From positions 1,550,001 through 1,614,000 of the forward strand of contig NZ_CP089975.1 in assembly GCF_029581575.1 (NCBI RefSeq): 64,000 bases of DNA. Direction: 5' to 3'. Made by a program: the position numbers and the translations under genes. Under the pieces are notes generated by a model, which made no database searches, was not told where the DNA came from, and was given only the letters and a program-made list of their open reading frames with translations. Source of the stretch: Moraxella nasibovis. Its GTDB lineage: Bacteria > Pseudomonadota > Gammaproteobacteria > Pseudomonadales > Moraxellaceae. How positions within the stretch are numbered: position 1 is the stretch's first letter; each line of letters starts with the position of its first letter. Of the stretch, positions 1-64,000 are shown one piece after another.

Positions 1-269
1 AGGATTTTATTATAATCTGGTGTGCCTGGGCTGATTTCTCCTGAGTTGATTTTAGCTTGGATGTCATCATTCACCATCCAATCACCCACCATCTCACCGA
101 TAACAGCACCGACTGCTCCTGCTTCACAAGATTTGTCTTTGGCTTTGGCGGATAGACAGCCTGTCAGACCTGCGGCAAGTTTGTGAGAGAGGTTGTTGAT
201 GAGCTCATTTGTGGTGGCGATATCTAGCTTTGACAAGTAGCATAGGTGGACTAAGTCCACCCTACACGA
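1..269 (-). pseudogene. CdiA/FhaB pre-toxin fragment, runs off left edge
   Basis: Reading leftwards on the minus strand, the frame opens after a stop at 270-272 and continues past the window edge. It encodes a stretch with HKLAAGLTGC, AGAVGAVIGEMVGDWM and INSGEISPGTPDYNK. This alanine/glycine-rich pattern with paired cysteines is typical of the pre-toxin (PT-VENN type) region just before the variable toxin of CdiA/FhaB proteins. There is no ATG near the 5' end of the frame, no TPS domain and no signal peptide, so I read it as a displaced C-terminal piece of an exoprotein gene rather than a functional gene. Its downstream end, which would hold another toxin, lies outside the window. Confidence 0.6.
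245..261. repeat. short perfect inverted repeat between orphan toxin pieces
   Basis: GGTGGAC-TAA-GTCCACC forms a perfect 7-bp stem with a 3-nt loop. It sits exactly at the 5' boundary of the pre-toxin fragment and just past the 3' end of the immunity-like gene at 288-788. It could be a short REP-like element marking a recombination junction, or a hairpin ending transcription of the upstream pair. No T-run follows, so a terminator role is weakly supported. Confidence 0.5.
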
Positions 270-287
270 CTACCAAAGTACCCACAA

Positions 288-788
288 TCAGTCTTGGTCG
301 GCTGATGATGTGTTCTTTTTGCTGGATTGCTGAAGTTTTGATACATCAACTGGAAACCTCGGGTTTTCCTCATCCCAAGGCACTTGATGTTCTGCAAAAA
401 TACGCTCCAAATGCTCGATAAACGGAACATTGATTTGCTCGGTATCAAAATCCTTAAAATATAACTCAATCAGCGAGCGACCTTTGGGGGTTAAGCTGGC
501 TTCAGACACATACCAAATATTATCCTCATATGGAATGGAGTTGGATAACTGCATGCAAAAATCATCAATATTTTCATAGGTTGTCTCATGACATCTGGGG
601 TCTTTTATAAGTACATCTGGATCAAAAATGATTATATCGCACATAACCAATCTATAAATTGCTTCCACGCTAAACTGCCAAGGACTAGGGTTTCCGACAG
701 TCAATAAAAATGCACAACACAACCCATCATCAATTAACACATTTAAAAACCATTGAATACGCTCAGCATTAAGAGTGCTCATTTTCAT
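288..788 (-). CDS. putative immunity protein of an orphan CdiA-CT module
   Basis: The gene encodes 166 aa that I do not recognise as a named family. It is acidic, soluble-looking, and lacks a signal peptide or membrane segments. The start at 788 is supported by AAGGA seven bases upstream; this motif lies at the very end of the preceding truncated toxin gene (stop at 792), so the two are translated as a pair. The toxin-tail then immunity arrangement, inside a row of CdiA C-terminal pieces, argues for an immunity (CdiI-like) role. The function is inferred from context only. A second in-frame ATG two codons in (782) is an alternative start. Confidence 0.6.
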   Translation of the reverse strand: MKMSTLNAERIQWFLNVLIDDGLCCAFLLTVGNPSPWQFSVEAIYRLVMCDIIIFDPDVLIKDPRCHETTYENIDDFCMQLSNSIPYEDNIWYVSEASLTPKGRSLIELYFKDFDTEQINVPFIEHLERIFAEHQVPWDEENPRFPVDVSKLQQSSKKNTSSADQD

Positions 789-791
789 AAA

Positions 792-983
792 TTATTCCTT
801 GGGGAATTTGAGTTTTAAGTTTGTTTTACTGTTATGAGATTTATTTTTTGGCAAATTATGGATTTCTACCGTTGCCGTAGTTGGTAAAGTGTCTCTGCTT
901 GCTTTGCCAGCAGGTCTATATACCACCCAGGCACCATCGGGAGTTTGCGCCCTCCAACACCCTTGGCAATTATTATTCATCAT
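792..983 (-). pseudogene. truncated C-terminal toxin tail (orphan CdiA-CT remnant)
   Basis: The 63-residue frame contains WVVYRPAGKAS, TTATVEI and ends LKLKFPKE. This looks like the last part of a polymorphic toxin: a strand-rich, lysine-ending domain. It has no N-terminal translocation domain; its 5' end abuts the dispersed repeat at 993-1092, and the ATG at 983 is immediately downstream of that repeat. I infer that repeat insertion or recombination removed the upstream part. It is four bases from the immunity-like gene at 288-788. Whether a 63-aa product is made, or toxic, cannot be judged from the sequence. Confidence 0.5.
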
Positions 984-992
984 CGTAGCTCG

Positions 993-1092
993 GTAGGTTG
1001 GGTTGAGGTACGAAACCCAACAAAATCAAGGAGTTATATCATAATGCTAAGTTACACTATCGCTGGTTGTCTTATGAGCTATAATTAGCCTG
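993..1092. repeat. dispersed ~100-bp repeat, copy A
   Basis: It begins GTAGGTTGGGTT, contains GAAACCCAACAAAATCAA and GAGTTATATCATAATGCT, and ends ATTAGCCTG. It lines up over its whole length with copy B at 41068-41155 (GTAGGTTGG, AAACCCAACAAATTCAATG, GAGTTACGCCATAAATGCT, AAATTAGCCTACC). Related copies lie at 10742-10807, 41772-41860 and 56177-56219. It separates the barstar gene from the truncated toxin tail. Confidence 0.75.
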
Positions 1093-1096
1093 AAGT

Positions 1097-1390
1097 CTAT
1101 TTTATTATATAATCAAAACGATCTGCCCAGCCAAAACTCTCATCTTGCTCCTTAACTCTTTGTAAGACATTAATGATTTGGTAGAATACTGACGCGCCCA
1201 TGAATTTTTTTGAATTTTCAGAATTATTCCAAATAATACAAACCGGTCTTTCCACCCCCCAGGAAAGCAAATCCCAAAGAGCATTAAGATTATACCCATA
1301 AAACTCTGTTACATCACACTGAATTGCCAAGGTTCTATGAAAATCTTTTTCAGTTTTAACAATATTACCATCAATCATAATTTGATTCAT
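1097..1390 (-). CDS. barstar-family immunity protein
   Basis: The 97-aa protein matches the barstar fold signature: the inhibitory helix reads EFYGYNLNALWDLLSW, followed by the strand VCIIW. Barstar binds the active site of barnase-type RNases with an acidic helix. The Asp matching barstar Asp39 is present (residue 40 here), but the position of barstar Asp35 is Asn (residue 36) and Tyr29 is Phe. The start at 1390 gives an ATGA overlap with the stop of the barnase-like gene (1387-1389), which couples the two; an ATG at 1396 is an alternative. The partner is clearly the RNase domain encoded immediately upstream. Confidence 0.88.
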   Translation of the reverse strand: MNQIMIDGNIVKTEKDFHRTLAIQCDVTEFYGYNLNALWDLLSWGVERPVCIIWNNSENSKKFMGASVFYQIINVLQRVKEQDESFGWADRFDYIIK

Positions 1391-2328
1391 TTCCATCTAC
1401 CTATAAAAGTTACAGATTGATAATGGTTTGTTGTAATATATAACAAACCATCGTTTGAATACAAGAGTCTTGTACCTAGTTGTTTTGATCTGGATATGGT
1501 ATTTGTAAGACCAACATCCGCCTCATACCAGATTCTCCTAGGTGCATTAGGTACAACACTGGGAGTATTCCAAAAAATATCTCCTCCAATTTGCTTACCT
1601 GGGTTTGTGCTATTTAAAGCCTTTCCTGTTTGCCATCCATTTTTCCCCGCCTCAATTTTTGTAATGTAATGACTAGGCAACCTTCCATTTGAACGCAAGC
1701 TCTCAATAAGAGAGTTTGCTGCTTCAGTAGTTCTAAGATCCAAATTTAGCCTCATGCCACTATAAGAGCTGGTAGCATACCCATTTACATGGCTAATAGT
1801 GCCAGATAAACTTAGTTGATTGGTTGAGACTGCTTTCTTACCAATCGGCACAAACATTAAAGTTCCAGCCACAACCTGAAAAGAGCCTTGTCCTGTTTTT
1901 CCTTGTTTAACACTCTGAATGCCGCTTGCTATCATAGTGCTACCTGTGGCAATGCGAACAACATTCATTACCTTTCCAGGAGCTGCAAATACAGCATCGC
2001 CACCCAAAGATGCAACATCACTAACCTGCTTGTTTATATTGCGTTGTGTTGCAGCATTCCAAAAAATTTTCTCATATTCGCCGCCTGTACCCTTATTAAA
2101 CAAATAATCATTTGGTTTGAGAGTTGCCCCAGGATAATTTGTTAGCATGGACTGCATATATGATAAGCTGTTACCACTCGCATAATAATAGTTTAGTATA
2201 TCGCCTAAAGCTGTTAGTTCACTATGATTGAGTGATGATGGATTGTGGCTATATTTATCTATTAACCAATTTCCAACTTGGTCTAAAATAACTAGATTGG
2301 TTAATTCTTCAGCCTCAACCAAAGTCAT
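1387..2328 (-). CDS. orphan CdiA-CT with barnase-type RNase domain
   Basis: The 313-aa protein ends in a barnase/RNase N1 domain (about residues 217-313): LPSHYITK, PGKQIGGDIF, WYEADV, LLYSNDGLLYITTNHYQ. Residues equivalent to the barnase catalytic set are visible: Lys236, Glu269, Arg280/Arg287 and His302. Residues about 100-165 form a hydrophobic helical stretch (VFAAPGKVMNVV, STMIASGIQS) resembling the entry domain of CdiA C-termini. There is no signal peptide, ESPR or TPS domain, so the protein cannot be exported on its own by the nearby TpsB. The leader is very AT-rich with no clear ribosome binding site. It is best read as a displaced toxin module, expressed together with its barstar or silent, and usable by recombination with a full exoprotein gene. 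Confidence 0.85.
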   Translation of the reverse strand: MTLVEAEELTNLVILDQVGNWLIDKYSHNPSSLNHSELTALGDILNYYYASGNSLSYMQSMLTNYPGATLKPNDYLFNKGTGGEYEKIFWNAATQRNINKQVSDVASLGGDAVFAAPGKVMNVVRIATGSTMIASGIQSVKQGKTGQGSFQVVAGTLMFVPIGKKAVSTNQLSLSGTISHVNGYATSSYSGMRLNLDLRTTEAANSLIESLRSNGRLPSHYITKIEAGKNGWQTGKALNSTNPGKQIGGDIFWNTPSVVPNAPRRIWYEADVGLTNTISRSKQLGTRLLYSNDGLLYITTNHYQSVTFIGRWK

Positions 2329-2499
2329 TTTATATCGAAAAATAAAAATTAAATTCTTAAATAGATAAGACTTTATTTTTAAGAATATCTGTGCTAATAT
2401 TCACAAAATATTACTGCTTTGTTGCTAATAATTGGCAAATTGGCAAGTATTTTGGTACATTAAGATTAGAATTTGGTAGTGTAAGATAGGTGTGCAATC

Positions 2500-5400
2500 A
2501 TGAACCGTTTTTGTTATCGTGTGATTTTTAGCAAAAGCCTAGGCAGACTTGTGGTGGTTTCTGAAAAGACAAGATCGCAAGGCAAATCCGATAACTCAAG
2601 CATGGCCGGTAGTATGCCGGCTGCGTCATCACCTGTTGGTTTTGGTTTAAAGACTCTTACACTATCACTTCTGCTTGGGCTAGGCATGACCGCCCACGCC
2701 ACCACCGTCATCGCTGATCCATCTGCCGATAAATCACTACAACCCATTGTTCTGCCTACCGCCAGTGGTGTTGTCTCTGTTAATATTGCTACCCCTAATG
2801 ACAAGGGTCTGTCTAACAACCATTACAGCCAGTTTGATGTCGGCAGCACAGGCTTGGTTTTAAATAACAACCGTAAAGCGACAAATACCCAAATTGCAGG
2901 CTTTGTGGCAGCCAACCCTTTTATGGCTCGTGGCGAAGCTTCTACCATCTTAAACCAAGTCAATTCAAACCATCCAAGCCACTTGGGTGGTTTTATTGAA
3001 ATTGCAGGACAAAAAGCCGATGTCATCATTGCCAACCCGTCAGGGCTTGTGGTGAATGGTGCTGGCTTTATCAATGCAGGTAATGTCCATCTGGCAGCGG
3101 CAAACAGTCAGGTTCATCAAGGGCAGTTGACAGGTTATGAAGTTGGTGTAGGTAATATTGCTGTTAATGGCAAATTAAACCTACAAAACACCGATTATGC
3201 CGCTTTAATTACCAAAACTGCCCAAATCAATGATGAGATTTATGCAGGTAATGTATTAGATGTTATTCTAGGTGAAAACCAAGTCAGTCTTCAAAATGGT
3301 GATTTTACCAAGCTTAATGCCACTAATAAACAAACCAGTGTATCATCCGCCAGTCAAACCACCAATAAAGAACAGAGGGGCGTTGCCCTAGACATCTCAT
3401 CTTTGGGCGGTATGTATGCTGGTAAAATCCATCTGATTGGTACAGATAAAGGCTTTGGGGTCAATAACCAAGGGGGCATCACAGCAAATGGCAAAGGCGT
3501 ACAGGTAGGCACTGGCACACTGACCCTAGATGCTCAAGGCAATCTTATTAATACTGGCATACTGTCTGCCAAAGACAAACTTGCCGTTAGCACCCATAAT
3601 CATTCTGTCCAAAACGATGGCACGCTACTGAGTGAACAAGCTGACATCACCATCAATACAAAAGACCTTGAGAGCGCAGGCACCATCCACAGCACTCAGA
3701 CCACCGCTATTGATGCTGCCGATACTTTAAACAATCAAGGCAGCATTTATGGTGGTGTTTTACAAATCACCACTGGTAAGCTTGATAACACAGGCAAACT
3801 TATTCAAACAGGCACAGGCAGCCTTCACATCAGCACAGACACCCTAACCAACAGCAATAAAGCCGTCATCGGTCAAAGTCTGTATGAGCAAACCACCCTT
3901 GATGCACCAAGCACGCCCAGCAGCGATCAAAGTGCTGGTACTATTGGTAGTGATTCTAAAGACAATACAACAGCCAACACTGCCAACTCATCAAACACTG
4001 TCACACCTGCAACCACAGACACAGCTCAGTCCATCCCAGTACCAAGTGCTGATGGTTTTATCACAGCCAAATCTTTGACCAATACAAACGATGAAGCACT
4101 CATCACAGCCACAGGCGACATTAGTATCACCGCCAATCAGACAAAGAACACCCATCAAGCATCCATTGATGCACAAACCTTAAACACCAAGACTCTTGCC
4201 AACACCGACAGTAAAATCGCTTTAGGTGACATTAACTGGCAATTAACCAGCTTTGACAACAGCAAAGGCGATATTAGTGCCAAAGATGGTATGGTGATTG
4301 ACAGTGAATCTACCATCATTAACGCAGAGGGTAGTTTGACAAGCGGCGGTGATATGACACTTATCGCCAAAGACAACATCATCAATCAAGGTGGTAGTAT
4401 CACTGCAAGAGAGCAAGCAGACATTGCTGCCAAAGAATTACAAAACGGCGGCAGCATCACGGCTGACACGCTGACCATCACCCAAGAAGTGGGCTACACT
4501 CATACGGATGATGACAAGCTCATTGCAAACAATCTTACGCTAACCACCGCTGGCAAGCTGGTAAACCAAAGCCAACTGACTGCCAATCAAGATTTGACAC
4601 TGAATGCCAGTCACATTGACAATGCCCAAACAGGCAGTATGACAAGCGGTCATCTTGCACAGATAACCAGTCAAACTAACATCACAAACCAAGGCTTGAT
4701 CAACAGTGAAAACACACGCATCAAAGCCAAAAACACCATCGATAACTTGGCTGGTGGCCGTATCTATGGCACACACCTTGCCATTACTGCCGACACCCTA
4801 AACAACACCCCAGCCAAAGCCAGTGATACCGACAGCCATCACACCGCCCCTGTGATTGCAGCCAGAGAGCGTCTGGATATTGGTGTTAACACATTAAACA
4901 ACAACCCCAACCCTGACAGAGCGGGCAAATTTAACGAAAACTTCGACAGTCAAGCCTTAATCACAAGCCTAGGCAGCCTGCACATCGGCGGCAGTCTTGA
5001 TGACAAGCATCAAGCTGCAGGCAAAGCACAGACGGTTGTTAACAAAGGAGCGACCATCGAATCTGGTGGGGAGATGGTGGTTAATACCAAAACCTTATTA
5101 AACACCAATGCTGACTTTAAAAAGCATAAGGTTGAAGTGGTAGAAGAATCCGTTCGTGGGCAAACGCTGTACCGCAACCGTGAGCAATCAGGGGCAGCTC
5201 CTGTCATTCAAAAAAGCACCAATACTGATGATTTGGGCAATAAACCCATGGCAGGATTGTTTGACTGCCCAGAGGGTAGCGACTGCATCATCAACTACGG
5301 CAATGATTCTGCCATCTGGTCGTACTTTAAAATTGAGCCACCCAAAGAGTCTATCCCAAGCATTAAAGCTCAAGATCTGTTAGATGAGCCTGATCTGCCA

Positions 5401-8400
5401 GAAAATGAAACCGCCGAAAGTTGTGCGCTGGCAGAAGCAAGCAACCAAGCTTGCACACAGTATAATGAAGCATTGGTCAATTATACCAAGGTCATGGGTC
5501 CTTTATTAAAATGGGAAGAGGATAATGCTGCATCCATCGAAGCGCTAAATTCAGCGATTCGAGAGTATAACCGTCAGTTCGTCAAAGACAAAAGCGATGT
5601 GGATTTGGCATTAAACATCTACACCACCGATGAAGCGTATTTGGGTCCAACCAGTAAAAAAGGTGCACCGACTGGTGCTTTATATGTCAAACAAGCAAAC
5701 GGAAGCGACCAACGCGTTGGTGAAGAGATTGATGAGATCACTGTTGACTTTGTGGTCTATGAGGATAAAACCCTCACCTCTGACCCTGCTCGTATGGTGG
5801 CAGGTAATGATCTTATCATTCATGGCGATACCTTAATTAATGATAAAAGCCAGATAACTGCAGGTCATGGCTTTGCTGTCATTGGCGATACTGTCATGCA
5901 AACACCTGACAATGGCCTGTATGGTGAAAAAACCAAAGTCACGGAAAATGGTCGATATGTCAGCCGCACGGTTGAGTCATCTGCTGCAGGTCGCAGACAT
6001 AAGCGTGTGGATATCGGCAGCGGCAGCTTTGTACAATCCTTTGCACCACTAGCAACTTACGAGCTCCCCATCCTAAATGCCACCATCAATACCACGCCAA
6101 GCAGCACAGGTATTGATAAACCAGCCACAGGCAATGATGCCTCTACCATCATCAAGGATGTGGGTGATGACACCATCACCTTACCAACTTCAGCCCTATA
6201 CATCATCAACGCTGACGACCCAAATCAACCACTGGTTCAAACCGATGCCGCCTTCACCGATTACAAACAGTGGCTTGGTTCTGATTATATGCTAAAAGCA
6301 CTACAATCAGACCCAAACCATATCCACAAACGCCTCTCTGATGGCTATGGCGAGCAACAGCGCATCAAAGATCAGTATTATCTACTGACAGGCAGACACA
6401 TCAACACCGATTACCGCAGTAACGAAGAAGCCTTTAAACAGTTGATGGATAATGGCATCACTCATGCCAAACAGTTCGGCTACACACTTGGCACGGCACT
6501 CACGCCCGAGCAGATGGCAAATCTTACCACAGACATCGTCTGGTTGGTCAAACAGTCCATTACCTACACCATCAAAGACAAAGATGGCAATACCATCACC
6601 AAAACAGAAGAAGTGTTGGTGCCTAAGCTGTATCTGCGTTCTGCCAACATCGCCACAGGTGCGCTTACCCCTGATGGTAGATACAGTGCTGTCTCTGCCA
6701 GAAGCGTCAACATGCAGCTGACTGGCAACTTGGATAACAATGGTAATGTCATTGCCAAAGACACCATGAGCATCAAAGCAAATAATGTCAATAATACAGG
6801 CACCATTTATGGTAACTTTGTCGCTGTCACAGCAGATAACACCATTGCCAATCATGGCACCATGTATGCAAACAGTGCCATGAGTCTAGATGCAGGCAAC
6901 CAAATCATCAACCAAAGTCTAACCACCACCCAAACAAACACACAAGGACAAAGTCACTCATCCAACACCGCCACCACACGCATCGCCACCATCAGTGTTG
7001 GTGAGGGCTTAAAAGACAAAACTGATGAAAACGGCGAACCATTAACCACCCTAAGTCTGCGTGGCAATCAGATCATCTATCAAGGTGCCACATCAGACAA
7101 CGCAGGCGGCAATACCCAAATGACCGCCAAAAACGGCATTGACATCGGCACTGTTACCGTAAGCAATCACATCAGTGCGGTGGCAGATGACAATAATTAC
7201 TTTAAGTACAGTCAAACTACCGATGTGGGTTCAAATATCACAAGTGCTGGTAACACCATCATCAGAACCACAGGTGAGTATGCAGACATTAACATCCAAG
7301 GCTCAAGCGTACAGTCGGAAGGTGTGACTGCTGTTAAGGCGACCGGTGATGTACGCATGGGTGAAGGTCGGCAAACACAGAGTGTAGAGAGTGAAAGTTT
7401 ACACACCAATCGCCGCTTAACGGGCAGTAAAACCGAGCGGTCTAGCTTTGAGCAGCACAGCAGCACCAGCATAAAAAATCAGGTGGGCGGCAATCAAGTA
7501 GTCATCAGCGGTGTCAATACTACTTTGATGGCAACTGAAGTATTAGCGGATGGCGATATTCTTGTTAAAGCCGACAAACAGCTTAGCATTGGCTCTACCG
7601 CAGACAGTCTAAGTAGCCACAGTAGCGAGCAAACCACCAAAAAAGGCATATTTACCACCGCACCCGCCTCAGTGACCCTAGGCAAACAGCACACTCGTCA
7701 AGAAAACAGCCATGAGCAAGTCACCTACACAGGCTCATTGGTGGGTACAACAGGGGGTAACATCCGCCTTGAAGCAGGTGACGGGGTGGATGTCATTAAC
7801 AGCGACATCATCGCTCAAAAAGATGAGACAGATGCCAATACAGGCAATATCTTATTTAAAGCACAAGCTGTCAATATCACAAGCCAAAACATCCAATCCA
7901 GCAATGAATCACACTTCTTACAAAAAACCACAGGGGTGACTGCCGGTGTTTCAAGCAGTGTTGTGAGTGATGTACAAAGCATTGAAAGCTTAAAAGACGC
8001 TGCCCAAGACACCGACTCTCGCCGTGCTAAGCTCATGGGGACTTTAGCAGCTGCATCTAAAATACGCACCCTTAATCAAAACTTGCAAGACGGCAAACTA
8101 GGCTCTGTCAGAGCCCAAGCTACCATCGGCAGTCAAAGCACCAAAAGCGACAGCCACAGCCATCAAGAGACCAATGACGCTGCCAACATTCATGCAGATG
8201 GCAATCTCATCTTTGATGTGTCAGGCAAAGGCGCTGACAGCACACTCACCATCACAGGTTCAAACATCACAGCTCAAGAAAACCTATACAACCGTGTTGA
8301 GGGCGATGTCATCTATCAAGCCTCAACCCAGACCAGCACCCAAGACAGCCAAAACAGCAGTAAAGGATGGGGAGCAGGTGTCTATGCCTCTGCCAATCTT

Positions 8401-10467
8401 GGCACCGATGGACTAAGCTCAAACTCCGCTGGCTTTACCGCTAATGCCAATAGAGCAAAAGGCAGTAGCCAAGAGATTGCCACAACCCACACCAATACCC
8501 AAGTCACTGTTGGCGGTACAACCGTCAATGACATTGGTGGCAGTCTTATCCTAGATGGTGCCAATCTTGATACCACATATCTAACAGGCACAGTAGGCGG
8601 TGATCTGATCGTCAAAAGCCGTCAAGACAGCTACCAATACACCCATGACCAAAAACAAATGGGCGGCAGTCTTGATGTCAGCTTCCAAGGCGTACCACAA
8701 TCTGCCAGTATCAATGGCGGTAAAACAGACATAGACGCAAGCTATAAACAAGTCACCCACCAATCAGGCATCAAAACCAAAGAGTCCACCCTGTCTGTAC
8801 AAGGGATGGGTAAATTCACAGGCGGCTATCTCATCACCGATGCAGGTAAAAACCAAACCCAGTTTGCCCAAGGTATCCAAACCCAAGACATTGAAAATCA
8901 CCTAAGCTATGAAGGTGATGCCATCAGTGTCGGCATTGGTATCGGTGCAGACACCAGCAGTCCAGATGGCAAAGCAAAACCTGCCCTACAAGGCTTAGGC
9001 TATGGTACAATAGACCCAGTTAATAAAACTAGCACCACCCACTCTGCCATCACAGATCAGGCAGGGCTCTCCCACATCAACACGGAGAACTTCAACCGAC
9101 AAGAAGTGCAAGATGAGCTAAATCAAATCATTACCAATGACTTTGATAAGGAGCAGGCGGCCAAAGAGTTAAATGCTCAGACAGTCATTACCACAGAGTT
9201 TGGGAGGGAAATACCTAAACAAATCGGCGATTATGCCCAAGACAAAGAGCTTGAACTACTGGCACAAGGCAATATTGAAGAAGCCAAAAAATGGGCAGAG
9301 GGTGGGATTTACCGTGTGGCATTGCATACTGCTGCAGGGCTGCTGGCAACTGGGACGATAGAGGGTACGCTTAGCACAGGAGCAGTAGCAAGTATTGCCC
9401 CCACATTTAACAAGCTACAAGCCAAACTGACAGAAAAACTCACTGAACAAGGTTTGGATGAAGACACTGCTAAAAATATCAGCAACTCTGCACTAACCCT
9501 TCTCATCATGGGAGTGGGTGCAAGCACAGGGCTTGATACCAGTAGCACAGCTTATGCGGTGAATACGGATGTGAATAATAGGCAGTTGCATCCAACTGAA
9601 AAGGAGTTGGCAAAATCTCTCTTTGAAAAAGCCAAACGAGAAGGATTAAAAACCGCTGATGGTGAGGAATATACATTGGAGCAATTTGAAGATGCTTTAA
9701 GGTTGGCAAATCATAGGGGTTATGGTGAAACTTATATGAGCAATATTCATGAAAGTTATTTTCAGTCTGGCAGGGGGGCAGCAAAGGTTATAATTTCTGC
9801 TGACAATGAAGATTTATTGGAAGATTTTGATTTGAAGAATCCTTATCGCAAATGGAGCCTGTTAAACCAATCCACCAAAGATGGTGTTACCACTTTTAAT
9901 CTTATACAAAATTTGGGTAGTCTACACAAACCTGATGAAAATTTAATACGCTTTATCAAAGTCAATGATATACAAAATGATTATAGCTGGACAGATGGCT
10001 GGGTTCAGCCTTATAGACCAACGGTAGTCAATACATATGTCCCAAATAAAATACAAGCACCAATTTATCCAGAATATGCTAAAGATGCAAATAATGCAAT
10101 GGTGATGAATCCTGATAATCCTATGATAGTTTCCTGCGCCATTCATAATACTAGGTATTGCAGAGAGATGAATCAAAAAGGAATGGAAGGTCTATCAAAC
10201 ACTTCTCATTTTATGCCTGGTATCATGAGCATCCCATTAAGAATAGTGACGGAGCCATTGGCTATCGCAACGAAAATAGAAAACGAAGGTTTTGGTAAAA
10301 CTGTGGTTGGTCTCGGTGTGTCTGCAGCAACCGAAAGAGTGGTAAGAACTCCACAAACTTCAGCCATTGTTGATCAGATTGGTACGAATGATGCGATTAC
10401 TAATGCGATATATGATAGCTGTATATCTCAAAATGTTAGAGGGGAACAGAAACATGAGTGTAAATAA
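2500..10467 (+). CDS. CdiA/FhaB-like two-partner-secretion exoprotein (contact toxin)
   Basis: The 2655-aa protein starts with an extended signal peptide (ESPR, NRFCYRVIFSKSLGRLVVVSE) and a hydrophobic core ending AHA at residue 67. The TPS haemagglutination domain follows, with NHYSQFDV (107-114) and NPSGL (179-183). The middle is a long filamentous region rich in N/G/T/S repeats of the FHA type, interrupted at about residues 900-1330 by a Cys-containing non-repeat segment (CPEGSDC, CALAEASNQAC) that may bind a receptor. A pre-toxin region ends at VNNRQLH (2358-2364), a junction motif used by Moraxellaceae-type exoproteins in place of VENN. The last ~290 residues are a variable toxin I do not recognise. 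No frameshift is seen. Its stop overlaps the small membrane gene at 10454, and the TpsB transporter follows, so the order is A-I-B as in Burkholderia bcp and Moraxella mha/mch loci. Confidence 0.92.
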   Translation: MNRFCYRVIFSKSLGRLVVVSEKTRSQGKSDNSSMAGSMPAASSPVGFGLKTLTLSLLLGLGMTAHATTVIADPSADKSLQPIVLPTASGVVSVNIATPNDKGLSNNHYSQFDVGSTGLVLNNNRKATNTQIAGFVAANPFMARGEASTILNQVNSNHPSHLGGFIEIAGQKADVIIANPSGLVVNGAGFINAGNVHLAAANSQVHQGQLTGYEVGVGNIAVNGKLNLQNTDYAALITKTAQINDEIYAGNVLDVILGENQVSLQNGDFTKLNATNKQTSVSSASQTTNKEQRGVALDISSLGGMYAGKIHLIGTDKGFGVNNQGGITANGKGVQVGTGTLTLDAQGNLINTGILSAKDKLAVSTHNHSVQNDGTLLSEQADITINTKDLESAGTIHSTQTTAIDAADTLNNQGSIYGGVLQITTGKLDNTGKLIQTGTGSLHISTDTLTNSNKAVIGQSLYEQTTLDAPSTPSSDQSAGTIGSDSKDNTTANTANSSNTVTPATTDTAQSIPVPSADGFITAKSLTNTNDEALITATGDISITANQTKNTHQASIDAQTLNTKTLANTDSKIALGDINWQLTSFDNSKGDISAKDGMVIDSESTIINAEGSLTSGGDMTLIAKDNIINQGGSITAREQADIAAKELQNGGSITADTLTITQEVGYTHTDDDKLIANNLTLTTAGKLVNQSQLTANQDLTLNASHIDNAQTGSMTSGHLAQITSQTNITNQGLINSENTRIKAKNTIDNLAGGRIYGTHLAITADTLNNTPAKASDTDSHHTAPVIAARERLDIGVNTLNNNPNPDRAGKFNENFDSQALITSLGSLHIGGSLDDKHQAAGKAQTVVNKGATIESGGEMVVNTKTLLNTNADFKKHKVEVVEESVRGQTLYRNREQSGAAPVIQKSTNTDDLGNKPMAGLFDCPEGSDCIINYGNDSAIWSYFKIEPPKESIPSIKAQDLLDEPDLPENETAESCALAEASNQACTQYNEALVNYTKVMGPLLKWEEDNAASIEALNSAIREYNRQFVKDKSDVDLALNIYTTDEAYLGPTSKKGAPTGALYVKQANGSDQRVGEEIDEITVDFVVYEDKTLTSDPARMVAGNDLIIHGDTLINDKSQITAGHGFAVIGDTVMQTPDNGLYGEKTKVTENGRYVSRTVESSAAGRRHKRVDIGSGSFVQSFAPLATYELPILNATINTTPSSTGIDKPATGNDASTIIKDVGDDTITLPTSALYIINADDPNQPLVQTDAAFTDYKQWLGSDYMLKALQSDPNHIHKRLSDGYGEQQRIKDQYYLLTGRHINTDYRSNEEAFKQLMDNGITHAKQFGYTLGTALTPEQMANLTTDIVWLVKQSITYTIKDKDGNTITKTEEVLVPKLYLRSANIATGALTPDGRYSAVSARSVNMQLTGNLDNNGNVIAKDTMSIKANNVNNTGTIYGNFVAVTADNTIANHGTMYANSAMSLDAGNQIINQSLTTTQTNTQGQSHSSNTATTRIATISVGEGLKDKTDENGEPLTTLSLRGNQIIYQGATSDNAGGNTQMTAKNGIDIGTVTVSNHISAVADDNNYFKYSQTTDVGSNITSAGNTIIRTTGEYADINIQGSSVQSEGVTAVKATGDVRMGEGRQTQSVESESLHTNRRLTGSKTERSSFEQHSSTSIKNQVGGNQVVISGVNTTLMATEVLADGDILVKADKQLSIGSTADSLSSHSSEQTTKKGIFTTAPASVTLGKQHTRQENSHEQVTYTGSLVGTTGGNIRLEAGDGVDVINSDIIAQKDETDANTGNILFKAQAVNITSQNIQSSNESHFLQKTTGVTAGVSSSVVSDVQSIESLKDAAQDTDSRRAKLMGTLAAASKIRTLNQNLQDGKLGSVRAQATIGSQSTKSDSHSHQETNDAANIHADGNLIFDVSGKGADSTLTITGSNITAQENLYNRVEGDVIYQASTQTSTQDSQNSSKGWGAGVYASANLGTDGLSSNSAGFTANANRAKGSSQEIATTHTNTQVTVGGTTVNDIGGSLILDGANLDTTYLTGTVGGDLIVKSRQDSYQYTHDQKQMGGSLDVSFQGVPQSASINGGKTDIDASYKQVTHQSGIKTKESTLSVQGMGKFTGGYLITDAGKNQTQFAQGIQTQDIENHLSYEGDAISVGIGIGADTSSPDGKAKPALQGLGYGTIDPVNKTSTTHSAITDQAGLSHINTENFNRQEVQDELNQIITNDFDKEQAAKELNAQTVITTEFGREIPKQIGDYAQDKELELLAQGNIEEAKKWAEGGIYRVALHTAAGLLATGTIEGTLSTGAVASIAPTFNKLQAKLTEKLTEQGLDEDTAKNISNSALTLLIMGVGASTGLDTSSTAYAVNTDVNNRQLHPTEKELAKSLFEKAKREGLKTADGEEYTLEQFEDALRLANHRGYGETYMSNIHESYFQSGRGAAKVIISADNEDLLEDFDLKNPYRKWSLLNQSTKDGVTTFNLIQNLGSLHKPDENLIRFIKVNDIQNDYSWTDGWVQPYRPTVVNTYVPNKIQAPIYPEYAKDANNAMVMNPDNPMIVSCAIHNTRYCREMNQKGMEGLSNTSHFMPGIMSIPLRIVTEPLAIATKIENEGFGKTVVGLGVSAATERVVRTPQTSAIVDQIGTNDAITNAIYDSCISQNVRGEQKHECK

Positions 10468-10738
10468 AATCCTTATTGCTGCTCCTTTTGCTATAAGCAT
10501 CATTGTATCAATTGAGTTAGATAAGAAATACTATTTTGATTTTTATGAATTTTTTATATTTTTATTTGTTTCATTGATGGTTTTTGTGAATATTTATGAC
10601 TATGTTAATGGCAGGGATTTTTGGTCATTTGGAAATAAGCTAAAATCAAATGATAGCAAGCTATCAAGATTTTATTGGTTTTCTTTGATAATTATAGTTT
10701 ATGCATTGGGTGTTTTTTATTTTTTATTTGAGGTTTAG
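10454..10738 (+). CDS. small integral membrane protein, probable immunity protein
   Basis: The 94-aa product has three hydrophobic segments (about residues 5-20, 30-48 and 74-92) with a short charged loop between the last two. The start at 10454 is chosen because GAGGGGAACAG lies just upstream and the ATG overlaps the last codons of the exoprotein gene. The longer in-frame reading from 10367 would lie mostly inside that gene. Its position directly after the variable toxin end is where CdiI immunity genes sit. Membrane-embedded CdiI proteins protect against CdiA toxins that act at the inner membrane, so I infer a membrane-active toxin. AT-rich codon use differs from the exoprotein body and fits exchange as a CT/I cassette. 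Confidence 0.72.
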   Translation: MSVNKILIAAPFAISIIVSIELDKKYYFDFYEFFIFLFVSLMVFVNIYDYVNGRDFWSFGNKLKSNDSKLSRFYWFSLIIIVYALGVFYFLFEV

Positions 10739-10741
10739 CCC

Positions 10742-10807
10742 GTAGGCTTAGGTTAGCGACAGCGTAACCCAGCTCGTAGGTTGGGTTGAACGAATGTGAA
10801 ACCCAAC
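10742..10807. repeat. dispersed repeat, copy D (two half-modules)
   Basis: The first half GTAGGCTTAGG-TTAGCGACAGCGTAACCCAGC is nearly the reverse complement of the 3' half of copy B (41125-41155). The second half GTAGGTTGGGTTGAACGAA-TGTGAAACCCAAC is nearly the reverse complement of the end of copy C (41828-41860). It lies between the immunity gene and the transporter gene, and an open frame starting inside it extends the transporter gene upstream, so it may affect translation or transcription of tpsB. Confidence 0.75.
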
Positions 10808-10902
10808 ATTTTCAGATGCAACCCATTGAATTGTTTGATTTTGATTTGCTAAACCTCCAAATCCCAAAATCCATTAACCACAACCCCAAAAGACCCAAAC
10901 CC

Positions 10903-12768
10903 ATGACCCATACCACCTACCCATCTTACCGTATACCAGCCCTGCCAACACGACCGGCATTGGCTGTCTCTTTGACTTTGTGCTGTTCAGCTTATGCCAA
11001 TACTTCTGCTGAACAGATTACCCATCAACAAATCTTGCTTAATGAACAAAGACAGGCGGTGCTTAATCAATCATTGATAACTAGCCCTAGCGTACAAGTT
11101 GATGTGCCTGCCTTTGACCCTGTTGCCAAGATGGACTCTGTTCACACTGACAATCAAGACAGACACAATGATTTGCCTTGCTTTGTTATCAATCAAATCG
11201 CTTATGCACCGCTTGATACTGCTGCTACTGGTGGCGTGGATTTGAATCAATTCGCCTTTGCTCTTACGCCCTTAACCCATGGCAAGCGTAGTGTACTGGG
11301 TCAATGCCTAAATATCAATGACATTCATCGCATAACTCGTGATGTACAAAACCGCTTGATTGAGCGTGGCTTTGCCACCACCAGAGTCTTTATCGGTGAT
11401 CAAAACTTATCTGACGGTCAGCTTGTCTTGACTGTCGTGCCAGGTGTTATTGGACAGATTAAGGCAGATACTCTAAATAGTCCCAAACCTATTTATACAG
11501 TTTATACAAACCCCACAGGACTGCCTGCCAATTTTAAGACTGCTTTGCCTTTTAAAGCTTACGATGTACTAAACATCAGACAGCTTGAAACCGCCCTTGA
11601 AAACCTCAAACGAGTGCCAAGCTCTGATGCTGATTTTGCCATCATGCCAAGTGAGACTGGTAAGGTGGGAGCAAGTGATGTACTCATCAAATACGCTGCA
11701 TCCAGAAAAGTGCGAGGCAGTCTTAGCCTTGATGATTCAGGGTCAAAAACCACAGGCAAATATCAAGGCAGTGCTACCCTAAGCTTTGATAATCCCACTT
11801 GGCATAATGACTTACTCTACTTAACCTACAGCCGTGATTTGGGCAATCGCATCAATAAAGACGAATATACCAATAAGACTGATAAAGGCGGCAGTAAAAA
11901 CTATGGACTAGGCTATGTCCTACCCATTAAAAACACCGTCTTTAATGCCAATGCAAGTCATTACACCTATCATCAAACCGTGGCAGGGGTGAATCAAGAT
12001 TATATATACAGCGGTGATTCTGATAACATCAGTCTAAATGCCAGTCACTTGGTACATCGAGATGCCAAGAGCAAAACATGGCTCAATGCAGGTGGTTTCA
12101 CCAAATCACAAAAAAGCTATATTGACGACACCCAAATCGATGTACAGCGTCGCAAAATCTCAGGCTGGACGGCAGGCATTCGCCATGAGACACGCCTAGG
12201 ACAAAGTCAGCTAAATACAGATGTCAGCATACAACGAGGTACAGGGGCATTTAATGCCTTGACACCACCTGAGAGTCTGTTTAACGAAGGCACGGCACGC
12301 ACACCGATTTATAAGCTCAATCTAAACTTTGCCACGCCCATCAAAATGGGTGATAACTACCAAGCAGGTTATCAGGCAAATCTAAAAGCCCAATACACCC
12401 AGGAAGCCTTAGTCCCCAGTGAGCGAATGAGCATTGGTGGACGATATAGCGTGCGTGGCTTTGATGGTGAGCGGACACTGTCAGGCGACATCGGAGCAAC
12501 CCTTCGCCAAGATGTCAGCTTTCCCATCAAACAATCCAATCATAGCCTATATCTGGCTCTAGATGCTGGCAGTATCGCCATGCAAAACAAAGAACAAGAC
12601 AACCTACTGCTTGGGCATACTCTGGTCGGTGGGGCAATCGGCATCAAAGGACAAATCAAGCCACTACGCCTAAACTACGACTTCTTTGCAGGACATCCTA
12701 TCAGACAGCCTAAGTATTTTGGTGATAAAGATTGGGTCAGTGGTGTAAGCTTGGGGATGAGTTTTTAA
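10903..12768 (+). CDS. TpsB/CdiB-type outer-membrane transporter (Omp85 family)
   Basis: The 621-aa protein is the outer-membrane pore that exports the exoprotein. The start at 10903 gives a proper Sec signal peptide ending AYA (residues ~1-32); earlier in-frame ATGs at 10786 and 10816 would put an acidic stretch in front, and 10786 lies in a repeat. Next come the POTRA-type periplasmic part (CLNINDIHRITRDVQNRL, GFATTRVFIG, LVLTVVPG) and the ShlB-type barrel with RGFDGERTLSGD, the conserved lid-loop motif of this family. The C-terminus ends in Phe (GVSLGMSF), as expected for recognition by the Bam machinery. The size is in the usual TpsB range. Its substrate is the gene at 2500-10467. Confidence 0.92.
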   Translation: MTHTTYPSYRIPALPTRPALAVSLTLCCSAYANTSAEQITHQQILLNEQRQAVLNQSLITSPSVQVDVPAFDPVAKMDSVHTDNQDRHNDLPCFVINQIAYAPLDTAATGGVDLNQFAFALTPLTHGKRSVLGQCLNINDIHRITRDVQNRLIERGFATTRVFIGDQNLSDGQLVLTVVPGVIGQIKADTLNSPKPIYTVYTNPTGLPANFKTALPFKAYDVLNIRQLETALENLKRVPSSDADFAIMPSETGKVGASDVLIKYAASRKVRGSLSLDDSGSKTTGKYQGSATLSFDNPTWHNDLLYLTYSRDLGNRINKDEYTNKTDKGGSKNYGLGYVLPIKNTVFNANASHYTYHQTVAGVNQDYIYSGDSDNISLNASHLVHRDAKSKTWLNAGGFTKSQKSYIDDTQIDVQRRKISGWTAGIRHETRLGQSQLNTDVSIQRGTGAFNALTPPESLFNEGTARTPIYKLNLNFATPIKMGDNYQAGYQANLKAQYTQEALVPSERMSIGGRYSVRGFDGERTLSGDIGATLRQDVSFPIKQSNHSLYLALDAGSIAMQNKEQDNLLLGHTLVGGAIGIKGQIKPLRLNYDFFAGHPIRQPKYFGDKDWVSGVSLGMSF

Positions 12769-12833
12769 ACGCAAGTTGACATCAAAACCATCAGTTAGGC
12801 AAATCAGCTTGGCTGGCAATTTTTTTTATTGGG

Positions 12834-12900
12834 TGGTCAAATGAGGGTGGAATGAGTGGTCTCGTGAAGAGTGGAACAGGTGATCATTTGGAGTGGAATG
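12834..12900. mobile_element. IS21-like terminal repeat remnant
   Basis: Three direct repeats with a period of 23-24 bp each carry TGRTC followed nine to ten bases later by TGGAA: TGGTC at 12834, 12857 and TGATC at 12881, with TGGAA at 12848, 12872 and 12894. Multiple terminal repeats of this spacing are typical of IS21-family ends. No transposase gene is present, and only 66 bp separate the end from the tpsB stop. I infer that an insertion followed by deletion joined the toxin locus to the restriction locus here, removing most of res. Confidence 0.55.
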
Positions 12901-13124
12901 TGCAATTTATCAGACAAAGAAAGCTGATTTTGTGTTTGGATATTTTTTAAATTATCAAAAATATCATCTTTGGATAATGATAATTCATTGGCAATCACAC
13001 GCATACTGTCTTTATCCGACAAGCTAAAATCATCTTGATGATGTGTGATTTCTCCTTGAAATAAATCCACGATACTATCAATCGCCTGTTTTTGATAGTC
13101 TAAATGATCATATTGAATTTGCAT
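12837..13124 (-). pseudogene. truncated type III restriction endonuclease (res), N-terminal stub
   Basis: The frame opens 19 bases after the mod stop, in the same direction, and begins MQIQYDHLDYQKQAIDSIVD, the standard N-terminus of type III Res subunits. About 75 residues on (near 12900) similarity ends and the last ~20 codons run through the IS21-like terminal repeats (LHETTHSTLI). The helicase (Walker A/B) and nuclease domains of a full Res (usually around 900 aa) are absent. The restriction activity is therefore lost at this locus and Mod is left as a solitary methyltransferase. Confidence 0.82.
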
Positions 13125-13143
13125 TACCTATTTCCCCCAATAA

Positions 13144-15044
13144 TTAAATGCTCTCAAAATTTAGTCCAGCATCTTTAAATTGTAAAATTACATTGGATTT
13201 TTCGCTGTCATTTAAAAATGCTTTGTCCAATACAACGGTTTTGGCAGGTTTTTTGGCAATAATGGCGTTAAACTCATCCTGGGATAATGAATTTAGTACA
13301 ATGGCGTACGATTTATTTTCACAAGTTAGCCAATAAACGCCATTATCAAATTTAATATCCGCCGTTAATTTTAATCCCATTTTTAATAACAGTTCATAGA
13401 TAATATCCATCTCATTGGCATTATCTTTTAAGGGGTCAATATACATTTCTAATTGCTTGGCAATATCATCATTGTCAATTTGCCACGCTTTAAAATTGCT
13501 ATCACTTAATTTAAATACCTTAAATCCTGTATCAAGAGCTTTATCAGGATTTTCGGCTTTGATTTTTACCCCTGCACGGCGAATGCGTTCTTTGGAGATA
13601 TCGCTAATGGTTTTAAATCCAGCTTTATAGGCTTCGCTTTTTTCATCGGTTAATTCTGGTAATTGCACCATTATAAACTGACGATTACCGCCATCTTCTG
13701 AGTTTAATTGCATGACAGCGTGGGCGGTGGTTGCCGAACCTGCGAAAAAGTCTAGGATAATGGAATTTTTGTTGGTTGATATTCCTAATAAATGAATAAT
13801 CAATTTTGCAGTTTTTGGAAAACTAAAATAACTAATATTATCAAATAGTTCTTTTAGTTCAATTTTTCCATTTTGAGTACGGCCAAAACGAGTATCTACT
13901 AATAAATTTCTAGGTTTCGCCCCTAATTTTTCATAACTTTTAGTATAAACATAGCCATTCTTAAATACCAATTCATTATATCTTTCTTTTACTAATTGTT
14001 CAGACCATCTCCAACGAGCAGTAGGATTATCTGGATTTGGCTGTTCAACTGTATATATTGTTCCATCAGGTGCTGTGATTGGATAGTCTAAACTTTTGAT
14101 ATACCCCAATGCTTTTTTATCTAATCTATCTAGAGCATATTTTCCAAACTCATCTTCATATTGATAGTTTGTTGCGGTTTCAGCTTTCAAATCATCAAAC
14201 AATTCAAATTGATTGGCATCTTTAGCATAAACCATTACATACTCATAATCCGATGAAAAGAATTTTGCATCATTTCCACCGCCATTTTTACTTTTCCAAA
14301 TTAAACAATCAACAAAATTCTCTCCCCCAAAAATCTCATCACACAACAACTTTAATTGAGCCTGTTCATTATCATCAATACTAATAAAAATCACGCCATC
14401 ATCAGAAAGCAAAGTATGAGCCAAATGCAAACGGGGCAACATCATATTAAGCCAATTAGAATGATAATGCCCATTGTCTTTGCTGTTCTTTTTAAAAGAT
14501 TTTAATAATTCGCCATTGATATTTCTATCGCCTGTGGCAATTTCATACTCTTTTTTGCTTTGGCTAAAATCATCGTGATAAATAAAGTCATTGCCCGTAT
14601 TATAAGGCGGGTCAATGTATATCATTTTGATTTTGCCTGCATAAGATTTTTGTAATATTTTTAGGGCTTCTAAATTATCACTTTCAATAAAAATGTTTTG
14701 TGTGGTATCAAAATCCACACTCTCGGCAGGGCAAGCAATGAGCGTGTTATTGGTAGGGGCTTGTAGGGCTTGATAAGCGGTTGATTTTCCTGCCCAATTT
14801 AAGCCATAGCGTTCGTTTTGGGCAAAATGGTCGCCCAGTAGGGTTTTGAGTTTTTCTAGATCTAGGGTATTTTCGGAAAATATTTCGGGTAAGATTTGGC
14901 GAAGTTTGGCTAATTTTTCACCAAAAAAGTCAGTATTATGGGCAGTTTTTAGGCTGTTGGTTGGTTGGTTGGTTGGTTGGTTGGTTGGTTGGTTGGTTGG
15001 TTGGTTGGTTGGTTGGTTGGTTGGTTCATTTTGCGATTTTCCAT
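13144..15044 (-). CDS. mod: phase-variable type III DNA methyltransferase Mod, OFF in this sequence
   Basis: Mod methylates adenine N6 at a sequence set by its central recognition domain. In the downstream frame the protein reads [40 protein letters not shown], then motif [13 protein letters not shown] and, near the C-terminus, motif [15 protein letters not shown]: the beta-class order. The ATGs at 15044 (MENRKM) and 15029 feed into a (CAAC)17 tract. From them the frame hits TAA at 14951-14949 immediately after the tract, whereas the methyltransferase frame has no ATG upstream. One repeat more (18) or two fewer (15) would join the two frames. An internal GTG at 14718 would lack the first ~80 residues and is unlikely to be used. 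The cognate res is truncated. This is the modM-type phasevarion switch known from Moraxella. Confidence 0.9.
14956..15026 (-). repeat. CAAC tetranucleotide tract (17 units), phase-variation switch
   Basis: A 71-bp pure tract; on the coding strand it is AAC followed by 17 CAAC units, beginning just after the mod ATG at 15029. No interruption is visible, which favours slipped-strand mispairing. Each unit shifts the frame by one base. With 17 units mod is out of frame; encoded residues in the tract are repeating Q-P-T-N. Confidence 0.97.
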
Positions 15045-15110
15045 AGCAAGTGTCAAGTAAAATTTTTTATTTTAACAAATTGTTTGATAAACATAAAGCC
15101 AGTTTTTGGC

Positions 15111-15149
15111 AAAAAATAAAGGCGCACCATTTAGCACGCCTTTATTTTT
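15111..15149 (-). terminator. rho-independent terminator of the aminotransferase gene
   Basis: AAATAAAGGCG and CGCCTTTATTT form an 11-bp stem around a 12-nt loop, followed on the minus strand by T residues. It sits 17 bases past the stop at 15166. Confidence 0.85.
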
Positions 15150-15165
15150 AAATGACAATTAACGC

Positions 15166-16542
15166 CTAGCCACGCACTGCTTTCACCGCTTCCGCTACCG
15201 CTTTTTTAAAGCGAGTGATGACCTCTTGGCACTCGTCCGTAGTAATGGTAATCGGACACAGCAAACGCACCACCGTACCGCCACGACCACCACGCTCTAA
15301 CAGCAGCTTATTATCAAAGCACGCTTTTTGAATGGCAACGGCAAGCTCCGCGTCGGCAGGGTGTGAACCGATTTGGTCTTTTGGCTGACGCTCATCGACA
15401 ATCTCGATGCCCGTCATCAGACCACGCCCACGCACATGACCGATACAGCCGAATTCTTGTGCAATTTTACGCAGCTCATCACGCAAAAACTCGCCTTGAA
15501 TGCGTGAGTTTTCGGTTAGGTTATTATTGCTGATTTCGTTCAAGACATTGTAGCCTGCCGCCATGGCAAGCTGATTGCCACGGAAAGTGCCTGTGTGTCC
15601 TGCTGGCGCCCAAGCGTCAAATTTTTTGTTAATCGCCAATACGCAAAGTGGCAAACCGCCGCCCACCGCCTTAGACATGACGACCACATCAGGGACAATC
15701 TCGGCGTGTTCAAAGGCAAACATCTTGCCAGAGCGAGCAAAGCCAGCCTGTACTTCGTCTAGGATAAGCACGATGTCATGTTTGGCGGTAACTTCACGGA
15801 TTTTTTGGAGCCATTTTTTGGGCGCAGGGACAACACCGCCTTCACCTTGAATGGCTTCTAGGATAACGGCAGCGGGTTTTACCACACCACTTTCGACATC
15901 CTCGATGAAGTTTTCAAAATAATAAGTCAAAGCGTCCACGCCCGCCTCACCGCCAAGCCCAAGTGGGCAACGGTATTCGTGCGGATATGGCATGAACTGC
16001 ACGCCCGCCATCAGGTTGCCGACCTTTTCTTTGGCGGACAAATTGCCTGTCATCGCAAGCGAACCGTGCGTCATGCCGTGATAGCCGCCAGAGAATGCGA
16101 TGACATTGTCGCGCCCTGTGTAGGTTTTGGCAAGCTTGATGGCAGCTTCTGTACCGTCCGCACCCGTTGGGCCGCAGAATTGTAGGACAAAATCTTTTGG
16201 AAAAAATGACAACAATTTTTCGGTAAATGCGTCTTTAATCGGCGTGGTAATGTCAAGGGTATGCAGTGGCAAACCGCTTTCTAGCACGTCTTTAATGGCG
16301 TTGATTGTGGCAGGGTGATTGTGTCCTAGGGCAAGTGTGCCTGCGCCAGCTAAGCAGTCAAGGTATTCATTACCCTCAACATCTGTTACCCAGCACCCTT
16401 GTGCTTTGGCGATGGCTAGTGGAAGTTTACGGGGGTAACTACGGACATTGGATTCCATCTCGTTTTGACGAGTCAGATAATATTCGTTGGTGGCGCCGTC
16501 TTTGGCGGCAACAGGGGTGTGATTTACAGAATGAACGCTCAT
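15166..16542 (-). CDS. dat: diaminobutyrate--2-oxoglutarate aminotransferase (class III)
   Basis: The 458-aa PLP enzyme has class III aminotransferase motifs: [57 protein letters not shown] and the Schiff-base lysine in [13 protein letters not shown]. The overall pattern matches the 2,4-diaminobutyrate:2-oxoglutarate 4-aminotransferase of Acinetobacter and relatives, which interconverts aspartate semialdehyde plus glutamate and diaminobutyrate plus 2-oxoglutarate on the way to 1,3-diaminopropane. The partner decarboxylase (ddc), adjacent in Acinetobacter, is not next to it here. Other class III substrates (GABA, ornithine) cannot be fully excluded. Confidence 0.82.
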
Positions 16543-16948
16543 ATCGGATTACCATCTCAGATAAGGGTTAAAAGAAAAACCTATGAATACGCCATCAATT
16601 TTATCACTCAATCATGAACATTTGATGACCATATCCCTAAACCCAAACCCAATTTCACTAAAAAGCGGTCAAATTTGGGTTTAACAAGGTTCGGCGACGT
16701 TCGGCGTGTAAGTCAATCGGCAAGGTAGGATAAAAGTTGAAAAATGCCAAATTGCACACCTAATTTAACAAGAGCGGGTGAATTTAAAATCATCAAAATC
16801 ACCCAACCGCTTGTACGGCAATAACACTTTTTTTAATTTTATGACAAATATCGTCAAGAGAAATTTAAAAAGTAGCAAATTATAACACACAGGGGGGATT
16901 TGGCAAGCCTTTTATGACAAAAGCATCAAATTTTTAGATGATACAAAT
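16543..16948. other. gene-free stretch with uptake-signal-like sequences
   Basis: No convincing reading frame is seen between the aminotransferase start and the acnB terminator. It contains AAGCGGTCAAATTT at 16663-16676 and ACCGCTTGT at 16806-16814 (the reverse of ACAAGCGGT), which resemble the Actinobacillus-type DNA uptake signal of Pasteurellaceae. The aminotransferase promoter must lie here, but I could not pick it with confidence. Confidence 0.5.
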
Positions 16949-16985
16949 AAAAACAAGCATCCGATTTGTCGAATGCTTGTTTTTT
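16949..16985 (-). terminator. rho-independent terminator of acnB
   Basis: AAAAACAAGCAT and ATGCTTGTTTTT form a strong stem; on the minus strand the right arm runs into a T-rich tail. It lies 18 bases beyond the acnB stop. Confidence 0.88.
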
Positions 16986-17003
16986 CTTAGTCAATGACGC
17001 CAA

Positions 17004-19637
17004 TTAAGCAAGCTGTGCCACGCTGATCTTGTCAGACTTGGCGGTGTACTCGCTCATTTGATCGAAGTTTAGGTAATTATAAACTTCTGCTTCCATCGAA
17101 GACAGCTTACCTGCGTATGCCATGTACTCTTCAACGGTAGGCAGTTTACCAAGTACAGACGCCACAGAGGCAAGCTCAGCTGAGGCTAGGTACACATTAG
17201 CACCTTGACCCAGACGGTTCGGGAAGTTACGAGTAGAGGTGGATACTGCCGTTGAGTTTGGTGCGATACGCGCTTGGTTACCCATGCACAGCGAGCAGCC
17301 TGGCATCTCGGTACGAGCACCTGCTTGGGCGTAGGTGTTGTAATAACCTTCGTCCATCAGCTGCTTTTCGTCCATCTTGGTCGGCGGTGCGATCCACAGA
17401 CGCGTGGTCAAGCTACCAGCTGGCACATCTTTAAGCAGTTTACCTGCCGCACGGAAATGCCCAATGTTGGTCATGCACGAACCGATAAACACTTCGTCAA
17501 TCTTGTCGCCAGCGACTTCTGACAGCAGCTTAGCATCGTCTGGGTCGTTCGGGCAGCATAGGATTGGCTCTTTGATGTCTGCCAAGTCAATCTCATACAC
17601 TTTAGTGTATTCAGCATCGGCATCAGCTTTCAATAGTGATGGATTGTCCAGCCATTTTTGCATATTTTCAGCACGGCGAGCCAGCGTACGAGCATCGCCA
17701 TAGCCTTCGGCAATCATCCATTTTAGCATGACGATGTTAGAACGCAGGTATTCGGCAACTTTCTCTTCTGAAACGGTAATCGCACAACCTGCTGCCGAGC
17801 GTTCGGCAGACGCATCAGACAATTCAAACGCTTGCTCAACGGTCAAGTCATTTTCCATTTCGGTCAAGTCAATCTCTAAGATACGACCAGAGAAGATATT
17901 TTTCTTACCCTTTTTCTCCACAGTCAAGTCGCCTGCTTGAATGGCATAGTAAGGAATGGCGTGTACTAGGTCACGAAGTGTGATGCCAGGCTGCATTTTG
18001 CCTTTGAACTTCACAAGCACCGACTCAGGCATGTCCAGTGGCATCACACCAGTTGCCGCAGCGAACGCCACAAGACCCGAACCTGCTGGGAATGAGATAC
18101 CAATCGGGAAACGGGTGTGCGAGTCGCCACCAGTACCTACGGTGTCAGGCAGTAGCATGCGGTTTAGCCATGAGTGAATCACACCATCCCCTGGACGTAA
18201 GCTCACACCGCCACGGTTCATGATAAAGTCAGGCAAGGTGTGGTGCGTAACAACATCAATTGGCTTCGGATACGCTGCGGTATGGCAGAACGACTGCATC
18301 ACAAGGTCGGATGAGAAGCCTAAGCACGCCAAGTCTTTTAGTTCATCACGAGTCATCGGACCTGTGGTGTCCTGACTGCCCACGGTGGTCATCTTAGGTT
18401 CGCAGTAGGTACCTGGGCGAATGCCTTGACCTTCTGGCAGACCACACGCACGACCGACCATCTTTTGAGCTAGCGTGAAGCCTTTGCCAGTGTCGGCAGG
18501 TTGCTCTGGAGTACGGAACAAGGTAGAAGCAGGCAAGCCTAGAGACTCACGAGCCTTACCAGTCAAGTTACGACCGATGATTAGGTTGATACGACCGCCA
18601 GCACGCACTTCGTCTAGTAGCACTGGGGTTTTTAGTTGGCTTTGGGCAATTTGATTGCCGTCTTTGAATGCAGTAACAGTTGCGGTGGCGTGGTCGATTT
18701 TTAGGGTAACTTCATCGCCCATGTTCATGTCAGTGACATCGATCTCGACAGGCAGCGCACCTGCGTCTTCCATAGTATTAAAGAAAATCGGTGCGATTTT
18801 GCCGCCCAGGCAGACGCCGCCGTCTTTTTTGTTTGGGATGTGTGGAATGTCATCACCAAAGAACCACAGCACTGAGTTGGTCGCTGATTTACGGCTAGAA
18901 CCTGTACCCACGACATCACCGACATAGGCGACAGGATTGCCCTTAGCAATCAATTCTTTGATTTGGCTTAGAGGACCCACTTCGCCATTTTTTTCTGGGC
19001 GGATGCCATCACGCTCATTTTTTAGCATGGCGTTGGCGTGTAGTGGAATGTCAGGACGGCTCCACGCATCTTGGGCTGGCGATAGGTCGTCTGTGTTGGT
19101 CTCGCCTGTTACCTTAAATACAGTAATGGTCATCTCGGTGGGGACTTCTGGGCGATTTGTGAACCACTCGCCTTCCGCCCAAGACTGCAGTACCGCTTTG
19201 GCGTTGGCGTTACCTGCTTTGGCTTTGTCTTCGACATCATGGAAGGCATCAAATACAAGCAAAGTCTTTTTCAAAGCTTCTGCTGCCAAACCGCCAAGCT
19301 TCGCATCATCCAGCAAATCAACCAACGGCGCCACATTGTAGCCGCCCAGCATCGTGCCAAGCAGATAGACAGCACGCTCTTTATTGACCAGTGGAGAATT
19401 CGCCTTACCTTTTGCGATGGCATTTAAAAAAGCAGCTTTCACATAAGCGGCTTGGTCCACACCTGCTGGCACACGATTTTCTAACAAATCAACCAGATAA
19501 GCTTCCTCGCCTGCTGGTGGGTTTTTTAATAATTCGACCAAATCGGCAGTTTGGGCATCGGTCAATGGCTGAGGTGGCACACCCAGTGCTTCACGCTCGG
19601 CAACATGTTTTCTGTATTCGGCTAACATTTGGGACAT
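17004..19637 (-). CDS. acnB: aconitate hydratase B
   Basis: The 877-aa protein is the bifunctional aconitate hydratase 2/2-methylisocitrate dehydratase of the TCA cycle, close to the usual 865-aa size. It begins with the HEAT-like domain specific to AcnB (MLAEYRKHVAEREALGVPP), then the swivel domain (TGETNTDDLSPAQDAWSRPD) and the catalytic domains. The [4Fe-4S] cysteines are visible in FIGSCMTNIGHFRAAG and GCSLCMGNQARI (near residues 779-782). Substrate motifs GGDSHTRFPIG and PDTVGTGG are intact. It is monocistronic, with its own terminator and a ~190-bp leader. AcnB is the citrate-using enzyme downstream of the tricarboxylate importer encoded at 20794-23871. Confidence 0.97.
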   Translation of the reverse strand: MSQMLAEYRKHVAEREALGVPPQPLTDAQTADLVELLKNPPAGEEAYLVDLLENRVPAGVDQAAYVKAAFLNAIAKGKANSPLVNKERAVYLLGTMLGGYNVAPLVDLLDDAKLGGLAAEALKKTLLVFDAFHDVEDKAKAGNANAKAVLQSWAEGEWFTNRPEVPTEMTITVFKVTGETNTDDLSPAQDAWSRPDIPLHANAMLKNERDGIRPEKNGEVGPLSQIKELIAKGNPVAYVGDVVGTGSSRKSATNSVLWFFGDDIPHIPNKKDGGVCLGGKIAPIFFNTMEDAGALPVEIDVTDMNMGDEVTLKIDHATATVTAFKDGNQIAQSQLKTPVLLDEVRAGGRINLIIGRNLTGKARESLGLPASTLFRTPEQPADTGKGFTLAQKMVGRACGLPEGQGIRPGTYCEPKMTTVGSQDTTGPMTRDELKDLACLGFSSDLVMQSFCHTAAYPKPIDVVTHHTLPDFIMNRGGVSLRPGDGVIHSWLNRMLLPDTVGTGGDSHTRFPIGISFPAGSGLVAFAAATGVMPLDMPESVLVKFKGKMQPGITLRDLVHAIPYYAIQAGDLTVEKKGKKNIFSGRILEIDLTEMENDLTVEQAFELSDASAERSAAGCAITVSEEKVAEYLRSNIVMLKWMIAEGYGDARTLARRAENMQKWLDNPSLLKADADAEYTKVYEIDLADIKEPILCCPNDPDDAKLLSEVAGDKIDEVFIGSCMTNIGHFRAAGKLLKDVPAGSLTTRLWIAPPTKMDEKQLMDEGYYNTYAQAGARTEMPGCSLCMGNQARIAPNSTAVSTSTRNFPNRLGQGANVYLASAELASVASVLGKLPTVEEYMAYAGKLSSMEAEVYNYLNFDQMSEYTAKSDKISVAQLA

Positions 19638-19831
19638 GGCTTTTTCCTTTTTAAAGTTGAGTCATAAGTGCTTGACCGCGCATTCATAACAGCATGGCGA
19701 CCAAGTGCCTAGACAGTGATACAGTGATGATGTAGGAATTACCCTACTTTTAGTCTTACATATCATAGCGTAAATTTGCCATCAATTCAAAAAAATTATT
19801 CACCATAACCAACATTTATTTAAAAAATACC

Positions 19832-20575
19832 CTAAATCCAGCCAAGCTTGGCGGCGGTATCATAGATGATTTTGATGGCAATGAGCGTCAAACTCCAAGG
19901 CAGCAGCGCTTTGAGCCAGTGGGTAGGAATGATGTGTCTTAGCCTTACGCCCACCCAAGACCCCAGCGTGGCAAACACCACCATCATCACAATCACCCGC
20001 CAATGCGCCAAAAACGAAAAACCCAAAACACCATAAACAATGAGCTTGGTGCTGTGAATGATGGTCGCCATCAGTGCGCCTGTGGTGACGACGGTGTTGT
20101 TATTGTCGTATTTTTTGTTGAGCAGTGCGATGCTCATGGGTCCTGACACCCCCACAAATAAGCCTGTGCCGATCTGGATAAAAGCAATGGTATAAAAATT
20201 ATTGGCTCTTTTGATCAGTCTATCAAAGGTCTTTGACCACTGCATCAGCAAAATATAAATGCCGATGAACAGCGGAATCAGCTCCAAAGACACAAAGCGC
20301 ACCGCCACACCAAAGACGATGGCGCCGCACACCGCCCCAATCAAAAACTCCTTCATATAATCCAAGCGCAAATCTTGCCGCCCAAACCACACACGGCTGG
20401 CGTTACTGGCAAGCTGACTTGCGCCATGCACAGGAATGATGATGCTTGCCGCCATGAACATCGGCATAAGCCCGATCAAAACAATGCCGCCGCCAACGCC
20501 TGTGATGGCAGTGACGCCCGAGGTGATGAAATTGATGACCGAAAGAGCGATGTCATTGAAAAGCTGCGTATTCAT
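19832..20575 (-). CDS. TauE/SafE family permease
   Basis: The 247-aa protein is almost entirely hydrophobic, with about eight predicted membrane helices and the paired-repeat, glycine-rich helices of the family (GVTAITGVGGGIVLIGLMP near the N-terminus; GVSGPMSIALL centrally). Members export sulfite or organosulfonates, but many have unknown substrates, and nothing here identifies one. It lies between acnB and the tct operon on the same strand with gaps of about 190 and 220 bp, so it is probably transcribed on its own. Confidence 0.85.
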   Translation of the reverse strand: MNTQLFNDIALSVINFITSGVTAITGVGGGIVLIGLMPMFMAASIIIPVHGASQLASNASRVWFGRQDLRLDYMKEFLIGAVCGAIVFGVAVRFVSLELIPLFIGIYILLMQWSKTFDRLIKRANNFYTIAFIQIGTGLFVGVSGPMSIALLNKKYDNNNTVVTTGALMATIIHSTKLIVYGVLGFSFLAHWRVIVMMVVFATLGSWVGVRLRHIIPTHWLKALLPWSLTLIAIKIIYDTAAKLGWI

Positions 20576-20753
20576 GGTTAAAATTTAAAGTGTATTCGCT
20601 TAAAATCCCAGCTGAGTGTCGGTATGATTGGTTTTTGATGCATACCACTCTCGGCTGACTTGTCGTATTTTATCATCAATGTTAGGACTTGGGATTAAAA
20701 AGTGCAAAATTGATGAAATTGTCATATTGACTAGAAAACAGTGCAAGAATAAG

Positions 20754-20790
20754 AAAAGCTGCAACCGACCTTATGTTGATTGCAGCTTTT
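20754..20790 (-). terminator. terminator after tctA
   Basis: AAAAGCTGCAA and TTGCAGCTTTT form a perfect 11-bp stem right behind the tctA stop at 20794. The T-rich right arm on the minus strand fits a rho-independent terminator for the tctCBA operon. Confidence 0.85.
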
Positions 20791-20793
20791 GGA

Positions 20794-22293
20794 TTAAGCA
20801 ACTTGATTTCTTCTGGATTTGATTGCACGATAAATCGGCAATAGCACCATAAAGATCGCCAACAACCAAAGAACAATGGTAATCGGACTGCCCCACAAGA
20901 TACCGAGCTCACCACCTGAGATGGATAAAGCACGGCGAAGGTTAGACTCCATCAAATGACCAAGCACATAACCCAAGATCAGCGCTGACAATGGGAAATG
21001 CAGCTTACGCAAAAAGTAACCAAAGAAACCCAATCCCACCATCAAGATCAAATCAAAAGTGGTGCTGTGGATAGAGTACACACCCACAAAGCTTGCTGCG
21101 GCGATGGCTGGAATCAAGATGTAGTTTGGTGTGTTAAGAATTTTTGCAAAAAAGCCTACCAGTGGAATGTTTAGTGCAAGCAAAATCACATTACCCACGA
21201 ACAAACTGGCAATCAAACCCCATACAATGTCAGGCTGTTCAGCAAACAGCTGAGGACCTGGCGTGATGTTATATAAAGTCAATGCGCCCATCATGACCGC
21301 TGTCGTACCCGAACCCGGCACGCCAAGCGTCAGCATCGGAATGAATGAACCACAAGCTGAGGCGTTATTTGCAGCCTCAGGTGCTGCGATACCACGCAGG
21401 TCACCCTCACCAAATTTACCTGTTTTACCTGCAATTTTGCGTTCATTAGAATAAGTCATGGCAGAAGCGATGGTAGCACCAGCACCTGGCAAAATCCCCA
21501 CCACAAACCCTGTCAGACCACTTCGGATGATTGCCCCAAACGCAGACATGAACTCTTTAAAACTCACCAGACTTCTTTTGCCCTGCTCCAACGCCTTTTG
21601 TCCAACACTGGTTTGCTCGAGCATGATTAAAATCTCGCTCACACTAAAAAAGCCAATGACAATCGTGGTAAAAGCGATGCCATCGGATAAGCTGACCGAA
21701 TCAAAAGTAAAACGATACACGCCTGTCACCGCGTCCACGCCCACCGTCGCCAAAGTCAAACCAATCAGCGCAGCAACCGCAGTCTTGATTGGCGCATCAC
21801 CCACCAATCCACTTAAGCAAGTCAAGGCAAAGACCATGAGCGCAAAGTATTCAGCAGGACCAAATGAAATCGCCCATTTCGCCAACAATGGCGCAAACAA
21901 CACCACGCCAATCGTCGCCAAAATCGAGCCGATGAACGAGCTGAATGCCGATAATGACAAGGCAATGCCCGCCTTGCCTTGCTTGGCAAGCGGATAGCCA
22001 TCCAGTGTTGACATGATGGCTGCCGCATCACCCGGCACATTGATCAAAATCGCTGAAATGCGCCCACCGTACTCACAGCCCAAATATACCGCCGCTAACA
22101 AAATCAAAGCAGACTCAGGTGGTAAGCCAAATGCATAGGCGATCGGCAACAAAATCGCCACACCGTTAATTGGTCCTAGACCTGGCAACATACCTACGAT
22201 CGTACCAATAAACGCCCCAATCAACGCAATCATCAGATTCTTTGGGGTCATGGCAATGGCAAAGCCATGCATCAAAAATTCAAAAGTTTCCAT
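20794..22293 (-). CDS. tctA: tripartite tricarboxylate transporter, large membrane subunit
   Basis: The 499-aa protein has the TctA family length and about 11-12 membrane segments. Family motifs are visible: GMLPGLGPINGVAILLP, VYLGCEYGGRISAIL, NVPGDAAAIMSTLDGYPLAKQGKAG, and GILPGAGATIASAMTYSNER in the second half. TctA is the large channel subunit of the secondary, sodium-coupled TTT transporters that take up citrate and related tricarboxylates. It is the last gene of tctCBA, eight bases after tctB, and a terminator follows immediately. Confidence 0.95.
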   Translation of the reverse strand: METFEFLMHGFAIAMTPKNLMIALIGAFIGTIVGMLPGLGPINGVAILLPIAYAFGLPPESALILLAAVYLGCEYGGRISAILINVPGDAAAIMSTLDGYPLAKQGKAGIALSLSAFSSFIGSILATIGVVLFAPLLAKWAISFGPAEYFALMVFALTCLSGLVGDAPIKTAVAALIGLTLATVGVDAVTGVYRFTFDSVSLSDGIAFTTIVIGFFSVSEILIMLEQTSVGQKALEQGKRSLVSFKEFMSAFGAIIRSGLTGFVVGILPGAGATIASAMTYSNERKIAGKTGKFGEGDLRGIAAPEAANNASACGSFIPMLTLGVPGSGTTAVMMGALTLYNITPGPQLFAEQPDIVWGLIASLFVGNVILLALNIPLVGFFAKILNTPNYILIPAIAAASFVGVYSIHSTTFDLILMVGLGFFGYFLRKLHFPLSALILGYVLGHLMESNLRRALSISGGELGILWGSPITIVLWLLAIFMVLLPIYRAIKSRRNQVA

Positions 22294-22301
22294 TAAAACC
22301 C

Positions 22302-22763
22302 CTACAAACCAATGACAGACAGCAGACCAGACGGCAAAGTGACATCCAGCGCTTTTTCAAATAGTAGATAAGTCAATATCGCCATAATCACAGAAGCGAT
22401 TGCTGTTGGTATTTTTTTGCCATCAAACAACAACCCCACAGCAAATGCCATTAAGCTGGTGCTGATCACATAGCCTAAGATTTCAAACAAAATACCGTAC
22501 AACAATAGCGCAAGACCACAAAGAACAAGGTTTTTGACAACAGGCTTACTCCACCCATAGTCAATCACATCCATGAATCTGGCAGGACGGAACGCCAGTG
22601 TCGCCGTACCAATCGCCATCAAAATCAATAGCAACATCGGATAAGGGCGAGGACCGATGGGGTCGTAAGCAATGGGAGCGGTATAGCCCCATGCCATCAC
22701 CATCATCATGATGGATACGCCAAGCAATATCGCTGAGAATATCCGCTCTACTTTAGTATTCAT
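22302..22763 (-). CDS. tctB: tripartite tricarboxylate transporter, small membrane subunit
   Basis: The 153-aa product has four predicted membrane helices, the usual TctB layout, with the Y-D-P-x-G-P-R-x-Y-P loop (YDPIGPRPYPM) that marks the family. The start at 22763 follows GGAG with a five-base gap; a longer reading from 22814 would start inside the tctC-tctB spacer and add no conserved sequence. It sits between tctC and tctA in one operon. Confidence 0.92.
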   Translation of the reverse strand: MNTKVERIFSAILLGVSIMMMVMAWGYTAPIAYDPIGPRPYPMLLLILMAIGTATLAFRPARFMDVIDYGWSKPVVKNLVLCGLALLLYGILFEILGYVISTSLMAFAVGLLFDGKKIPTAIASVIMAILTYLLFEKALDVTLPSGLLSVIGL

Positions 22764-22833
22764 AAATACTCCAATGAGTGTAAAACGAAGGCTGATGAAC
22801 CCCATCAGCCTCACAAAACACCGCTATCAAAAT

Positions 22834-23871
22834 TTATTTGGCAGCATTCTCAATCAAATTCATCTCAGCTGAAAGCTGGCGAAGTCTTTCGGTCTCTTTA
22901 TGGACATACTCGGTCAGCTCATCGCCAGTCATGGCAAATGGGAACAGCTCACGATTGGTGCGAAGCTCAGCAAATTTTGGGTCGGCAAGCATCGAATCGA
23001 TGTTTTGTTTCCACCATGCATAGCTTTCTGCCGAGACATCAGGACCCATGTAATAACCACGAATGACCGGCCACTCAATGTCATAGCCTTGCTCTTTTGC
23101 AGTTGGGATGTCTTTGGCGCTACCTTCTAGGCGCTCTGGGGCAAATACCGCAAGTACTCGCAGCTTGCCTGCTGCCACCTGTGGCATCACCTCAGCCAGA
23201 CCTGAGCTGACCACTTGGATGTGATTACCCAGCGCTGCGGTTACCGCCTCACCGCCACCTTCCATTGCCACATATGACATATCGCTTGGATTAACACCTG
23301 CTGCTTTTGCCAAAAGTGCGGTTTGCAGCCAGTCTTGACCGCCGACGCTACCGCCAGCACCAAAACTTACCTTTTTCGGGTCAGCTTTTAGCGCATTGAC
23401 AAGATCGCCTAAGTTTTGGTAAGGCGAATTGGCACTGACAGAGACTGCGCCGTAATCCGTACCAACAGCAGCCAGCCATTTGACATCTTTTTCGGTAAAT
23501 TGTCCAAATTTACCTTGAGACAGATTGAGCAATGAACCTGTTGAAAAAGCGACGATGGCATCGCCATTGGCACGGTCGTTAGCGACGACCTTATTATACG
23601 CCACAGCGCCCACGCCACCTGGCATGTAAGTCACACGCATCGGCTTACTTAGCAGATTGGTGTCTTGCAGACCCGACTGAATCAGCTTACAAGTCAAGTC
23701 AAAGCCACCGCCTGGCTTGGCAGGTGCGATACATTCAGGACGCTTTGGTTCGCTGGCAGTTGCGGCAGCACCATCGGTGGCGGCTGCTTGATTGGCGGCA
23801 GGCTTATCATTACCACAAGCTGCCAACAAAATGGCAGAGCTGATGACCAGTGACTTTGCTAAAAATTTCAT
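22834..23871 (-). CDS. tctC: TctC-type tricarboxylate-binding lipoprotein
   Basis: The 345-aa protein is the extracytoplasmic solute-binding subunit of the TTT system. It starts with a lipoprotein signal (KFLAKSLVISSAILLAACG; lipobox LAAC, lipidated Cys about residue 21), then an A/T-rich linker and the Bug/TctC domain (CIAPAKPGGGFDLTCKL, PYQNLGDLVNALKADPKK, SFGAGGSVGGQDWLQTALL). Classical TctC proteins are soluble periplasmic proteins; this one should be membrane-anchored. The start at 23871 follows AGAAGGA at a suitable distance; the longer form from 23904 covers that site. It is first in tctCBA, with a promoter at 24009-24037. Confidence 0.92.
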   Translation of the reverse strand: MKFLAKSLVISSAILLAACGNDKPAANQAAATDGAAATASEPKRPECIAPAKPGGGFDLTCKLIQSGLQDTNLLSKPMRVTYMPGGVGAVAYNKVVANDRANGDAIVAFSTGSLLNLSQGKFGQFTEKDVKWLAAVGTDYGAVSVSANSPYQNLGDLVNALKADPKKVSFGAGGSVGGQDWLQTALLAKAAGVNPSDMSYVAMEGGGEAVTAALGNHIQVVSSGLAEVMPQVAAGKLRVLAVFAPERLEGSAKDIPTAKEQGYDIEWPVIRGYYMGPDVSAESYAWWKQNIDSMLADPKFAELRTNRELFPFAMTGDELTEYVHKETERLRQLSAEMNLIENAAK

Positions 23872-24008
23872 AAAAAATCCTTCTAAAAATGACGACAAAC
23901 ACATTTATCATTTATTCATTGATGTGTCTTGACATTATTGGATAATTGCATGGTAAAACACAACTAATTTTTCAGTAAAAACACGCAAAGATAAACAAAT
24001 GTTTTGAT

Positions 24009-24037
24009 ATAGTAGTAAGCTTATAGAAACTTGTCAA
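24009..24037 (-). promoter_or_regulatory. sigma-70 promoter of tctCBA
   Basis: On the minus strand a perfect -35 box TTGACA (24037-24032) is followed after exactly 17 bases by TACTAT (24014-24009). This places the start of transcription about 130 bp before the tctC start codon. The long AT-rich leader leaves room for control of citrate uptake, but no operator was recognised. Confidence 0.7.
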
Positions 24038-24077
24038 TACAAAATTTTTCAAATTTACAAAAAAAATTAAGAAACTA

Positions 24078-24197
24078 TTAAGGAATAATTTTCATTTCCA
24101 TCACTCCCAATCCAACAATAATCAGCGCAAATCCAAAACCCGACTTCTTTTTTTGTATTTTATCCCCATAAAGCGTATAATAAGCAGCATCAACCAT
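24078..24197 (-). pseudogene. short fragment resembling the end of a small drug/metabolite transporter
   Basis: A 39-codon frame directly behind a stop codon reads YYTLYGDKIQKKKSGFGFA then LIIVGLGVMEMK. A charged cytoplasmic loop followed by a glycine-rich last helix resembles the C-terminus of SMR/DMT transporters. It has no upstream helices, so if real it is a decayed remnant between tctC and lipA. The similarity is from memory and weak. Confidence 0.3.
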
Positions 24198-24252
24198 TCA
24201 CACTCCATTCATCATCATATTGATTATTGAAAATTAAAAAATTGGAACTCAT

Positions 24253-25317
24253 ATGACTGTCCAAACCTTTACCCCAGAAGCCCGCCCTGCCCCAAAAAAA
24301 GCCATTCAGGGCGAAAAATTGCGCGGCTATGACAAAGTTGCCCGCATTCCGATTAAGGTCATTCCAAGCGTCGAGACGCCAAAAAAGCCCGACTGGATTC
24401 GTGTCAAATTATCAAGCCCCGCCGAAGTTGAACGCATCAAAGGCACACTGCGTAAGCAAAAGCTCTACACCGTCTGTGAAGAAGCCGCTTGCCCAAATCT
24501 ACCCCAATGCTTTGGCGATGGCACGGCAACCTTTATGATTATGGGCGACATTTGTACTCGTCGTTGTCCGTTTTGCGAAGTGGCTCACGGCAGACCCAAT
24601 CCGCTTGATGTGGACGAGCCACGCCATACTGCCGAGACCATTCTTGGCTTGGGGCTAAAATATGCGGTGATTACCAGCGTGGACAGAGACGATTTAAAAG
24701 ATGGCGGTGCAGGACACTTTGCCGAAGTGATTACCGAGAGCCGTGCTTTGAGTCCAAATTGCCTGATTGAAATCTTAGTGCCTGATTTTCGTGGGCGTGA
24801 GCAAGTGGCGCTAGACATTCTGACCGAGACCGCCCCAGATGTCTTTAACCACAACATTGAAACCGTGCCACGCCTGTATAAGGCATTTCGCCCAGGTTCG
24901 GACTATCAGCATTCGCTGAATTTACTAAAAGACTACAAGGCACGCCGTCCTGACATCGCCACCAAATGCGGATTTATGGTCGGACTTGGCGAGACCGAAG
25001 AAGAAGTCTACGCCCTGCTTGACGACCTAAAAGCGCACGATGTGGATATCATCACGATTGGGCAATATCTTGCCCCAAGTAAAAACCACGCCCCTGTGGA
25101 TCGCTATGTGCATCCAGATGAGTTTGCTCGCTATACTGAATACGGCAAAAAATTGGGCTTTTTTAACATCTGGGCAAACCCAATGGTACGCTCAAGCTAC
25201 TTTGCCGACCGTCAATATTATGGCGAAGACTGCCCACCGCCCGTGCGTTCGGCTAAGGCACTTGCCGAAGAGAAATTGGCGAAAGCGGAGAAGGGTGAGA
25301 AGACTGGGTGTTTTTGA
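24253..25317 (+). CDS. lipA: lipoyl synthase
   Basis: The 354-aa radical-SAM enzyme inserts two sulfurs into octanoyl groups on the E2 and GcvH proteins. Both iron-sulfur sites are visible: the auxiliary cluster CX4CX5C ([12 protein letters not shown]) and the radical-SAM CX3CX2C (CTRRCPFC). The C-terminal serine motif [10 protein letters not shown] that ligates the auxiliary cluster is intact. The length is slightly above the ~320-aa norm because of a Lys/Glu-rich tail and an N-terminal extension ([18 protein letters not shown]). A terminator hairpin follows at once; lipB is not adjacent. Confidence 0.97.
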
Positions 25318-25321
25318 TAAT

Positions 25322-25357
25322 CAAGCAAAAGGGTGTGTTTTACACCCTTTTGCTTGC
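25322..25357 (+). terminator. hairpin after lipA
   Basis: CAAGCAAAAGGGTG and CACCCTTTTGCTTG form a 14-bp perfect stem five bases after the lipA stop. The T-run is within the right arm rather than after it, so it could act as a stem-stabilised terminator or mRNA 3' end. Confidence 0.7.
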
Positions 25358-25425
25358 AACCACCCTAAATCATCAAGAGTAAAATCATCACAAGTTGATC
25401 AACCCTAAATATCAGCAAATCAATC

Positions 25426-25962
25426 ATGCAAACCACCAATCACAAAACCTATATCGCAACAACCTATTGTGCAAGAAATCACAAAAACAACATCTCTCTT
25501 ACCTTATTAGAAGTGGCATTTGATTTATTTGACAAAAATAAACTTTGGGATACGCCTTGTACCATTTGTGGCGGTAAAATAGAGAGTATGTCAAAATCTG
25601 ATTTTGAAATTACTGATGAACTTTTTAATATTTGGGCAAATAATCCTGATTATCAATTTTCAGAAGGGTTTGATGAAGATTTAGACCTTGCCGAAATGAA
25701 GTATTTACCAATGCTTTTAAGGGCGATTGATGATAAAAATTTTCCAAATTCCAAAAAGGCGGTGGTTGTCGGAGCATTGTGTGCATTATGGTATAATAAT
25801 TATGAATTTCCCAAAAGCGATTATGACACACTAGAACTCAGGCAAATGCGTGAAAATAGCGAAATTTTAAAGCCCATTTTATTAGAAAGAAAAGGCATTA
25901 TTTTGTATTATAAAGACTTGATGTGGGATTATATCTGGGAAGTGGTTGAAAAATTATTGTAG
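25426..25962 (+). CDS. hypothetical protein with CxxC pair
   Basis: The 178-aa protein is not a family I recognise. It is acidic and soluble-looking, with CTICGG at about residues 46-51 (a possible half zinc site) and YCARNH near the N-terminus. No signal peptide or membrane segment is seen. Codon use is more AT-rich than lipA and dapD on either side, and it stands alone with its own spacers, which suggests an acquired single gene; immunity-type proteins of contact-toxin systems often look like this. The ribosome binding site is poor, so the start at 25426 is uncertain. Confidence 0.6.
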   Translation: MQTTNHKTYIATTYCARNHKNNISLTLLEVAFDLFDKNKLWDTPCTICGGKIESMSKSDFEITDELFNIWANNPDYQFSEGFDEDLDLAEMKYLPMLLRAIDDKNFPNSKKAVVVGALCALWYNNYEFPKSDYDTLELRQMRENSEILKPILLERKGIILYYKDLMWDYIWEVVEKLL

Positions 25963-26078
25963 GCATGGTTGTTCATTTTTATAATTGATGCCACAAGCAC
26001 CAGAATATACCAACATAAACCCTAACACATCGGTACAAAATTTTGTATAATAATAAAAATTAACAACTGTACACAAAA

Positions 26079-27008
26079 ATGACCCAAACCATTCTTTCAT
26101 CAAACGGCGTTCATCGCCTACACCACACTTTTTTTATCCCAACAGGCGAAATCCGTGCCACACTTCTTATCGTGCATGGCATGAGCGAACACAGTGGACG
26201 CTATGCTGAATTTGCCGAGTTTCTTACCAATCACGGCATTTTGGTGGCGACTTATGATCAGCTCGGACACGGACAGACGGTCAAGGACAAATACGAACTT
26301 GGCTTTTTTGACGAAAAACACCCAGTGCAGACGCTGTGTAAAGATGTCATCATCATGGCGGAAAAGACCAAAGAGCTTGCCCCGAATACTCCGCATTTTA
26401 TCATGGGGCATTCGATGGGGTCGTTTATCACTCGGACGGTGCTGACCCACCACGCCACCAGTTTTGATGGAGTGATTTTGATGGGGACGGGCAATTCGTT
26501 TGGCGTGCTGAGTCGCTTGAGTCTGACCACTTTGGCGATGATGAATCATCTCAACCCCAAACGCCCCAACCTGCCCTTTGCCAGCTTACTTAACCATCAT
26601 CTGCTGTCACAACTTCGCTCGCCCATCAGTGCATCGCCTTTTGCGTGGCTTGCCGAAAACACCAACAGCATCAAAGCCTTTGAAGCTGACCCTTTGTGCG
26701 GTTTTGCGTTTACTAATAATGGCTTTGTCGCCTTGCAAGGTCTTATCAAAAAAGCCACATCGCCCGCATGGTACGCCCACACGCCCAAAGATTTTGGTAT
26801 TTTGCTTGTCAGTGGCAAGGACGACCCAGTCGGTCGCATGGGGCAAGACATCGCCGATTTGCAAGACGAACTCATCAAACACGGCAAGAGCGTTACCGCC
26901 CAACTTTATCCCAATATGCGGCACGAAATTTTGCACGAAACGGACAAAGACAAAGTCCATCAAGACATTTTGGGCTGGTTAAATCATCATATTGGCAAAA
27001 TTGATTAA
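26079..27008 (+). CDS. alpha/beta hydrolase, monoacylglycerol lipase/lysophospholipase type
   Basis: The 309-aa protein has the serine hydrolase fold with the nucleophile elbow GHSMGS (about residues 107-112), an oxyanion-region motif LIVHGMSEHSGRY, the acid in VSGKDDPVG and the histidine in MRHEILHE near the C-terminus. The HGxxEHSxRY motif marks the Hydrolase_4 (monoglyceride lipase/PldB-like) branch. No signal peptide is present, so it acts in the cytoplasm or at the inner membrane face. The true ester substrate is not identifiable. It is a lone gene upstream of dapD. Confidence 0.87.
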   Translation: MTQTILSSNGVHRLHHTFFIPTGEIRATLLIVHGMSEHSGRYAEFAEFLTNHGILVATYDQLGHGQTVKDKYELGFFDEKHPVQTLCKDVIIMAEKTKELAPNTPHFIMGHSMGSFITRTVLTHHATSFDGVILMGTGNSFGVLSRLSLTTLAMMNHLNPKRPNLPFASLLNHHLLSQLRSPISASPFAWLAENTNSIKAFEADPLCGFAFTNNGFVALQGLIKKATSPAWYAHTPKDFGILLVSGKDDPVGRMGQDIADLQDELIKHGKSVTAQLYPNMRHEILHETDKDKVHQDILGWLNHHIGKID

Positions 27009-27087
27009 AACCATTGGAAATTTTGTGTTAAATCTGTGTTAAAATAGCCAAACCCCTTTAATTTCAATTTTATGATAGGAAAATTTT

Positions 27088-27909
27088 ATGAGCATTGAAC
27101 AAATCATCGAGACCGCCTTTGAAAACCGTGCCAATTTTGGTGCATCTGACTGCCCTGCCGAGATTCGCTCTGCGGTTAATGAAGTGCTTGCCAAGCTGGA
27201 TTCTGGCGAGATTCGTGTTGCCGAAAAAATTGATGGCGAGTGGGTGGTACATCAATGGGTCAAAAAAGCGGTGCTTTTGTCATTCAAAATCAATGACAAC
27301 CGCCCAATGGGTTCTGGCGATTTGCAATTTTTTGACAAGGTGGACAGCAAATTTGCAGGCTGGACGGCAGAAGATTTTGCCAAAGGCGGTATGCGTGTTG
27401 TGCCACCAGCGGTCGCTCGTAAAGGCTCATACATCGCCAAAAATGTGATTTTGATGCCAAGCTATGTCAATATCGGTGCGTTCGTGGACGAAGGCACGAT
27501 GGTGGATACTTGGGCAACGGTCGGTAGCTGTGCCCAAATCGGCAAAAATGTGCATTTGTCAGGCGGCGTGGGCATCGGTGGCGTGTTAGAGCCACTACAA
27601 GCAAACCCAACCATCATTGAAGACAACTGCTTTATCGGTGCTCGCTCTGAAATCGTCGAAGGCGTGGTCGTAGAAGAAGGTTCGGTCATCTCAATGGGCG
27701 TGTATATCGGTCAATCCACTCGCATTTATGACCGTGAAACTGGCGAAATCCACTACGGCCGTGTGCCAGCAGGCTCGGTGGTCGTACCAGGCAACTTGCC
27801 AAGCAAAGACGGCACGCACAGCCTATATGCCGCCATCATCGTCAAAAAAGTAGATGCACAAACTCGTGCCAAAACTTCTATCAATGACCTGTTGCGTGCG
27901 GCAGAGTGA
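27088..27909 (+). CDS. dapD: tetrahydrodipicolinate N-succinyltransferase
   Basis: The 273-aa enzyme catalyses succinyl-CoA-dependent succinylation of tetrahydrodipicolinate in the lysine/meso-diaminopimelate pathway. It shows the left-handed beta-helix hexapeptide repeats ([49 protein letters not shown]) and the family segment [12 protein letters not shown]. The length matches the family. The start follows GATAGGAAAATTTT at good spacing. A long perfect inverted repeat follows the gene. Confidence 0.97.
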
Positions 27910-27953
27910 TGGGCTAAAAATCATTCGCCAAACTTAAATCCATATACAGATTT

Positions 27954-27981
27954 GTAGGGGCTAATTGCAATTAGCCCCTAC
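27954..27981. repeat. 28-bp perfect palindrome downstream of dapD
   Basis: GTAGGGGCTAATTG followed directly by CAATTAGCCCCTAC gives a 14+14 perfect palindrome. It can act as a bidirectional terminator-like hairpin, though there is no T-run. Its GTAGGGG start recalls the GTAGG starts of the other dispersed repeats in this window. Confidence 0.7.
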
Positions 27982-28099
27982 TTGTATATTTTTAAGTTTA
28001 ATGGATGTAATAATAAGGCGAGCTTTTGGGTTCGTCTTTTTTATTTTTAAAATCCAATAAATCTGCTACAATGAATGAAATTACAACAAGGAAATTCCC

Positions 28100-28369
28100 A
28101 TGATTATTGAATTTGCCACCCTACCCCCTGCCGTGCAAGCATGGGTAAAAACTTTGCCTGCCCAAGGCGATATTCATTTTGTTAAAGAAAATGACAATTT
28201 GATTATTGAAGAGCCACTTTTTGACATTGAACGAATGCAACAAGCGATTAAAGGCTGTGAAAGTAAAGAAGAAGCGTTGAAAAATGGCACGCCCATTCCA
28301 AAAGGACTTGCCAGCGATTTTGAAGCCTTTGATAAATGGATGAAAAGCCATGCAAGTTCTAATGTCTGA
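28100..28369 (+). CDS. putative antitoxin of a type II toxin-antitoxin pair
   Basis: The 89-aa protein is acidic and helical. It has a hydrophobic N-terminal strand-like segment and a C-terminal half rich in E/K (DIERMQQAIKGCESKEEALK). It precedes and overlaps a compact gene by 20 nt, the usual antitoxin-first arrangement. CAACAAGGAAATTCCC upstream provides a good ribosome binding site. I do not recognise a DNA-binding motif, so the assignment rests on size, charge and gene order. Confidence 0.55.
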   Translation: MIIEFATLPPAVQAWVKTLPAQGDIHFVKENDNLIIEEPLFDIERMQQAIKGCESKEEALKNGTPIPKGLASDFEAFDKWMKSHASSNV

Positions 28370-28721
28370 TTGTTTTAAAGAAGTCTATCCAAAGTTTGAT
28401 GATGAAATCAGACAAGCGGTGGCACGCTTTATTGACCATACAGAAAGTTATGGCATAAAAGGCTTACAAGGTCGCAATAAACCCTCAATACCATCAAATC
28501 TCCATACCAAAAAACAACTTAAAAATGCCAAATTCGCCCAAAAATATTGCCTTTGGCATTATCATTTAGGCATTCCAGAATATATTAAACAAGAGAATGG
28601 CGATTTAACCAGCGAATATATTTTGCATTATTGTTATTATGATGATTTGATTGTGTTGGTGGATATTGCAAGCCACCCACCGTTTGAATTGCCGAGTGTG
28701 GAGAAAATGGAATATTCTTAA
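28350..28721 (+). CDS. putative RelE/ParE- or YafO-like toxin
   Basis: The product is 123 aa (or 119 aa from a second ATG at 28362). It has the layout of small mRNA-interferase-type toxins: a helical N-terminus, basic middle segment (NLHTKKQLKNAKFAQKYCL), then strands HYHLGIPEYI, TSEYILHYCYYDD, LIVLVDIASHPPF. The pattern 'W-x-H-L-G-I-P ... Y-I-L-H-Y ... D-I-x-S-H-P-P-F' is like YafO-type proteins in general form. The gene overlaps the preceding antitoxin candidate, so they are co-translated. Toxicity is inferred, not shown. Confidence 0.55.
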   Translation: MQVLMSDCFKEVYPKFDDEIRQAVARFIDHTESYGIKGLQGRNKPSIPSNLHTKKQLKNAKFAQKYCLWHYHLGIPEYIKQENGDLTSEYILHYCYYDDLIVLVDIASHPPFELPSVEKMEYS

Positions 28722-28805
28722 ATTTATACATTCCATTTGATAAATTTTCCCCCAAACCTGCCAATTTTTGATAAAATAGTCCGTTTTTATCTTTCTTTTT
28801 AAATT

Positions 28806-29540
28806 ATGCCAACCCATAACCAACCTGTCAAATCCACTTTGCGCAACACCCAAATCCCCACCACTGACCCGTCCGCAGGATTAAAATTGACCGAGATTTT
28901 TTATTCCTTGCAGGGCGAAGCCTTGTCATCAGGCTTACCGACCATTTTTATTCGCCTGACAGGTTGCCCTTTGCGTTGTACTTATTGCGACACGACTTAT
29001 TCTTTTACAGGCGGTGAACGCTGGGGGCTTGACGAAATTTTGAGCCACATTGCCCAATATCCGTGCAAGCGAGTCTGCGTAACGGGCGGAGAACCGCTCG
29101 CCCAGCCGAACGCCATTGCCCTGATGAAATTACTGCTTGAAAATGGCTACGAACTCTCGCTAGAAACCGCAGGGGCGTTGAGCGTGAAAGATGTGCCTTT
29201 GGCGGTGTCAAAAGTAATGGATTTAAAAACGCCAAGCTCAGGCGAGTCTGAGCGAAATTTGTGGGAAAATTTGGATTATTTGACCCCCCACGACCAGCTC
29301 AAAATCGTCATCGCTGACCGTGCCGATTATGAGTGGGCGGTGGCAAAGTTACGCCAATTTGAGCTTGATAAAAAATGCGGCGTGGTCTGGTTTTCGCCCA
29401 TGTTTGAAATTGACGAGCGAAAGAGTGATGTGCCAAACATTGCCGTGCAATTAGCCGAATGGATTTTGGCGGATGGTTTGCCTGTGCGCCTGCAATTACA
29501 ATTGCACAAAATCATCTGGGCGGACGCGCGGGGCAAGTAG
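28806..29540 (+). CDS. queE: 7-carboxy-7-deazaguanine synthase
   Basis: The 244-aa radical-SAM enzyme makes 7-carboxy-7-deazaguanine from carboxytetrahydropterin in the queuosine pathway. The CX3CX2C cluster is CPLRCTYC, followed by DTTYSF; the upstream motif is IFYSLQGEALSSG and the SAM-binding glycine motif is VCVTGGEPLAQ. The N-terminus has about 25 extra residues before the core, so translation may start further in. The upstream gap carries TTGATAAAAT-like promoter sequence. No preQ1-type leader was recognised. It is a single gene before rpoZ. Confidence 0.95.
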   Translation: MPTHNQPVKSTLRNTQIPTTDPSAGLKLTEIFYSLQGEALSSGLPTIFIRLTGCPLRCTYCDTTYSFTGGERWGLDEILSHIAQYPCKRVCVTGGEPLAQPNAIALMKLLLENGYELSLETAGALSVKDVPLAVSKVMDLKTPSSGESERNLWENLDYLTPHDQLKIVIADRADYEWAVAKLRQFELDKKCGVVWFSPMFEIDERKSDVPNIAVQLAEWILADGLPVRLQLQLHKIIWADARGK

Positions 29541-29642
29541 CGATGAATAAAAGCAGTGATGAATAAAAAATACTTTTAAAACTCCATCAAGTTTGCTAAA
29601 ATAACTGATTATTTTTTCAAATAACCCCAAAAGAGAGAAGTT

Positions 29643-29912
29643 ATGGCACGAGTTACGATTGAAGATTGTCTGGATAATGTTGATAATCGCTTTGAGCTGA
29701 TTTTGGTGGCAAGCAAACGAGCTCGCCAACTTGCCAAAGGCAGCGCTGAGCCTACCGTCACCGTTGAAAATGACAAGCCGACCGTTCTTGCTTTGCGTGA
29801 AGTCGCTGCTGGCAATGTCACTCGTGCCATCTTGGACGAGCCAGACGAAGAAATCGTCATCAAAGTGCCAGAATTCATGGATTTGTCAAAATTCACGCCT
29901 GCTGATTTTTGA
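29643..29912 (+). CDS. rpoZ: RNA polymerase omega subunit
   Basis: The 89-aa protein begins [20 protein letters not shown] and contains the omega signature [12 protein letters not shown]. Omega supports beta-prime folding and contributes to a ppGpp-binding site on RNA polymerase. It precedes spoT, the conserved gammaproteobacterial order, but here a terminator and a ~380-bp gap separate them. The start follows AAGAGAGAAG. Confidence 0.97.
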
Positions 29913-29928
29913 TGTCAGTCATGATTGT

Positions 29929-29956
29929 AGCCGCGTGATTTCATGCGGCTTTTTTT
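29929..29956 (+). terminator. rho-independent terminator of rpoZ
   Basis: AGCCGC-GTGATTTCAT-GCGGCT followed by seven T residues, starting 17 bases after the rpoZ stop. It isolates rpoZ from spoT. Confidence 0.93.
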
Positions 29957-30340
29957 GTTAATGAAAACCATTAAAATGGCTTTATTATTGCAATCACTTG
30001 ATAAAATCATCAAACAAAACCGAGCACCCACACAAGCCAAAATCTACAAGAAAATCAACCATCAGACGCATGGTCATGCGATGAAAAGGCTAAAAATAGC
30101 GCTTAATACGCTTTTTTTTAAAACACATATTAAAAACTTAATTTGTTATGAGCGTGGAGCAGCGTTTTTGATGATGTCAAAATATGGCATTGGAATTTTT
30201 AAAACTTTGCCAAACCATCATCCATCAAGTTGATTTATCATCAATCAATATAAGATGATGATAAAAATCAATAAATCCATCTATTGACAAGCATGTCAAT
30301 CCTTGATATTTATAATATCTTTTTAACGCCAAGAGTATCT
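29957..30340. other. rpoZ-spoT spacer without a supported gene
   Basis: A 96-codon frame crosses this stretch, but it begins inside the rpoZ terminator and has no recognisable domain or ribosome binding site, so I do not call it. The spacer is A/T- and CATCA-rich and must hold the spoT promoter; no clear boxes were selected. Confidence 0.5.
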
Positions 30341-32542
30341 ATGCTAGCCAATTATCGTCCGCATGACATTCCGCATCATCTGAGCCACCCTTTGGTGGAT
30401 GAGTCTCGTGACAGTTTGATGCGTGCCATCAACTACCTAAGCCATGCCGAGCAAAAAGATGTGCTGCGTGCGTGTCATTTTGGTGATGTGGCGCACATTT
30501 TGGACAAGCGCAAGTCAGGCGAGCCATACATCACGCACCCCATCGCTGTGGCGGAGATTTTGGCGGGATTTCGTCTGGATAGAGACACCATCATTGCGGC
30601 GATTTTGCATGATACGGTAGAAGACACCGAAGTGACCGATGAGATGCTCACGGCAGAATTTGGCGAGACGGTCTCTCGCTTGGTGGATGGCGTCACCAAG
30701 CTAAAATCATCAAGCATGAATAAGCAGCAAAGCCAAGCCGCCACTTTTCATAAAATTCTCACCGCCACACTCATTGACCCGCGAGTACTCATCATCAAGC
30801 TCTCCGACCGCTTGCACAACATGTCCACGCTGGATGCGGTCAGCGAAGAAAAACAAAAACGCACCGCCACCGAGACGCTAAACTTCTACATCCCCTTTGC
30901 TCGCATCATGGGGCTAAACGACATCGCCGACTATATTGAGCTTTTGTGCTATCGCAATCTCAACCCAGAGATGTACACCAAATTTACCGATAAATTATTG
31001 CAACACGGCTTGGGGCGCAATTTTCAAAAAATCGAAATCAGCACTTATTTGCAAAATCTACTCAGCCATCTAAATCTACACGGTCATGTGCAAGTGCTGG
31101 ACAATCGCACTTCCATGTATCGCCAATTTTTCAAAAACCGTGGGCAAATCAACCGCCTGATTCGCCAATACGACTTTGAAGTGGTGCTAGATGACATTGA
31201 ATCATGTGATAAATTGGCATCGTATTTGGTGCGAAAATACGAAATCAGCAACGACCAAATCAAAGACAATATCCGTAAGCCACAAGCAGGTGGCAACCAA
31301 TCACTCACGCTCATCTACGAGCGAGACTATAATCACATCAAAATCACCCTGCTCACCAAGCGAATGCAAGAAGCTGCACGCCTAGGGGTCATCAGTAGCG
31401 ACAAAGGCGATGTCAGCCACTCGGTCGTGCAAGCCAGCCTGCGCAATATGCAAGACCTTGCCAACAGCGACTCAGGCGCTGATGCCAGTCAAGACAGCGA
31501 ACGCTCCATCACCATCATCAATGAGCTGCTCAACTACCTGCACGAACGCAAAATCGTCTGCTACAGCCCACAAGGTCGAGCTTACGAGCTGCCCCGTGGC
31601 TCGACCGCACTTGACTTTGCTTATGCGGTTGGTCCTGCCATCGGCAACATCGCCACAGGTGCTGACATCAACGGCGAGCATGGCAAGCTAGGACTGGTGC
31701 TGGCAGATGGCGATTCTGTGAGCATTGATACGGACAAAAACGCCACGCCAAAAGCCGACTGGCTGGGCTTTGTCGCCACCAACAAAGCTCGTAGCGAGAT
31801 TTTAAAATTCTTAAAACACCTGCCAGACGACCAAAAAGAACACGCTGGCAAAGAAGCGCTCATGCGTGCCTTAAAAGCCTACGATAAAGTCATCGAAGAC
31901 ATCAGCGATGCCGAATGGGCGGACATCTTGGCGTGGCGTGGCGTGGACAGCCAACAAGAGATTTTCATGCAGATTGCCACAGGCACACTTTTGGCGCAGT
32001 TGGTTGTTTCTAGATTATTCAGCGAAGAAGTGGACATCGCCGACGGCAATGAAATCACCCAATCCAAGCACCTACTCGCTGGCGTCAAGGGCGTGGAAGT
32101 GACCTTTGCCAAATGCTGCAACCCCATCTATGGCGATCACATTGTCGGACATCTTTCCTCTCGTCAAGGTCTGGTCATTCATCGCCACAAATGCTACTCA
32201 CTGGACACCATCCGTGCCGCAAACCCTTATCAGATCATTCAGGTGAATTGGAAAGACGGCGTAAAAATCGACCACACGGCGCACCAGCTGCATTTTTCAG
32301 CCAAGCTGCGTATCTTTGCCATGCTCAACGAAGAGCAGGTCAGCCAAGCCATCTACGAACTTCGTGCCATCAATGTTGGCGTGGAAAACACCGCCATCAA
32401 AGCCGATGATAAAGACAAAAACAGCAAAGTAGGCACGACGACGCTTGATGTCGTGGTGCGCTCACGGGCACACTTAGATGACGGCATTCAAAAACTGCGT
32501 CAGATTCTCGGCTATCCAAACATCATGCGGCTGTATCAATAA
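30341..32542 (+). CDS. spoT: SpoT/RelA-family protein, ppGpp hydrolase with degenerate synthetase region
   Basis: The 733-aa product (from ATG 30341, preceded by AAGAG) is a long RSH protein. The HD hydrolase domain is intact: GEPYITHPIAVAEIL, ILHDTVEDTE, LSDRLHNMSTL. Next should come the (p)ppGpp synthetase domain, but its hallmarks are missing: the segment reads IRKPQAGGNQSLTLIY where active enzymes have a G-Y-x-S-L-H motif, and HIKITLLTKRMQEAA where they have E-I-Q-I-R-T. The TGS (GRAYELPRGSTALDFAYAVG), zinc-finger-like (VTFAKCCNPIYGDHIVG) and C-terminal ACT regions follow. I infer a hydrolase that degrades ppGpp but cannot make it, as reported for Moraxellaceae SpoT, leaving synthesis to a RelA elsewhere. 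Confidence 0.92.
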   Translation: MLANYRPHDIPHHLSHPLVDESRDSLMRAINYLSHAEQKDVLRACHFGDVAHILDKRKSGEPYITHPIAVAEILAGFRLDRDTIIAAILHDTVEDTEVTDEMLTAEFGETVSRLVDGVTKLKSSSMNKQQSQAATFHKILTATLIDPRVLIIKLSDRLHNMSTLDAVSEEKQKRTATETLNFYIPFARIMGLNDIADYIELLCYRNLNPEMYTKFTDKLLQHGLGRNFQKIEISTYLQNLLSHLNLHGHVQVLDNRTSMYRQFFKNRGQINRLIRQYDFEVVLDDIESCDKLASYLVRKYEISNDQIKDNIRKPQAGGNQSLTLIYERDYNHIKITLLTKRMQEAARLGVISSDKGDVSHSVVQASLRNMQDLANSDSGADASQDSERSITIINELLNYLHERKIVCYSPQGRAYELPRGSTALDFAYAVGPAIGNIATGADINGEHGKLGLVLADGDSVSIDTDKNATPKADWLGFVATNKARSEILKFLKHLPDDQKEHAGKEALMRALKAYDKVIEDISDAEWADILAWRGVDSQQEIFMQIATGTLLAQLVVSRLFSEEVDIADGNEITQSKHLLAGVKGVEVTFAKCCNPIYGDHIVGHLSSRQGLVIHRHKCYSLDTIRAANPYQIIQVNWKDGVKIDHTAHQLHFSAKLRIFAMLNEEQVSQAIYELRAINVGVENTAIKADDKDKNSKVGTTTLDVVVRSRAHLDDGIQKLRQILGYPNIMRLYQ

Positions 32543-32663
32543 TCAAATCAATAACCAAGCCAAACAAAAATCGCTTGAATTGTTGGCAAGATTTCATTAA
32601 GATAATGATTTAAAATCATTAAATAGCAAACCATTTGGCAAACAAAATCATCAAGGAGCATTT

Positions 32664-32843
32664 ATGTGCTGTAATATTGATTTAAATTCCAAAGAAGAAG
32701 CGGCTCATTTTTTGGGCAAGACAGAACCGACCATCTTGCCAAAAACCGCCGACAATGTCGCTGGCAACATCATCTACGCCAACACGCCTGCGATGAGCCT
32801 ATTTGACAAAATCATCGCTCGCCTAAAAAGCGGTAAATCTTAA
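32664..32843 (+). CDS. small hypothetical protein (59 aa)
   Basis: ATG at 32664 is preceded by AAGGAG at ideal spacing, and the frame runs to TAA at 32841. The product starts MCCNIDLNSKEEAAHFLG and ends FDKIIARLKSGKS: soluble, with a Cys pair at residues 2-3 and a basic C-terminal helix. It lies between spoT and ridA on the same strand with only 56 bp to the ridA start. No family is recognised, but the ribosome binding site and the core-like codon use support a real gene. Confidence 0.6.
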   Translation: MCCNIDLNSKEEAAHFLGKTEPTILPKTADNVAGNIIYANTPAMSLFDKIIARLKSGKS

Positions 32844-32899
32844 CAATCACAAAAGTGTTGGTTGGCATTATTCAATTCATCATTTTTAAAGGACAATTC

Positions 32900-33280
32900 A
32901 TGGCAAGACAAATCATTCATACTGACGATGCCCCTGCGGCGGTTGGTACTTATTCTCAAGCCGTCAAAATCGGCAATGTCGTCTATATCTCAGGTCAGCT
33001 TGGACTTGACCCTAAGAGCATGGAACTAAAAGAAGGTTTTGCCGCTCAAGCCGAGCAAGCCTTTGATAATCTGTCCGCCATCGCCAAAGCCGCTGGTGGT
33101 ACGCTCAACGACACGGTAAAATTTAATGTCTCTTTGACTGACTTGAACGACTTTGCCAAGCTCAACGAAGTGTTCAACGCTCGTCTGTCCGCCCCATATC
33201 CTGCACGAGCTGCCGTGCAAGTCGCCGCCCTGCCTAAAGGCGGTGTGGTGGAAATTGAAGCCATTTTACACCTAGAATAA
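32900..33280 (+). CDS. ridA: RidA-family enamine/imine deaminase
   Basis: The 126-aa protein is a Rid (YjgF/YER057c/UK114) family member that hydrolyses reactive 2-aminoacrylate-type enamines from PLP enzymes. Motifs include GTYSQAVKIGNVVYISGQLG, the conserved active-site arginine in PARAAVQVAALP, and VVEIEAILHLE at the end. The start at 32900 follows AAAGGACAATTC; a longer reading from 32855 would cover this site. RidA next to spoT is common in proteobacteria. Confidence 0.95.
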   Translation: MARQIIHTDDAPAAVGTYSQAVKIGNVVYISGQLGLDPKSMELKEGFAAQAEQAFDNLSAIAKAAGGTLNDTVKFNVSLTDLNDFAKLNEVFNARLSAPYPARAAVQVAALPKGGVVEIEAILHLE

Positions 33281-33308
33281 TTTACACCTAGAATAATCTC
33301 ACCACACA

Positions 33309-33337
33309 CATAAAGGCTTGGATTTCAAGCCTTTATG
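33309..33337 (+). terminator. hairpin between ridA and priA
   Basis: CATAAAGGCTTG-GATTT-CAAGCCTTTATG is a perfect 12-bp stem. It ends transcription of ridA and lies upstream of the chosen priA start at 33357; an in-frame ATG at 33318 is inside the hairpin, which argues against that earlier start. Confidence 0.82.
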
Positions 33338-33356
33338 TTTCCAACTCATCTATTCC

Positions 33357-35633
33357 ATGCCGACCACGCTACTTCGCATCGCCCTACCAACGCCACTTTA
33401 TCGCTCTTTTGACTATCTTTGTCCAAGCGATTGCTTGGTGGATCATCAGTTGCCCCAAGTCGGCTGTCGGGTGCGTGTGCCTTTTGGTCGCCAAGAGCTG
33501 GTCGGCATCATCATCGCACACATTGCCAGTAGCGACAGCGATGTGCCATTTGACAAACTAAAACCAATTTACGAATGTCTTGATGACACCGCCATCATCA
33601 GCGATGAGTTGCTACATTTGGCAAATTGGCTGTCGGCTTATTATCATTACCCTTTGGGCGAGACGCTGTCGGTCATGCTCCCAAGCCCAATCAACCAAGG
33701 CAAACCCACTGCCAAAACTTGCACCTTTTGGCAACTCATTGACGGCATTGATGACATCACCGCTCAGCAAAAACTCCCCAAAAATGCCAAAAAACAATGG
33801 CAAACTTTCCACGCCCTAAAAGACAATCCACCAAGCCTAAGCGACGCTCAAATCAAAGAGCTTGGCATCAATAAAGCCCAATTAACCGCCCTGCAAGACA
33901 AAGGGCTTATTCACGCACGCACGGACGATGGACAATTAAAAAACCCAAAAAAACCCACCCTACAAAGCACGCCACTGACGCTCAATGACGAACAACAAAC
34001 AGTATTTTTGGGCATAAAAACCGCCATGGACGAGCGACAATATCGTGGCATTTTATTAAACGGCATCACAGGCTCTGGCAAGACCGAAGTGTATCTGCAC
34101 GCCATGTGGCACGCCCTAGCTTTGGGCAAGCAGGTGCTGGTCTTAGTGCCTGAAATTGGGCTAACCCCACAGACCAAAGCACGATTTAGCTCACGCTTTA
34201 ATGCCAATATTTGCGTTTTACACTCTGGCATGAACGATGGCGAGCGACTGCAAGGCTGGCAAGATTGTCGGTCAGGATTTGCCCAAATCATCATCGGCAC
34301 ACGCTCAAGCGTGCTGTATCCTTTTGATAATCTGGGCTTGATCATCATTGATGAATCCCATGATAGCTCTTATAAACAGCAAGACCATCTACGCTATCAC
34401 GCCTGCGATGTGGCTTTGTGGCGTGGCTATCAGGCAGGCATTCCTGTGTTGCTTGGCACGGCGACACCCAGCCTAGAACAGCTTAAGCTCGCCCAAGACG
34501 GCAAACTTAGCGAATACAAGCTCATCAAAAGAGCAGGCAATGCCAAAAGCGCCACCATGCAGCTCATTGACATCAAGCAAGGCACCAGAAGTGTCATACA
34601 AGCAAACGGACAAGAGCAAAACACCCTATTATGCAAATCTAGCATTTGGCACATTAAAAATCGTCTGGCAAATGGTGAGCAGGTGCTGATTTTTCTTAAT
34701 CGGCGTGGTTATGCCCCCATCTTGATGTGCGATGGCTGCGGCTGGCAGGCAGATTGTCCCAACTGCGATGCCCACCTGACACTGCACAAATACCCAACCA
34801 ATCAGCTCAAATGCCATCATTGCGGTTTTTGTACGCACACGCCGAGCACCTGCCCTGAATGCAACAGCCAAAACCTACTAGATTTGGGGCTTGGCACGAG
34901 CAAGCTGGGCGAGCAATTACACGCCATATTCGGCAATCCACAAACCACGCCACAAACCTACCCCATCTGGCAGATTGACAAAGACACCATGCGTAAAAAA
35001 GGGGCTTGGGAGGCGATGTATGATCGCATTTTGACAGGCGAGCCTGCCATTTTGGTTGGTACACAGATGATTGCCAAAGGACATCATTTTCCCAATGTTA
35101 CGCTTGTGGTTGTGGTTGATGCAGATTTGGGATTTTTATCGCCAGATTTTCGCTCGCCCGAACACACCGCACAGCGTATCATACAGGTCGCTGGGCGTGC
35201 TGGACGAGCCGACAAAACAGGCGATGTACTCATTCAAACTCGCCAACCTGACAACCCCCTACTCATCACGCTCATCAAGCACGGCTATTTGGCATTTGCT
35301 CAGATTTTGTTAAAAGAAAGACAACTACTCGGCTTACCACCCTTTACGCACGCCGCCCTAATCCGTGCCGAAAGCCCACACCAAGAACGCACTCGCACCG
35401 CCATCAGCGACATCACCAAACGACTGCCAAATTTGCCAAATCTTGCCAAAAGTGGCATGATTGACGCACCCATGAACAAAAAAAACAACCGCTATCACTC
35501 GCAGTTGCTTTTACTTGCCAAAGATAGAAAAACCTTACACACTGTGCTGTCAGAGCATTGGCAAGACATGCTCGCCCTGCCAAGCACCAAAGGTATTAAG
35601 CTGTCATTGGACATTGATCCGATGGGCTGGTGA
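33357..35633 (+). CDS. priA: primosomal protein N' (PriA helicase)
   Basis: The 758-aa helicase restarts stalled forks by loading DnaB. An N-terminal DNA-binding domain (LLRIALPTPLYRSFDYLCP) is followed by the helicase core with Walker A GITGSGKTEVY. The Walker B box reads DESHDSSYKQ where the family norm is DEEH. The two zinc sites are complete (CDGCGWQADCPNC; CHHCGFCTHTPSTCPEC), and the second helicase lobe carries GTQMIAKGHHFPNVTLV and QVAGRAGRAD. The start at 33357 removes an N-terminal extension that lies in the ridA-priA hairpin. Its stop codon (35631-35633) directly abuts the stop of the opposing TraX-like gene at 35634. Confidence 0.95.
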   Translation: MPTTLLRIALPTPLYRSFDYLCPSDCLVDHQLPQVGCRVRVPFGRQELVGIIIAHIASSDSDVPFDKLKPIYECLDDTAIISDELLHLANWLSAYYHYPLGETLSVMLPSPINQGKPTAKTCTFWQLIDGIDDITAQQKLPKNAKKQWQTFHALKDNPPSLSDAQIKELGINKAQLTALQDKGLIHARTDDGQLKNPKKPTLQSTPLTLNDEQQTVFLGIKTAMDERQYRGILLNGITGSGKTEVYLHAMWHALALGKQVLVLVPEIGLTPQTKARFSSRFNANICVLHSGMNDGERLQGWQDCRSGFAQIIIGTRSSVLYPFDNLGLIIIDESHDSSYKQQDHLRYHACDVALWRGYQAGIPVLLGTATPSLEQLKLAQDGKLSEYKLIKRAGNAKSATMQLIDIKQGTRSVIQANGQEQNTLLCKSSIWHIKNRLANGEQVLIFLNRRGYAPILMCDGCGWQADCPNCDAHLTLHKYPTNQLKCHHCGFCTHTPSTCPECNSQNLLDLGLGTSKLGEQLHAIFGNPQTTPQTYPIWQIDKDTMRKKGAWEAMYDRILTGEPAILVGTQMIAKGHHFPNVTLVVVVDADLGFLSPDFRSPEHTAQRIIQVAGRAGRADKTGDVLIQTRQPDNPLLITLIKHGYLAFAQILLKERQLLGLPPFTHAALIRAESPHQERTRTAISDITKRLPNLPNLAKSGMIDAPMNKKNNRYHSQLLLLAKDRKTLHTVLSEHWQDMLALPSTKGIKLSLDIDPMGW

Positions 35634-36398
35634 TCACATCTGCCACAGCCAAGCCAAGACAGCAATGATCATCAAATGCGCAGGATAAAACCAATAAAAC
35701 ACATAGCGCCCACCAAAAGACGAGCCTTTTTTACCATTAAAATAATAAATCAAAGGCACGGTCAAAAGCACGCCAAAGTGCATAAAGCCAAGCCCCACTG
35801 TCGCTTGAAAGCCATAAGTCAGCACATAAAACACAGGGCAGCCAAGCACATACGCCATCAATAGCGCTGTTGTATGGCGATAAAAATGCGCAAACAAGAG
35901 CGCCATCACAACAAGCGCAAAGCCATAGTCGGACATCTGAGCCACAGGATACAGTGCCATGATGCCAAAAAACTTGGCAAATCCATCCCAGCGACTGTGA
36001 TAAATCATCAGCCCAATCAGTGCCACCAAGAGCGTAAATAGCACATTACCATGCCACAGCCCATCAAAGGACGCACCTGCCAACACCTGCTCGATGGAAT
36101 GACCAAACAGCCAATAAGGCACTTGCGAGATGAGCGCAAAAAACAACAACCTACCAGCATAAGCCCTGACATCACTGCTGTAATAAAAGCCTACCACCAA
36201 AAAATAAGCCATGAGCGGTGCCACCAGCCGCCCGATGAAATGCAGTGATTCTGCCAAATAAGTACCATCGTCCAAAAAAGCCCACGCCACATGATCAGCC
36301 GTCATGGCAAGCATGGCGATACATTTGATGTCAAAAGCATTTAAGCCTTTGGTGACGGGGTTTGTGACAAGACTGTCTGGTGAATTTTTTGGTATCAT
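35634..36398 (-). CDS. TraX-family membrane acyltransferase-like protein
   Basis: The 254-aa product has about eight hydrophobic helices and the TraX signatures LNAFDIKCIAMLAMTADHVAW and IGRLVAPLMAYFLVVGFYYS, plus a C-terminal YVFYWFYPAHLMIIAV. TraX of the F plasmid N-acetylates pilin; chromosomal homologues are common and mostly uncharacterised. The start at 36398 is chosen because its ATGA overlaps the stop of the upstream gene (36395-36397), giving translational coupling; the ATG at 36449 would overlap by 55 bases. The upstream partner has a pilin-like C-terminal domain, which fits an acylation role (inference). Confidence 0.82.
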   Translation of the reverse strand: MIPKNSPDSLVTNPVTKGLNAFDIKCIAMLAMTADHVAWAFLDDGTYLAESLHFIGRLVAPLMAYFLVVGFYYSSDVRAYAGRLLFFALISQVPYWLFGHSIEQVLAGASFDGLWHGNVLFTLLVALIGLMIYHSRWDGFAKFFGIMALYPVAQMSDYGFALVVMALLFAHFYRHTTALLMAYVLGCPVFYVLTYGFQATVGLGFMHFGVLLTVPLIYYFNGKKGSSFGGRYVFYWFYPAHLMIIAVLAWLWQM

Positions 36399-37333
36399 AC
36401 GCAGCGTTTTGGGTGGCGTTTTTTGTTGAGTGAAGTCTGGCAGCGCCACACGCTTTGCCCTGTCTCATTAAGCGTATGATAAATGATGAGCGTCTCGCCA
36501 TTTAAATAGCGCACAGGGTAGCTTGCCCCAGAGACCGTCGCCACCACCGCACAGTCGGTATCGATGCCCGCCAACCGATCGACCACCACCATAGACACCC
36601 GCTGATCATCGGTGCTGACAGGCAGCGTCGTTGGGCAGGTTTTCGTGCTTTGGTAGATGTTTTGTATGCGTTTTTGCACGGCATTGGCAGAACGATGACT
36701 TTCAAAAATCACAGCTTGCTCTTGTTTTGTGGCGATGATTGGGACAAATTGCCCCACGATAATCGCCAAAAACACCCCAAAAATGGCAAAAGCCACCGAC
36801 ATACCAACAAGGCTTGTACCGCCTTCTTTTTTCAGATGGCGTTTTTGTTCGTCTTTTTGGGCAGGATAAAAATCCAGCGCATCAGCGATTTCACGGCGTG
36901 CCATGCGGTAATAATAAGCGTCCGCCCAGCGTGCGACCATGCTTGCCCAAAACAGCCAAACCAAGCCACCGACCACCACTCTTGCCATGATTTGATAGTT
37001 TTCTGGCAAAAAGCCAATCACCATAAATTCCAGCACCGCCAAAGCAATGGCGATATTGACCTTGATGAACGACCAACCAGCCACACAATACACAACGCAA
37101 TCCAAATAGCGTTTGCGATAAAGTAGCCAGCCAAAGGTGCAAAAAAATGCCGCCCAGTGCCAGCGTGCGTGCAGTTTGCCTGCTTGATCAAATTCGTTAA
37201 AGCGTTTGAGATAATAAGACTGAGAACGCAGACCGATGAACCATTGGTCCAGTTTGGTGCGTTCGTCATTGCTAAGATTGGCACGATAAAATGGCGGCGG
37301 CGTGGTATCTTCTAAAAAAGGCAGGCGAAACAT
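36395..37333 (-). CDS. DUF2628-type membrane protein with pilin-like C-terminal domain
   Basis: The 312-aa protein has two parts. Residues ~55-145 carry hydrophobic segments with the W-x-x-F-F-x-x-x-W-x-L-x-R-K-x-Y pattern of DUF2628 proteins (WAAFFCTFGWLLYRKRY). After a charged linker a single long helix (about 174-202) leads into an exported domain of ~110 residues with NAVQKRIQNIY, CPTTLP and the ending VWRCQTSLNKKRHPKRCV. A final W-x-C ... P-x-x-C loop is how type IV pilin globular domains end, with Cys299-Cys311 placed as their disulfide. It is translationally coupled to the TraX-like gene. No prepilin peptidase site was found, so it is not a normal pilin. Confidence 0.7.
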   Translation of the reverse strand: MFRLPFLEDTTPPPFYRANLSNDERTKLDQWFIGLRSQSYYLKRFNEFDQAGKLHARWHWAAFFCTFGWLLYRKRYLDCVVYCVAGWSFIKVNIAIALAVLEFMVIGFLPENYQIMARVVVGGLVWLFWASMVARWADAYYYRMARREIADALDFYPAQKDEQKRHLKKEGGTSLVGMSVAFAIFGVFLAIIVGQFVPIIATKQEQAVIFESHRSANAVQKRIQNIYQSTKTCPTTLPVSTDDQRVSMVVVDRLAGIDTDCAVVATVSGASYPVRYLNGETLIIYHTLNETGQSVWRCQTSLNKKRHPKRCV

Positions 37334-37426
37334 AGGCGAATTGTTAAAATGATTTGCGGTTATGGGTGGCTTGGCTTATAATGGCGTTTTTTGCATTTTA
37401 CGCTTTTTTATAAGACAAATAAAGTC

Positions 37427-38263
37427 ATGAATCAACCAAATCAACAATTTTTAGCCCCTGTGGGTGGCGACCGCCAGACTCCAGACACCGACCGTGAAGT
37501 CATCAGCGAACAAATCGCTCGCTTAGCCCAGACGCCTGAGCAATTTCGCAAAATTGACACTTTCATGAAACGCCGTACGCACATGAGTCAGGCAAGCGAG
37601 CTGGCTTTGACCGACAGCACTTATGCACCGTACATCATCAATCATGGCTTTGAGCTGGGCAAATTGGGCGATGTCAGCGGCATTCGTGATTTGCGTGCGT
37701 ATTTTGCCAATACACCCAATGGTGCGGACGCCCCTTTGACGCTGGAGATTGGCTTTGGTATGGGCGACAGCTTGATTGAGATGGCGCAAAACTCGCCAGA
37801 GCGTAATTTTGTGGGTATTGAAGTGCATGAACCTGGTATTGGACGGACGGCTTTTACTTGTCATGAGCTGGGTCTTAGCAACCTAAAAGTACTTAGTGGC
37901 GATGCGATTGCACTGTTGAGCAATCTGCCTGACAATCATCTGGATACGGTGCAGCTGTATTTTCCTGACCCTTGGCAGAAAAAACGCCATTACAAACGCC
38001 GTTTTGTTACCACACATCGCATGGAAATCGTGGCACGCACGCTCAAAGTTGGCGGTGTGTTTCATGCGGCAACCGACTGGGAGCATTATGCTTTGTGGAT
38101 GCTAGAAGTGTTAGAGAACATGCCTGTTTTTGACAACATGGCAGGTAAGGGTAATTTTACACCCCGTCCAGCGTTTCGCCCGCAGACGAAGTTTGAAAAG
38201 CGTGGCTTTGACTATGGGCGCAAGTCTTGGGATTTGATGTATCAAAAGACTAAAACAGCCTAA
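37427..38263 (+). CDS. trmB: tRNA (guanine-N7-)-methyltransferase
   Basis: The 278-aa enzyme methylates G46 of tRNAs. The SAM-binding motif is [17 protein letters not shown], the tRNA/substrate motif is [16 protein letters not shown], and [16 protein letters not shown] is also conserved. It carries about 60 extra residues before the core ([16 protein letters not shown]), a longer N-terminus than E. coli TrmB. The start at 37427 was chosen over 37391 because the upstream codons are T-rich spacer. A terminator follows. Confidence 0.95.
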
Positions 38264-38306
38264 AACACCTTTGTGATAAACTTTGTGACAAACTTTGCGT
38301 TAAACA

Positions 38307-38331
38307 ATGGCGGGCAAGACCCGTCATTTTT
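38307..38331 (+). terminator. terminator of trmB
   Basis: ATGGCGGG-CAAGA-CCCGTCAT with one G-T pair, followed by TTTTTATT. Confidence 0.8.
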
Positions 38332-38969
38332 ATTGGTAAATGCCAATCAGAGTAACAGCTCATCAGGCGGTCGAGTGGGTAGTGATAAGCACGACATCCC
38401 TACTCATTTTTAAAACGAGCGACTGACAGACGATGGTTTCACAAAATTTACACCTCTGTTATCGTTGTGAAACACGATACATCAAGTCATGGCATCGCTC
38501 ATCAAAGCAGGCACAGCTTTTAACCCGCCCTCATCAGATTTTTGCCATGTTATACAAAAAACCACCGCCAGCCCTTATGGCATCTAGGCTTGAATTGATG
38601 TTAATTTTTTATCCACAAAATCTGTGGATAACTTTGTGGAAAAGACGGCATTTATCTGCCAAAAGCCAGACATATCAATGCCTATGCCGTACTTGGATAA
38701 CTCACAGGACATTGTAGATAAAATTAAAAATATAAATAAAATCAATAACTTATAAAAATTTAAAATTAAATATTGACAAATCTACTTTTATAAAATATCC
38801 ACCCAAAAAATCATGCAATGTTCCACAAAACCGCTCATTTTTTGCTGTGAAACCTGTGGATAAGTTTTATTCGCTATGGATTTTTACCAAAAAAGACCGT
38901 CGTCTTTATCTAAATTTTACCCCTTCATGCTCATCAAAAATACAATACAAAATACCTTAAATAAATACC
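38332..38969. other. gene-free AT-rich stretch with DnaA boxes upstream of recA
   Basis: No supported gene lies here; a 94-codon frame at 38433-38717 has no recognisable domain and overlaps the DnaA boxes. Three perfect consensus boxes TTATCCACA occur: 38609-38617 (plus), 38623-38631 (minus) and 38855-38863 (minus). Between them, 38710-38800 is nearly pure A/T (AAATATAAATAAAATC and similar). Imperfect boxes add to the cluster. This is the make-up of a DnaA-binding origin-like or titration site. The dnaA/dnaN genes are not in the window and the strands of neighbouring genes do not flip here. Confidence 0.6.
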
Positions 38970-39000
38970 TTGAATCAAGACGCACAAATTATGCTATAAT
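38970..39000 (+). promoter_or_regulatory. candidate recA promoter
   Basis: TTGAAT (38970-38975), a 19-base spacer and a perfect TATAAT (38995-39000), about 33 bp before the recA ATG. The spacer is two bases longer than ideal. No LexA-type CTG-N10-CAG operator was recognised; Moraxellaceae lack the classical LexA circuit. Confidence 0.6.
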
Positions 39001-39033
39001 GTCAAAAATCAATCATCTAATTTAGGTAATCGT

Positions 39034-40146
39034 ATGAGTAAAGCAAAGGATACGACCGCAAGCGTCGAAGAAAACAAAGAAAAAGCCCTCAAAGCGGCAC
39101 TCGCCCAAATTGAAAAAAACTTCGGCAAAAACACCATCATGTATCTGGGCGATGAGTCTGCCAAGATTGATGTGGATGTGGTCTCAACAGGCTCTTTGAC
39201 ATTAGACATCGCCCTTGGAATTGGCGGTCTGCCAAAGGGTCGTATCATTGAGATTTTCGGTCCGGAAAGCTCTGGTAAGACCACTTTGACACTCCAAACC
39301 ATCGCTGAATGCCAAAAGCAAGGTGGTACTTGTGCATTCATCGACGCTGAACACGCCTTAGATCCCATTTATGCCAAAAAACTTGGTGTAGACATTGACA
39401 AGCTGATGGTGTCTCAGCCTGACAACGGTGAGCAAGCCCTTGAAATCGCTGACATGCTCGTGCGCTCTGGTGCGGTGGATCTGATCGTGGTGGACTCGGT
39501 AGCAGCACTGACCCCAAAAGCTGAGATCGAAGGCGAGATGGGCGACAGCCACATGGGTCTACAAGCACGCTTGATGAGCCAAGCCTTGCGTAAAATCACA
39601 GGCAACGCCAAACGCTCAAACTGCATGGTGATTTTCATCAACCAAATCCGTATGAAAATCGGCGTGATGTTCGGCAGTCCTGAGACCACCACTGGCGGTA
39701 ATGCCCTAAAATTCTATGCCTCGGTCCGCCTAGACATTCGCCGTGCCGGTCAAATCAAAGAAGGCGAAGAGATCATCGGTAACGAAACCAAAGTCAAAGT
39801 CATCAAAAACAAGATGGCGCCACCGTTCCGTGAAGCTCTATTCCAAATCATGTATGGCGAAGGCATCAACCATTTGGGCGAAATCGTGGATTTGGGTGTG
39901 GACATCGGTGCCATCGGCAAATCTGGTGCGTGGTACAGCTACGGCGATGGCAAAATCGGTCAGGGCAAAGCCAACACCGTCAAATACCTTGCAGAAAATC
40001 CAGAAATCGCCCAAGAGATTGAAGCGAAAATCCGTGCCGAGAAAATGGGCAAGCCGTCATCAGCACCTGCTGGCGATGAAGCTCGCTTTGACGATGGCGA
40101 ACCGCCTGAATTTGTAGAAGGCATGGAAGATGAAAATCTGTTCTAA
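39034..40146 (+). CDS. recA: recombinase A
   Basis: The 370-aa RecA has the Walker A motif GPESSGKTT, the MAW and oligomerisation segments ([30 protein letters not shown]), the [18 protein letters not shown] Walker B region, and loops L1/L2 ([38 protein letters not shown]). The length is about 20 residues above E. coli RecA owing to a longer acidic C-terminal tail ([18 protein letters not shown]). It is followed after 15 bases by recX on the same strand, the conserved recA-recX arrangement. Confidence 0.98.
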
Positions 40147-40161
40147 TTCAGACAAATTGCC

Positions 40162-41007
40162 ATGACTCACATCAAAACTTTGGCAGAAATCTTGGCGGAC
40201 ATGGGTGAGCCTGTGTCCGCTGATTCATCTTGGTCAAACTCACCATCAAATCAGCCAACACAAAGCCAAACCAACCAACCAAACCAAACCCAAAAAACAC
40301 CAAAAAGCCAAAAAAATCAGCAATCTGACAAAAAACACCTACCCAAAAAAGGCACCCAAACCAAGCCTAAGCCATCAAGCATTGGCACACTACTTGGAAC
40401 ATCAACGCACATTTTGGACGAGCGAACGGCTGTCGCCCTACAAAATGTCGCCATTGAACCCATTTACCAAAATGACAAAGCCATCAATTATATGCGCTGG
40501 CTGGCGTTTTATTATTTGTCCAATCGTGAATTATCACAAAAACAGCTCCGCCAAAAACTACTGGACAAAGAATGCGACCCACAGATGGTTGATGAGCTAA
40601 TCACAGAATTTGCCCAAAAAAACTACCAATCCGATGAACGCTGTGCTTTCATGCTGATTCGTGAAGGGGTGCGGCGTGGGCGTGGCAAGCACCACATCGC
40701 CCAAAGCCTAAAAACCGCCGGCATTAACCTGCCATATTCCCTAGACGAGCTGATACAGATGGCGGACATCACAAGCCTAAGTGACGGCACGATTTTGGCA
40801 GACGATGATGACAAGCCAGAACACATCAACTGGCTAAAACTTGCCGTAGAAGCTCGCTGTAAAAAATACGGCAACCATCTACCCACCGACCAAAAACAAA
40901 AGGCTCGTCAGTTGCGATTTTTGCAGTATCGGGGGTTTGAGATGAGCGTGTGCTTTGATGCGCTCAAATACACACTGGACGACATGGACGAGCTGGATTT
41001 TGTTTGA
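40162..41007 (+). CDS. recX: regulatory protein RecX with long low-complexity N-terminus
   Basis: RecX binds RecA filaments and limits recombination. The C-terminal ~165 residues carry the tandem three-helix RecX repeats (YYLSNRELSQKQLRQKLLDK; ISLxDG-type middle replaced by DITSLSDGTI; KKYGNHLPTDQKQKARQLRF; LQYRGFEMSVCFDALKY). The protein is 281 aa, well above the usual ~150-200. The extra N-terminus is rich in N, Q, P, K and S (NQPTQSQTNQPNQTQKTP) and encoded by CCAAACC/CCAACC-rich DNA. A DDDDK insertion sits in the middle. It directly follows recA and is probably co-transcribed. Confidence 0.88.
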   Translation: MTHIKTLAEILADMGEPVSADSSWSNSPSNQPTQSQTNQPNQTQKTPKSQKNQQSDKKHLPKKGTQTKPKPSSIGTLLGTSTHILDERTAVALQNVAIEPIYQNDKAINYMRWLAFYYLSNRELSQKQLRQKLLDKECDPQMVDELITEFAQKNYQSDERCAFMLIREGVRRGRGKHHIAQSLKTAGINLPYSLDELIQMADITSLSDGTILADDDDKPEHINWLKLAVEARCKKYGNHLPTDQKQKARQLRFLQYRGFEMSVCFDALKYTLDDMDELDFV

Positions 41008-41067
41008 TGATTGGACTTAGGTTTATGCCTACCGAATGGCAAAATTACCACAAAATTTTGTGATGTC

Positions 41068-41155
41068 GTAGGTTGGACTCTGCTTGCAAAACCCAACAAA
41101 TTCAATGAGTTACGCCATAAATGCTGGGTTACGCTGTCGCTAAATTAGCCTACCG
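41068..41155. repeat. dispersed repeat, copy B
   Basis: An 88-bp element from GTAGGTTGG to TTAGCCTACC. It aligns end to end with copy A at 993-1092, and its 3' half is the reverse complement of the first half of copy D. It stands 27 bases from the 3' end of the SUKH immunity gene. Confidence 0.78.
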
Positions 41156-41182
41156 CGCTACCGTTGCTTTATGTTTGCAACA

Positions 41183-41683
41183 TCATATCTGAGGATTTGC
41201 TTTCAACTCCTGAATTCTTGCATATATATCTGGATGCTCTTGTTTTAAGTTTTTCATATAGTCATCTTCACCAATCAAAGATGCGATAAATTTATCAAAA
41301 GATTGATTAATTAAAGTTGTCTTACCAGTCTCATGGTCTACAAAATAAACACAACCATATTGTTCTGTTTGTTTTAAATCAATAAAGAAATGATTACCAA
41401 AACTGTCATCAGCAAAAAACAGTTCTCTATTTTTTACATCTATAGAACAATATTCAATATTGTGTAATCCATACATATGGTGAAGCGAGGTTTCGCCATC
41501 ATTATCATTTAAAGGACATATGTTATTAATAGGTTTCGCCCCATTAAAATTAAGAAGATATTCTTTATAGTCTTCTGGTATTTTTATGGCAAATTTTCTT
41601 TCAAAACTCTCAATTTGACCCATATCACATGAACCAAAAGGATTGGGCTTATGAAACATTGTTGAATCAAAAAAACTCTTCAA
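41183..41683 (-). CDS. orphan SUKH (SMI1/KNR4) family immunity protein
   Basis: The 166-aa protein shows the SUKH domain: a first helix IESFERKFAIKIPEDYKEYLL followed by NFNGAKP, and the central strand motif FADDSFGNHFFIDL. Many SUKH proteins neutralise nuclease or deaminase toxins of contact-dependent, T6 or Rhs systems. No toxin gene adjoins it, so it is an orphan. The gene is AT-rich compared with recX and rnm on either side and is bracketed by two copies of the dispersed repeat, pointing to acquisition as a cassette. The start at 41683 has no strong ribosome binding site. Confidence 0.82.
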   Translation of the reverse strand: MKSFFDSTMFHKPNPFGSCDMGQIESFERKFAIKIPEDYKEYLLNFNGAKPINNICPLNDNDGETSLHHMYGLHNIEYCSIDVKNRELFFADDSFGNHFFIDLKQTEQYGCVYFVDHETGKTTLINQSFDKFIASLIGEDDYMKNLKQEHPDIYARIQELKANPQI

Positions 41684-41771
41684 CTGTCAGCTCTCCAAAT
41701 TTGATTATTTAAATTGAACATTTCCCTTTACCCCCAATCTCTTTTGAAAATCCAAATAGCATTGGTAGCCC

Positions 41772-41860
41772 GTAGGCTGAGCCATTCTTGCGAAAATCCA
41801 ACGAAATTAATAACTTACACCAAAAATCTTGGGTTTTACATTCGTTCAACCAAGCCTACC
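41772..41860. repeat. dispersed repeat, copy C, at the 3' end of rnm
   Basis: An 89-bp element from GTAGGCTGAG to AAGCCTACC. Its right end (CTTGGGTTTTACATTCGTTC) is the reverse complement of the second half of copy D. The last codons and the stop of rnm lie within it, so the element has replaced or modified the gene end. Confidence 0.75.
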
Positions 41861-42742
41861 ATGCTCACCAAATCGCTCCCATACGCCCACTTGTCCTGAC
41901 TTGACTTTTGCCACCGCACCCAGCTTTCGCCACGGCATATTTTCGCCATGAAAATCACTGCCCACCGACACCAAAAGACCATGCTCGGCAATACTCCGAT
42001 CAATCATCGCCCTTAGGCTGTCAGGTTCATTGTTAGGCAGCTCGCAAGCATCGCCGCCCAGATGAGCAAAGTCAGCGATGAGCTTTCGGGTGCGTGTCGC
42101 CGACAGCCCATAACGAGTCGGATGAGCCAACACCGCCAAGCCCCCACATTCATGAATCAGACGGATGGTGCGCTGCATGCTGATGGTTTCAATCGCCACA
42201 TACGCCGCCTTGCCATCCGCCAGATATTTATCAAATGCCGCCTGCACACTCGGCACAAAGCCCAGCTCAAAGAGTGCTTGGGCGATGTGAGCACGCCCAA
42301 TGGCTCGTGGATTGTTGCCTGCCTTGGCAAGCACCGCCTGCCACAGTCGCTCGGTTAAGTCAGGATCATCGTCCGCCAAAATCTCGCCCAATTTTTCAAT
42401 GATGCGTCTGCCACGCTGATGACGACTGTCTTGCAAGGCTTGCAGGGCATCGTGCATGGCTTTTGTGTCGTCAAAATCAAGGGCGACCACATGAATGATT
42501 TTTTGTAGCTCTTTTTGCCTGCCATAACCACCAGCCAGCTCATGCGTACAGCTGATCTCCACGCCATGAATCAGCCGAACCCCCAGATTTAAAGCCACTT
42601 CTTTGGCTTCCATCACGCCTGCGATGGTGTCATGATCGGTCAAGGCAAAGGTGTCAATCCCTGCCAAATGGGCTTTTTGGATCAGCTGTGTCGGCGTATT
42701 CGTGCCGTCAGATGCCGTGCTGTGGCTGTGTAGGTCAATCAT
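41846..42742 (-). CDS. rnm: PHP-domain 5'-3' exoribonuclease/3',5'-nucleotide phosphatase (RNase AM)
   Basis: The ~298-aa protein opens with the PHP metal-binding motif IDLHSHSTASDGTNTP and continues with LTDHDTIAGVMEA, GVEISC and, near the C-terminus, VSVGSDFHGENMPWR. This is the YciV/TrpH family, whose E. coli member trims 5' ends of rRNAs and degrades short RNAs and pAp. The start at 42742 (MIDLHSH) is preferred; 42754 adds four residues. The last residues (HGRLG) and stop codon are encoded within repeat copy C. Confidence 0.9.
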   Translation of the reverse strand: MIDLHSHSTASDGTNTPTQLIQKAHLAGIDTFALTDHDTIAGVMEAKEVALNLGVRLIHGVEISCTHELAGGYGRQKELQKIIHVVALDFDDTKAMHDALQALQDSRHQRGRRIIEKLGEILADDDPDLTERLWQAVLAKAGNNPRAIGRAHIAQALFELGFVPSVQAAFDKYLADGKAAYVAIETISMQRTIRLIHECGGLAVLAHPTRYGLSATRTRKLIADFAHLGGDACELPNNEPDSLRAMIDRSIAEHGLLVSVGSDFHGENMPWRKLGAVAKVKSGQVGVWERFGEHGRLG

Positions 42743-42936
42743 AAATCCTGTCACCGTTTGGTGCTTGGTAAGAGCGGTTGTCTTTTTGGGTTGAATTGGG
42801 TATATTTTATTTGTTATATTTTACTCGTTATTGGCGTTTTTTTAAAGCGACAATGTGGCGACATCTTGCCCTGTGTATCTGTCGCCATGTTAAGCCAAAT
42901 CTTATCTCAAACCATCATTAAAATCACAACCAAATC

Positions 42937-43404
42937 ATGAAAATACTCATCGACGCAGACGCCCTACCACTCATCGCCAAAGAGCTTATCATCAAGACGG
43001 TCAATCGCACGGGCGTACCCGCCATCTTTGTGGCAAATCACTTCATCAAGCTGCCACCATCACCACACCTGACCATGCAGGTCGTCCCGTCGGGCTTTGA
43101 TGCGGCAGATGATCACATCACCGCACAGATAGTAGCAGGCGACTTGGTCATCACAAGCGACATCCCACTTGCCAATGACGCACTGCTCAAAGGCGCTAAG
43201 GTCATCAGTAGCCGTGGTGAGTCATTCACCCCAGAGAACATCAAGCCTAAGCTAAACGCCCGAGATTTCATGGAAAGTCTGCGTGGCACAGGCGTGCTCG
43301 ACCCTGCCAACATGGGCGGTCAAAAACCCTACGGCGATAAAGACAAGCAAGCCTTCGCCAACGCCCTAAATCGTCTGGTGCCCCGCATCAAGCCAAATTC
43401 TTAA
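42937..43404 (+). CDS. YaiI/YqxD family protein (DUF188)
   Basis: The 155-aa protein begins MKILIDADALPLIAKELI, the family signature with conserved aspartates, and contains VVPSGFDAADDHI and LVITSDIPLANDALLKGA. It has a PIN-like fold by family knowledge, and no defined substrate is known. It stands alone between rnm and the AI-2E permease gene. The length is typical. Confidence 0.9.
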   Translation: MKILIDADALPLIAKELIIKTVNRTGVPAIFVANHFIKLPPSPHLTMQVVPSGFDAADDHITAQIVAGDLVITSDIPLANDALLKGAKVISSRGESFTPENIKPKLNARDFMESLRGTGVLDPANMGGQKPYGDKDKQAFANALNRLVPRIKPNS

Positions 43405-43599
43405 AATAAAATTAACTATTTATTTAAAATTTTTTGTTAAAATATGATTGATGCAGCAACAGCACTCAACGATTAAGCAAGATTAAAACACATAAAAATT
43501 GCAAAAAAACCAAGCGATTTTTGTAAAAATTTGGCATAATAACGCACACGCAACGAAACCCACACCATCAAACCAAGCCAAGGCAGACACCCAACCATC

Positions 43600-44760
43600 A
43601 TGCTAGAAAACTGGTCAAAAGAAGTCGCCATTCAGCGGCTGCTCGCCCTTACCCTACTCACCATCCTGATCATTTTGTGCTTTCAAGTGGTGAGATTTTT
43701 TATTTCGCCTGCGATTTGGGGCGCAATTTTGGCGTACATCACTTTTCCGCTGTATCGATTTTTTCATCAAAAGGTGCTGCTTAGCCCGACTTTGAGCGCA
43801 CTCATCATGACTTTTGGTGTGTCTTTGATGATTGGCGTGCCTTTGGTGATTGGCGTGTTTTTCTTACAGCAAGAGGTCATCGCCTTTTATAGCATGGCGA
43901 TTCATCGCTTGCAGGCGGGCTATGTCGATCTGCCTGACAGCATCAAAAACCTACCCGTCATCGGTCAGCAAATCAAAAATTTGCTTTGGGAAATCAACAA
44001 AGACCCAGAAGCATCGATGGCGGCGGTGCGCACTTGGGTGCAGTCGCATCTTTACTATGGCAAAATCGCCTTTGACGCCGCTTTGAAAAATCTGGCAAAA
44101 CTCGGCATGGCGCTCATGACGCTATTTTTCTTTTATCGTGATGGTAAAAGTCTCATGCGCCAGATTCGCCAAGCCCTGCGCAACATCATCGGCGACCGCA
44201 TTGACGATTACATCAACTCGGTCGGTGCGACCACTCAAGCGGTCATCTACGGCATCGGACTGACAGCACTTGCTCAGGCGCTGCTGGCGGGCATCGGCTA
44301 TGTCGTAGCAGGGGCGCCAAATCCCATTCTTTTGACGCTCATCACTTTTGTGGCGGCGCTCATTCCCTTTGGCACGCCTTTTGCATGGGGGGCGGTTGCG
44401 CTATGGCTACTGTCGCAAGGTCATACCACTGAGGGCATTGGGCTTGGGCTTTGGGGGATTTTGGTGATCAGCTGGGTGGACAATCTGATTCGCCCCATCG
44501 TCATCAGTGGCGCCACTAAGATTCCTTTCATCATCATTTTTATCGGTGTGCTGGGCGGTCTGACGGCATTTGGCTTTGTGGGACTGTTCATCGGTCCTGT
44601 GGTGTTGGCGATCGGGCTTGCGGTGTGGCGTGAGTGGATCAGTCAGCACAAAGATGAGATTTTTGCCAAAAAAGACAGCGACTTTGCCATCGATGACGAG
44701 ACAGCCCTCTTAAAAAACACCACCCCAAAACCCATTTTGAACGAAGACAAGCTAGAATGA
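43600..44760 (+). CDS. AI-2E family transporter (PerM/YdiK type)
   Basis: The 386-aa membrane protein has about seven to eight helices. Family motifs include FFISPAIWGAILAYITFPLYR near the N-terminus, MTLFFFYRDGKSL in the middle and VSWVDNLIRP-type sequence (ISWVDNLIRPIVISG) followed by GVLGGLTAFGFVGLFIGPVVLAI. Proteins of this family export AI-2, amino acids or sodium/protons; the substrate here is unknown. The gene overlaps pdxB by four bases (ATGA), so the two are translationally coupled. Confidence 0.88.
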   Translation: MLENWSKEVAIQRLLALTLLTILIILCFQVVRFFISPAIWGAILAYITFPLYRFFHQKVLLSPTLSALIMTFGVSLMIGVPLVIGVFFLQQEVIAFYSMAIHRLQAGYVDLPDSIKNLPVIGQQIKNLLWEINKDPEASMAAVRTWVQSHLYYGKIAFDAALKNLAKLGMALMTLFFFYRDGKSLMRQIRQALRNIIGDRIDDYINSVGATTQAVIYGIGLTALAQALLAGIGYVVAGAPNPILLTLITFVAALIPFGTPFAWGAVALWLLSQGHTTEGIGLGLWGILVISWVDNLIRPIVISGATKIPFIIIFIGVLGGLTAFGFVGLFIGPVVLAIGLAVWREWISQHKDEIFAKKDSDFAIDDETALLKNTTPKPILNEDKLE

Positions 44761-45830
44761 CGCACGCCCCATTGACCGTTTTGGCGGATGAAAATATCGC
44801 CAATCTTGACGATTATCTGACGCACCACCCAGTACGCATCATCAGGCTCAAAGGTCGCAGCATCGATCAAGCCGCCATCGACACTCACCGCCCAGATGCG
44901 CTATTCATTCGCTCGGTGACCCCCATCACGCCTGACACCATCAGCGACTTTGGCAAGGTTCGTTTCATCGGCTCTGCCACCATCGGCACCGATCATGTCG
45001 ATCGCGAGCATCTGAGCGCTCACGGCATAGCGTTTGGCAATGCCAGCGGATGCAGCAAGCACTCAGTCGCTCAGTATGTGATCACCGCCATACTCAGCCT
45101 ACGCCCAAAGTACCGCGGTGAGCGCATTCGCCTTGGCATCATCGGGCTTGGCAATATCGGTGGTACGCTTGCCAAATATGCCAGCGATTTGGGTTGGCAA
45201 GTGCTTGGGTTTGATCCTTTTTTGGCGACATCTAAGACAAACAACAGCACGCTTGATGAGCTGCTCTCATGCAGTGATGTCGTCAGCATTCACACACCAC
45301 TCACCAAAGACAGCGCTCACCCGACACATCAGCTTTTTGACAAAACTTCACTGTCAGCATTACAAGATGGGACGCTACTCATCAACACCGCTCGTGGTGA
45401 GATCATTCATCAGGCAGCTCTTTTACACGCCATCGATAAGCAAAATCTACAAGTCGTCCTTGATGTTTTTCCACATGAGCCAAATGTCGATCAGGCACTC
45501 ATTGATCGGCTCGCCATCGCCACGCCGCACATCGCAGGCTACACTTTGGAGGGTAAGCTGCGTGGTACAGACATCATCTATCAAGATTTTTGTCGGCATT
45601 TTAAACTACCCATCATGCAGCAGCTTGATCCGCTACTGCCACCCAACCCACTGAGCTGGACTGGCTTTGTCGAAGGCGTTAAAAATGACACAAAAGGCAC
45701 TTTGGCGCATTTTTACGACATCAAAAAAGACGATGCCGCCTTGCGTGCGGTGAGTCAAGATGGGGTCTTGCCACATGACTTTGATGCCTTACGCAAAAAT
45801 TACGCCCTTCGTCGTGAGTGGCTGTACTAA
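44757..45830 (+). CDS. pdxB: erythronate-4-phosphate dehydrogenase
   Basis: The 357-aa enzyme oxidises 4-phosphoerythronate in pyridoxal-phosphate synthesis. It has the D-2-hydroxyacid dehydrogenase fold: LGIIGLGNIGGTLA (NAD binding), the catalytic Arg in LINTARGEIIHQ and His in TPHIAGYTLEGKLRGT, the last being a PdxB-type motif. A PdxB dimerisation tail follows. Its start overlaps the AI-2E gene stop. The length is slightly under the 378-aa E. coli form. Confidence 0.93.
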   Translation: MTHAPLTVLADENIANLDDYLTHHPVRIIRLKGRSIDQAAIDTHRPDALFIRSVTPITPDTISDFGKVRFIGSATIGTDHVDREHLSAHGIAFGNASGCSKHSVAQYVITAILSLRPKYRGERIRLGIIGLGNIGGTLAKYASDLGWQVLGFDPFLATSKTNNSTLDELLSCSDVVSIHTPLTKDSAHPTHQLFDKTSLSALQDGTLLINTARGEIIHQAALLHAIDKQNLQVVLDVFPHEPNVDQALIDRLAIATPHIAGYTLEGKLRGTDIIYQDFCRHFKLPIMQQLDPLLPPNPLSWTGFVEGVKNDTKGTLAHFYDIKKDDAALRAVSQDGVLPHDFDALRKNYALRREWLY

Positions 45831-45886
45831 AAAACTCTAAAATTAAGAAAATCTTAACAATAAACAATCAATTTATCAAGATAATC

Positions 45887-46843
45887 ATGACTCATCAGCC
45901 ATACCAAAGTCTCACACTTGCCCGCCATCGTGCCCACATGCTGTCGCAGATTCGCCAGTTTTTCCAAGATAAAGAAGTCTTGGAGGTGACCACTCCCATC
46001 TTATCAAACGCTGGTAATACGGATGTTTTTATTGATTCGGTGGCAGCTTCGTTTCACCGTTTCGGCAAGCGGGTTGCAGGTCATCTACACACTTCGCCTG
46101 AGTTTGCCATGAAACGACTTCTGGCTGCTTGGCAAGTTCCGATGTATCAGCTGTGCCAAGTATTCCGTGACCACGAAAAGGGCGCACGCCACAACATCGA
46201 ATTTACCATGTTAGAATGGTATCGTCCGCATTTTAGCTTAGAAGATCTGGCAGATGAACTGTGTGAGCTTATCAGTCTTGTGCTACAAAAAGACATTAAA
46301 TTTCAAAGACTTAGCTACTCAGACAGCTTTATTCCACTAGGCATTCACCCGTTTGTCAGCAGCATCGATGGGATGAGACAGTGCGCCTTAGCACACGGTA
46401 TCACACTGGACATGGGTGATGACAGACAAGGCTGGCTGGATCTTTTATTCAGCCATTTGATAGAACCAAAGCTTGGCATGGATGCACCCACGCTCATCAC
46501 CGACTACCCGCCCGCCACCGCAGCCCTCGCCAAGACTGCCTACGACGAGGCGGGGCATTTGGTCGCCAAGCGCTTTGAGCTGTACATTCATGGCATCGAG
46601 ATCGCCAACGCCTATGACGAGCTGGCTGATGGTGCTGAGCTTTTGGCAAGATTTGAGGCGGACAATGCCGAGCGGGCAAGACTTGGGCGAACCATCATGC
46701 CGATCGACACCCATCTCATTCACGCCTGCGACGCACTGCCGCCATGCAGTGGCATCGCCCTTGGCGTGGATCGGCTGTTCATGGTAAGGCATGCGCTTGA
46801 CGACATCAAATATGCCATCGCCATCACTACCGACATTGCTTAG
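45887..46843 (+). CDS. epmA: elongation factor P--(R)-beta-lysine ligase
   Basis: The 318-aa protein is a class II lysyl-tRNA-synthetase-like core without the anticodon domain (PoxA/GenX), which attaches beta-lysine to EF-P. Motif 2 reads FRDHEKGARHNIEFTMLEWYR and motif 3 GIALGVDRLFMV. The start at 45887 is picked because a longer frame from 45818 overlaps pdxB and reads through A/T spacer. Partners epmB and efp are not in the window. Confidence 0.94.
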   Translation: MTHQPYQSLTLARHRAHMLSQIRQFFQDKEVLEVTTPILSNAGNTDVFIDSVAASFHRFGKRVAGHLHTSPEFAMKRLLAAWQVPMYQLCQVFRDHEKGARHNIEFTMLEWYRPHFSLEDLADELCELISLVLQKDIKFQRLSYSDSFIPLGIHPFVSSIDGMRQCALAHGITLDMGDDRQGWLDLLFSHLIEPKLGMDAPTLITDYPPATAALAKTAYDEAGHLVAKRFELYIHGIEIANAYDELADGAELLARFEADNAERARLGRTIMPIDTHLIHACDALPPCSGIALGVDRLFMVRHALDDIKYAIAITTDIA

Positions 46844-46898
46844 TTTTAATGGTGCATGATTGAAGATGAAGCGGTCATAAATTATTTAGAAATTCTAA

Positions 46899-47777
46899 TC
46901 AATGATTAAGCAGTTTTTTCGCCCAGTCAATGACTGGCAAATCAACCATCTTACCCTGCACCGAAAACACTGCCCGCCCTGTCTGCTCATATTCTTGTAG
47001 CACTCGTCTGGCAAATTCAAGCATCTCATCGCTTGGCTGGGTGGCATCTTTGATGGGCGCTACTTGGCTTGGGTGAATGAGCAGCTGACCGCCAAAGCCG
47101 AAATCTTGGGCGCATTTGGCAAAATTTGCCACGCCTTGCACATCTTTAAAATCTGCAAAAATCGTCTCAATCGGTGCATGAAGGTCATTTGCCGATGAAT
47201 GCAGCAGCAAATCAACACGGATTTTATCCAGCACCGCCTGCGCTGATGGCGTACCAAGTGTGATGCCAAGCGCCTTTGACAAATCCAGACAGCCATAAGT
47301 CATGGCAAACAAGCCTTTGGCAGATGCGATCTCACCGATGCCAAGCACGCCCCGAGCAGTCTCAACGACCGCCACGACAGGCAGCTTTGTCGCTTGATGC
47401 AAGGCGGTGACTGACAGCGCAGACTCGCTCTTGGGCAACAAAACACCTGCGACATGGTCTAGACTTTCAATCAAAGCCACATCGTGCGCATAGTCGGCGG
47501 TGTGTGCCGCATTGATGCGCAGCCAGTAATGGCGGTCAGTCTTAGCATCAAAGTCTTTGAGTGCTTGGCGTACGACAGGCTTTGACGCACTCTCCACTGC
47601 ATCTTCTAGGTCGATGATGACGGCATCAGCACCGCTGTCGAACGCCTTAGCGACTCTGTCTAAGCGAGTGGCTGGCACGAATAAATACGCCAAAAACTCA
47701 TCCTTGATGATGATGTCGTTGACATTGTCATTTATGGCACGGTCTTTTGTCATACCATCTTTTGCATTGTCTTTCAT
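46899..47777 (-). CDS. HpcH/HpaI-family CoA-ester lyase (CitE-like)
   Basis: The 292-aa protein has the TIM-barrel lyase motifs LFVPATRLDRVAKAFDSGADAVIIDLEDAV, YWLRINAAHT, VVAVVETARGVLGI and GGQLLIHPSQVAPI. These belong to citrate lyase beta/malyl-CoA/citramalyl-CoA lyases. As citrate lyase alpha and gamma genes are absent around it, it is likely a stand-alone CoA-ester lyase (CitE-like, e.g. citramalyl-CoA), not part of citrate lyase. A strong AGGAGGG precedes the ATG at 47777. The N-terminus has a ~25-residue D/N/K-rich extension. Confidence 0.85.
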   Translation of the reverse strand: MKDNAKDGMTKDRAINDNVNDIIIKDEFLAYLFVPATRLDRVAKAFDSGADAVIIDLEDAVESASKPVVRQALKDFDAKTDRHYWLRINAAHTADYAHDVALIESLDHVAGVLLPKSESALSVTALHQATKLPVVAVVETARGVLGIGEIASAKGLFAMTYGCLDLSKALGITLGTPSAQAVLDKIRVDLLLHSSANDLHAPIETIFADFKDVQGVANFAKCAQDFGFGGQLLIHPSQVAPIKDATQPSDEMLEFARRVLQEYEQTGRAVFSVQGKMVDLPVIDWAKKLLNH

Positions 47778-47875
47778 GATACCCTCCTAGTATAAACTTG
47801 CACAAGGTAGCACGATTGTAGGCAGTTTGTAAATAGTTTGTGGCGGCTGTGCTTGGTTTTTAATTGGTGGCTTTA

Positions 47876-49117
47876 TTAAGCACGAACCGCACCATCACAC
47901 ATCATCTTTGCCACGCCCGCCCTTGTCATAGCCGCCAGTAGCAGCAATGCCGCCGTCATGGACAATAGTAGCACTGCCTGATAGCCGATACGCTCCGCCA
48001 AAGCAAAAAACAGCGATGAAGTCATAATGGAAATGAGCATCGCTACCGAAATCTGCGTGCTGTATAGGGTCGCAGGGGTATCGCTACTGGCGGCAAAGTC
48101 CATCATCGTTTTGCTATTTAAGGTGAACATCGGAGCAAAGGTCAGATAACTGCCCGTCATCGCAAGATAAGCAAAAAAAGGTGTAGCATAACCCATCGCC
48201 AGTGGCAGCACACAACCCAAAGCCACAAGCTGCAAGGCAGTCAAAACCTGCATCGCACGCAGACGAGACAGCCTTTTGGTTAAAGGAATGATGGCAACGA
48301 CCGCCACCAGACCCACGAGCGTACCGTAATTTTGCAACAGACCAATCTCTTCCATCTGCCAGCCATTATCCACCAAAGACGGCGACAGCACCGTAAAGCT
48401 ACCTGCATAGACCACGCCATACAAGGCAAGCATCGCAAGCCAGCTTTTTTTGTGTCGCCAAAACACAAGCATCTGCACAAAGCCGCCGACAATCTCCTTG
48501 CCAAGCCTGCCTTGATTGTCTATTACCGCTACCGCCTCACGATAGCGATACAATAAAGGCAGCGGCAATGCTGACAAGCCCATCAGTAGCAAAATTGACC
48601 CCCGCCAACCGAGCAGCGGATAAGTGCTAATAAGCACGCCTGCAATCAGCCCTGCCACCATACCACTACCCACCTGCGTACTATTGATGAGCGTCCGCCC
48701 TCGTTCATCAAGCGTACGGCACGCCAAACCGTCCAATGCCACATCTTGAATGCCAATCATCAGAGCAAATACCGTCAAAGCGGCAAACAAAGCATAAGGC
48801 TCCATCACTGGATTTAAAAACGCCATCACCACCAACAGCCCCACCATCACCCACTGCACAAGCAGCAGCCAGTTTTTAAAATGACGGCTTTTGGTTTGCC
48901 ACACTCGCTCAATGACAGGCGACAACAAAAACCGCAGCGAATACGGCAAAATAGCAAGCTGAAACAACCCAATGACATCAAGGCTTACCCCCTGCTCACG
49001 GAGCAGCACAATGAGCGTTACCGAAATAAAGCTGGTCGCCAGATGCTGACTGGCATAACTGGCGGCAAACATCAGCCAAATGGCAAATGGCTGAGAACAG
49101 GTACGGTGCATCATCAC
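47876..49117 (-). CDS. MFS transporter, RhtX/FptX-like siderophore permease
   Basis: The 413-aa protein has 12 predicted membrane helices with AmpG/FptX-type features: ASYASQHLATSFISVTLIVLLREQG, QLAILPYSLRFLLSPVIE, IGIQDVALDGLACRTL and NSTQVGSGMVAGLIAG. FptX/RhtX permeases carry ferric siderophores across the inner membrane without an ABC system. It is divergent from a TonB siderophore receptor with a Fur-box promoter between them, which supports this substrate. An AmpG-like muropeptide role is the main alternative. The ATG run at 49117 leaves the exact start open by a few codons. Confidence 0.78.
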   Translation of the reverse strand: MMMHRTCSQPFAIWLMFAASYASQHLATSFISVTLIVLLREQGVSLDVIGLFQLAILPYSLRFLLSPVIERVWQTKSRHFKNWLLLVQWVMVGLLVVMAFLNPVMEPYALFAALTVFALMIGIQDVALDGLACRTLDERGRTLINSTQVGSGMVAGLIAGVLISTYPLLGWRGSILLLMGLSALPLPLLYRYREAVAVIDNQGRLGKEIVGGFVQMLVFWRHKKSWLAMLALYGVVYAGSFTVLSPSLVDNGWQMEEIGLLQNYGTLVGLVAVVAIIPLTKRLSRLRAMQVLTALQLVALGCVLPLAMGYATPFFAYLAMTGSYLTFAPMFTLNSKTMMDFAASSDTPATLYSTQISVAMLISIMTSSLFFALAERIGYQAVLLLSMTAALLLLAAMTRAGVAKMMCDGAVRA

Positions 49118-49176
49118 AAAACATCACAATTGAACAAAATTTGCCATAGTTTACTGAGAATTCTGTAAAATTTCAA

Positions 49177-49205
49177 TTGATAATGCCTATCATTTTTACT
49201 ATAAT
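49177..49205 (+). promoter_or_regulatory. Fur-box promoter of the siderophore uptake genes
   Basis: TTGATA (49177-49182), 17 bases, then a perfect TATAAT (49200-49205) drive the receptor gene. Overlapping the -35 and spacer, GATAATGCCTATCATTTTT (49179-49197) matches the 19-bp Fur consensus at 14 positions. On the minus strand TTGAAA (49176-49171) and TAAACT (49153-49148) with a 17-base spacer could drive the permease gene, so one operator could repress both directions when iron is plentiful. Confidence 0.82.
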
Positions 49206-49312
49206 ACGCAAAAACATTAAGTTTTTTATCCAAGAGTTTATTTGCCTGTGGTCAAGCAACTTTGAAATAAGACAAAAAACGAGTAAATGGTACAAATGGT
49301 GCTGTGGGCGAG

Positions 49313-49382
49313 TTTGGCAAATCCCATTTCAAAGCCGGTAGACCCTATTTTGGCAGACTGCATTTCAAAGTTGGCGGACCAT
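49313..49382 (+). repeat. duplicated 35-bp unit in the receptor mRNA leader
   Basis: Two adjacent 35-bp units, each starting TTTGGCA and containing CATTTCAAAG, match at about 26 of 35 positions. They lie between the Fur-box promoter and the ATG at 49403. As 35 is not a multiple of three, the duplication would shift any reading frame, supporting a non-coding leader and the later start. Confidence 0.7.
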
Positions 49383-49402
49383 ACATTCTAAGGACATCAT
49401 TT

Positions 49403-51661
49403 ATGCGTAACATCACTCCAAATACTTTGGGCATTGCCATCAAAATTGCCCTATTTGCCAGTATCGCCGCTACAAGCACCGCCCTTGCCGCTGCAAATAC
49501 CTCCGCAGCGACCGTCGCCAATGACGATGAGCTGCCGACGGTGGATTTAGACACGCTAGAAGTCGTCATCAATGCCCAAAATTCTTATGTCTTAACTCGC
49601 ACCGACAGTGCCACAGGGCTTGATTTATCGCCCAAAGAAACGCCACAGTCATTTACCACCATGACCGAAAAGCAGATGAAAGACCAAAATGTGCAGTATT
49701 TAAAAGATGCTCTACGCCAAAGCACAGGGGTCAATGCCATAGCACTAGACGGCAAGCGAGTGGTGTTTAGCTCTCGCGGTTTTGATGTGGAGCAGTATTT
49801 TGTTGATGGGCTGGATGTGGATTTCACACAGCAGCAAAGCACAGGGGAGAATCTTGCCAACATTGGCATCTACGACCACATATCCATCGTGCGTGGCAGC
49901 ACAGGGCTATTGTCTGGCTCAGGCGAACCGTCCGCCGCCATCACCTTGCACCGCAAGCGAGCCACGAGCCACATGCCCACAGGCGAGATTAGCGTCAATG
50001 CCAATAATTTTAACAACTATGGCATTATGGCAGATGTTGGCAGCAAGCTCAACACCTCTGGCACGGTGCGTGGTCGTGTGGTCGCCGCCCATCAAAATGG
50101 GGGCAGCTATGTGGACAGAGAAAAGCGTGGCTTTACAACCTTATATGGCGCGATTGATGCCGACATCGGACAAAATACCGAAGTCAGTCTTGGGTACAGC
50201 CACCAAAAGACCAAATGGCGAGAGAGTATGTGGGGCGGTCTGCCTGTTTTTTATACCGATGGCAGTCGCATTGATTGGGATACGGGCAAAAATGTCTCGG
50301 CGGCATTTTCTAATTGGGATACCACCAATCAGACGCTGTTTGCCGATTTAAAGCACTACTTTACCAATGGCACAGAGCTGTCTGTCAAGGGTAGCCACAG
50401 CAACAACAAAGGCGACCCGCTGCTGATGTACGCCAGTGGTGCGGTGGACAAAGATACAGGACTATTGTGGGGCAGTTTCCCTCGTGGTCGCTTGACTGGC
50501 AGTTTGGCAAATACCCACGACTTTACCGTGATGCCCACCAAATTTCATCTAGGACGCAAGCAGCAGTCTTATCAAGCCGACTTAAAAGGTACTTTTGAGG
50601 CACTTGGACGCACGCACGACTGGCTTATTGGTGCTGACTACAGCAAAATCAAACGCTTTTCTTATTATTATGACGATGACAACGCCCTGTATCCTGCCGC
50701 TGCCTTGCCAAGCTACTACGACTGGGACGGCTCGTATGCAGGCAGACCCAGCTTTGGGGCAATCAGTCCCTATCTGGGCTACACCGATGTCGCCATCAAA
50801 GAAAAAAGTGTGTACGGCACACTTCGCATCAAGCCCACGGACAAATTGGCAATGATTTTGGGTGGTCGTGTGTCGGATTATGACCGTGATGGCGTTGTTA
50901 TTAACGCCGCCAGCCACAAAGAATCTGGCGTATTCACCCCTTATGGCGGTCTGGTGTTTGATGTCAATGACAACCACTCGCTATACGCCAGTTATGCCAG
51001 TATCTACAAGCCCCAAGATGATGCCATCGGCACGGACGACAAACTGCTCGCCCCCAAAGAAGGCAACACCATTGAGGTTGGCTGGAAAGGAAGCACCACT
51101 GACGGCAGCCTAACCGCCCAAGTCGCCCTATTTGACATCAAGCAAAAAAACTACCCTGTGGACTCTGCCGTCCGCCGCAGCGACCGCCCTTGGCTGTTTT
51201 ATAAAGAAGGCATCGACGCCACCAGTCGTGGTATTGAGATGGAAGTCTCTGGCAAGATTACCCCACAGCTGCACGCCACGCTTGGGTTTAGCCACGCCAA
51301 AGTGGACAACGGCAGCGGCACGCCGATTCGCACCGAACACCCTGCCACTAAGGTCAATGCTTTTGGCACTTATACGCCCACAAGCCTACCTAAGCTGACT
51401 TTGGGTGCTGGCATGACTTATAATTCATCTCGCTATCATCTAATCGTCAATCCTGTGTCAGGCAGCACCGAAAAACTCACGCAAAAGCCTGTGGTCTTGG
51501 CAAATGTGATGGCAAAATATCAGTTGAACGACCATTGGAATGCGCAGGTCAATGTCAATAATGTCTTTAACAAAAAATACTTTGACATCAATGTGCCATT
51601 TGACCAAATTATGTACCAAGAACCGCTTAGTATCGTGGGTAAAATCAGCTACCAATTTTAA
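49403..51661 (+). CDS. TonB-dependent siderophore receptor
   Basis: The 752-aa outer-membrane receptor starts with a signal peptide (IALFASIAATSTALAA), then a possible TonB box (TLEVVIN) and the plug domain (PQSFTTMTEKQMKDQNVQYL; GVNAIALDGKRVVFSSRGF; QYFVDGL). The 22-strand barrel ends with the family signature NVNNVFNKKYFDI and the terminal GKISYQF. The plug/barrel pattern is that of ferrichrome/pyoverdine-type hydroxamate receptors (FhuE/FpvA branch). There is no N-terminal signalling domain. The ligand is not identifiable. The start at 49403 follows TAAGGA. It is iron-controlled by the promoter above and lies upstream of a siderophore reductase. Confidence 0.93.
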   Translation: MRNITPNTLGIAIKIALFASIAATSTALAAANTSAATVANDDELPTVDLDTLEVVINAQNSYVLTRTDSATGLDLSPKETPQSFTTMTEKQMKDQNVQYLKDALRQSTGVNAIALDGKRVVFSSRGFDVEQYFVDGLDVDFTQQQSTGENLANIGIYDHISIVRGSTGLLSGSGEPSAAITLHRKRATSHMPTGEISVNANNFNNYGIMADVGSKLNTSGTVRGRVVAAHQNGGSYVDREKRGFTTLYGAIDADIGQNTEVSLGYSHQKTKWRESMWGGLPVFYTDGSRIDWDTGKNVSAAFSNWDTTNQTLFADLKHYFTNGTELSVKGSHSNNKGDPLLMYASGAVDKDTGLLWGSFPRGRLTGSLANTHDFTVMPTKFHLGRKQQSYQADLKGTFEALGRTHDWLIGADYSKIKRFSYYYDDDNALYPAAALPSYYDWDGSYAGRPSFGAISPYLGYTDVAIKEKSVYGTLRIKPTDKLAMILGGRVSDYDRDGVVINAASHKESGVFTPYGGLVFDVNDNHSLYASYASIYKPQDDAIGTDDKLLAPKEGNTIEVGWKGSTTDGSLTAQVALFDIKQKNYPVDSAVRRSDRPWLFYKEGIDATSRGIEMEVSGKITPQLHATLGFSHAKVDNGSGTPIRTEHPATKVNAFGTYTPTSLPKLTLGAGMTYNSSRYHLIVNPVSGSTEKLTQKPVVLANVMAKYQLNDHWNAQVNVNNVFNKKYFDINVPFDQIMYQEPLSIVGKISYQF

Positions 51662-51765
51662 CCACACGCATTAAAACTCAAAATCAGGGGCGACAGTCAG
51701 GACAAGCACCGCTTCGCCCTTCATTTTAACACCAACATTCACAGCCATTTGAATCACAAAACACT

Positions 51766-52743
51766 ATGGATACTCCAACCCCCTTTCACCACGAAGCCGT
51801 CCTTGAAATCATCGCCCACATCAATGGCGACCACGCCGATGAAGTGATGACCTTTGCTCTGTATGACGCACAATTACGGCATCAAGACACACCTCTTTCC
51901 GCCAAACTCACGCAAATCTACGAGCAAGGCTTGGAGTTTCTCATTCAAAATCAAGCAGGCGAGCATACTTTTTTCTTTGAATTTAAAAAACCCCTAACCG
52001 ACATTGATCATTTACAAAAATCCTATCTGACTCTCTTAAAAATCGCAGGCAAAGCCACAGGCAGACCCTATGTCATTGAGACCCAAGACCATCTGCTTGT
52101 CAGACAAATCAGCCACATTGGTAATTTTGTCCGCATCACCGCTCTCTTGCCAGACGACACACCCACCGACCAAGCAGGCTTTGCTTATTTATTTAAAGTA
52201 TCGGACACCGAAATGCGATACTACACCCTACGCCGTGCGTGGCATAGCAAAGATGGCGATGGTAACGATGAGGTGGTGGGCGAGATTGATATCTTTACGC
52301 ACGGCGACACGGCAGGCTCAGTGTGGGCAAACAGCCTAAAAGCAGGCGACCATCTCATCAGTAATCGCCGCTACCCTGAAAAAACCGCCCATCTGCACGG
52401 GCAGGTGCTGCTCATCGGCGATGAAACTTCCTTGCCTACGGTATTTCGGATATTAGAGTTGCAGCAGCTTGACAATCCCATCGTCATCGCCTGCCTGCAC
52501 GACACACAGGATACAGCCTATCTGCAAGAATGTCCTTGCTCTTATCATCTGTTAAGCTATAACACGCCGATAGAGCTACTCCCACCAATTGAACAGCTCA
52601 TCACCAAGCAATCTGTAAAAATTGACAGCGTCTGGACAGCAATGGAAAGCAAGCTGATTAAAAAGCTGCGTGCGTCTTTTAAGGACAACTTACAGCTTGA
52701 TAGAGAGGATATGGTAGTGAAAGTGTATTGGCGGCTGGATTGA
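51766..52743 (+). CDS. siderophore-interacting protein (ferric-siderophore reductase)
   Basis: The 325-aa protein has an N-terminal DUF2470 domain (HEAVLEIIAHINGDHADEVM) followed by a SIP/ViuB-type FAD-binding domain (NFVRITALLPDDTP, MRYYTLRRAW, IDIFTHGDTAGSVWANSLKAGD) and the NAD(P)H-binding half (GQVLLIGDETSLPTVFRILE). Such proteins reduce ferric siderophores in the cytoplasm to free the iron. It lies 105 bases after the receptor gene on the same strand and completes a receptor-permease-reductase set. No siderophore synthesis gene is nearby. Confidence 0.9.
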   Translation: MDTPTPFHHEAVLEIIAHINGDHADEVMTFALYDAQLRHQDTPLSAKLTQIYEQGLEFLIQNQAGEHTFFFEFKKPLTDIDHLQKSYLTLLKIAGKATGRPYVIETQDHLLVRQISHIGNFVRITALLPDDTPTDQAGFAYLFKVSDTEMRYYTLRRAWHSKDGDGNDEVVGEIDIFTHGDTAGSVWANSLKAGDHLISNRRYPEKTAHLHGQVLLIGDETSLPTVFRILELQQLDNPIVIACLHDTQDTAYLQECPCSYHLLSYNTPIELLPPIEQLITKQSVKIDSVWTAMESKLIKKLRASFKDNLQLDREDMVVKVYWRLD

Positions 52744-53003
52744 TGGGGTGTGGCGTTATAGCAAGGCAAAGACAAGCGGACAGCCCATCAAACTTACAAT
52801 CATCACAAAATAAACAAATCTAGTAAAGTACGATTTCAAAATAAGCAAAACCATATTTTTGACAATCCATTTTTATCAACCAATTTTTATCAATCAGACT
52901 TGTCAGCCCTGCCAATAAAGCTAAGAAATATGTTATAATCATGCGTTTTTAGCTTCTAGTCATTTGCTATTATCATTCATCGTTTTAATCTGCCCACACC
53001 ACC

Positions 53004-54440
53004 ATGCTAGACATCGCCAAATACCCCATCGCTACCTACAAAAAAGAGCTGAGCGCCTTAGTCTCTTTGGCAATGCCCATGCTGCTTGCGCAGATAGCAC
53101 AAGTAGGAACAAGCTTTGTTGATACAATCATGGCAGGTGGTGCGGGCAAAGGCGATCTGGCGGCGGTGGCGCTGGGCAGCAGTCTATTTACGACCGTGTA
53201 TGTAACCTTGCTTGGTGTGATGGTGGCGCTAAGCCCGATGATCGCCCAAAAGCATGGCGCTGGGCAGACCGAACAAATCGGCGAGATGGGGCGGCAGGGT
53301 CTGTGGTATGGACTCATCACAGGCGTACTTGGCATGTTCATCATGTGGGCGGCGATCACGCCTTTTAAGGCGTTTTTTGATCTGAGCGCCCAGACGCTTG
53401 CCATCACCGAAGACTACCTTTGGTTCATCGGATTTGCCATGCCTGCCGCCATGATCCATCGAGGACTACACGCCTACGCATCCAGTCTCAACCGCCCAAA
53501 AGCCATCATGATCGTCAGCTGGCTGTGCTTTTTGGCAAACATTCCATTAAACTGGATTTTCGTCTATGGCAAATTTGGCATGCCTGCCTTGGGTGGTGCA
53601 GGCTGCGGCGTGGCGACCGCCATCGTCTTTTGGCTAAATACCCTCATTTTGGGCATTTACATCGCCAAAGACCGCTACTTTAAGCCCTTTGGTTTGATGG
53701 ATAAATTCAGCCCGCCCAATCTCAAAACCCTCGTCGAGATCACCCGTCTAGGACTGCCCATTGGCTTGTCTTTTTTTATTGAAGTCAGCTTATTCACCTG
53801 CATCATGTTCTTTGTGGCACGCCTTAAAGGGGATGCTTCTGGCACGACCGAAGATTATGTCGCAGCCCAGCAGATTGCCATCAGTTTAAGCAGCCTGCTG
53901 TATATGCTGCCGCAGAGTCTTGGTATCGCTGCGACGGTGCGTACAGGCTTTTATCTGGGGCAGCACCGAGCTCATCGGGCACGCTATGTCTCTGGCGTGG
54001 CGATCATCAGCGCCATCATCATGTCCTTTGTGACAGCAGCGATTTTAATCACCATGCGCCATCCGCTCGCCACGATATACACCGATGATTTGGCAGTGAT
54101 TGGCATCGCTGCGACGGTACTTATGTATGCTGCCGCCTTTCAGCTGGGCGATGCGGTGCAATGTGTGGCAAGTAGCGCCCTGCGTGGCTACAAAATCACC
54201 AATGTACCAATGATGATTCATCTGCTCGCCTTTTGGGGTTGTGGTCTTTTGCCAGGTTACATATTGGCGTTTCATTATGGCTTTGGCATTTATGGGTTTT
54301 GGATGGCGCTCGTCGTCTCGTTGTTGGTGGCGGCTATTTTCTTAACTTGGTATCTTGAAGTCCACAGCAAAAAAGCCATCAGACAACAAAAACAGCTCAA
54401 TCGCACGGGTCAAAACAAAGCCGATAACCCCACATTTTAG
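53004..54440 (+). CDS. MATE family efflux pump (NorM-like)
   Basis: The 478-aa protein has 12 membrane helices in two MATE halves: LVSLAMPMLLAQIAQVGTSFVDTIMAG near the N-terminus and GLPIGLSFFIEVSLFTCIMFFV starting the second half. LAAVALGSSLF and the conserved QQIAISLSSLLYMLPQSLGIAATVR region follow family norms. NorM pumps export cationic drugs by Na+ or H+ antiport. The gene stands alone; TATAAT-like sequence occurs about 65 bp upstream of the ATG. Confidence 0.92.
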   Translation: MLDIAKYPIATYKKELSALVSLAMPMLLAQIAQVGTSFVDTIMAGGAGKGDLAAVALGSSLFTTVYVTLLGVMVALSPMIAQKHGAGQTEQIGEMGRQGLWYGLITGVLGMFIMWAAITPFKAFFDLSAQTLAITEDYLWFIGFAMPAAMIHRGLHAYASSLNRPKAIMIVSWLCFLANIPLNWIFVYGKFGMPALGGAGCGVATAIVFWLNTLILGIYIAKDRYFKPFGLMDKFSPPNLKTLVEITRLGLPIGLSFFIEVSLFTCIMFFVARLKGDASGTTEDYVAAQQIAISLSSLLYMLPQSLGIAATVRTGFYLGQHRAHRARYVSGVAIISAIIMSFVTAAILITMRHPLATIYTDDLAVIGIAATVLMYAAAFQLGDAVQCVASSALRGYKITNVPMMIHLLAFWGCGLLPGYILAFHYGFGIYGFWMALVVSLLVAAIFLTWYLEVHSKKAIRQQKQLNRTGQNKADNPTF

Positions 54441-54723
54441 CCATAAATCTTACCAAAACCTTGCCCAATGGTAGATTTTATCAATTTTGCTTTGTAAAAT
54501 GACAAAAGTTTTGTACTCTATGCCCACTCATCGCAAATTGGCATAGAAATTTATTTTTGCAGGCGGTTGCAAGACACCCTTCCCAATCGGCATTGTTAGG
54601 ACAAATTGCCATTTGCACCCAAGACCATCTTTGGTTTTACCTTTGGTTTTTAAGTTTGGTTGGCGCATAGCCACTTTAACAGCCACCTTATCATTTCATG
54701 TTTTAATTAACTTAGGATTTTGT

Positions 54724-56109
54724 ATGAACAAACCCCTCAAACTCGCCCTAGCCCTAGCTGCACTAGGCACCACCTCGCAAGCCTTGGCAAATGATCTGCC
54801 CAATTTATCAAACAGCGAATTTCAGCAATGCTTGAATACTTTGAAAAACTCATCAAATTTTCAAAGCATTTCGTCCTCGACTTTTGAGACCTATCGCCCA
54901 AGCGAACCTGACCCCAGCGTCATTCGTTCGCTCAATTATCAGCCAGAATTTAAAAAAGATGTCTGGGATTATCACGCCTCTTTGGTCGATGCTGAGCGTG
55001 TGGCAGACGGCTTAAAAGCCAAAGCTGAGCAGGCGGATGTACTGCGCCGCATCGAAGCTCGCTATGGCGTAAAACCTGAGCATGTGCTTGGCGTGTGGGG
55101 GGTGGAGAGTAATTTTGGGCAGACTTTGGGTGGCAAAAACCTATTTAGCAGCCTTGCGACGCTGTCTTGCTTTGACCGCCGCCAAAGCTACTTCCGTAAA
55201 GAATTTGCCAATGCCCTTCGCATCGTCCAAAACGGCGATGTGCGTGCCCAAGACATGAACGGCTCATGGGCAGGGGCGTTCGGTCAGACGCAGTTCATGC
55301 CAAGCACCTTCTTGGAGCTGGCAGTGGATTTTGATGGCGACGGACGCAAAGACTTGGTCAATAGCAAAGCAGACGCCCTTGCCAGTACCGCCAACTTCTT
55401 GGCCAAGCGTGGCTATCGAGCAGGCGAGCCTTGGGGCTATGAAGTCAAATTAAACGGCTACACAGGCGCCAGCGGTCGCACCACCAAGCGCAGCATCAGC
55501 CACTGGCAAAATCAAGGCATCACCCTGCCAGACGGTCGCCCATTGCCAAACAACATGGCATCAGCTGGCTTACTATTGCCAGCAGGTCGCAGTGGTCCTG
55601 CCTTCTTGGTCGGCAAAAACTTTGATACTTTCTATAGCTACAACGCCTCAGAAAGCTATGCGCTCGCCATCGCTCATCTGTCCACTTTGATCGAAACTGC
55701 CAGCACCAACACCAACTTTGCCACCCCTTGGCCGACCGATGACCCCGGCATCAGCCGCCGTGAAGCCAAAGAAATCCAACAAGCGCTCATCAACGCAGGC
55801 TACGACATCGGCAATGTCGATGGCATCATCGGTGACAACACTCGCCGTGCCATCATGGATTATCAACGCAAAGTCGGCGTGACACCAGACGGTCGAGCAG
55901 GTCAAAAATTCCACCGCTTGATCACAAGCCGTGTCAGCCCAAATCCTGCACCCATCGTGCATACAAGTAGCACCATGCCGTATCAGGTGCCAGTCAGCCG
56001 TGTGCCGAGCAATCAGCAGGTCTCAACGCCTGTCAAGACCATCACGCCCAAGACCTATCAGCGTGTGGTCAATGCAGATGGCACCGTCTCACTCGTTCCA
56101 AGCCCATGA
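54724..56109 (+). CDS. MltB-type lytic murein transglycosylase with peptidoglycan-binding domain
   Basis: The 461-aa exported protein begins with a Sec signal (NKPLKLALALAALGTTSQALA). The SLT_2 catalytic domain (about 30-345) carries the catalytic Glu in GVWGVESNFGQ and SWAGAFGQTQFMPSTFLE, DGDGRKDLVNSKADALASTANFL. A PG_binding_1 domain (about 345-405; REAKEIQQALINAGYDIGNVDGIIG) and a Pro/Ser-rich tail follow. It cleaves glycan strands to 1,6-anhydro-MurNAc ends in the periplasm. The start at 54724 is fixed by the signal peptide; upstream in-frame sequence is untranslated spacer. No lipobox, so it is soluble rather than a lipoprotein. Confidence 0.92.
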   Translation: MNKPLKLALALAALGTTSQALANDLPNLSNSEFQQCLNTLKNSSNFQSISSSTFETYRPSEPDPSVIRSLNYQPEFKKDVWDYHASLVDAERVADGLKAKAEQADVLRRIEARYGVKPEHVLGVWGVESNFGQTLGGKNLFSSLATLSCFDRRQSYFRKEFANALRIVQNGDVRAQDMNGSWAGAFGQTQFMPSTFLELAVDFDGDGRKDLVNSKADALASTANFLAKRGYRAGEPWGYEVKLNGYTGASGRTTKRSISHWQNQGITLPDGRPLPNNMASAGLLLPAGRSGPAFLVGKNFDTFYSYNASESYALAIAHLSTLIETASTNTNFATPWPTDDPGISRREAKEIQQALINAGYDIGNVDGIIGDNTRRAIMDYQRKVGVTPDGRAGQKFHRLITSRVSPNPAPIVHTSSTMPYQVPVSRVPSNQQVSTPVKTITPKTYQRVVNADGTVSLVPSP

Positions 56110-56176
56110 TGACACTGACAAAATGATACGGCGATATGAGTTTGGCTGGCAGCCGCACAGCCCATCATTTTGTCAT

Positions 56177-56219
56177 AAGTCATTGAATTTGTTGGGTTTT
56201 GCCATCGCTTAACCCAACA
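56177..56219. repeat. dispersed repeat, partial copy E
   Basis: TTTGTCATAAGTCATTGAAT runs into TTGTTGGGTTTTGCC and ends TTAACCCAACAC. The core CATTGAATTTGTTGGGTTTT is the exact reverse complement of copy B around 41088-41107. Only one half of the element is present. Confidence 0.6.
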
Positions 56220-56350
56220 CTAAGCGAGCTTGTATCATAGGCAGGCTTGTATCATTTTTAAGTTTTATAAGTTAAATAAACCTCAATTCCCACTGGGGTT
56301 ATTGTGTTAATTTAATGATTTTAAAATAAAATTCGCACAATAAAAGCCAC
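56220..56350. other. spacer after the transglycosylase gene
   Basis: Together with copy E, 56110-56431 contains no supported gene. The rest of the spacer is A/T-rich and leads into a terminator hairpin at 56351-56388. Confidence 0.5.
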
Positions 56351-56388
56351 ACAAAAAGCAAGGGTAGATTCACCACCCTTGCTTTTGT
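56351..56388. terminator. bidirectional terminator hairpin
   Basis: ACAAAAAGCAAGGGT and ACCCTTGCTTTTGT pair over 13-14 bases around a 9-base loop. It separates the transglycosylase gene (plus strand) and the small gene at 56432 (minus strand), whose 3' ends face each other. Confidence 0.85.
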
Positions 56389-56431
56389 ACAAATTTTCAA
56401 ATCGGCAAATATGAGCCTTAAAGCAAAAAGA

Positions 56432-56605
56432 CTATTCTTCTACTTTGTCATCATCCCATTTGGCATAAGTTTTGGCAGGGTCGATGCCTTGCGATTTTAG
56501 GTATGCCACCTGCTCTTCTAGGGTGCGAGATTTTTCGGCATCACGCATGCTGTCTTCTAGTTGGTCAAATTTTTTAATTTCTTGGGTAAGTTTGCTGTCC
56601 GACAT
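56432..56605 (-). CDS. small acidic hypothetical protein (57 aa)
   Basis: ATG at 56605 is preceded by AAGGAGTAAAAT, an excellent ribosome binding site, and the frame ends at TAG 56432. The product is a charged helical protein (SKLTQEIKKFDQLEDSMRDA; AYLKSQGIDPAKTYAKWDDD) with no signal peptide. The family is unknown to me. Its own terminator follows. The strong initiation signals make a real gene likely. Confidence 0.75.
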   Translation of the reverse strand: MSDSKLTQEIKKFDQLEDSMRDAEKSRTLEEQVAYLKSQGIDPAKTYAKWDDDKVEE

Positions 56606-56818
56606 ATTTTACTCCTTGGATTGATTTGGGTTGGTTTAAACTTTCAGTCAGTTTCAGTCAGATGGCTCAATCTATCGGTCTAACTTTGATCCATTTGCCT
56701 GAAAAATCATAACTCTCATTAGACCAAACTTTACCCAAAAACACAATGCCAATGACGGCAAAATTTACATTTTTTCTACATTTTAATTTCATATTTTCAT
56801 GCCAGCCATCAAGTCCCT

Positions 56819-57703
56819 TTATGAGCCTTTGGCGATTTTCACATACTCATGACCTGCCAGCGGCGCAAAGTCATGCCCCACAAAACAAACAGCATCATCG
56901 ATGAGACCTGTCACCGTCGCCACCAAATTTTCATCAAAACGACTGGCATAGAAAGTCAAAGGGTGCGCCTTTGGGTTGTTGGCGGCGATCTGATAAACAC
57001 CCAGCAAGGATTTCACCCGCTCAGCGATCGCCACACCAGAATCCACCAGATGAATGTTCAGCTTTTGTTCGTCAATGTATGCTTGCAAAAATTGCTTAAA
57101 AAACGGGTAATGCGTACAGCCAAGCACGATCACATCCACGCCATCAGCCGCCCAGATTTTGACCTGCTCAATGAGCAGCCTTGCGACCTCAGAGACGATC
57201 GGCATGCCAGATTCCACCCACGGCACCAAGCGTGGCTCAAAATGCTTATACACCTCGATGCCGGCAGGTCTGGCGACCTCATCAATCACTTCTGCCAGTA
57301 GGCGACCATTTAAGGTTGCCTGCGTGGCAAGCACGGCGATTTTTTTGGTCTGCGTCATGGAACAAGCGGGCTTTACCGCAGGCACAAGCCCTACAATGGG
57401 CACGCTACACCGCTGTCGCATCGCCGTGAGCGCATGAGCAGACGCACTGTTGCAAGCGATGACGATGAGCTTACAGCCCCTTTTGCATAGACGAGCCACC
57501 GCTTGCAATGTCAATAACAAAATCTCATCGCCAGACTTATTGCCATAAGGCACATTGGCAGTATCAGCATAATAAATAAAGCGCTCATTGGGCAAAGACG
57601 CCTGCAAATGCCGATACACTGACAACCCACCGACCCCTGAGTCAAACACACCAATCGGCGCCTCCTCAAAAGCATCGATAAAATCAGGATGCTGGTTAAT
57701 CAT
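56819..57703 (-). CDS. murI: glutamate racemase
   Basis: The 294-aa enzyme makes D-glutamate for peptidoglycan. Motifs: VFDSGVGGLSVYRHL, YYADTANVPYGNKS, the first catalytic cysteine in IACNSASAHAL (the family norm is IACNTAS) and the second in VIVLGCTHYPFF. The start at 57703 (MINQHPDF) overlaps the end of the DUF1285 gene by eight bases; the upstream ATG at 57736 would overlap by more. The family core is usually 260-285 aa; a ~15-residue N-terminal extension accounts for the difference. Confidence 0.95.
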   Translation of the reverse strand: MINQHPDFIDAFEEAPIGVFDSGVGGLSVYRHLQASLPNERFIYYADTANVPYGNKSGDEILLLTLQAVARLCKRGCKLIVIACNSASAHALTAMRQRCSVPIVGLVPAVKPACSMTQTKKIAVLATQATLNGRLLAEVIDEVARPAGIEVYKHFEPRLVPWVESGMPIVSEVARLLIEQVKIWAADGVDVIVLGCTHYPFFKQFLQAYIDEQKLNIHLVDSGVAIAERVKSLLGVYQIAANNPKAHPLTFYASRFDENLVATVTGLIDDAVCFVGHDFAPLAGHEYVKIAKGS

Positions 57704-58328
57704 GCTGCGTCTCCACTTGATGCACCCTGCCACCACTCATCAAAGTCAGCACCGTCTTATCACCCATCTCATCAAGCTCCCCCATCTCGATCAGATGATA
57801 CAGCACATTGGCACCAATGCGAGCGCTCAGACCAAATCTGGTGTCGATGTACAGGCGCTGCTCAGCACGACCATCTTTGATGAATTCTTTAAAATACAAA
57901 GGCTTATCATCAAGTACGATGCGGTCGCCATTGGTCGTGCCAAAGACAATCCAAGTCTTGCCATCTTGCTCGACCTCATCCACCGTATTGACAAAAAGCG
58001 GCACATCCGCCACTTGAATGCGGTACAAATCATGCGGTGTTTTTAGAAAATATGCCTGCTTACCGTCCTCATCCCGCCCCCAAAGCACGCTGGCAAACAG
58101 ATCTACAAGTGACTGGCGAGTCATTTTTACGCCCTCATGATACCACTCGCCATTATCTTTGATAATGATGTCAAAATCATGCACCGCAGTCGGTTGCCAA
58201 GCGTCAAGTGGCGGAATTTTGCGTGACGGCTCACCGTCAGAAATGGCGGACATGATGTCATTTAAGCTGCTGTTTTTATTGGTATTTTTTAATTCTTTCT
58301 CGTGGGTGCTTTGTGTGGCTTGACTCAT
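57696..58328 (-). CDS. DUF1285 family protein
   Basis: The 210-aa protein matches DUF1285: IPPLDAWQPTAVHDFDIIIKD, NGEWYHEGVKMTR, LVDLFASVLWGRDEDG, YFLKTPHDLYRIQVADVPL. The role is unknown. The core is preceded by a Ser/Lys/Asn-rich N-terminal stretch (residues 1-35), so the real start is uncertain: 58328 follows GAGGATGGA, 58364 and 58397 are in-frame alternatives. The gene runs into murI with an eight-base overlap, so they form an operon. Confidence 0.88.
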   Translation of the reverse strand: MSQATQSTHEKELKNTNKNSSLNDIMSAISDGEPSRKIPPLDAWQPTAVHDFDIIIKDNGEWYHEGVKMTRQSLVDLFASVLWGRDEDGKQAYFLKTPHDLYRIQVADVPLFVNTVDEVEQDGKTWIVFGTTNGDRIVLDDKPLYFKEFIKDGRAEQRLYIDTRFGLSARIGANVLYHLIEMGELDEMGDKTVLTLMSGGRVHQVETQHD

Positions 58329-58675
58329 TATTCCATCCTCGTTTTGGTTGTTTTTTAAAGCCATTTGCTTGGATATTTGCTTGGATAAAAACCCCAATCC
58401 TGCGCATTTTTAGCGATAATTGTAGCCCAGTTTTGTCCACAAAAGCAATATTTAAGCCGTTTTTCAGGGCAAAATTGACGATTGTTACGCAAAAATACAA
58501 TTTGTGATGATTATTAACTTGCCTAATTCACCAAGATTGGTAAAATATAGCCACGCTTTGACACATCAAGCTTTTGCTTTTGATGGTCATTACTTTCTAT
58601 CAGCCAAATCCGCATGATTTTTCGCCGTTAAAATCGGTTTTGCGGTCAAAAGTCACCAAGCCAATAGGACAGCAT

Positions 58676-60346
58676 ATGCAACACATAGAACGAGAATCGA
58701 TGGAATTTGATGTGGTGATTGTCGGTGGCGGACCTTCTGGTCTGTCGGCGGCGATTCGCCTAAAACAGCTTGCCAATGAAGCTGGCATGGACGAATTTAT
58801 GGTCTGTGTGGTGGAAAAAGGCTCAGAATTTGGTGCGCACATCTTGTCGGGGGCAATCATGGAAACTCGTGCGCTTGACGAGCTTTTGCCCGACTGGAAA
58901 AATATGGATGCGCCCATCACTGTCGCCGCCAAAGAAGACCGTGTCTATATGATGCTAAACGACACCAAAGCCATTCAAACGCCCGACTGGGTCGTGCCAA
59001 AGCCTTTGCACAACGAAGGCAACTACATCGTCTCTTTGGGCAATGTCGTGCGCTGGCTTGCCGCTCGTGCCGAAGAGATGGAAATCATGCTATTCCCTGG
59101 CTTTGCTGCCAGCGAGATCTTATATAACGACGACGGCTCGGTCAAAGGCATTCGCACAGGTGACATGGGTGTCAATGCCGAAGGCGAAGCCAAACCCTCA
59201 TTTGAGCCAGGCTACGACCTACTTGCCAAATACACCATCTTTGCCGAAGGCTGCCGTGGACATCTTGGCAAACGCCTGATCAGCCGTTTCAACCTTGACA
59301 AAGACAAAGACCCACAGCACTACGGCATCGGTCTAAAAGAGCTGTGGGAAATCGACGCCGACAAACACGAAGAAGGCGTCATCATGCACGGCACAGGCTG
59401 GCCATTATCTGAAACAGGCGCAAGCGGTGGCTGGTTCTTGTACTTTGCCGAAGACAATCAGGTGAGCTTTGGTCTGATTTGCGACTTATCTTACAAAAAT
59501 CCTTACTTTTCACCGTTTGATGAATTACAACGCCTAAAACTCCACCCAACCATTCGCCCCATCTTAGAAGGCGGCAAACGCTTGTCCTACGGCGCAAGGG
59601 CTTTGACAAAAGGCGGCTTAAACAGCTTGCCTAAGCTTAGCTTTGCTGGTGGCGTGCTGGTTGGCGATGATGCAGGATTTTTGAACCCTGCCAAGCTCAA
59701 AGGCACGCACACTTCGATGAAATCAGGCATGATCGCCGCCGAGAGCGTCTTTGCCGCCATTAAAGCTGGTCGTGCGCATGATGAAGTGACTGAGTATCAA
59801 AGCAACTTTGAAAACTCCTGGCTTTATGAAGATGCGCACACCGCGCGCAATTTCGCCCCTGCCATTCACCGCATGGGCACGCTCATGGGCGGTGCGTTTA
59901 CTTATATTGAGCAAAATTTGTTCAATGGCAAGCTGCCACTAACCATCAGCGACAACACGCCAGACTACAAGCAACTAGACAAAGCCGACCACGCCTATAA
60001 GCCTGATTATCCAAAGCCAGATGGCAAGCTCACCTTTGATAAGCTGTCAAGCGTGTTCATCTCAAACACCAACCACGCCGAAGATCAGCCATGCCACCTT
60101 AAACTGACCGACCCTACCGTGCCAATCAGCCGCAACTTGCCGATGTACGCCGAGCCTGCCCAGCGCTACTGCCCTGCTGGTGTGTATGAAGTCGTGCCAG
60201 ATGAAAATGCCCCAGAAGGCGCACGATTTGTCATCAACAGCCAAAACTGCGTGCACTGCAAAACCTGCGACATCAAAGACCCTGCCCAAAACATCACATG
60301 GGTCACGCCAGAAGGCGGCGGCGGTCCGAACTATCCAAATATGTGA
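58676..60346 (+). CDS. electron transfer flavoprotein-ubiquinone oxidoreductase
   Basis: The 556-aa membrane-associated flavoprotein passes electrons from ETF to ubiquinone during fatty and amino acid oxidation. The FAD motif is FDVVIVGGGPSGLSAAIRLK; the middle has GGWFLYFAEDNQVSFGLICDLSY and GGVLVGDDAGFLNPAKLKGTH; the C-terminal [4Fe-4S] ferredoxin-like domain has CPAGVYE and NCVHCKTCDIKDP. The start at 58676 (MQHIERESMEFD) is chosen; 58700 is possible, and the 34 upstream residues from 58574 are not conserved. etfAB are not in the window. A terminator is shared with the convergent cytochrome gene. Confidence 0.95.
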   Translation: MQHIERESMEFDVVIVGGGPSGLSAAIRLKQLANEAGMDEFMVCVVEKGSEFGAHILSGAIMETRALDELLPDWKNMDAPITVAAKEDRVYMMLNDTKAIQTPDWVVPKPLHNEGNYIVSLGNVVRWLAARAEEMEIMLFPGFAASEILYNDDGSVKGIRTGDMGVNAEGEAKPSFEPGYDLLAKYTIFAEGCRGHLGKRLISRFNLDKDKDPQHYGIGLKELWEIDADKHEEGVIMHGTGWPLSETGASGGWFLYFAEDNQVSFGLICDLSYKNPYFSPFDELQRLKLHPTIRPILEGGKRLSYGARALTKGGLNSLPKLSFAGGVLVGDDAGFLNPAKLKGTHTSMKSGMIAAESVFAAIKAGRAHDEVTEYQSNFENSWLYEDAHTARNFAPAIHRMGTLMGGAFTYIEQNLFNGKLPLTISDNTPDYKQLDKADHAYKPDYPKPDGKLTFDKLSSVFISNTNHAEDQPCHLKLTDPTVPISRNLPMYAEPAQRYCPAGVYEVVPDENAPEGARFVINSQNCVHCKTCDIKDPAQNITWVTPEGGGGPNYPNM

Positions 60347-60374
60347 TTGTTAAAATTGATTTTGTGTAGATTTT

Positions 60375-60402
60375 ACAATCAAAACAATCAAAACAATCAA
60401 AA
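60375..60402. repeat. 9-bp tandem repeat (about three units)
   Basis: ACAATCAAA is repeated three times in direct tandem between the ETF-QO stop and the terminator. It lies outside any gene; no function is evident. Confidence 0.7.
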
Positions 60403-60437
60403 AAACACGGGGCGACCAATGATCGTCCCGTGTTTTT
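60401..60437. terminator. shared bidirectional terminator
   Basis: AAAAACACGGGGCGA pairs with TCGTCCCGTGTTTTT (one G-T pair), with A and T runs on either side, so it works for the ETF-QO gene on plus and the cytochrome gene on minus. Confidence 0.92.
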
Positions 60438-60452
60438 ATCATCAGTGCAGCA

Positions 60453-60962
60453 TCATTTTGCCTGCTCAAGCATATAATCAACCGCCGCATACACCTCAGC
60501 CTCCGTCACCGTGCTGACCGCCTGAGCAGGCATTTTATTGAAGCCCTTGGCAGAATGCTCATACAAAGTATCCACGCCCTTTTCCAGACGCTTTGCCCAC
60601 TCCGCCTTATCACTCAACTTTGGTGCGTCAAGCAGACCCTGATCATGGCAGACCTTGCAAGTTTGTTCATAGCGTTTTTTACCCTCCTCGATGGACAGCT
60701 TTGACGACAACGTCTTGACATCAGGCACGCCAACAGGACTGACAGCATCGGCTGCATCTTTCGGTACGGTCGGCTCTTGCACCACCGCCGCTTTGTTATC
60801 AGCAGGTGCCTCTTGCGTGGCAGGCGCTGCAACATTATTGGTAGGCTGACTACTGGCAGGTTGGCTTTGCTGCACTTCTGCCTTATCAGCACCGCAAGCA
60901 CAAAGCGTCGCAGTGAGTACTGTCGTCATTAGGATGGAAAATTTTTTAGCTGGGTGTTGCAT
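60453..60962 (-). CDS. cytochrome c5-type lipoprotein
   Basis: The 169-aa protein has a lipoprotein signal (SILMTTVLTATLCACG; lipidated Cys about residue 23), a ~60-residue A/P/Q-rich linker, and one c-type haem site CKVCH in YEQTCKVCHDQG. KLSDKAEWAKRLEKGVDTLYEH and a distal Met in GFNKMPAQ match the cytochrome c5 (CycB) family. It should sit on the periplasmic face as an electron carrier. Confidence 0.9.
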   Translation of the reverse strand: MQHPAKKFSILMTTVLTATLCACGADKAEVQQSQPASSQPTNNVAAPATQEAPADNKAAVVQEPTVPKDAADAVSPVGVPDVKTLSSKLSIEEGKKRYEQTCKVCHDQGLLDAPKLSDKAEWAKRLEKGVDTLYEHSAKGFNKMPAQAVSTVTEAEVYAAVDYMLEQAK

Positions 60963-61287
60963 GAGTGCCTCGCCATATAAAGTAGGAAATAAAAAATCAA
61001 AAAATCTGAGTCAATCTGATGAAACATTAAGACTAATATACCTAATTTTTATAAGGATTTACAGTTAAATTTTTAAAAAAATGGCATTTGGTGTTTTTTC
61101 AGGTTACAATATTTCATAAAAATTTTCTAAAAAGTCGTCAGCTCATGGTTCAATTTTTGAACTTTTTGTATCAAATATGTATCTGCTGATTTCCTACATC
61201 TTGTTGATTTGCTATAATTTAACCATAAATCAATTTAACCATAAATCCCATCTATATTTTTTCTTTTATTTTTCTTAGGATACTTCT
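60963..61287. other. divergent promoter region with a duplicated 16-bp unit
   Basis: No gene is seen. TATAAT at 61213-61218 is a good -10 box for the lipoprotein gene. Immediately downstream AATTTAACCATAAATC occurs twice in tandem (61216-61231 and 61232-61247). Confidence 0.55.
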
Positions 61288-61593
61288 ATGAAAGCCATCG
61301 CTTTAATCGCTGTTGCCGCTGTGGCATTGACTGGCTGCAACGCCATGACCAAAGCGTCTGACAAAATTTTCTACAAAGAAAGTAACTTTTCTTTGGTAGA
61401 GACCACCGAATACCCAGTGGGTGAAGGTCCAGAGTACGACGCACAGACCAAGGCTGATGCTGCGCTTGCCGATGTACAAAAGACCCAAGAAACAGGTGCA
61501 CAGCGCCCGACTGCCCAATCATTCGTTAAGCATGACGAGATCGCAGAACAAGCAGAAGCAGCCATCGAGACGGAAGTAGCAGACGCACAATAA
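61288..61593 (+). CDS. small lipoprotein
   Basis: The 101-aa product has a short lipoprotein signal KAIALIAVAAVALTGC with lipobox LTGC (Cys about residue 17), then an acidic, alanine/glutamate-rich helical body (AQTKADAALADVQKTQETGA; EIAEQAEAAIETEVADAQ). Function unknown. TTAGGA precedes the ATG and a terminator follows. Confidence 0.82.
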   Translation: MKAIALIAVAAVALTGCNAMTKASDKIFYKESNFSLVETTEYPVGEGPEYDAQTKADAALADVQKTQETGAQRPTAQSFVKHDEIAEQAEAAIETEVADAQ

Positions 61594-61617
61594 TCCATCT
61601 TTCGTGCTATTGCTCAC

Positions 61618-61647
61618 AAAAGACCTGCTTTAACGCAGGTTTTTTTG
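61618..61647 (+). terminator. terminator of the lipoprotein gene
   Basis: AGACCTGC-TTTAAC-GCAGGT followed by seven T residues. Confidence 0.92.
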
Positions 61648-61778
61648 TTTGTAGTTTTTTGTTTACAAAAGAGTAAATTTATAAAGCTTTCATCCATCAG
61701 TTTTAAGGCGACAGATTTAAGCTGATGAATACACGCCACCTCGCTCATATTTGCGAACTTTTTGACAATTCTTAAAAC

Positions 61779-61808
61779 AAAAACCCCAAATCGATGACTT
61801 GGGGTTTT
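61779..61808 (-). terminator. terminator of rpsU
   Basis: AAAACCCCAA and TTGGGGTTTT form the stem; the minus-strand right arm continues into a T-rich run. It lies 17 bases past the rpsU stop. Confidence 0.88.
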
Positions 61809-61824
61809 GATCCATGATGATGGA

Positions 61825-62040
61825 TTAGTATTTGCGCACGGTGCGAACTTGCTCACGCCATACTTTTTTCTTGTAACGCTTCACGGCAGCGGCTTTTTTG
61901 CGCTTACGCTCTTGCGTTGGCTTTTCAAAAAATTCTTTTTTGCGAACATCAGCCAAAACACCCGCTTTCTCACAAGCACGCTTGAAACGACGAATCGCAA
62001 TATCAACTGGTTCGTTTTCTTTCACCTTAACAGAAGGCAT
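61825..62040 (-). CDS. rpsU: 30S ribosomal protein S21
   Basis: The 71-aa basic protein reads [20 protein letters not shown] and continues with the S21 features RACEKAGV and [15 protein letters not shown]. The start at 62040 gives the canonical S21 N-terminus and follows AGGAG; an upstream in-frame ATG at 62070 is leader. Unlike E. coli it is not followed by dnaG-rpoD; it is a single gene with its own terminator. Confidence 0.97.
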
Positions 62041-62231
62041 AGTAACTCCTAAATACAAGACAAGTGGCATCGATCAGGCTGTGTTATATTATATAGCGTC
62101 ACGGTCTTGGGCGTGGGCATCAGCTCAAATCGGAAACAAAATCCGCAGTTGCGGCGTTTGTCTTAAATCATCAGACCGACCTAAGACAAGCACCGTATTA
62201 TAGAGGATAAAAAGGCAAATTTCAACCAAAA

Positions 62232-62271
62232 TATCCAACATTTTGGCACAAAAAACGCCAAAATGTTGGAT
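62232..62271 (-). terminator. hairpin after the Ala-rich lipoprotein gene
   Basis: ATCCAACATTTTGGC and GCCAAAATGTTGGAT form a perfect 15-bp stem with a 10-base loop, 24 bases beyond the stop at 62296. Confidence 0.85.
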
Positions 62272-62295
62272 AAAAGAATTTTTATGTGCTTTTGA

Positions 62296-62607
62296 TTATG
62301 GATTTGTCGTGGTTGCCTGCGCTTCGGTGGTGGTCTGTGTGGCAGCAGCTGCATCAGTGACAGGCTGTGCGGTGGCTGCGTCTGCGGCAGGCGTTGCATT
62401 GGCAGCTGCGTCAGCGGCACCCGAAGTCTCAGCAAAAGTCGGCTGACCATGATCGTCAAATTTGACTTCCTCAGCCTTTGGTGCTTTTGCCAATGCAGCA
62501 GCCTCTGCCTCTTTTAGCTTGTCCACTGCGTGCACGCCCTCATGCTTGCTGCACGCTGATAATACTGCGGCTGCGGCGATGGTCGCTGCGATCAATTGAG
62601 CTTTCAT
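62296..62607 (-). CDS. alanine-rich small lipoprotein
   Basis: The 103-aa protein has a lipoprotein signal (KAQLIAATIAAAAVLSAC; lipobox LSAC, Cys about residue 19) followed by a charged helix (AVDKLKEAEAAALAKAPKAE) and an A/T/Q-rich, probably disordered tail (ADAAANATPAADAATAQP). Function unknown. GGAGAG precedes the start. Confidence 0.82.
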   Translation of the reverse strand: MKAQLIAATIAAAAVLSACSKHEGVHAVDKLKEAEAAALAKAPKAEEVKFDDHGQPTFAETSGAADAAANATPAADAATAQPVTDAAAATQTTTEAQATTTNP

Positions 62608-62840
62608 AATCTCTCCAAATTTAAATCGTCAATGTTCAAAGCAGGCAAGCCATCACGGTTGCTGCCGTCATGATTGGTGTCATTTTGGTTATTATGCCAT
62701 AAATTCCCACAATTTTCATGGAATTTTTTCATACAAGTCCAACTGAATGATTTTTTGTAAATAGCTACCAAACTTTACAATCTTTTTGGCAAAAGTGAGT
62801 ATAATAAGCAAACTTTTTACAACCTTAGGTTTGGAGCTTT

Positions 62841-63761
62841 ATGGCTGGTGGTAGTTTACTGATGCTTCTTGATGACATCGGTACGATTTTAGATGATGTG
62901 GCGGCGATGACTAAGCTTGCCGCCAAAAAGACAGCAGGTGTCTTGGGTGATGACTTGGCGCTAAACGCACAGCAGGTCACTGGCGTCAGTGCCGACCGAG
63001 AGCTGGCGGTGGTGTGGGCAGTGGCGAAAGGCTCTTTCATCAATAAGCTCATTTTGGTGCCCGCAGCGCTCATCATCAGCGCAGTGGCAGCATGGCTCAT
63101 CACACCCCTACTCATGCTTGGCGGTCTGTTTTTGTGCTTTGAAGGCGCTGAAAAAGTGGTGCATAAATTTGCCCCACAACTTTTACCGCCTGATACAGAC
63201 AGCGAGACAGCGCACCAAGAGCGCTTGGCGGCGAATGCTGATGATTCGGTGGATTTGGTCGCTTTTGAAAAAGAAAAAATCAAAGGGGCGATTCGCACCG
63301 ATTTCATCTTGTCAGCTGAGATTGTGGTGATTTCACTTGGGGTGATGAGCGCCACTACTTTGCAGACTAAGGCGCTGTCTTTGGCGACGATCGCCATCTT
63401 GATGACGGTGGGCGTCTATGGTCTTGTGGCATTGATCGTCAAAATCGACGATGCTGGCTTAAAGCTACTGCAAAAGCCTGATCAAGCCAGTAAAAAACTT
63501 GGTCATGCCCTACTGGCTTTTGCACCAAAGCTAATGAAATTCCTATCCATTGCAGGCACATTGGCGATGTTCTTGGTCGGTGGTGGCATCTTGGTGCATG
63601 GCATCGATATTTTACATCATCAGGCTGAGGATTTGGCAGCGCTGTCTGGCGTGTTTGGCGGTCTGACGGGCAGCCTGTATAATGGCGTGGTCGGTCTCAT
63701 CGCAGGACTCATCATTTTGGCGTTTTATGTGGCATTTAAAAAAGCCAAAGGCGCCCACTGA
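62841..63761 (+). CDS. DUF808 family inner-membrane protein (YedI-like)
   Basis: The 306-aa protein begins MAGGSLLMLLDDIGTILDDVA, the DUF808 signature, with AKKTAGVLGDDLALNAQQVTG, ELAVVWAVAKGSFINKLILVP and about six hydrophobic segments. Role unknown. GGAG lies about ten bases upstream of the ATG. A terminator follows. Confidence 0.92.
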   Translation: MAGGSLLMLLDDIGTILDDVAAMTKLAAKKTAGVLGDDLALNAQQVTGVSADRELAVVWAVAKGSFINKLILVPAALIISAVAAWLITPLLMLGGLFLCFEGAEKVVHKFAPQLLPPDTDSETAHQERLAANADDSVDLVAFEKEKIKGAIRTDFILSAEIVVISLGVMSATTLQTKALSLATIAILMTVGVYGLVALIVKIDDAGLKLLQKPDQASKKLGHALLAFAPKLMKFLSIAGTLAMFLVGGGILVHGIDILHHQAEDLAALSGVFGGLTGSLYNGVVGLIAGLIILAFYVAFKKAKGAH

Positions 63762-63783
63762 TACACCCAAACGAACACCCCAA

Positions 63784-63809
63784 GCCCTGCCTTTTGTGCA
63801 GGGTTTTAT
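63784..63809 (+). terminator. terminator of the DUF808 gene
   Basis: CCCTGC-CTTTTGT-GCAGGG followed by TTTTATT, about 25 bases past the stop. Confidence 0.82.
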
Positions 63810-63896
63810 TATGCTTGCTTTTTCCAACATTCATCCAAAGCCAGTTTTTAATATTTTTAAAGTCAGAAAATCAAAACAAAATGCGATTTTTCGCCA

Positions 63897-64000
63897 TCAA
63901 TACTCTTGTGCTGTGTCTAGATTTTGTAAAATCCACGCATATCCTTGCTGATAATCAGCAAACCTAAGCCAGTCTTGGGGCAGATTTGAGACGATTTGCT
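63897..64000 (-). CDS. 3' end of an unidentified gene entering from the right
   Basis: The minus-strand frame from the window edge to TGA at 63899-63897 reads QIVSNLPQDWLRFADYQQGY and WILQNLDTAQEY. The composition looks like a real soluble protein's C-terminus. It is too short to identify, and the start lies outside the window. Confidence 0.45.
   Translation of the reverse strand, partial: QIVSNLPQDWLRFADYQQGYAWILQNLDTAQEY

Follow-up and report, generated by a model that had tools for sequence, protein, structure and literature searches.

Gene order and products of the mod locus

The stretch analysed here, referred to as the window, comprises 64,000 nucleotides of the Moraxella nasibovis genome. 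The gene order is dat-mod-[res 5' piece / element / res 3' piece]-ddc-like, and dat, mod and the mod leader contain the following features:

15166..16542, minus strand: dat, for diaminobutyrate--2-oxoglutarate transaminase, upstream of mod (NCBIfam NF005386, 5.5e-258, above the cut-off)
15028..15056, minus strand: promoter-like sequence TTGACA-17-CAAAAT
15042..15044, minus strand: upstream ATG, the first of two starts proposed in the first-pass annotation
15027..15029, minus strand: ATG 5' of the CAAC tract, the likeliest start, with GGA about 10 nt 5' of it
14956..15023, minus strand: (CAAC)17 tract of exactly 17.0 uninterrupted units (68 bases)
14949..15044, minus strand: reading in the OFF state, 31 or 26 residues, terminating at TAA 14951-14949
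13144..15066, minus strand: mod, 640-codon open frame for a predicted type III N6-adenine methyltransferase of ModM type
14602..14613, minus strand: DPPY catalytic motif, residues 152-155 of the 640-codon frame, from the translation
13795..14337, minus strand: target recognition domain, residues 244-424, with borders that we set from identity blocks
13732..13746, minus strand: FAGSA, an FxGxG-like AdoMet motif, residues 441-445, from the translation

The mod product matches Pfam N6_N4_Mtase (1.1e-37) and PADLOC MTase_III (1.1e-197, covering residues 41-636) and, by sequence against the PDB, 6k0w (1.2e-75) and the EcoP15I Mod protein 4zcf (2.2e-66); in NCBIfam it gave a single weak match (47 bits vs a cut-off of 292). 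The DPPY motif, named as in PMC2667262, lies 5' and the FxGxx motif 3' of the central recognition domain, and the N6_N4_Mtase domain is present. In a Foldseek search with an AlphaFold2 model of Mod (597 residues; 19 aligned sequences from the window and 18 of the 80 loci found; mean pLDDT 67.9), the best PDB matches were the same two proteins as in the sequence search (4zcf_A, 3.9e-35; 6k0w_A, 6.6e-35), with TM-scores of 0.59-0.66 and large rmsd for a model of modest quality; the model gave little beyond the sequence matches. On these sequence and fold matches, mod is predicted to encode a type III (EcoP15I-like) Mod methyltransferase, in agreement with the first-pass annotation. To our knowledge, neither EcoP15I Mod nor 6k0w Mod is phase-variable.

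The recognition domain is the same allele as in M. bovoculi 237 and is unlike that of the five other ModM-type relatives. Compared with M. bovoculi 237, it has 3 changes in 181 codons; its dS is 0.017, while the three remaining parts of mod have values of 0.427, 0.205 and 0.186. Recognition domains appear to move between Moraxella species.

Phase-variable type III mod genes have been described before in this genus, namely modM and modN of M. catarrhalis. In the ModM locus of M. catarrhalis, ddc is located downstream of res (PMC6902483). The window locus has the characteristics of ModM (locus 1), i.e. a 5' CAAC tract, res and ddc downstream, conserved ends and an allele-specific recognition domain; the ddc-like gene was matched with 379 bits, below the curated cut-off of 900. 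Moreover, all four ModM-type relatives whose sequence extends upstream of mod (L106-L109) have dat there, and none was found next to the Mod of L112, which is more distantly related. Because the gene order and the ends are conserved while the recognition domain is swapped, we assign the window locus, on its sequence, to the ModM type as a new member from a further Moraxella species.

Reading frames and the number of CAAC units

The first-pass annotation had described an exact (CAAC)17 tract downstream of two start codons, an ATG-initiated reading that ends just after the tract and a full Mod frame that crosses the tract without an ATG of its own, and had named a start codon feeding that frame at 17 units as evidence against its proposal. 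Mapping of the tract and the frames bore this description out. Translation from ATG 15044 gives 31 residues and that from ATG 15029 gives 26 residues, both ending at the shared stop codon TAA 14951. The Mod frame is open across the tract from 15066, 5' of which lies the stop codon TAA 15069, to TAA 13146-13144. This frame contains no ATG, GTG or TTG 5' of GTG 14718, and the sole near-start codon in it before the tract is ATT 15063. Two TTG codons considered as rescue starts for Mod were rejected: TTG 15056 is in the same frame as the two ATGs, and translation from TTG 15049 terminates at TGA 15028 ahead of the tract.

A search for CAACCAACCAAC (three CAAC units) gave 15 matches in the window, all of which are inside the mod tract, vs a mean of 0.01 in 100 shuffles. 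Similarly, all 13 matches to five units in the whole genome are within this tract. These counts exclude chance as the origin of the tract. At 40247-40290, the window has a short, imperfect, CCAA-rich stretch without a pure tract of at least four units.

While the window locus has 17 CAAC units, the four relatives with a whole tract have 46, 18, 41 and 18 units; this comparison includes one genome per species, and the differences are seen between species. The rule that mod is in frame if the number of units is divisible by three matches the open frames in 5/5 of these loci. In M. catarrhalis, ModM3 is ON at 36 units and OFF at 37 units by western blot (PMC6902483), in agreement with this rule at the window locus. 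The test of the rule at the ModM-type loci is frame arithmetic, and the published ModM3 protein data cover two lengths. In total, the proposal that the CAAC number switches the frame and that mod is OFF at 17 units is borne out by the frames, the relatives and the ModM3 data, and it is well supported that mod is phase-variable and OFF in the sequenced consensus.

It could be argued that 17 units do not represent the state of the culture, i.e. that the reads are mixed or that the consensus is one unit off, in which case the description of the gene as caught in the OFF state would be overstated. In a single ModM3 population, tracts of 34 to 37 units were present simultaneously (PMC6902483), and the draft assembly of M. 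bovoculi 237 breaks at the CAAC tract, with the dat contig terminating in CACACA. However, the genome analysed here is a single contig, and a tract of 68 bases would be short enough to be spanned by single reads. We consider it unlikely that the consensus misrepresents the culture in this way. In the dat contig of M. bovoculi 237 (L129, 3393-3525), CACACA follows ATGAAC at the position at which the others have CAAC repeats; this end is probably an assembly artefact.

The leader and the site of initiation

The first-pass annotation had listed both ATG 15044 and ATG 15029 as starts of mod. Both read into the tract; however, ATG 15044 is without a counterpart in M. cuniculi, which makes ATG 15029 the better start, and ATG 15029 is kept in 6/6 ModM-type leaders. 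These six leaders are from the five aligned loci, window included, and from M. bovoculi 237. We conclude that ATG 15029 is the likeliest start of mod.

The second hexamer of the promoter-like sequence overlaps ATG 15029, and a transcript from this site would begin past this ATG, which would therefore be outside that transcript. This overlap is the main caveat to a frame switch at the tract. An alternative account of the locus is that transcription starts in this way inside the tract and that a shorter Mod is made from GTG 14718 at any tract length. Such a protein would retain DPPY, the recognition domain and FxGxx. All six leaders retain both hexamers 17 bases apart, although the spacer occurs in four different versions; the same leader parts, with an unlike spacer, are present ahead of a CAAC tract at the unrelated L139 gene of another genome (G011); and the GTG 14718 codon is kept in 7/7 loci, window included. 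By contrast, pattern matches as strong as TTGACA-17-CAAAAT are no commoner than in shuffles (1 found vs a shuffle mean of 1.1). Moreover, purifying selection acts on the part of mod 5' of GTG 14718 (omega 0.107 vs M. bovoculi 237), and this part has 11 invariant columns in 19 aligned proteins (the window and 18 of the 80 loci found), from which it follows that GTG 14718 is probably a conserved valine codon and nothing else. Finally, the ATG at L139 reads in frame through its tract, and ModM3 protein tracks CAAC length in M. catarrhalis, at the two lengths reported (PMC6902483). Constitutive synthesis of a shorter Mod is, in our assessment, very unlikely, although the L139 leader makes it slightly more probable than it would otherwise be.

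At L139 (1165-5248, G011 C1), a CAAC tract of ~19 units is present, in frame, ahead of a gene that is unrelated to mod and that Pfam and PADLOC assign to the type ISP restriction-modification enzymes. Its leader contains the same AT-rich block, TTGACA, 17 bases and CAAAATG before the tract; the spacing was counted by eye, and one partial CAAC unit follows the ATG. This ATG reads into a frame of 1311 codons, which ends early compared with the family profiles, so that the gene may be cut short. As a near-identical leader precedes a type ISP gene, the promoter, start and switch may form a module that is fused to unrelated DNA-modifying genes; the sequence suggests that AT-rich block, TTGACA, 17 bases, CAAAATG and CAAC are a portable switch cassette.

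The split res gene and the probable consequences of switching

Next to mod, res is split by an element with the following features:

12903..13124, minus strand: 5' remnant of res beside mod (74 codons; 94.6% identity with Res of M. bovoculi 237)
12905..12911, minus strand: GATAAAT direct repeat at the mod-side junction; its other copy lies outside the window, at the far junction
12890..12904, minus strand: element end TGCACATTCCACTCC
1..12904, no strand assigned: portion of the ~16.95-kb element in res (genome C1:1545953-1562904) that falls in the window, placed by its end sequences
10786..12768, plus strand: fhaC-type two-partner secretion transporter in the element (ShlB, POTRA_2, POTRA_3)
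2500..10467, plus strand: fhaB-type secreted protein of 2655 aa in the element (TPS, Fil_haemagg_2, ESPR)

The statement of the first-pass annotation that no functional Res is encoded next door holds for the neighbourhood, where an intact res adjoining mod is absent; however, most of res survives. Approximately 93% of the gene, its 3' part, is open beyond the element, ~17 kb from mod and outside the window. This piece of 806 codons has ResIII and RE_endonuc domains, an ATG supplied by the element end and a frame that starts MDFADKL... and is joined in frame to Res. Its omega vs five intact res copies is 0.158-0.190, and 0.137-0.206 was obtained among those five copies. Loss of res by deletion or exchange was rejected because its 3' piece lies across the element from mod. 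Likewise, long decay of the system was rejected as the omega values of mod (0.116 for the whole gene vs M. bovoculi 237) and of the 3' res piece show no decay.

A second type III locus supplies the sole other match to res in the genome; this res, considered as a spare copy and rejected, is 44% and 34% identical in two pieces. In this locus (L114, 3594-5551; C1:1830593-1832550), mod is in two frames of 524 and 129 codons that change over at nine consecutive C (C1:1832130-1832138), and a res of 1075 codons follows downstream. Runs of at least nine C are present at seven places in the genome, both strands counted. The L114 mod is, by its sequence, a second candidate phase-variable Mod.

The element in res is assigned to the IS21 type by its istA and istB genes (IstB_IS21, 9.7e-54; IstA with rve and Mu-transpos_C_2). 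It is flanked by a direct repeat of 7 bp, or up to 9 bp if the element end is placed otherwise; its two ends share 11/15 bases, and other sites in the region match at chance level too, with 3-4 mismatches. In another Moraxella species (G009; L137, 986-18537), an IS21-type element with istA/istB and fhaB/fhaC is present at another site in a similar layout, with alike ends, between AAAAAC repeats and with a shortened istB; this copy lends support to the ends and the flanking repeat of the element in res. The ~17-kb element may be a transposon with a two-partner secretion system as cargo; in the literature on IS21 with fha cargo, no such element was among the matches listed. Tentatively, and with less than even confidence, we suggest that the mod leader is a portable cassette and that insertion of an IS21-type fha transposon into res made the system methylation-only in one step.

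Two further accounts of the locus bear on res. In the first, mod is a dying remnant that has been unselected since res was split, and the OFF state at 17 units is where it stopped. In addition to the split res of the window locus, res is frameshifted in one of six other ModM-type loci (G011). On the other hand, mod has 640 codons without a stop and an uninterrupted CAAC tract, and the few changes in its recognition domain and the omega of mod vs M. bovoculi 237 both argue against relaxed selection. The 3' res piece is equally undecayed, so that the insertion may be too young for selection on mod to be judged. We regard a dying mod as improbable to a high degree. The G011 relative in question, that with 46 CAAC units (L106), has a T run near 7093-7121 at which res falls into two overlapping frames (392 and 492 codons). 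The second account, that the 806-codon res piece is expressed from the element ATG and partners Mod in a still working phase-variable restriction-modification system, is the least probable of all: the open, fused frame with both domains and an omega like that among intact copies speak for it, but the piece is without approximately the first 70 residues, which align with approximately residues 9-80 of EcoP15I Res and contain LDYQKQAI, which we take to be like a helicase Q-motif, and promoter-like sites at the junction of the element and the 3' res piece are near the shuffle level (4 vs 2.9), with 1/4 on the res strand.

Altogether, we propose that translation of mod starts before the CAAC tract, most likely at ATG 15029, and that slipped-strand gain or loss of CAAC units would shift the mod frame. 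Consequently, full-length Mod would be made only when the number of units is divisible by three, and otherwise a peptide of ~26-31 residues or less. In the ON state, the enzyme would methylate adenine, and residues 244-424 would determine the target site, which is probably shared with the M. bovoculi 237 allele. As res is split by the element, switching would most likely alter methylation, and thereby gene expression, without restriction. We place the probability of this account as a whole, i.e. a ModM-type, frame-switched mod that is OFF at 17 units and that most likely acts in methylation without restriction, at about 0.83; within it, we infer slippage in this strain, enzyme activity, the regulon and the loss of restriction. 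The lack of decay in the 3' res piece leaves the loss of restriction short of proof. A methylation-only phasevarion at the split-res locus is plausible and the likeliest outcome, and it has a precedent with broken res in Haemophilus and Neisseria (PMC2667262).

The mod gene converges on fhaC; within 12500-13250, a terminator-like site was found on the fhaC strand only and none on the mod strand between the two genes. In ModM3 ON cells, the mod transcript is up 9.03-fold and the res transcript 5.49-fold (PMC6902483). Given this rise and the lack of a mod-strand terminator before fhaC, an antisense effect on fhaC is conceivable and, speculatively, the CAAC tract may also tune the fhaB/fhaC locus through read-through from mod.

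The closest known system is ModM of M. catarrhalis (modM1-6, with the ModM2 and ModM3 phasevarions), which shares with the window locus the type III N6-adenine family, the CAAC repeats in the 5' part of the frame with the divisible-by-three rule, res and then ddc downstream, and conserved ends around a swapped recognition domain. Unlike that system, the window locus is from another Moraxella, close to M. bovoculi, its res is split by the ~17-kb element and its recognition domain is as in M. bovoculi 237; a modM4 homologue has been reported in M. bovoculi (PMC6241649). ModN and ModO of M. catarrhalis are (potentially) phase-variable type III Mods of the same genus, and ModN has CAAC repeats in its frame, like the window mod. 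ModA of Haemophilus influenzae and Neisseria is likewise a phase-variable Mod that is retained with a broken res (PMC2667262), and its recognition domains are exchanged between species (PMC3311624), as is apparent for the window allele; however, ModA has AGCC repeats, and its res is broken by inactivating mutations or in-frame deletion rather than by a large element. EcoP15I, the Mod of which resembles that of the window in sequence and fold, as does 6k0w Mod, differs in having an intact Res. Among the matches listed from the literature on bovine Moraxella and phasevarions (including the available parts of PMC6296526, PMC9585708 and PMC4752781), there was no phasevarion of bovine Moraxella.

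Apart from M. catarrhalis, several Moraxella species thus have the ModM-type switch at the corresponding locus. Because recognition domains are also apparently mobile between species, studies of the relatives can draw on what is learned from the human pathogen. Moreover, the natural split of res provides a strain for studying the effects of methylation with restriction probably absent. Finally, a promoter-like site over the start codon, present in all leaders read, bears on the published ModM system as well.
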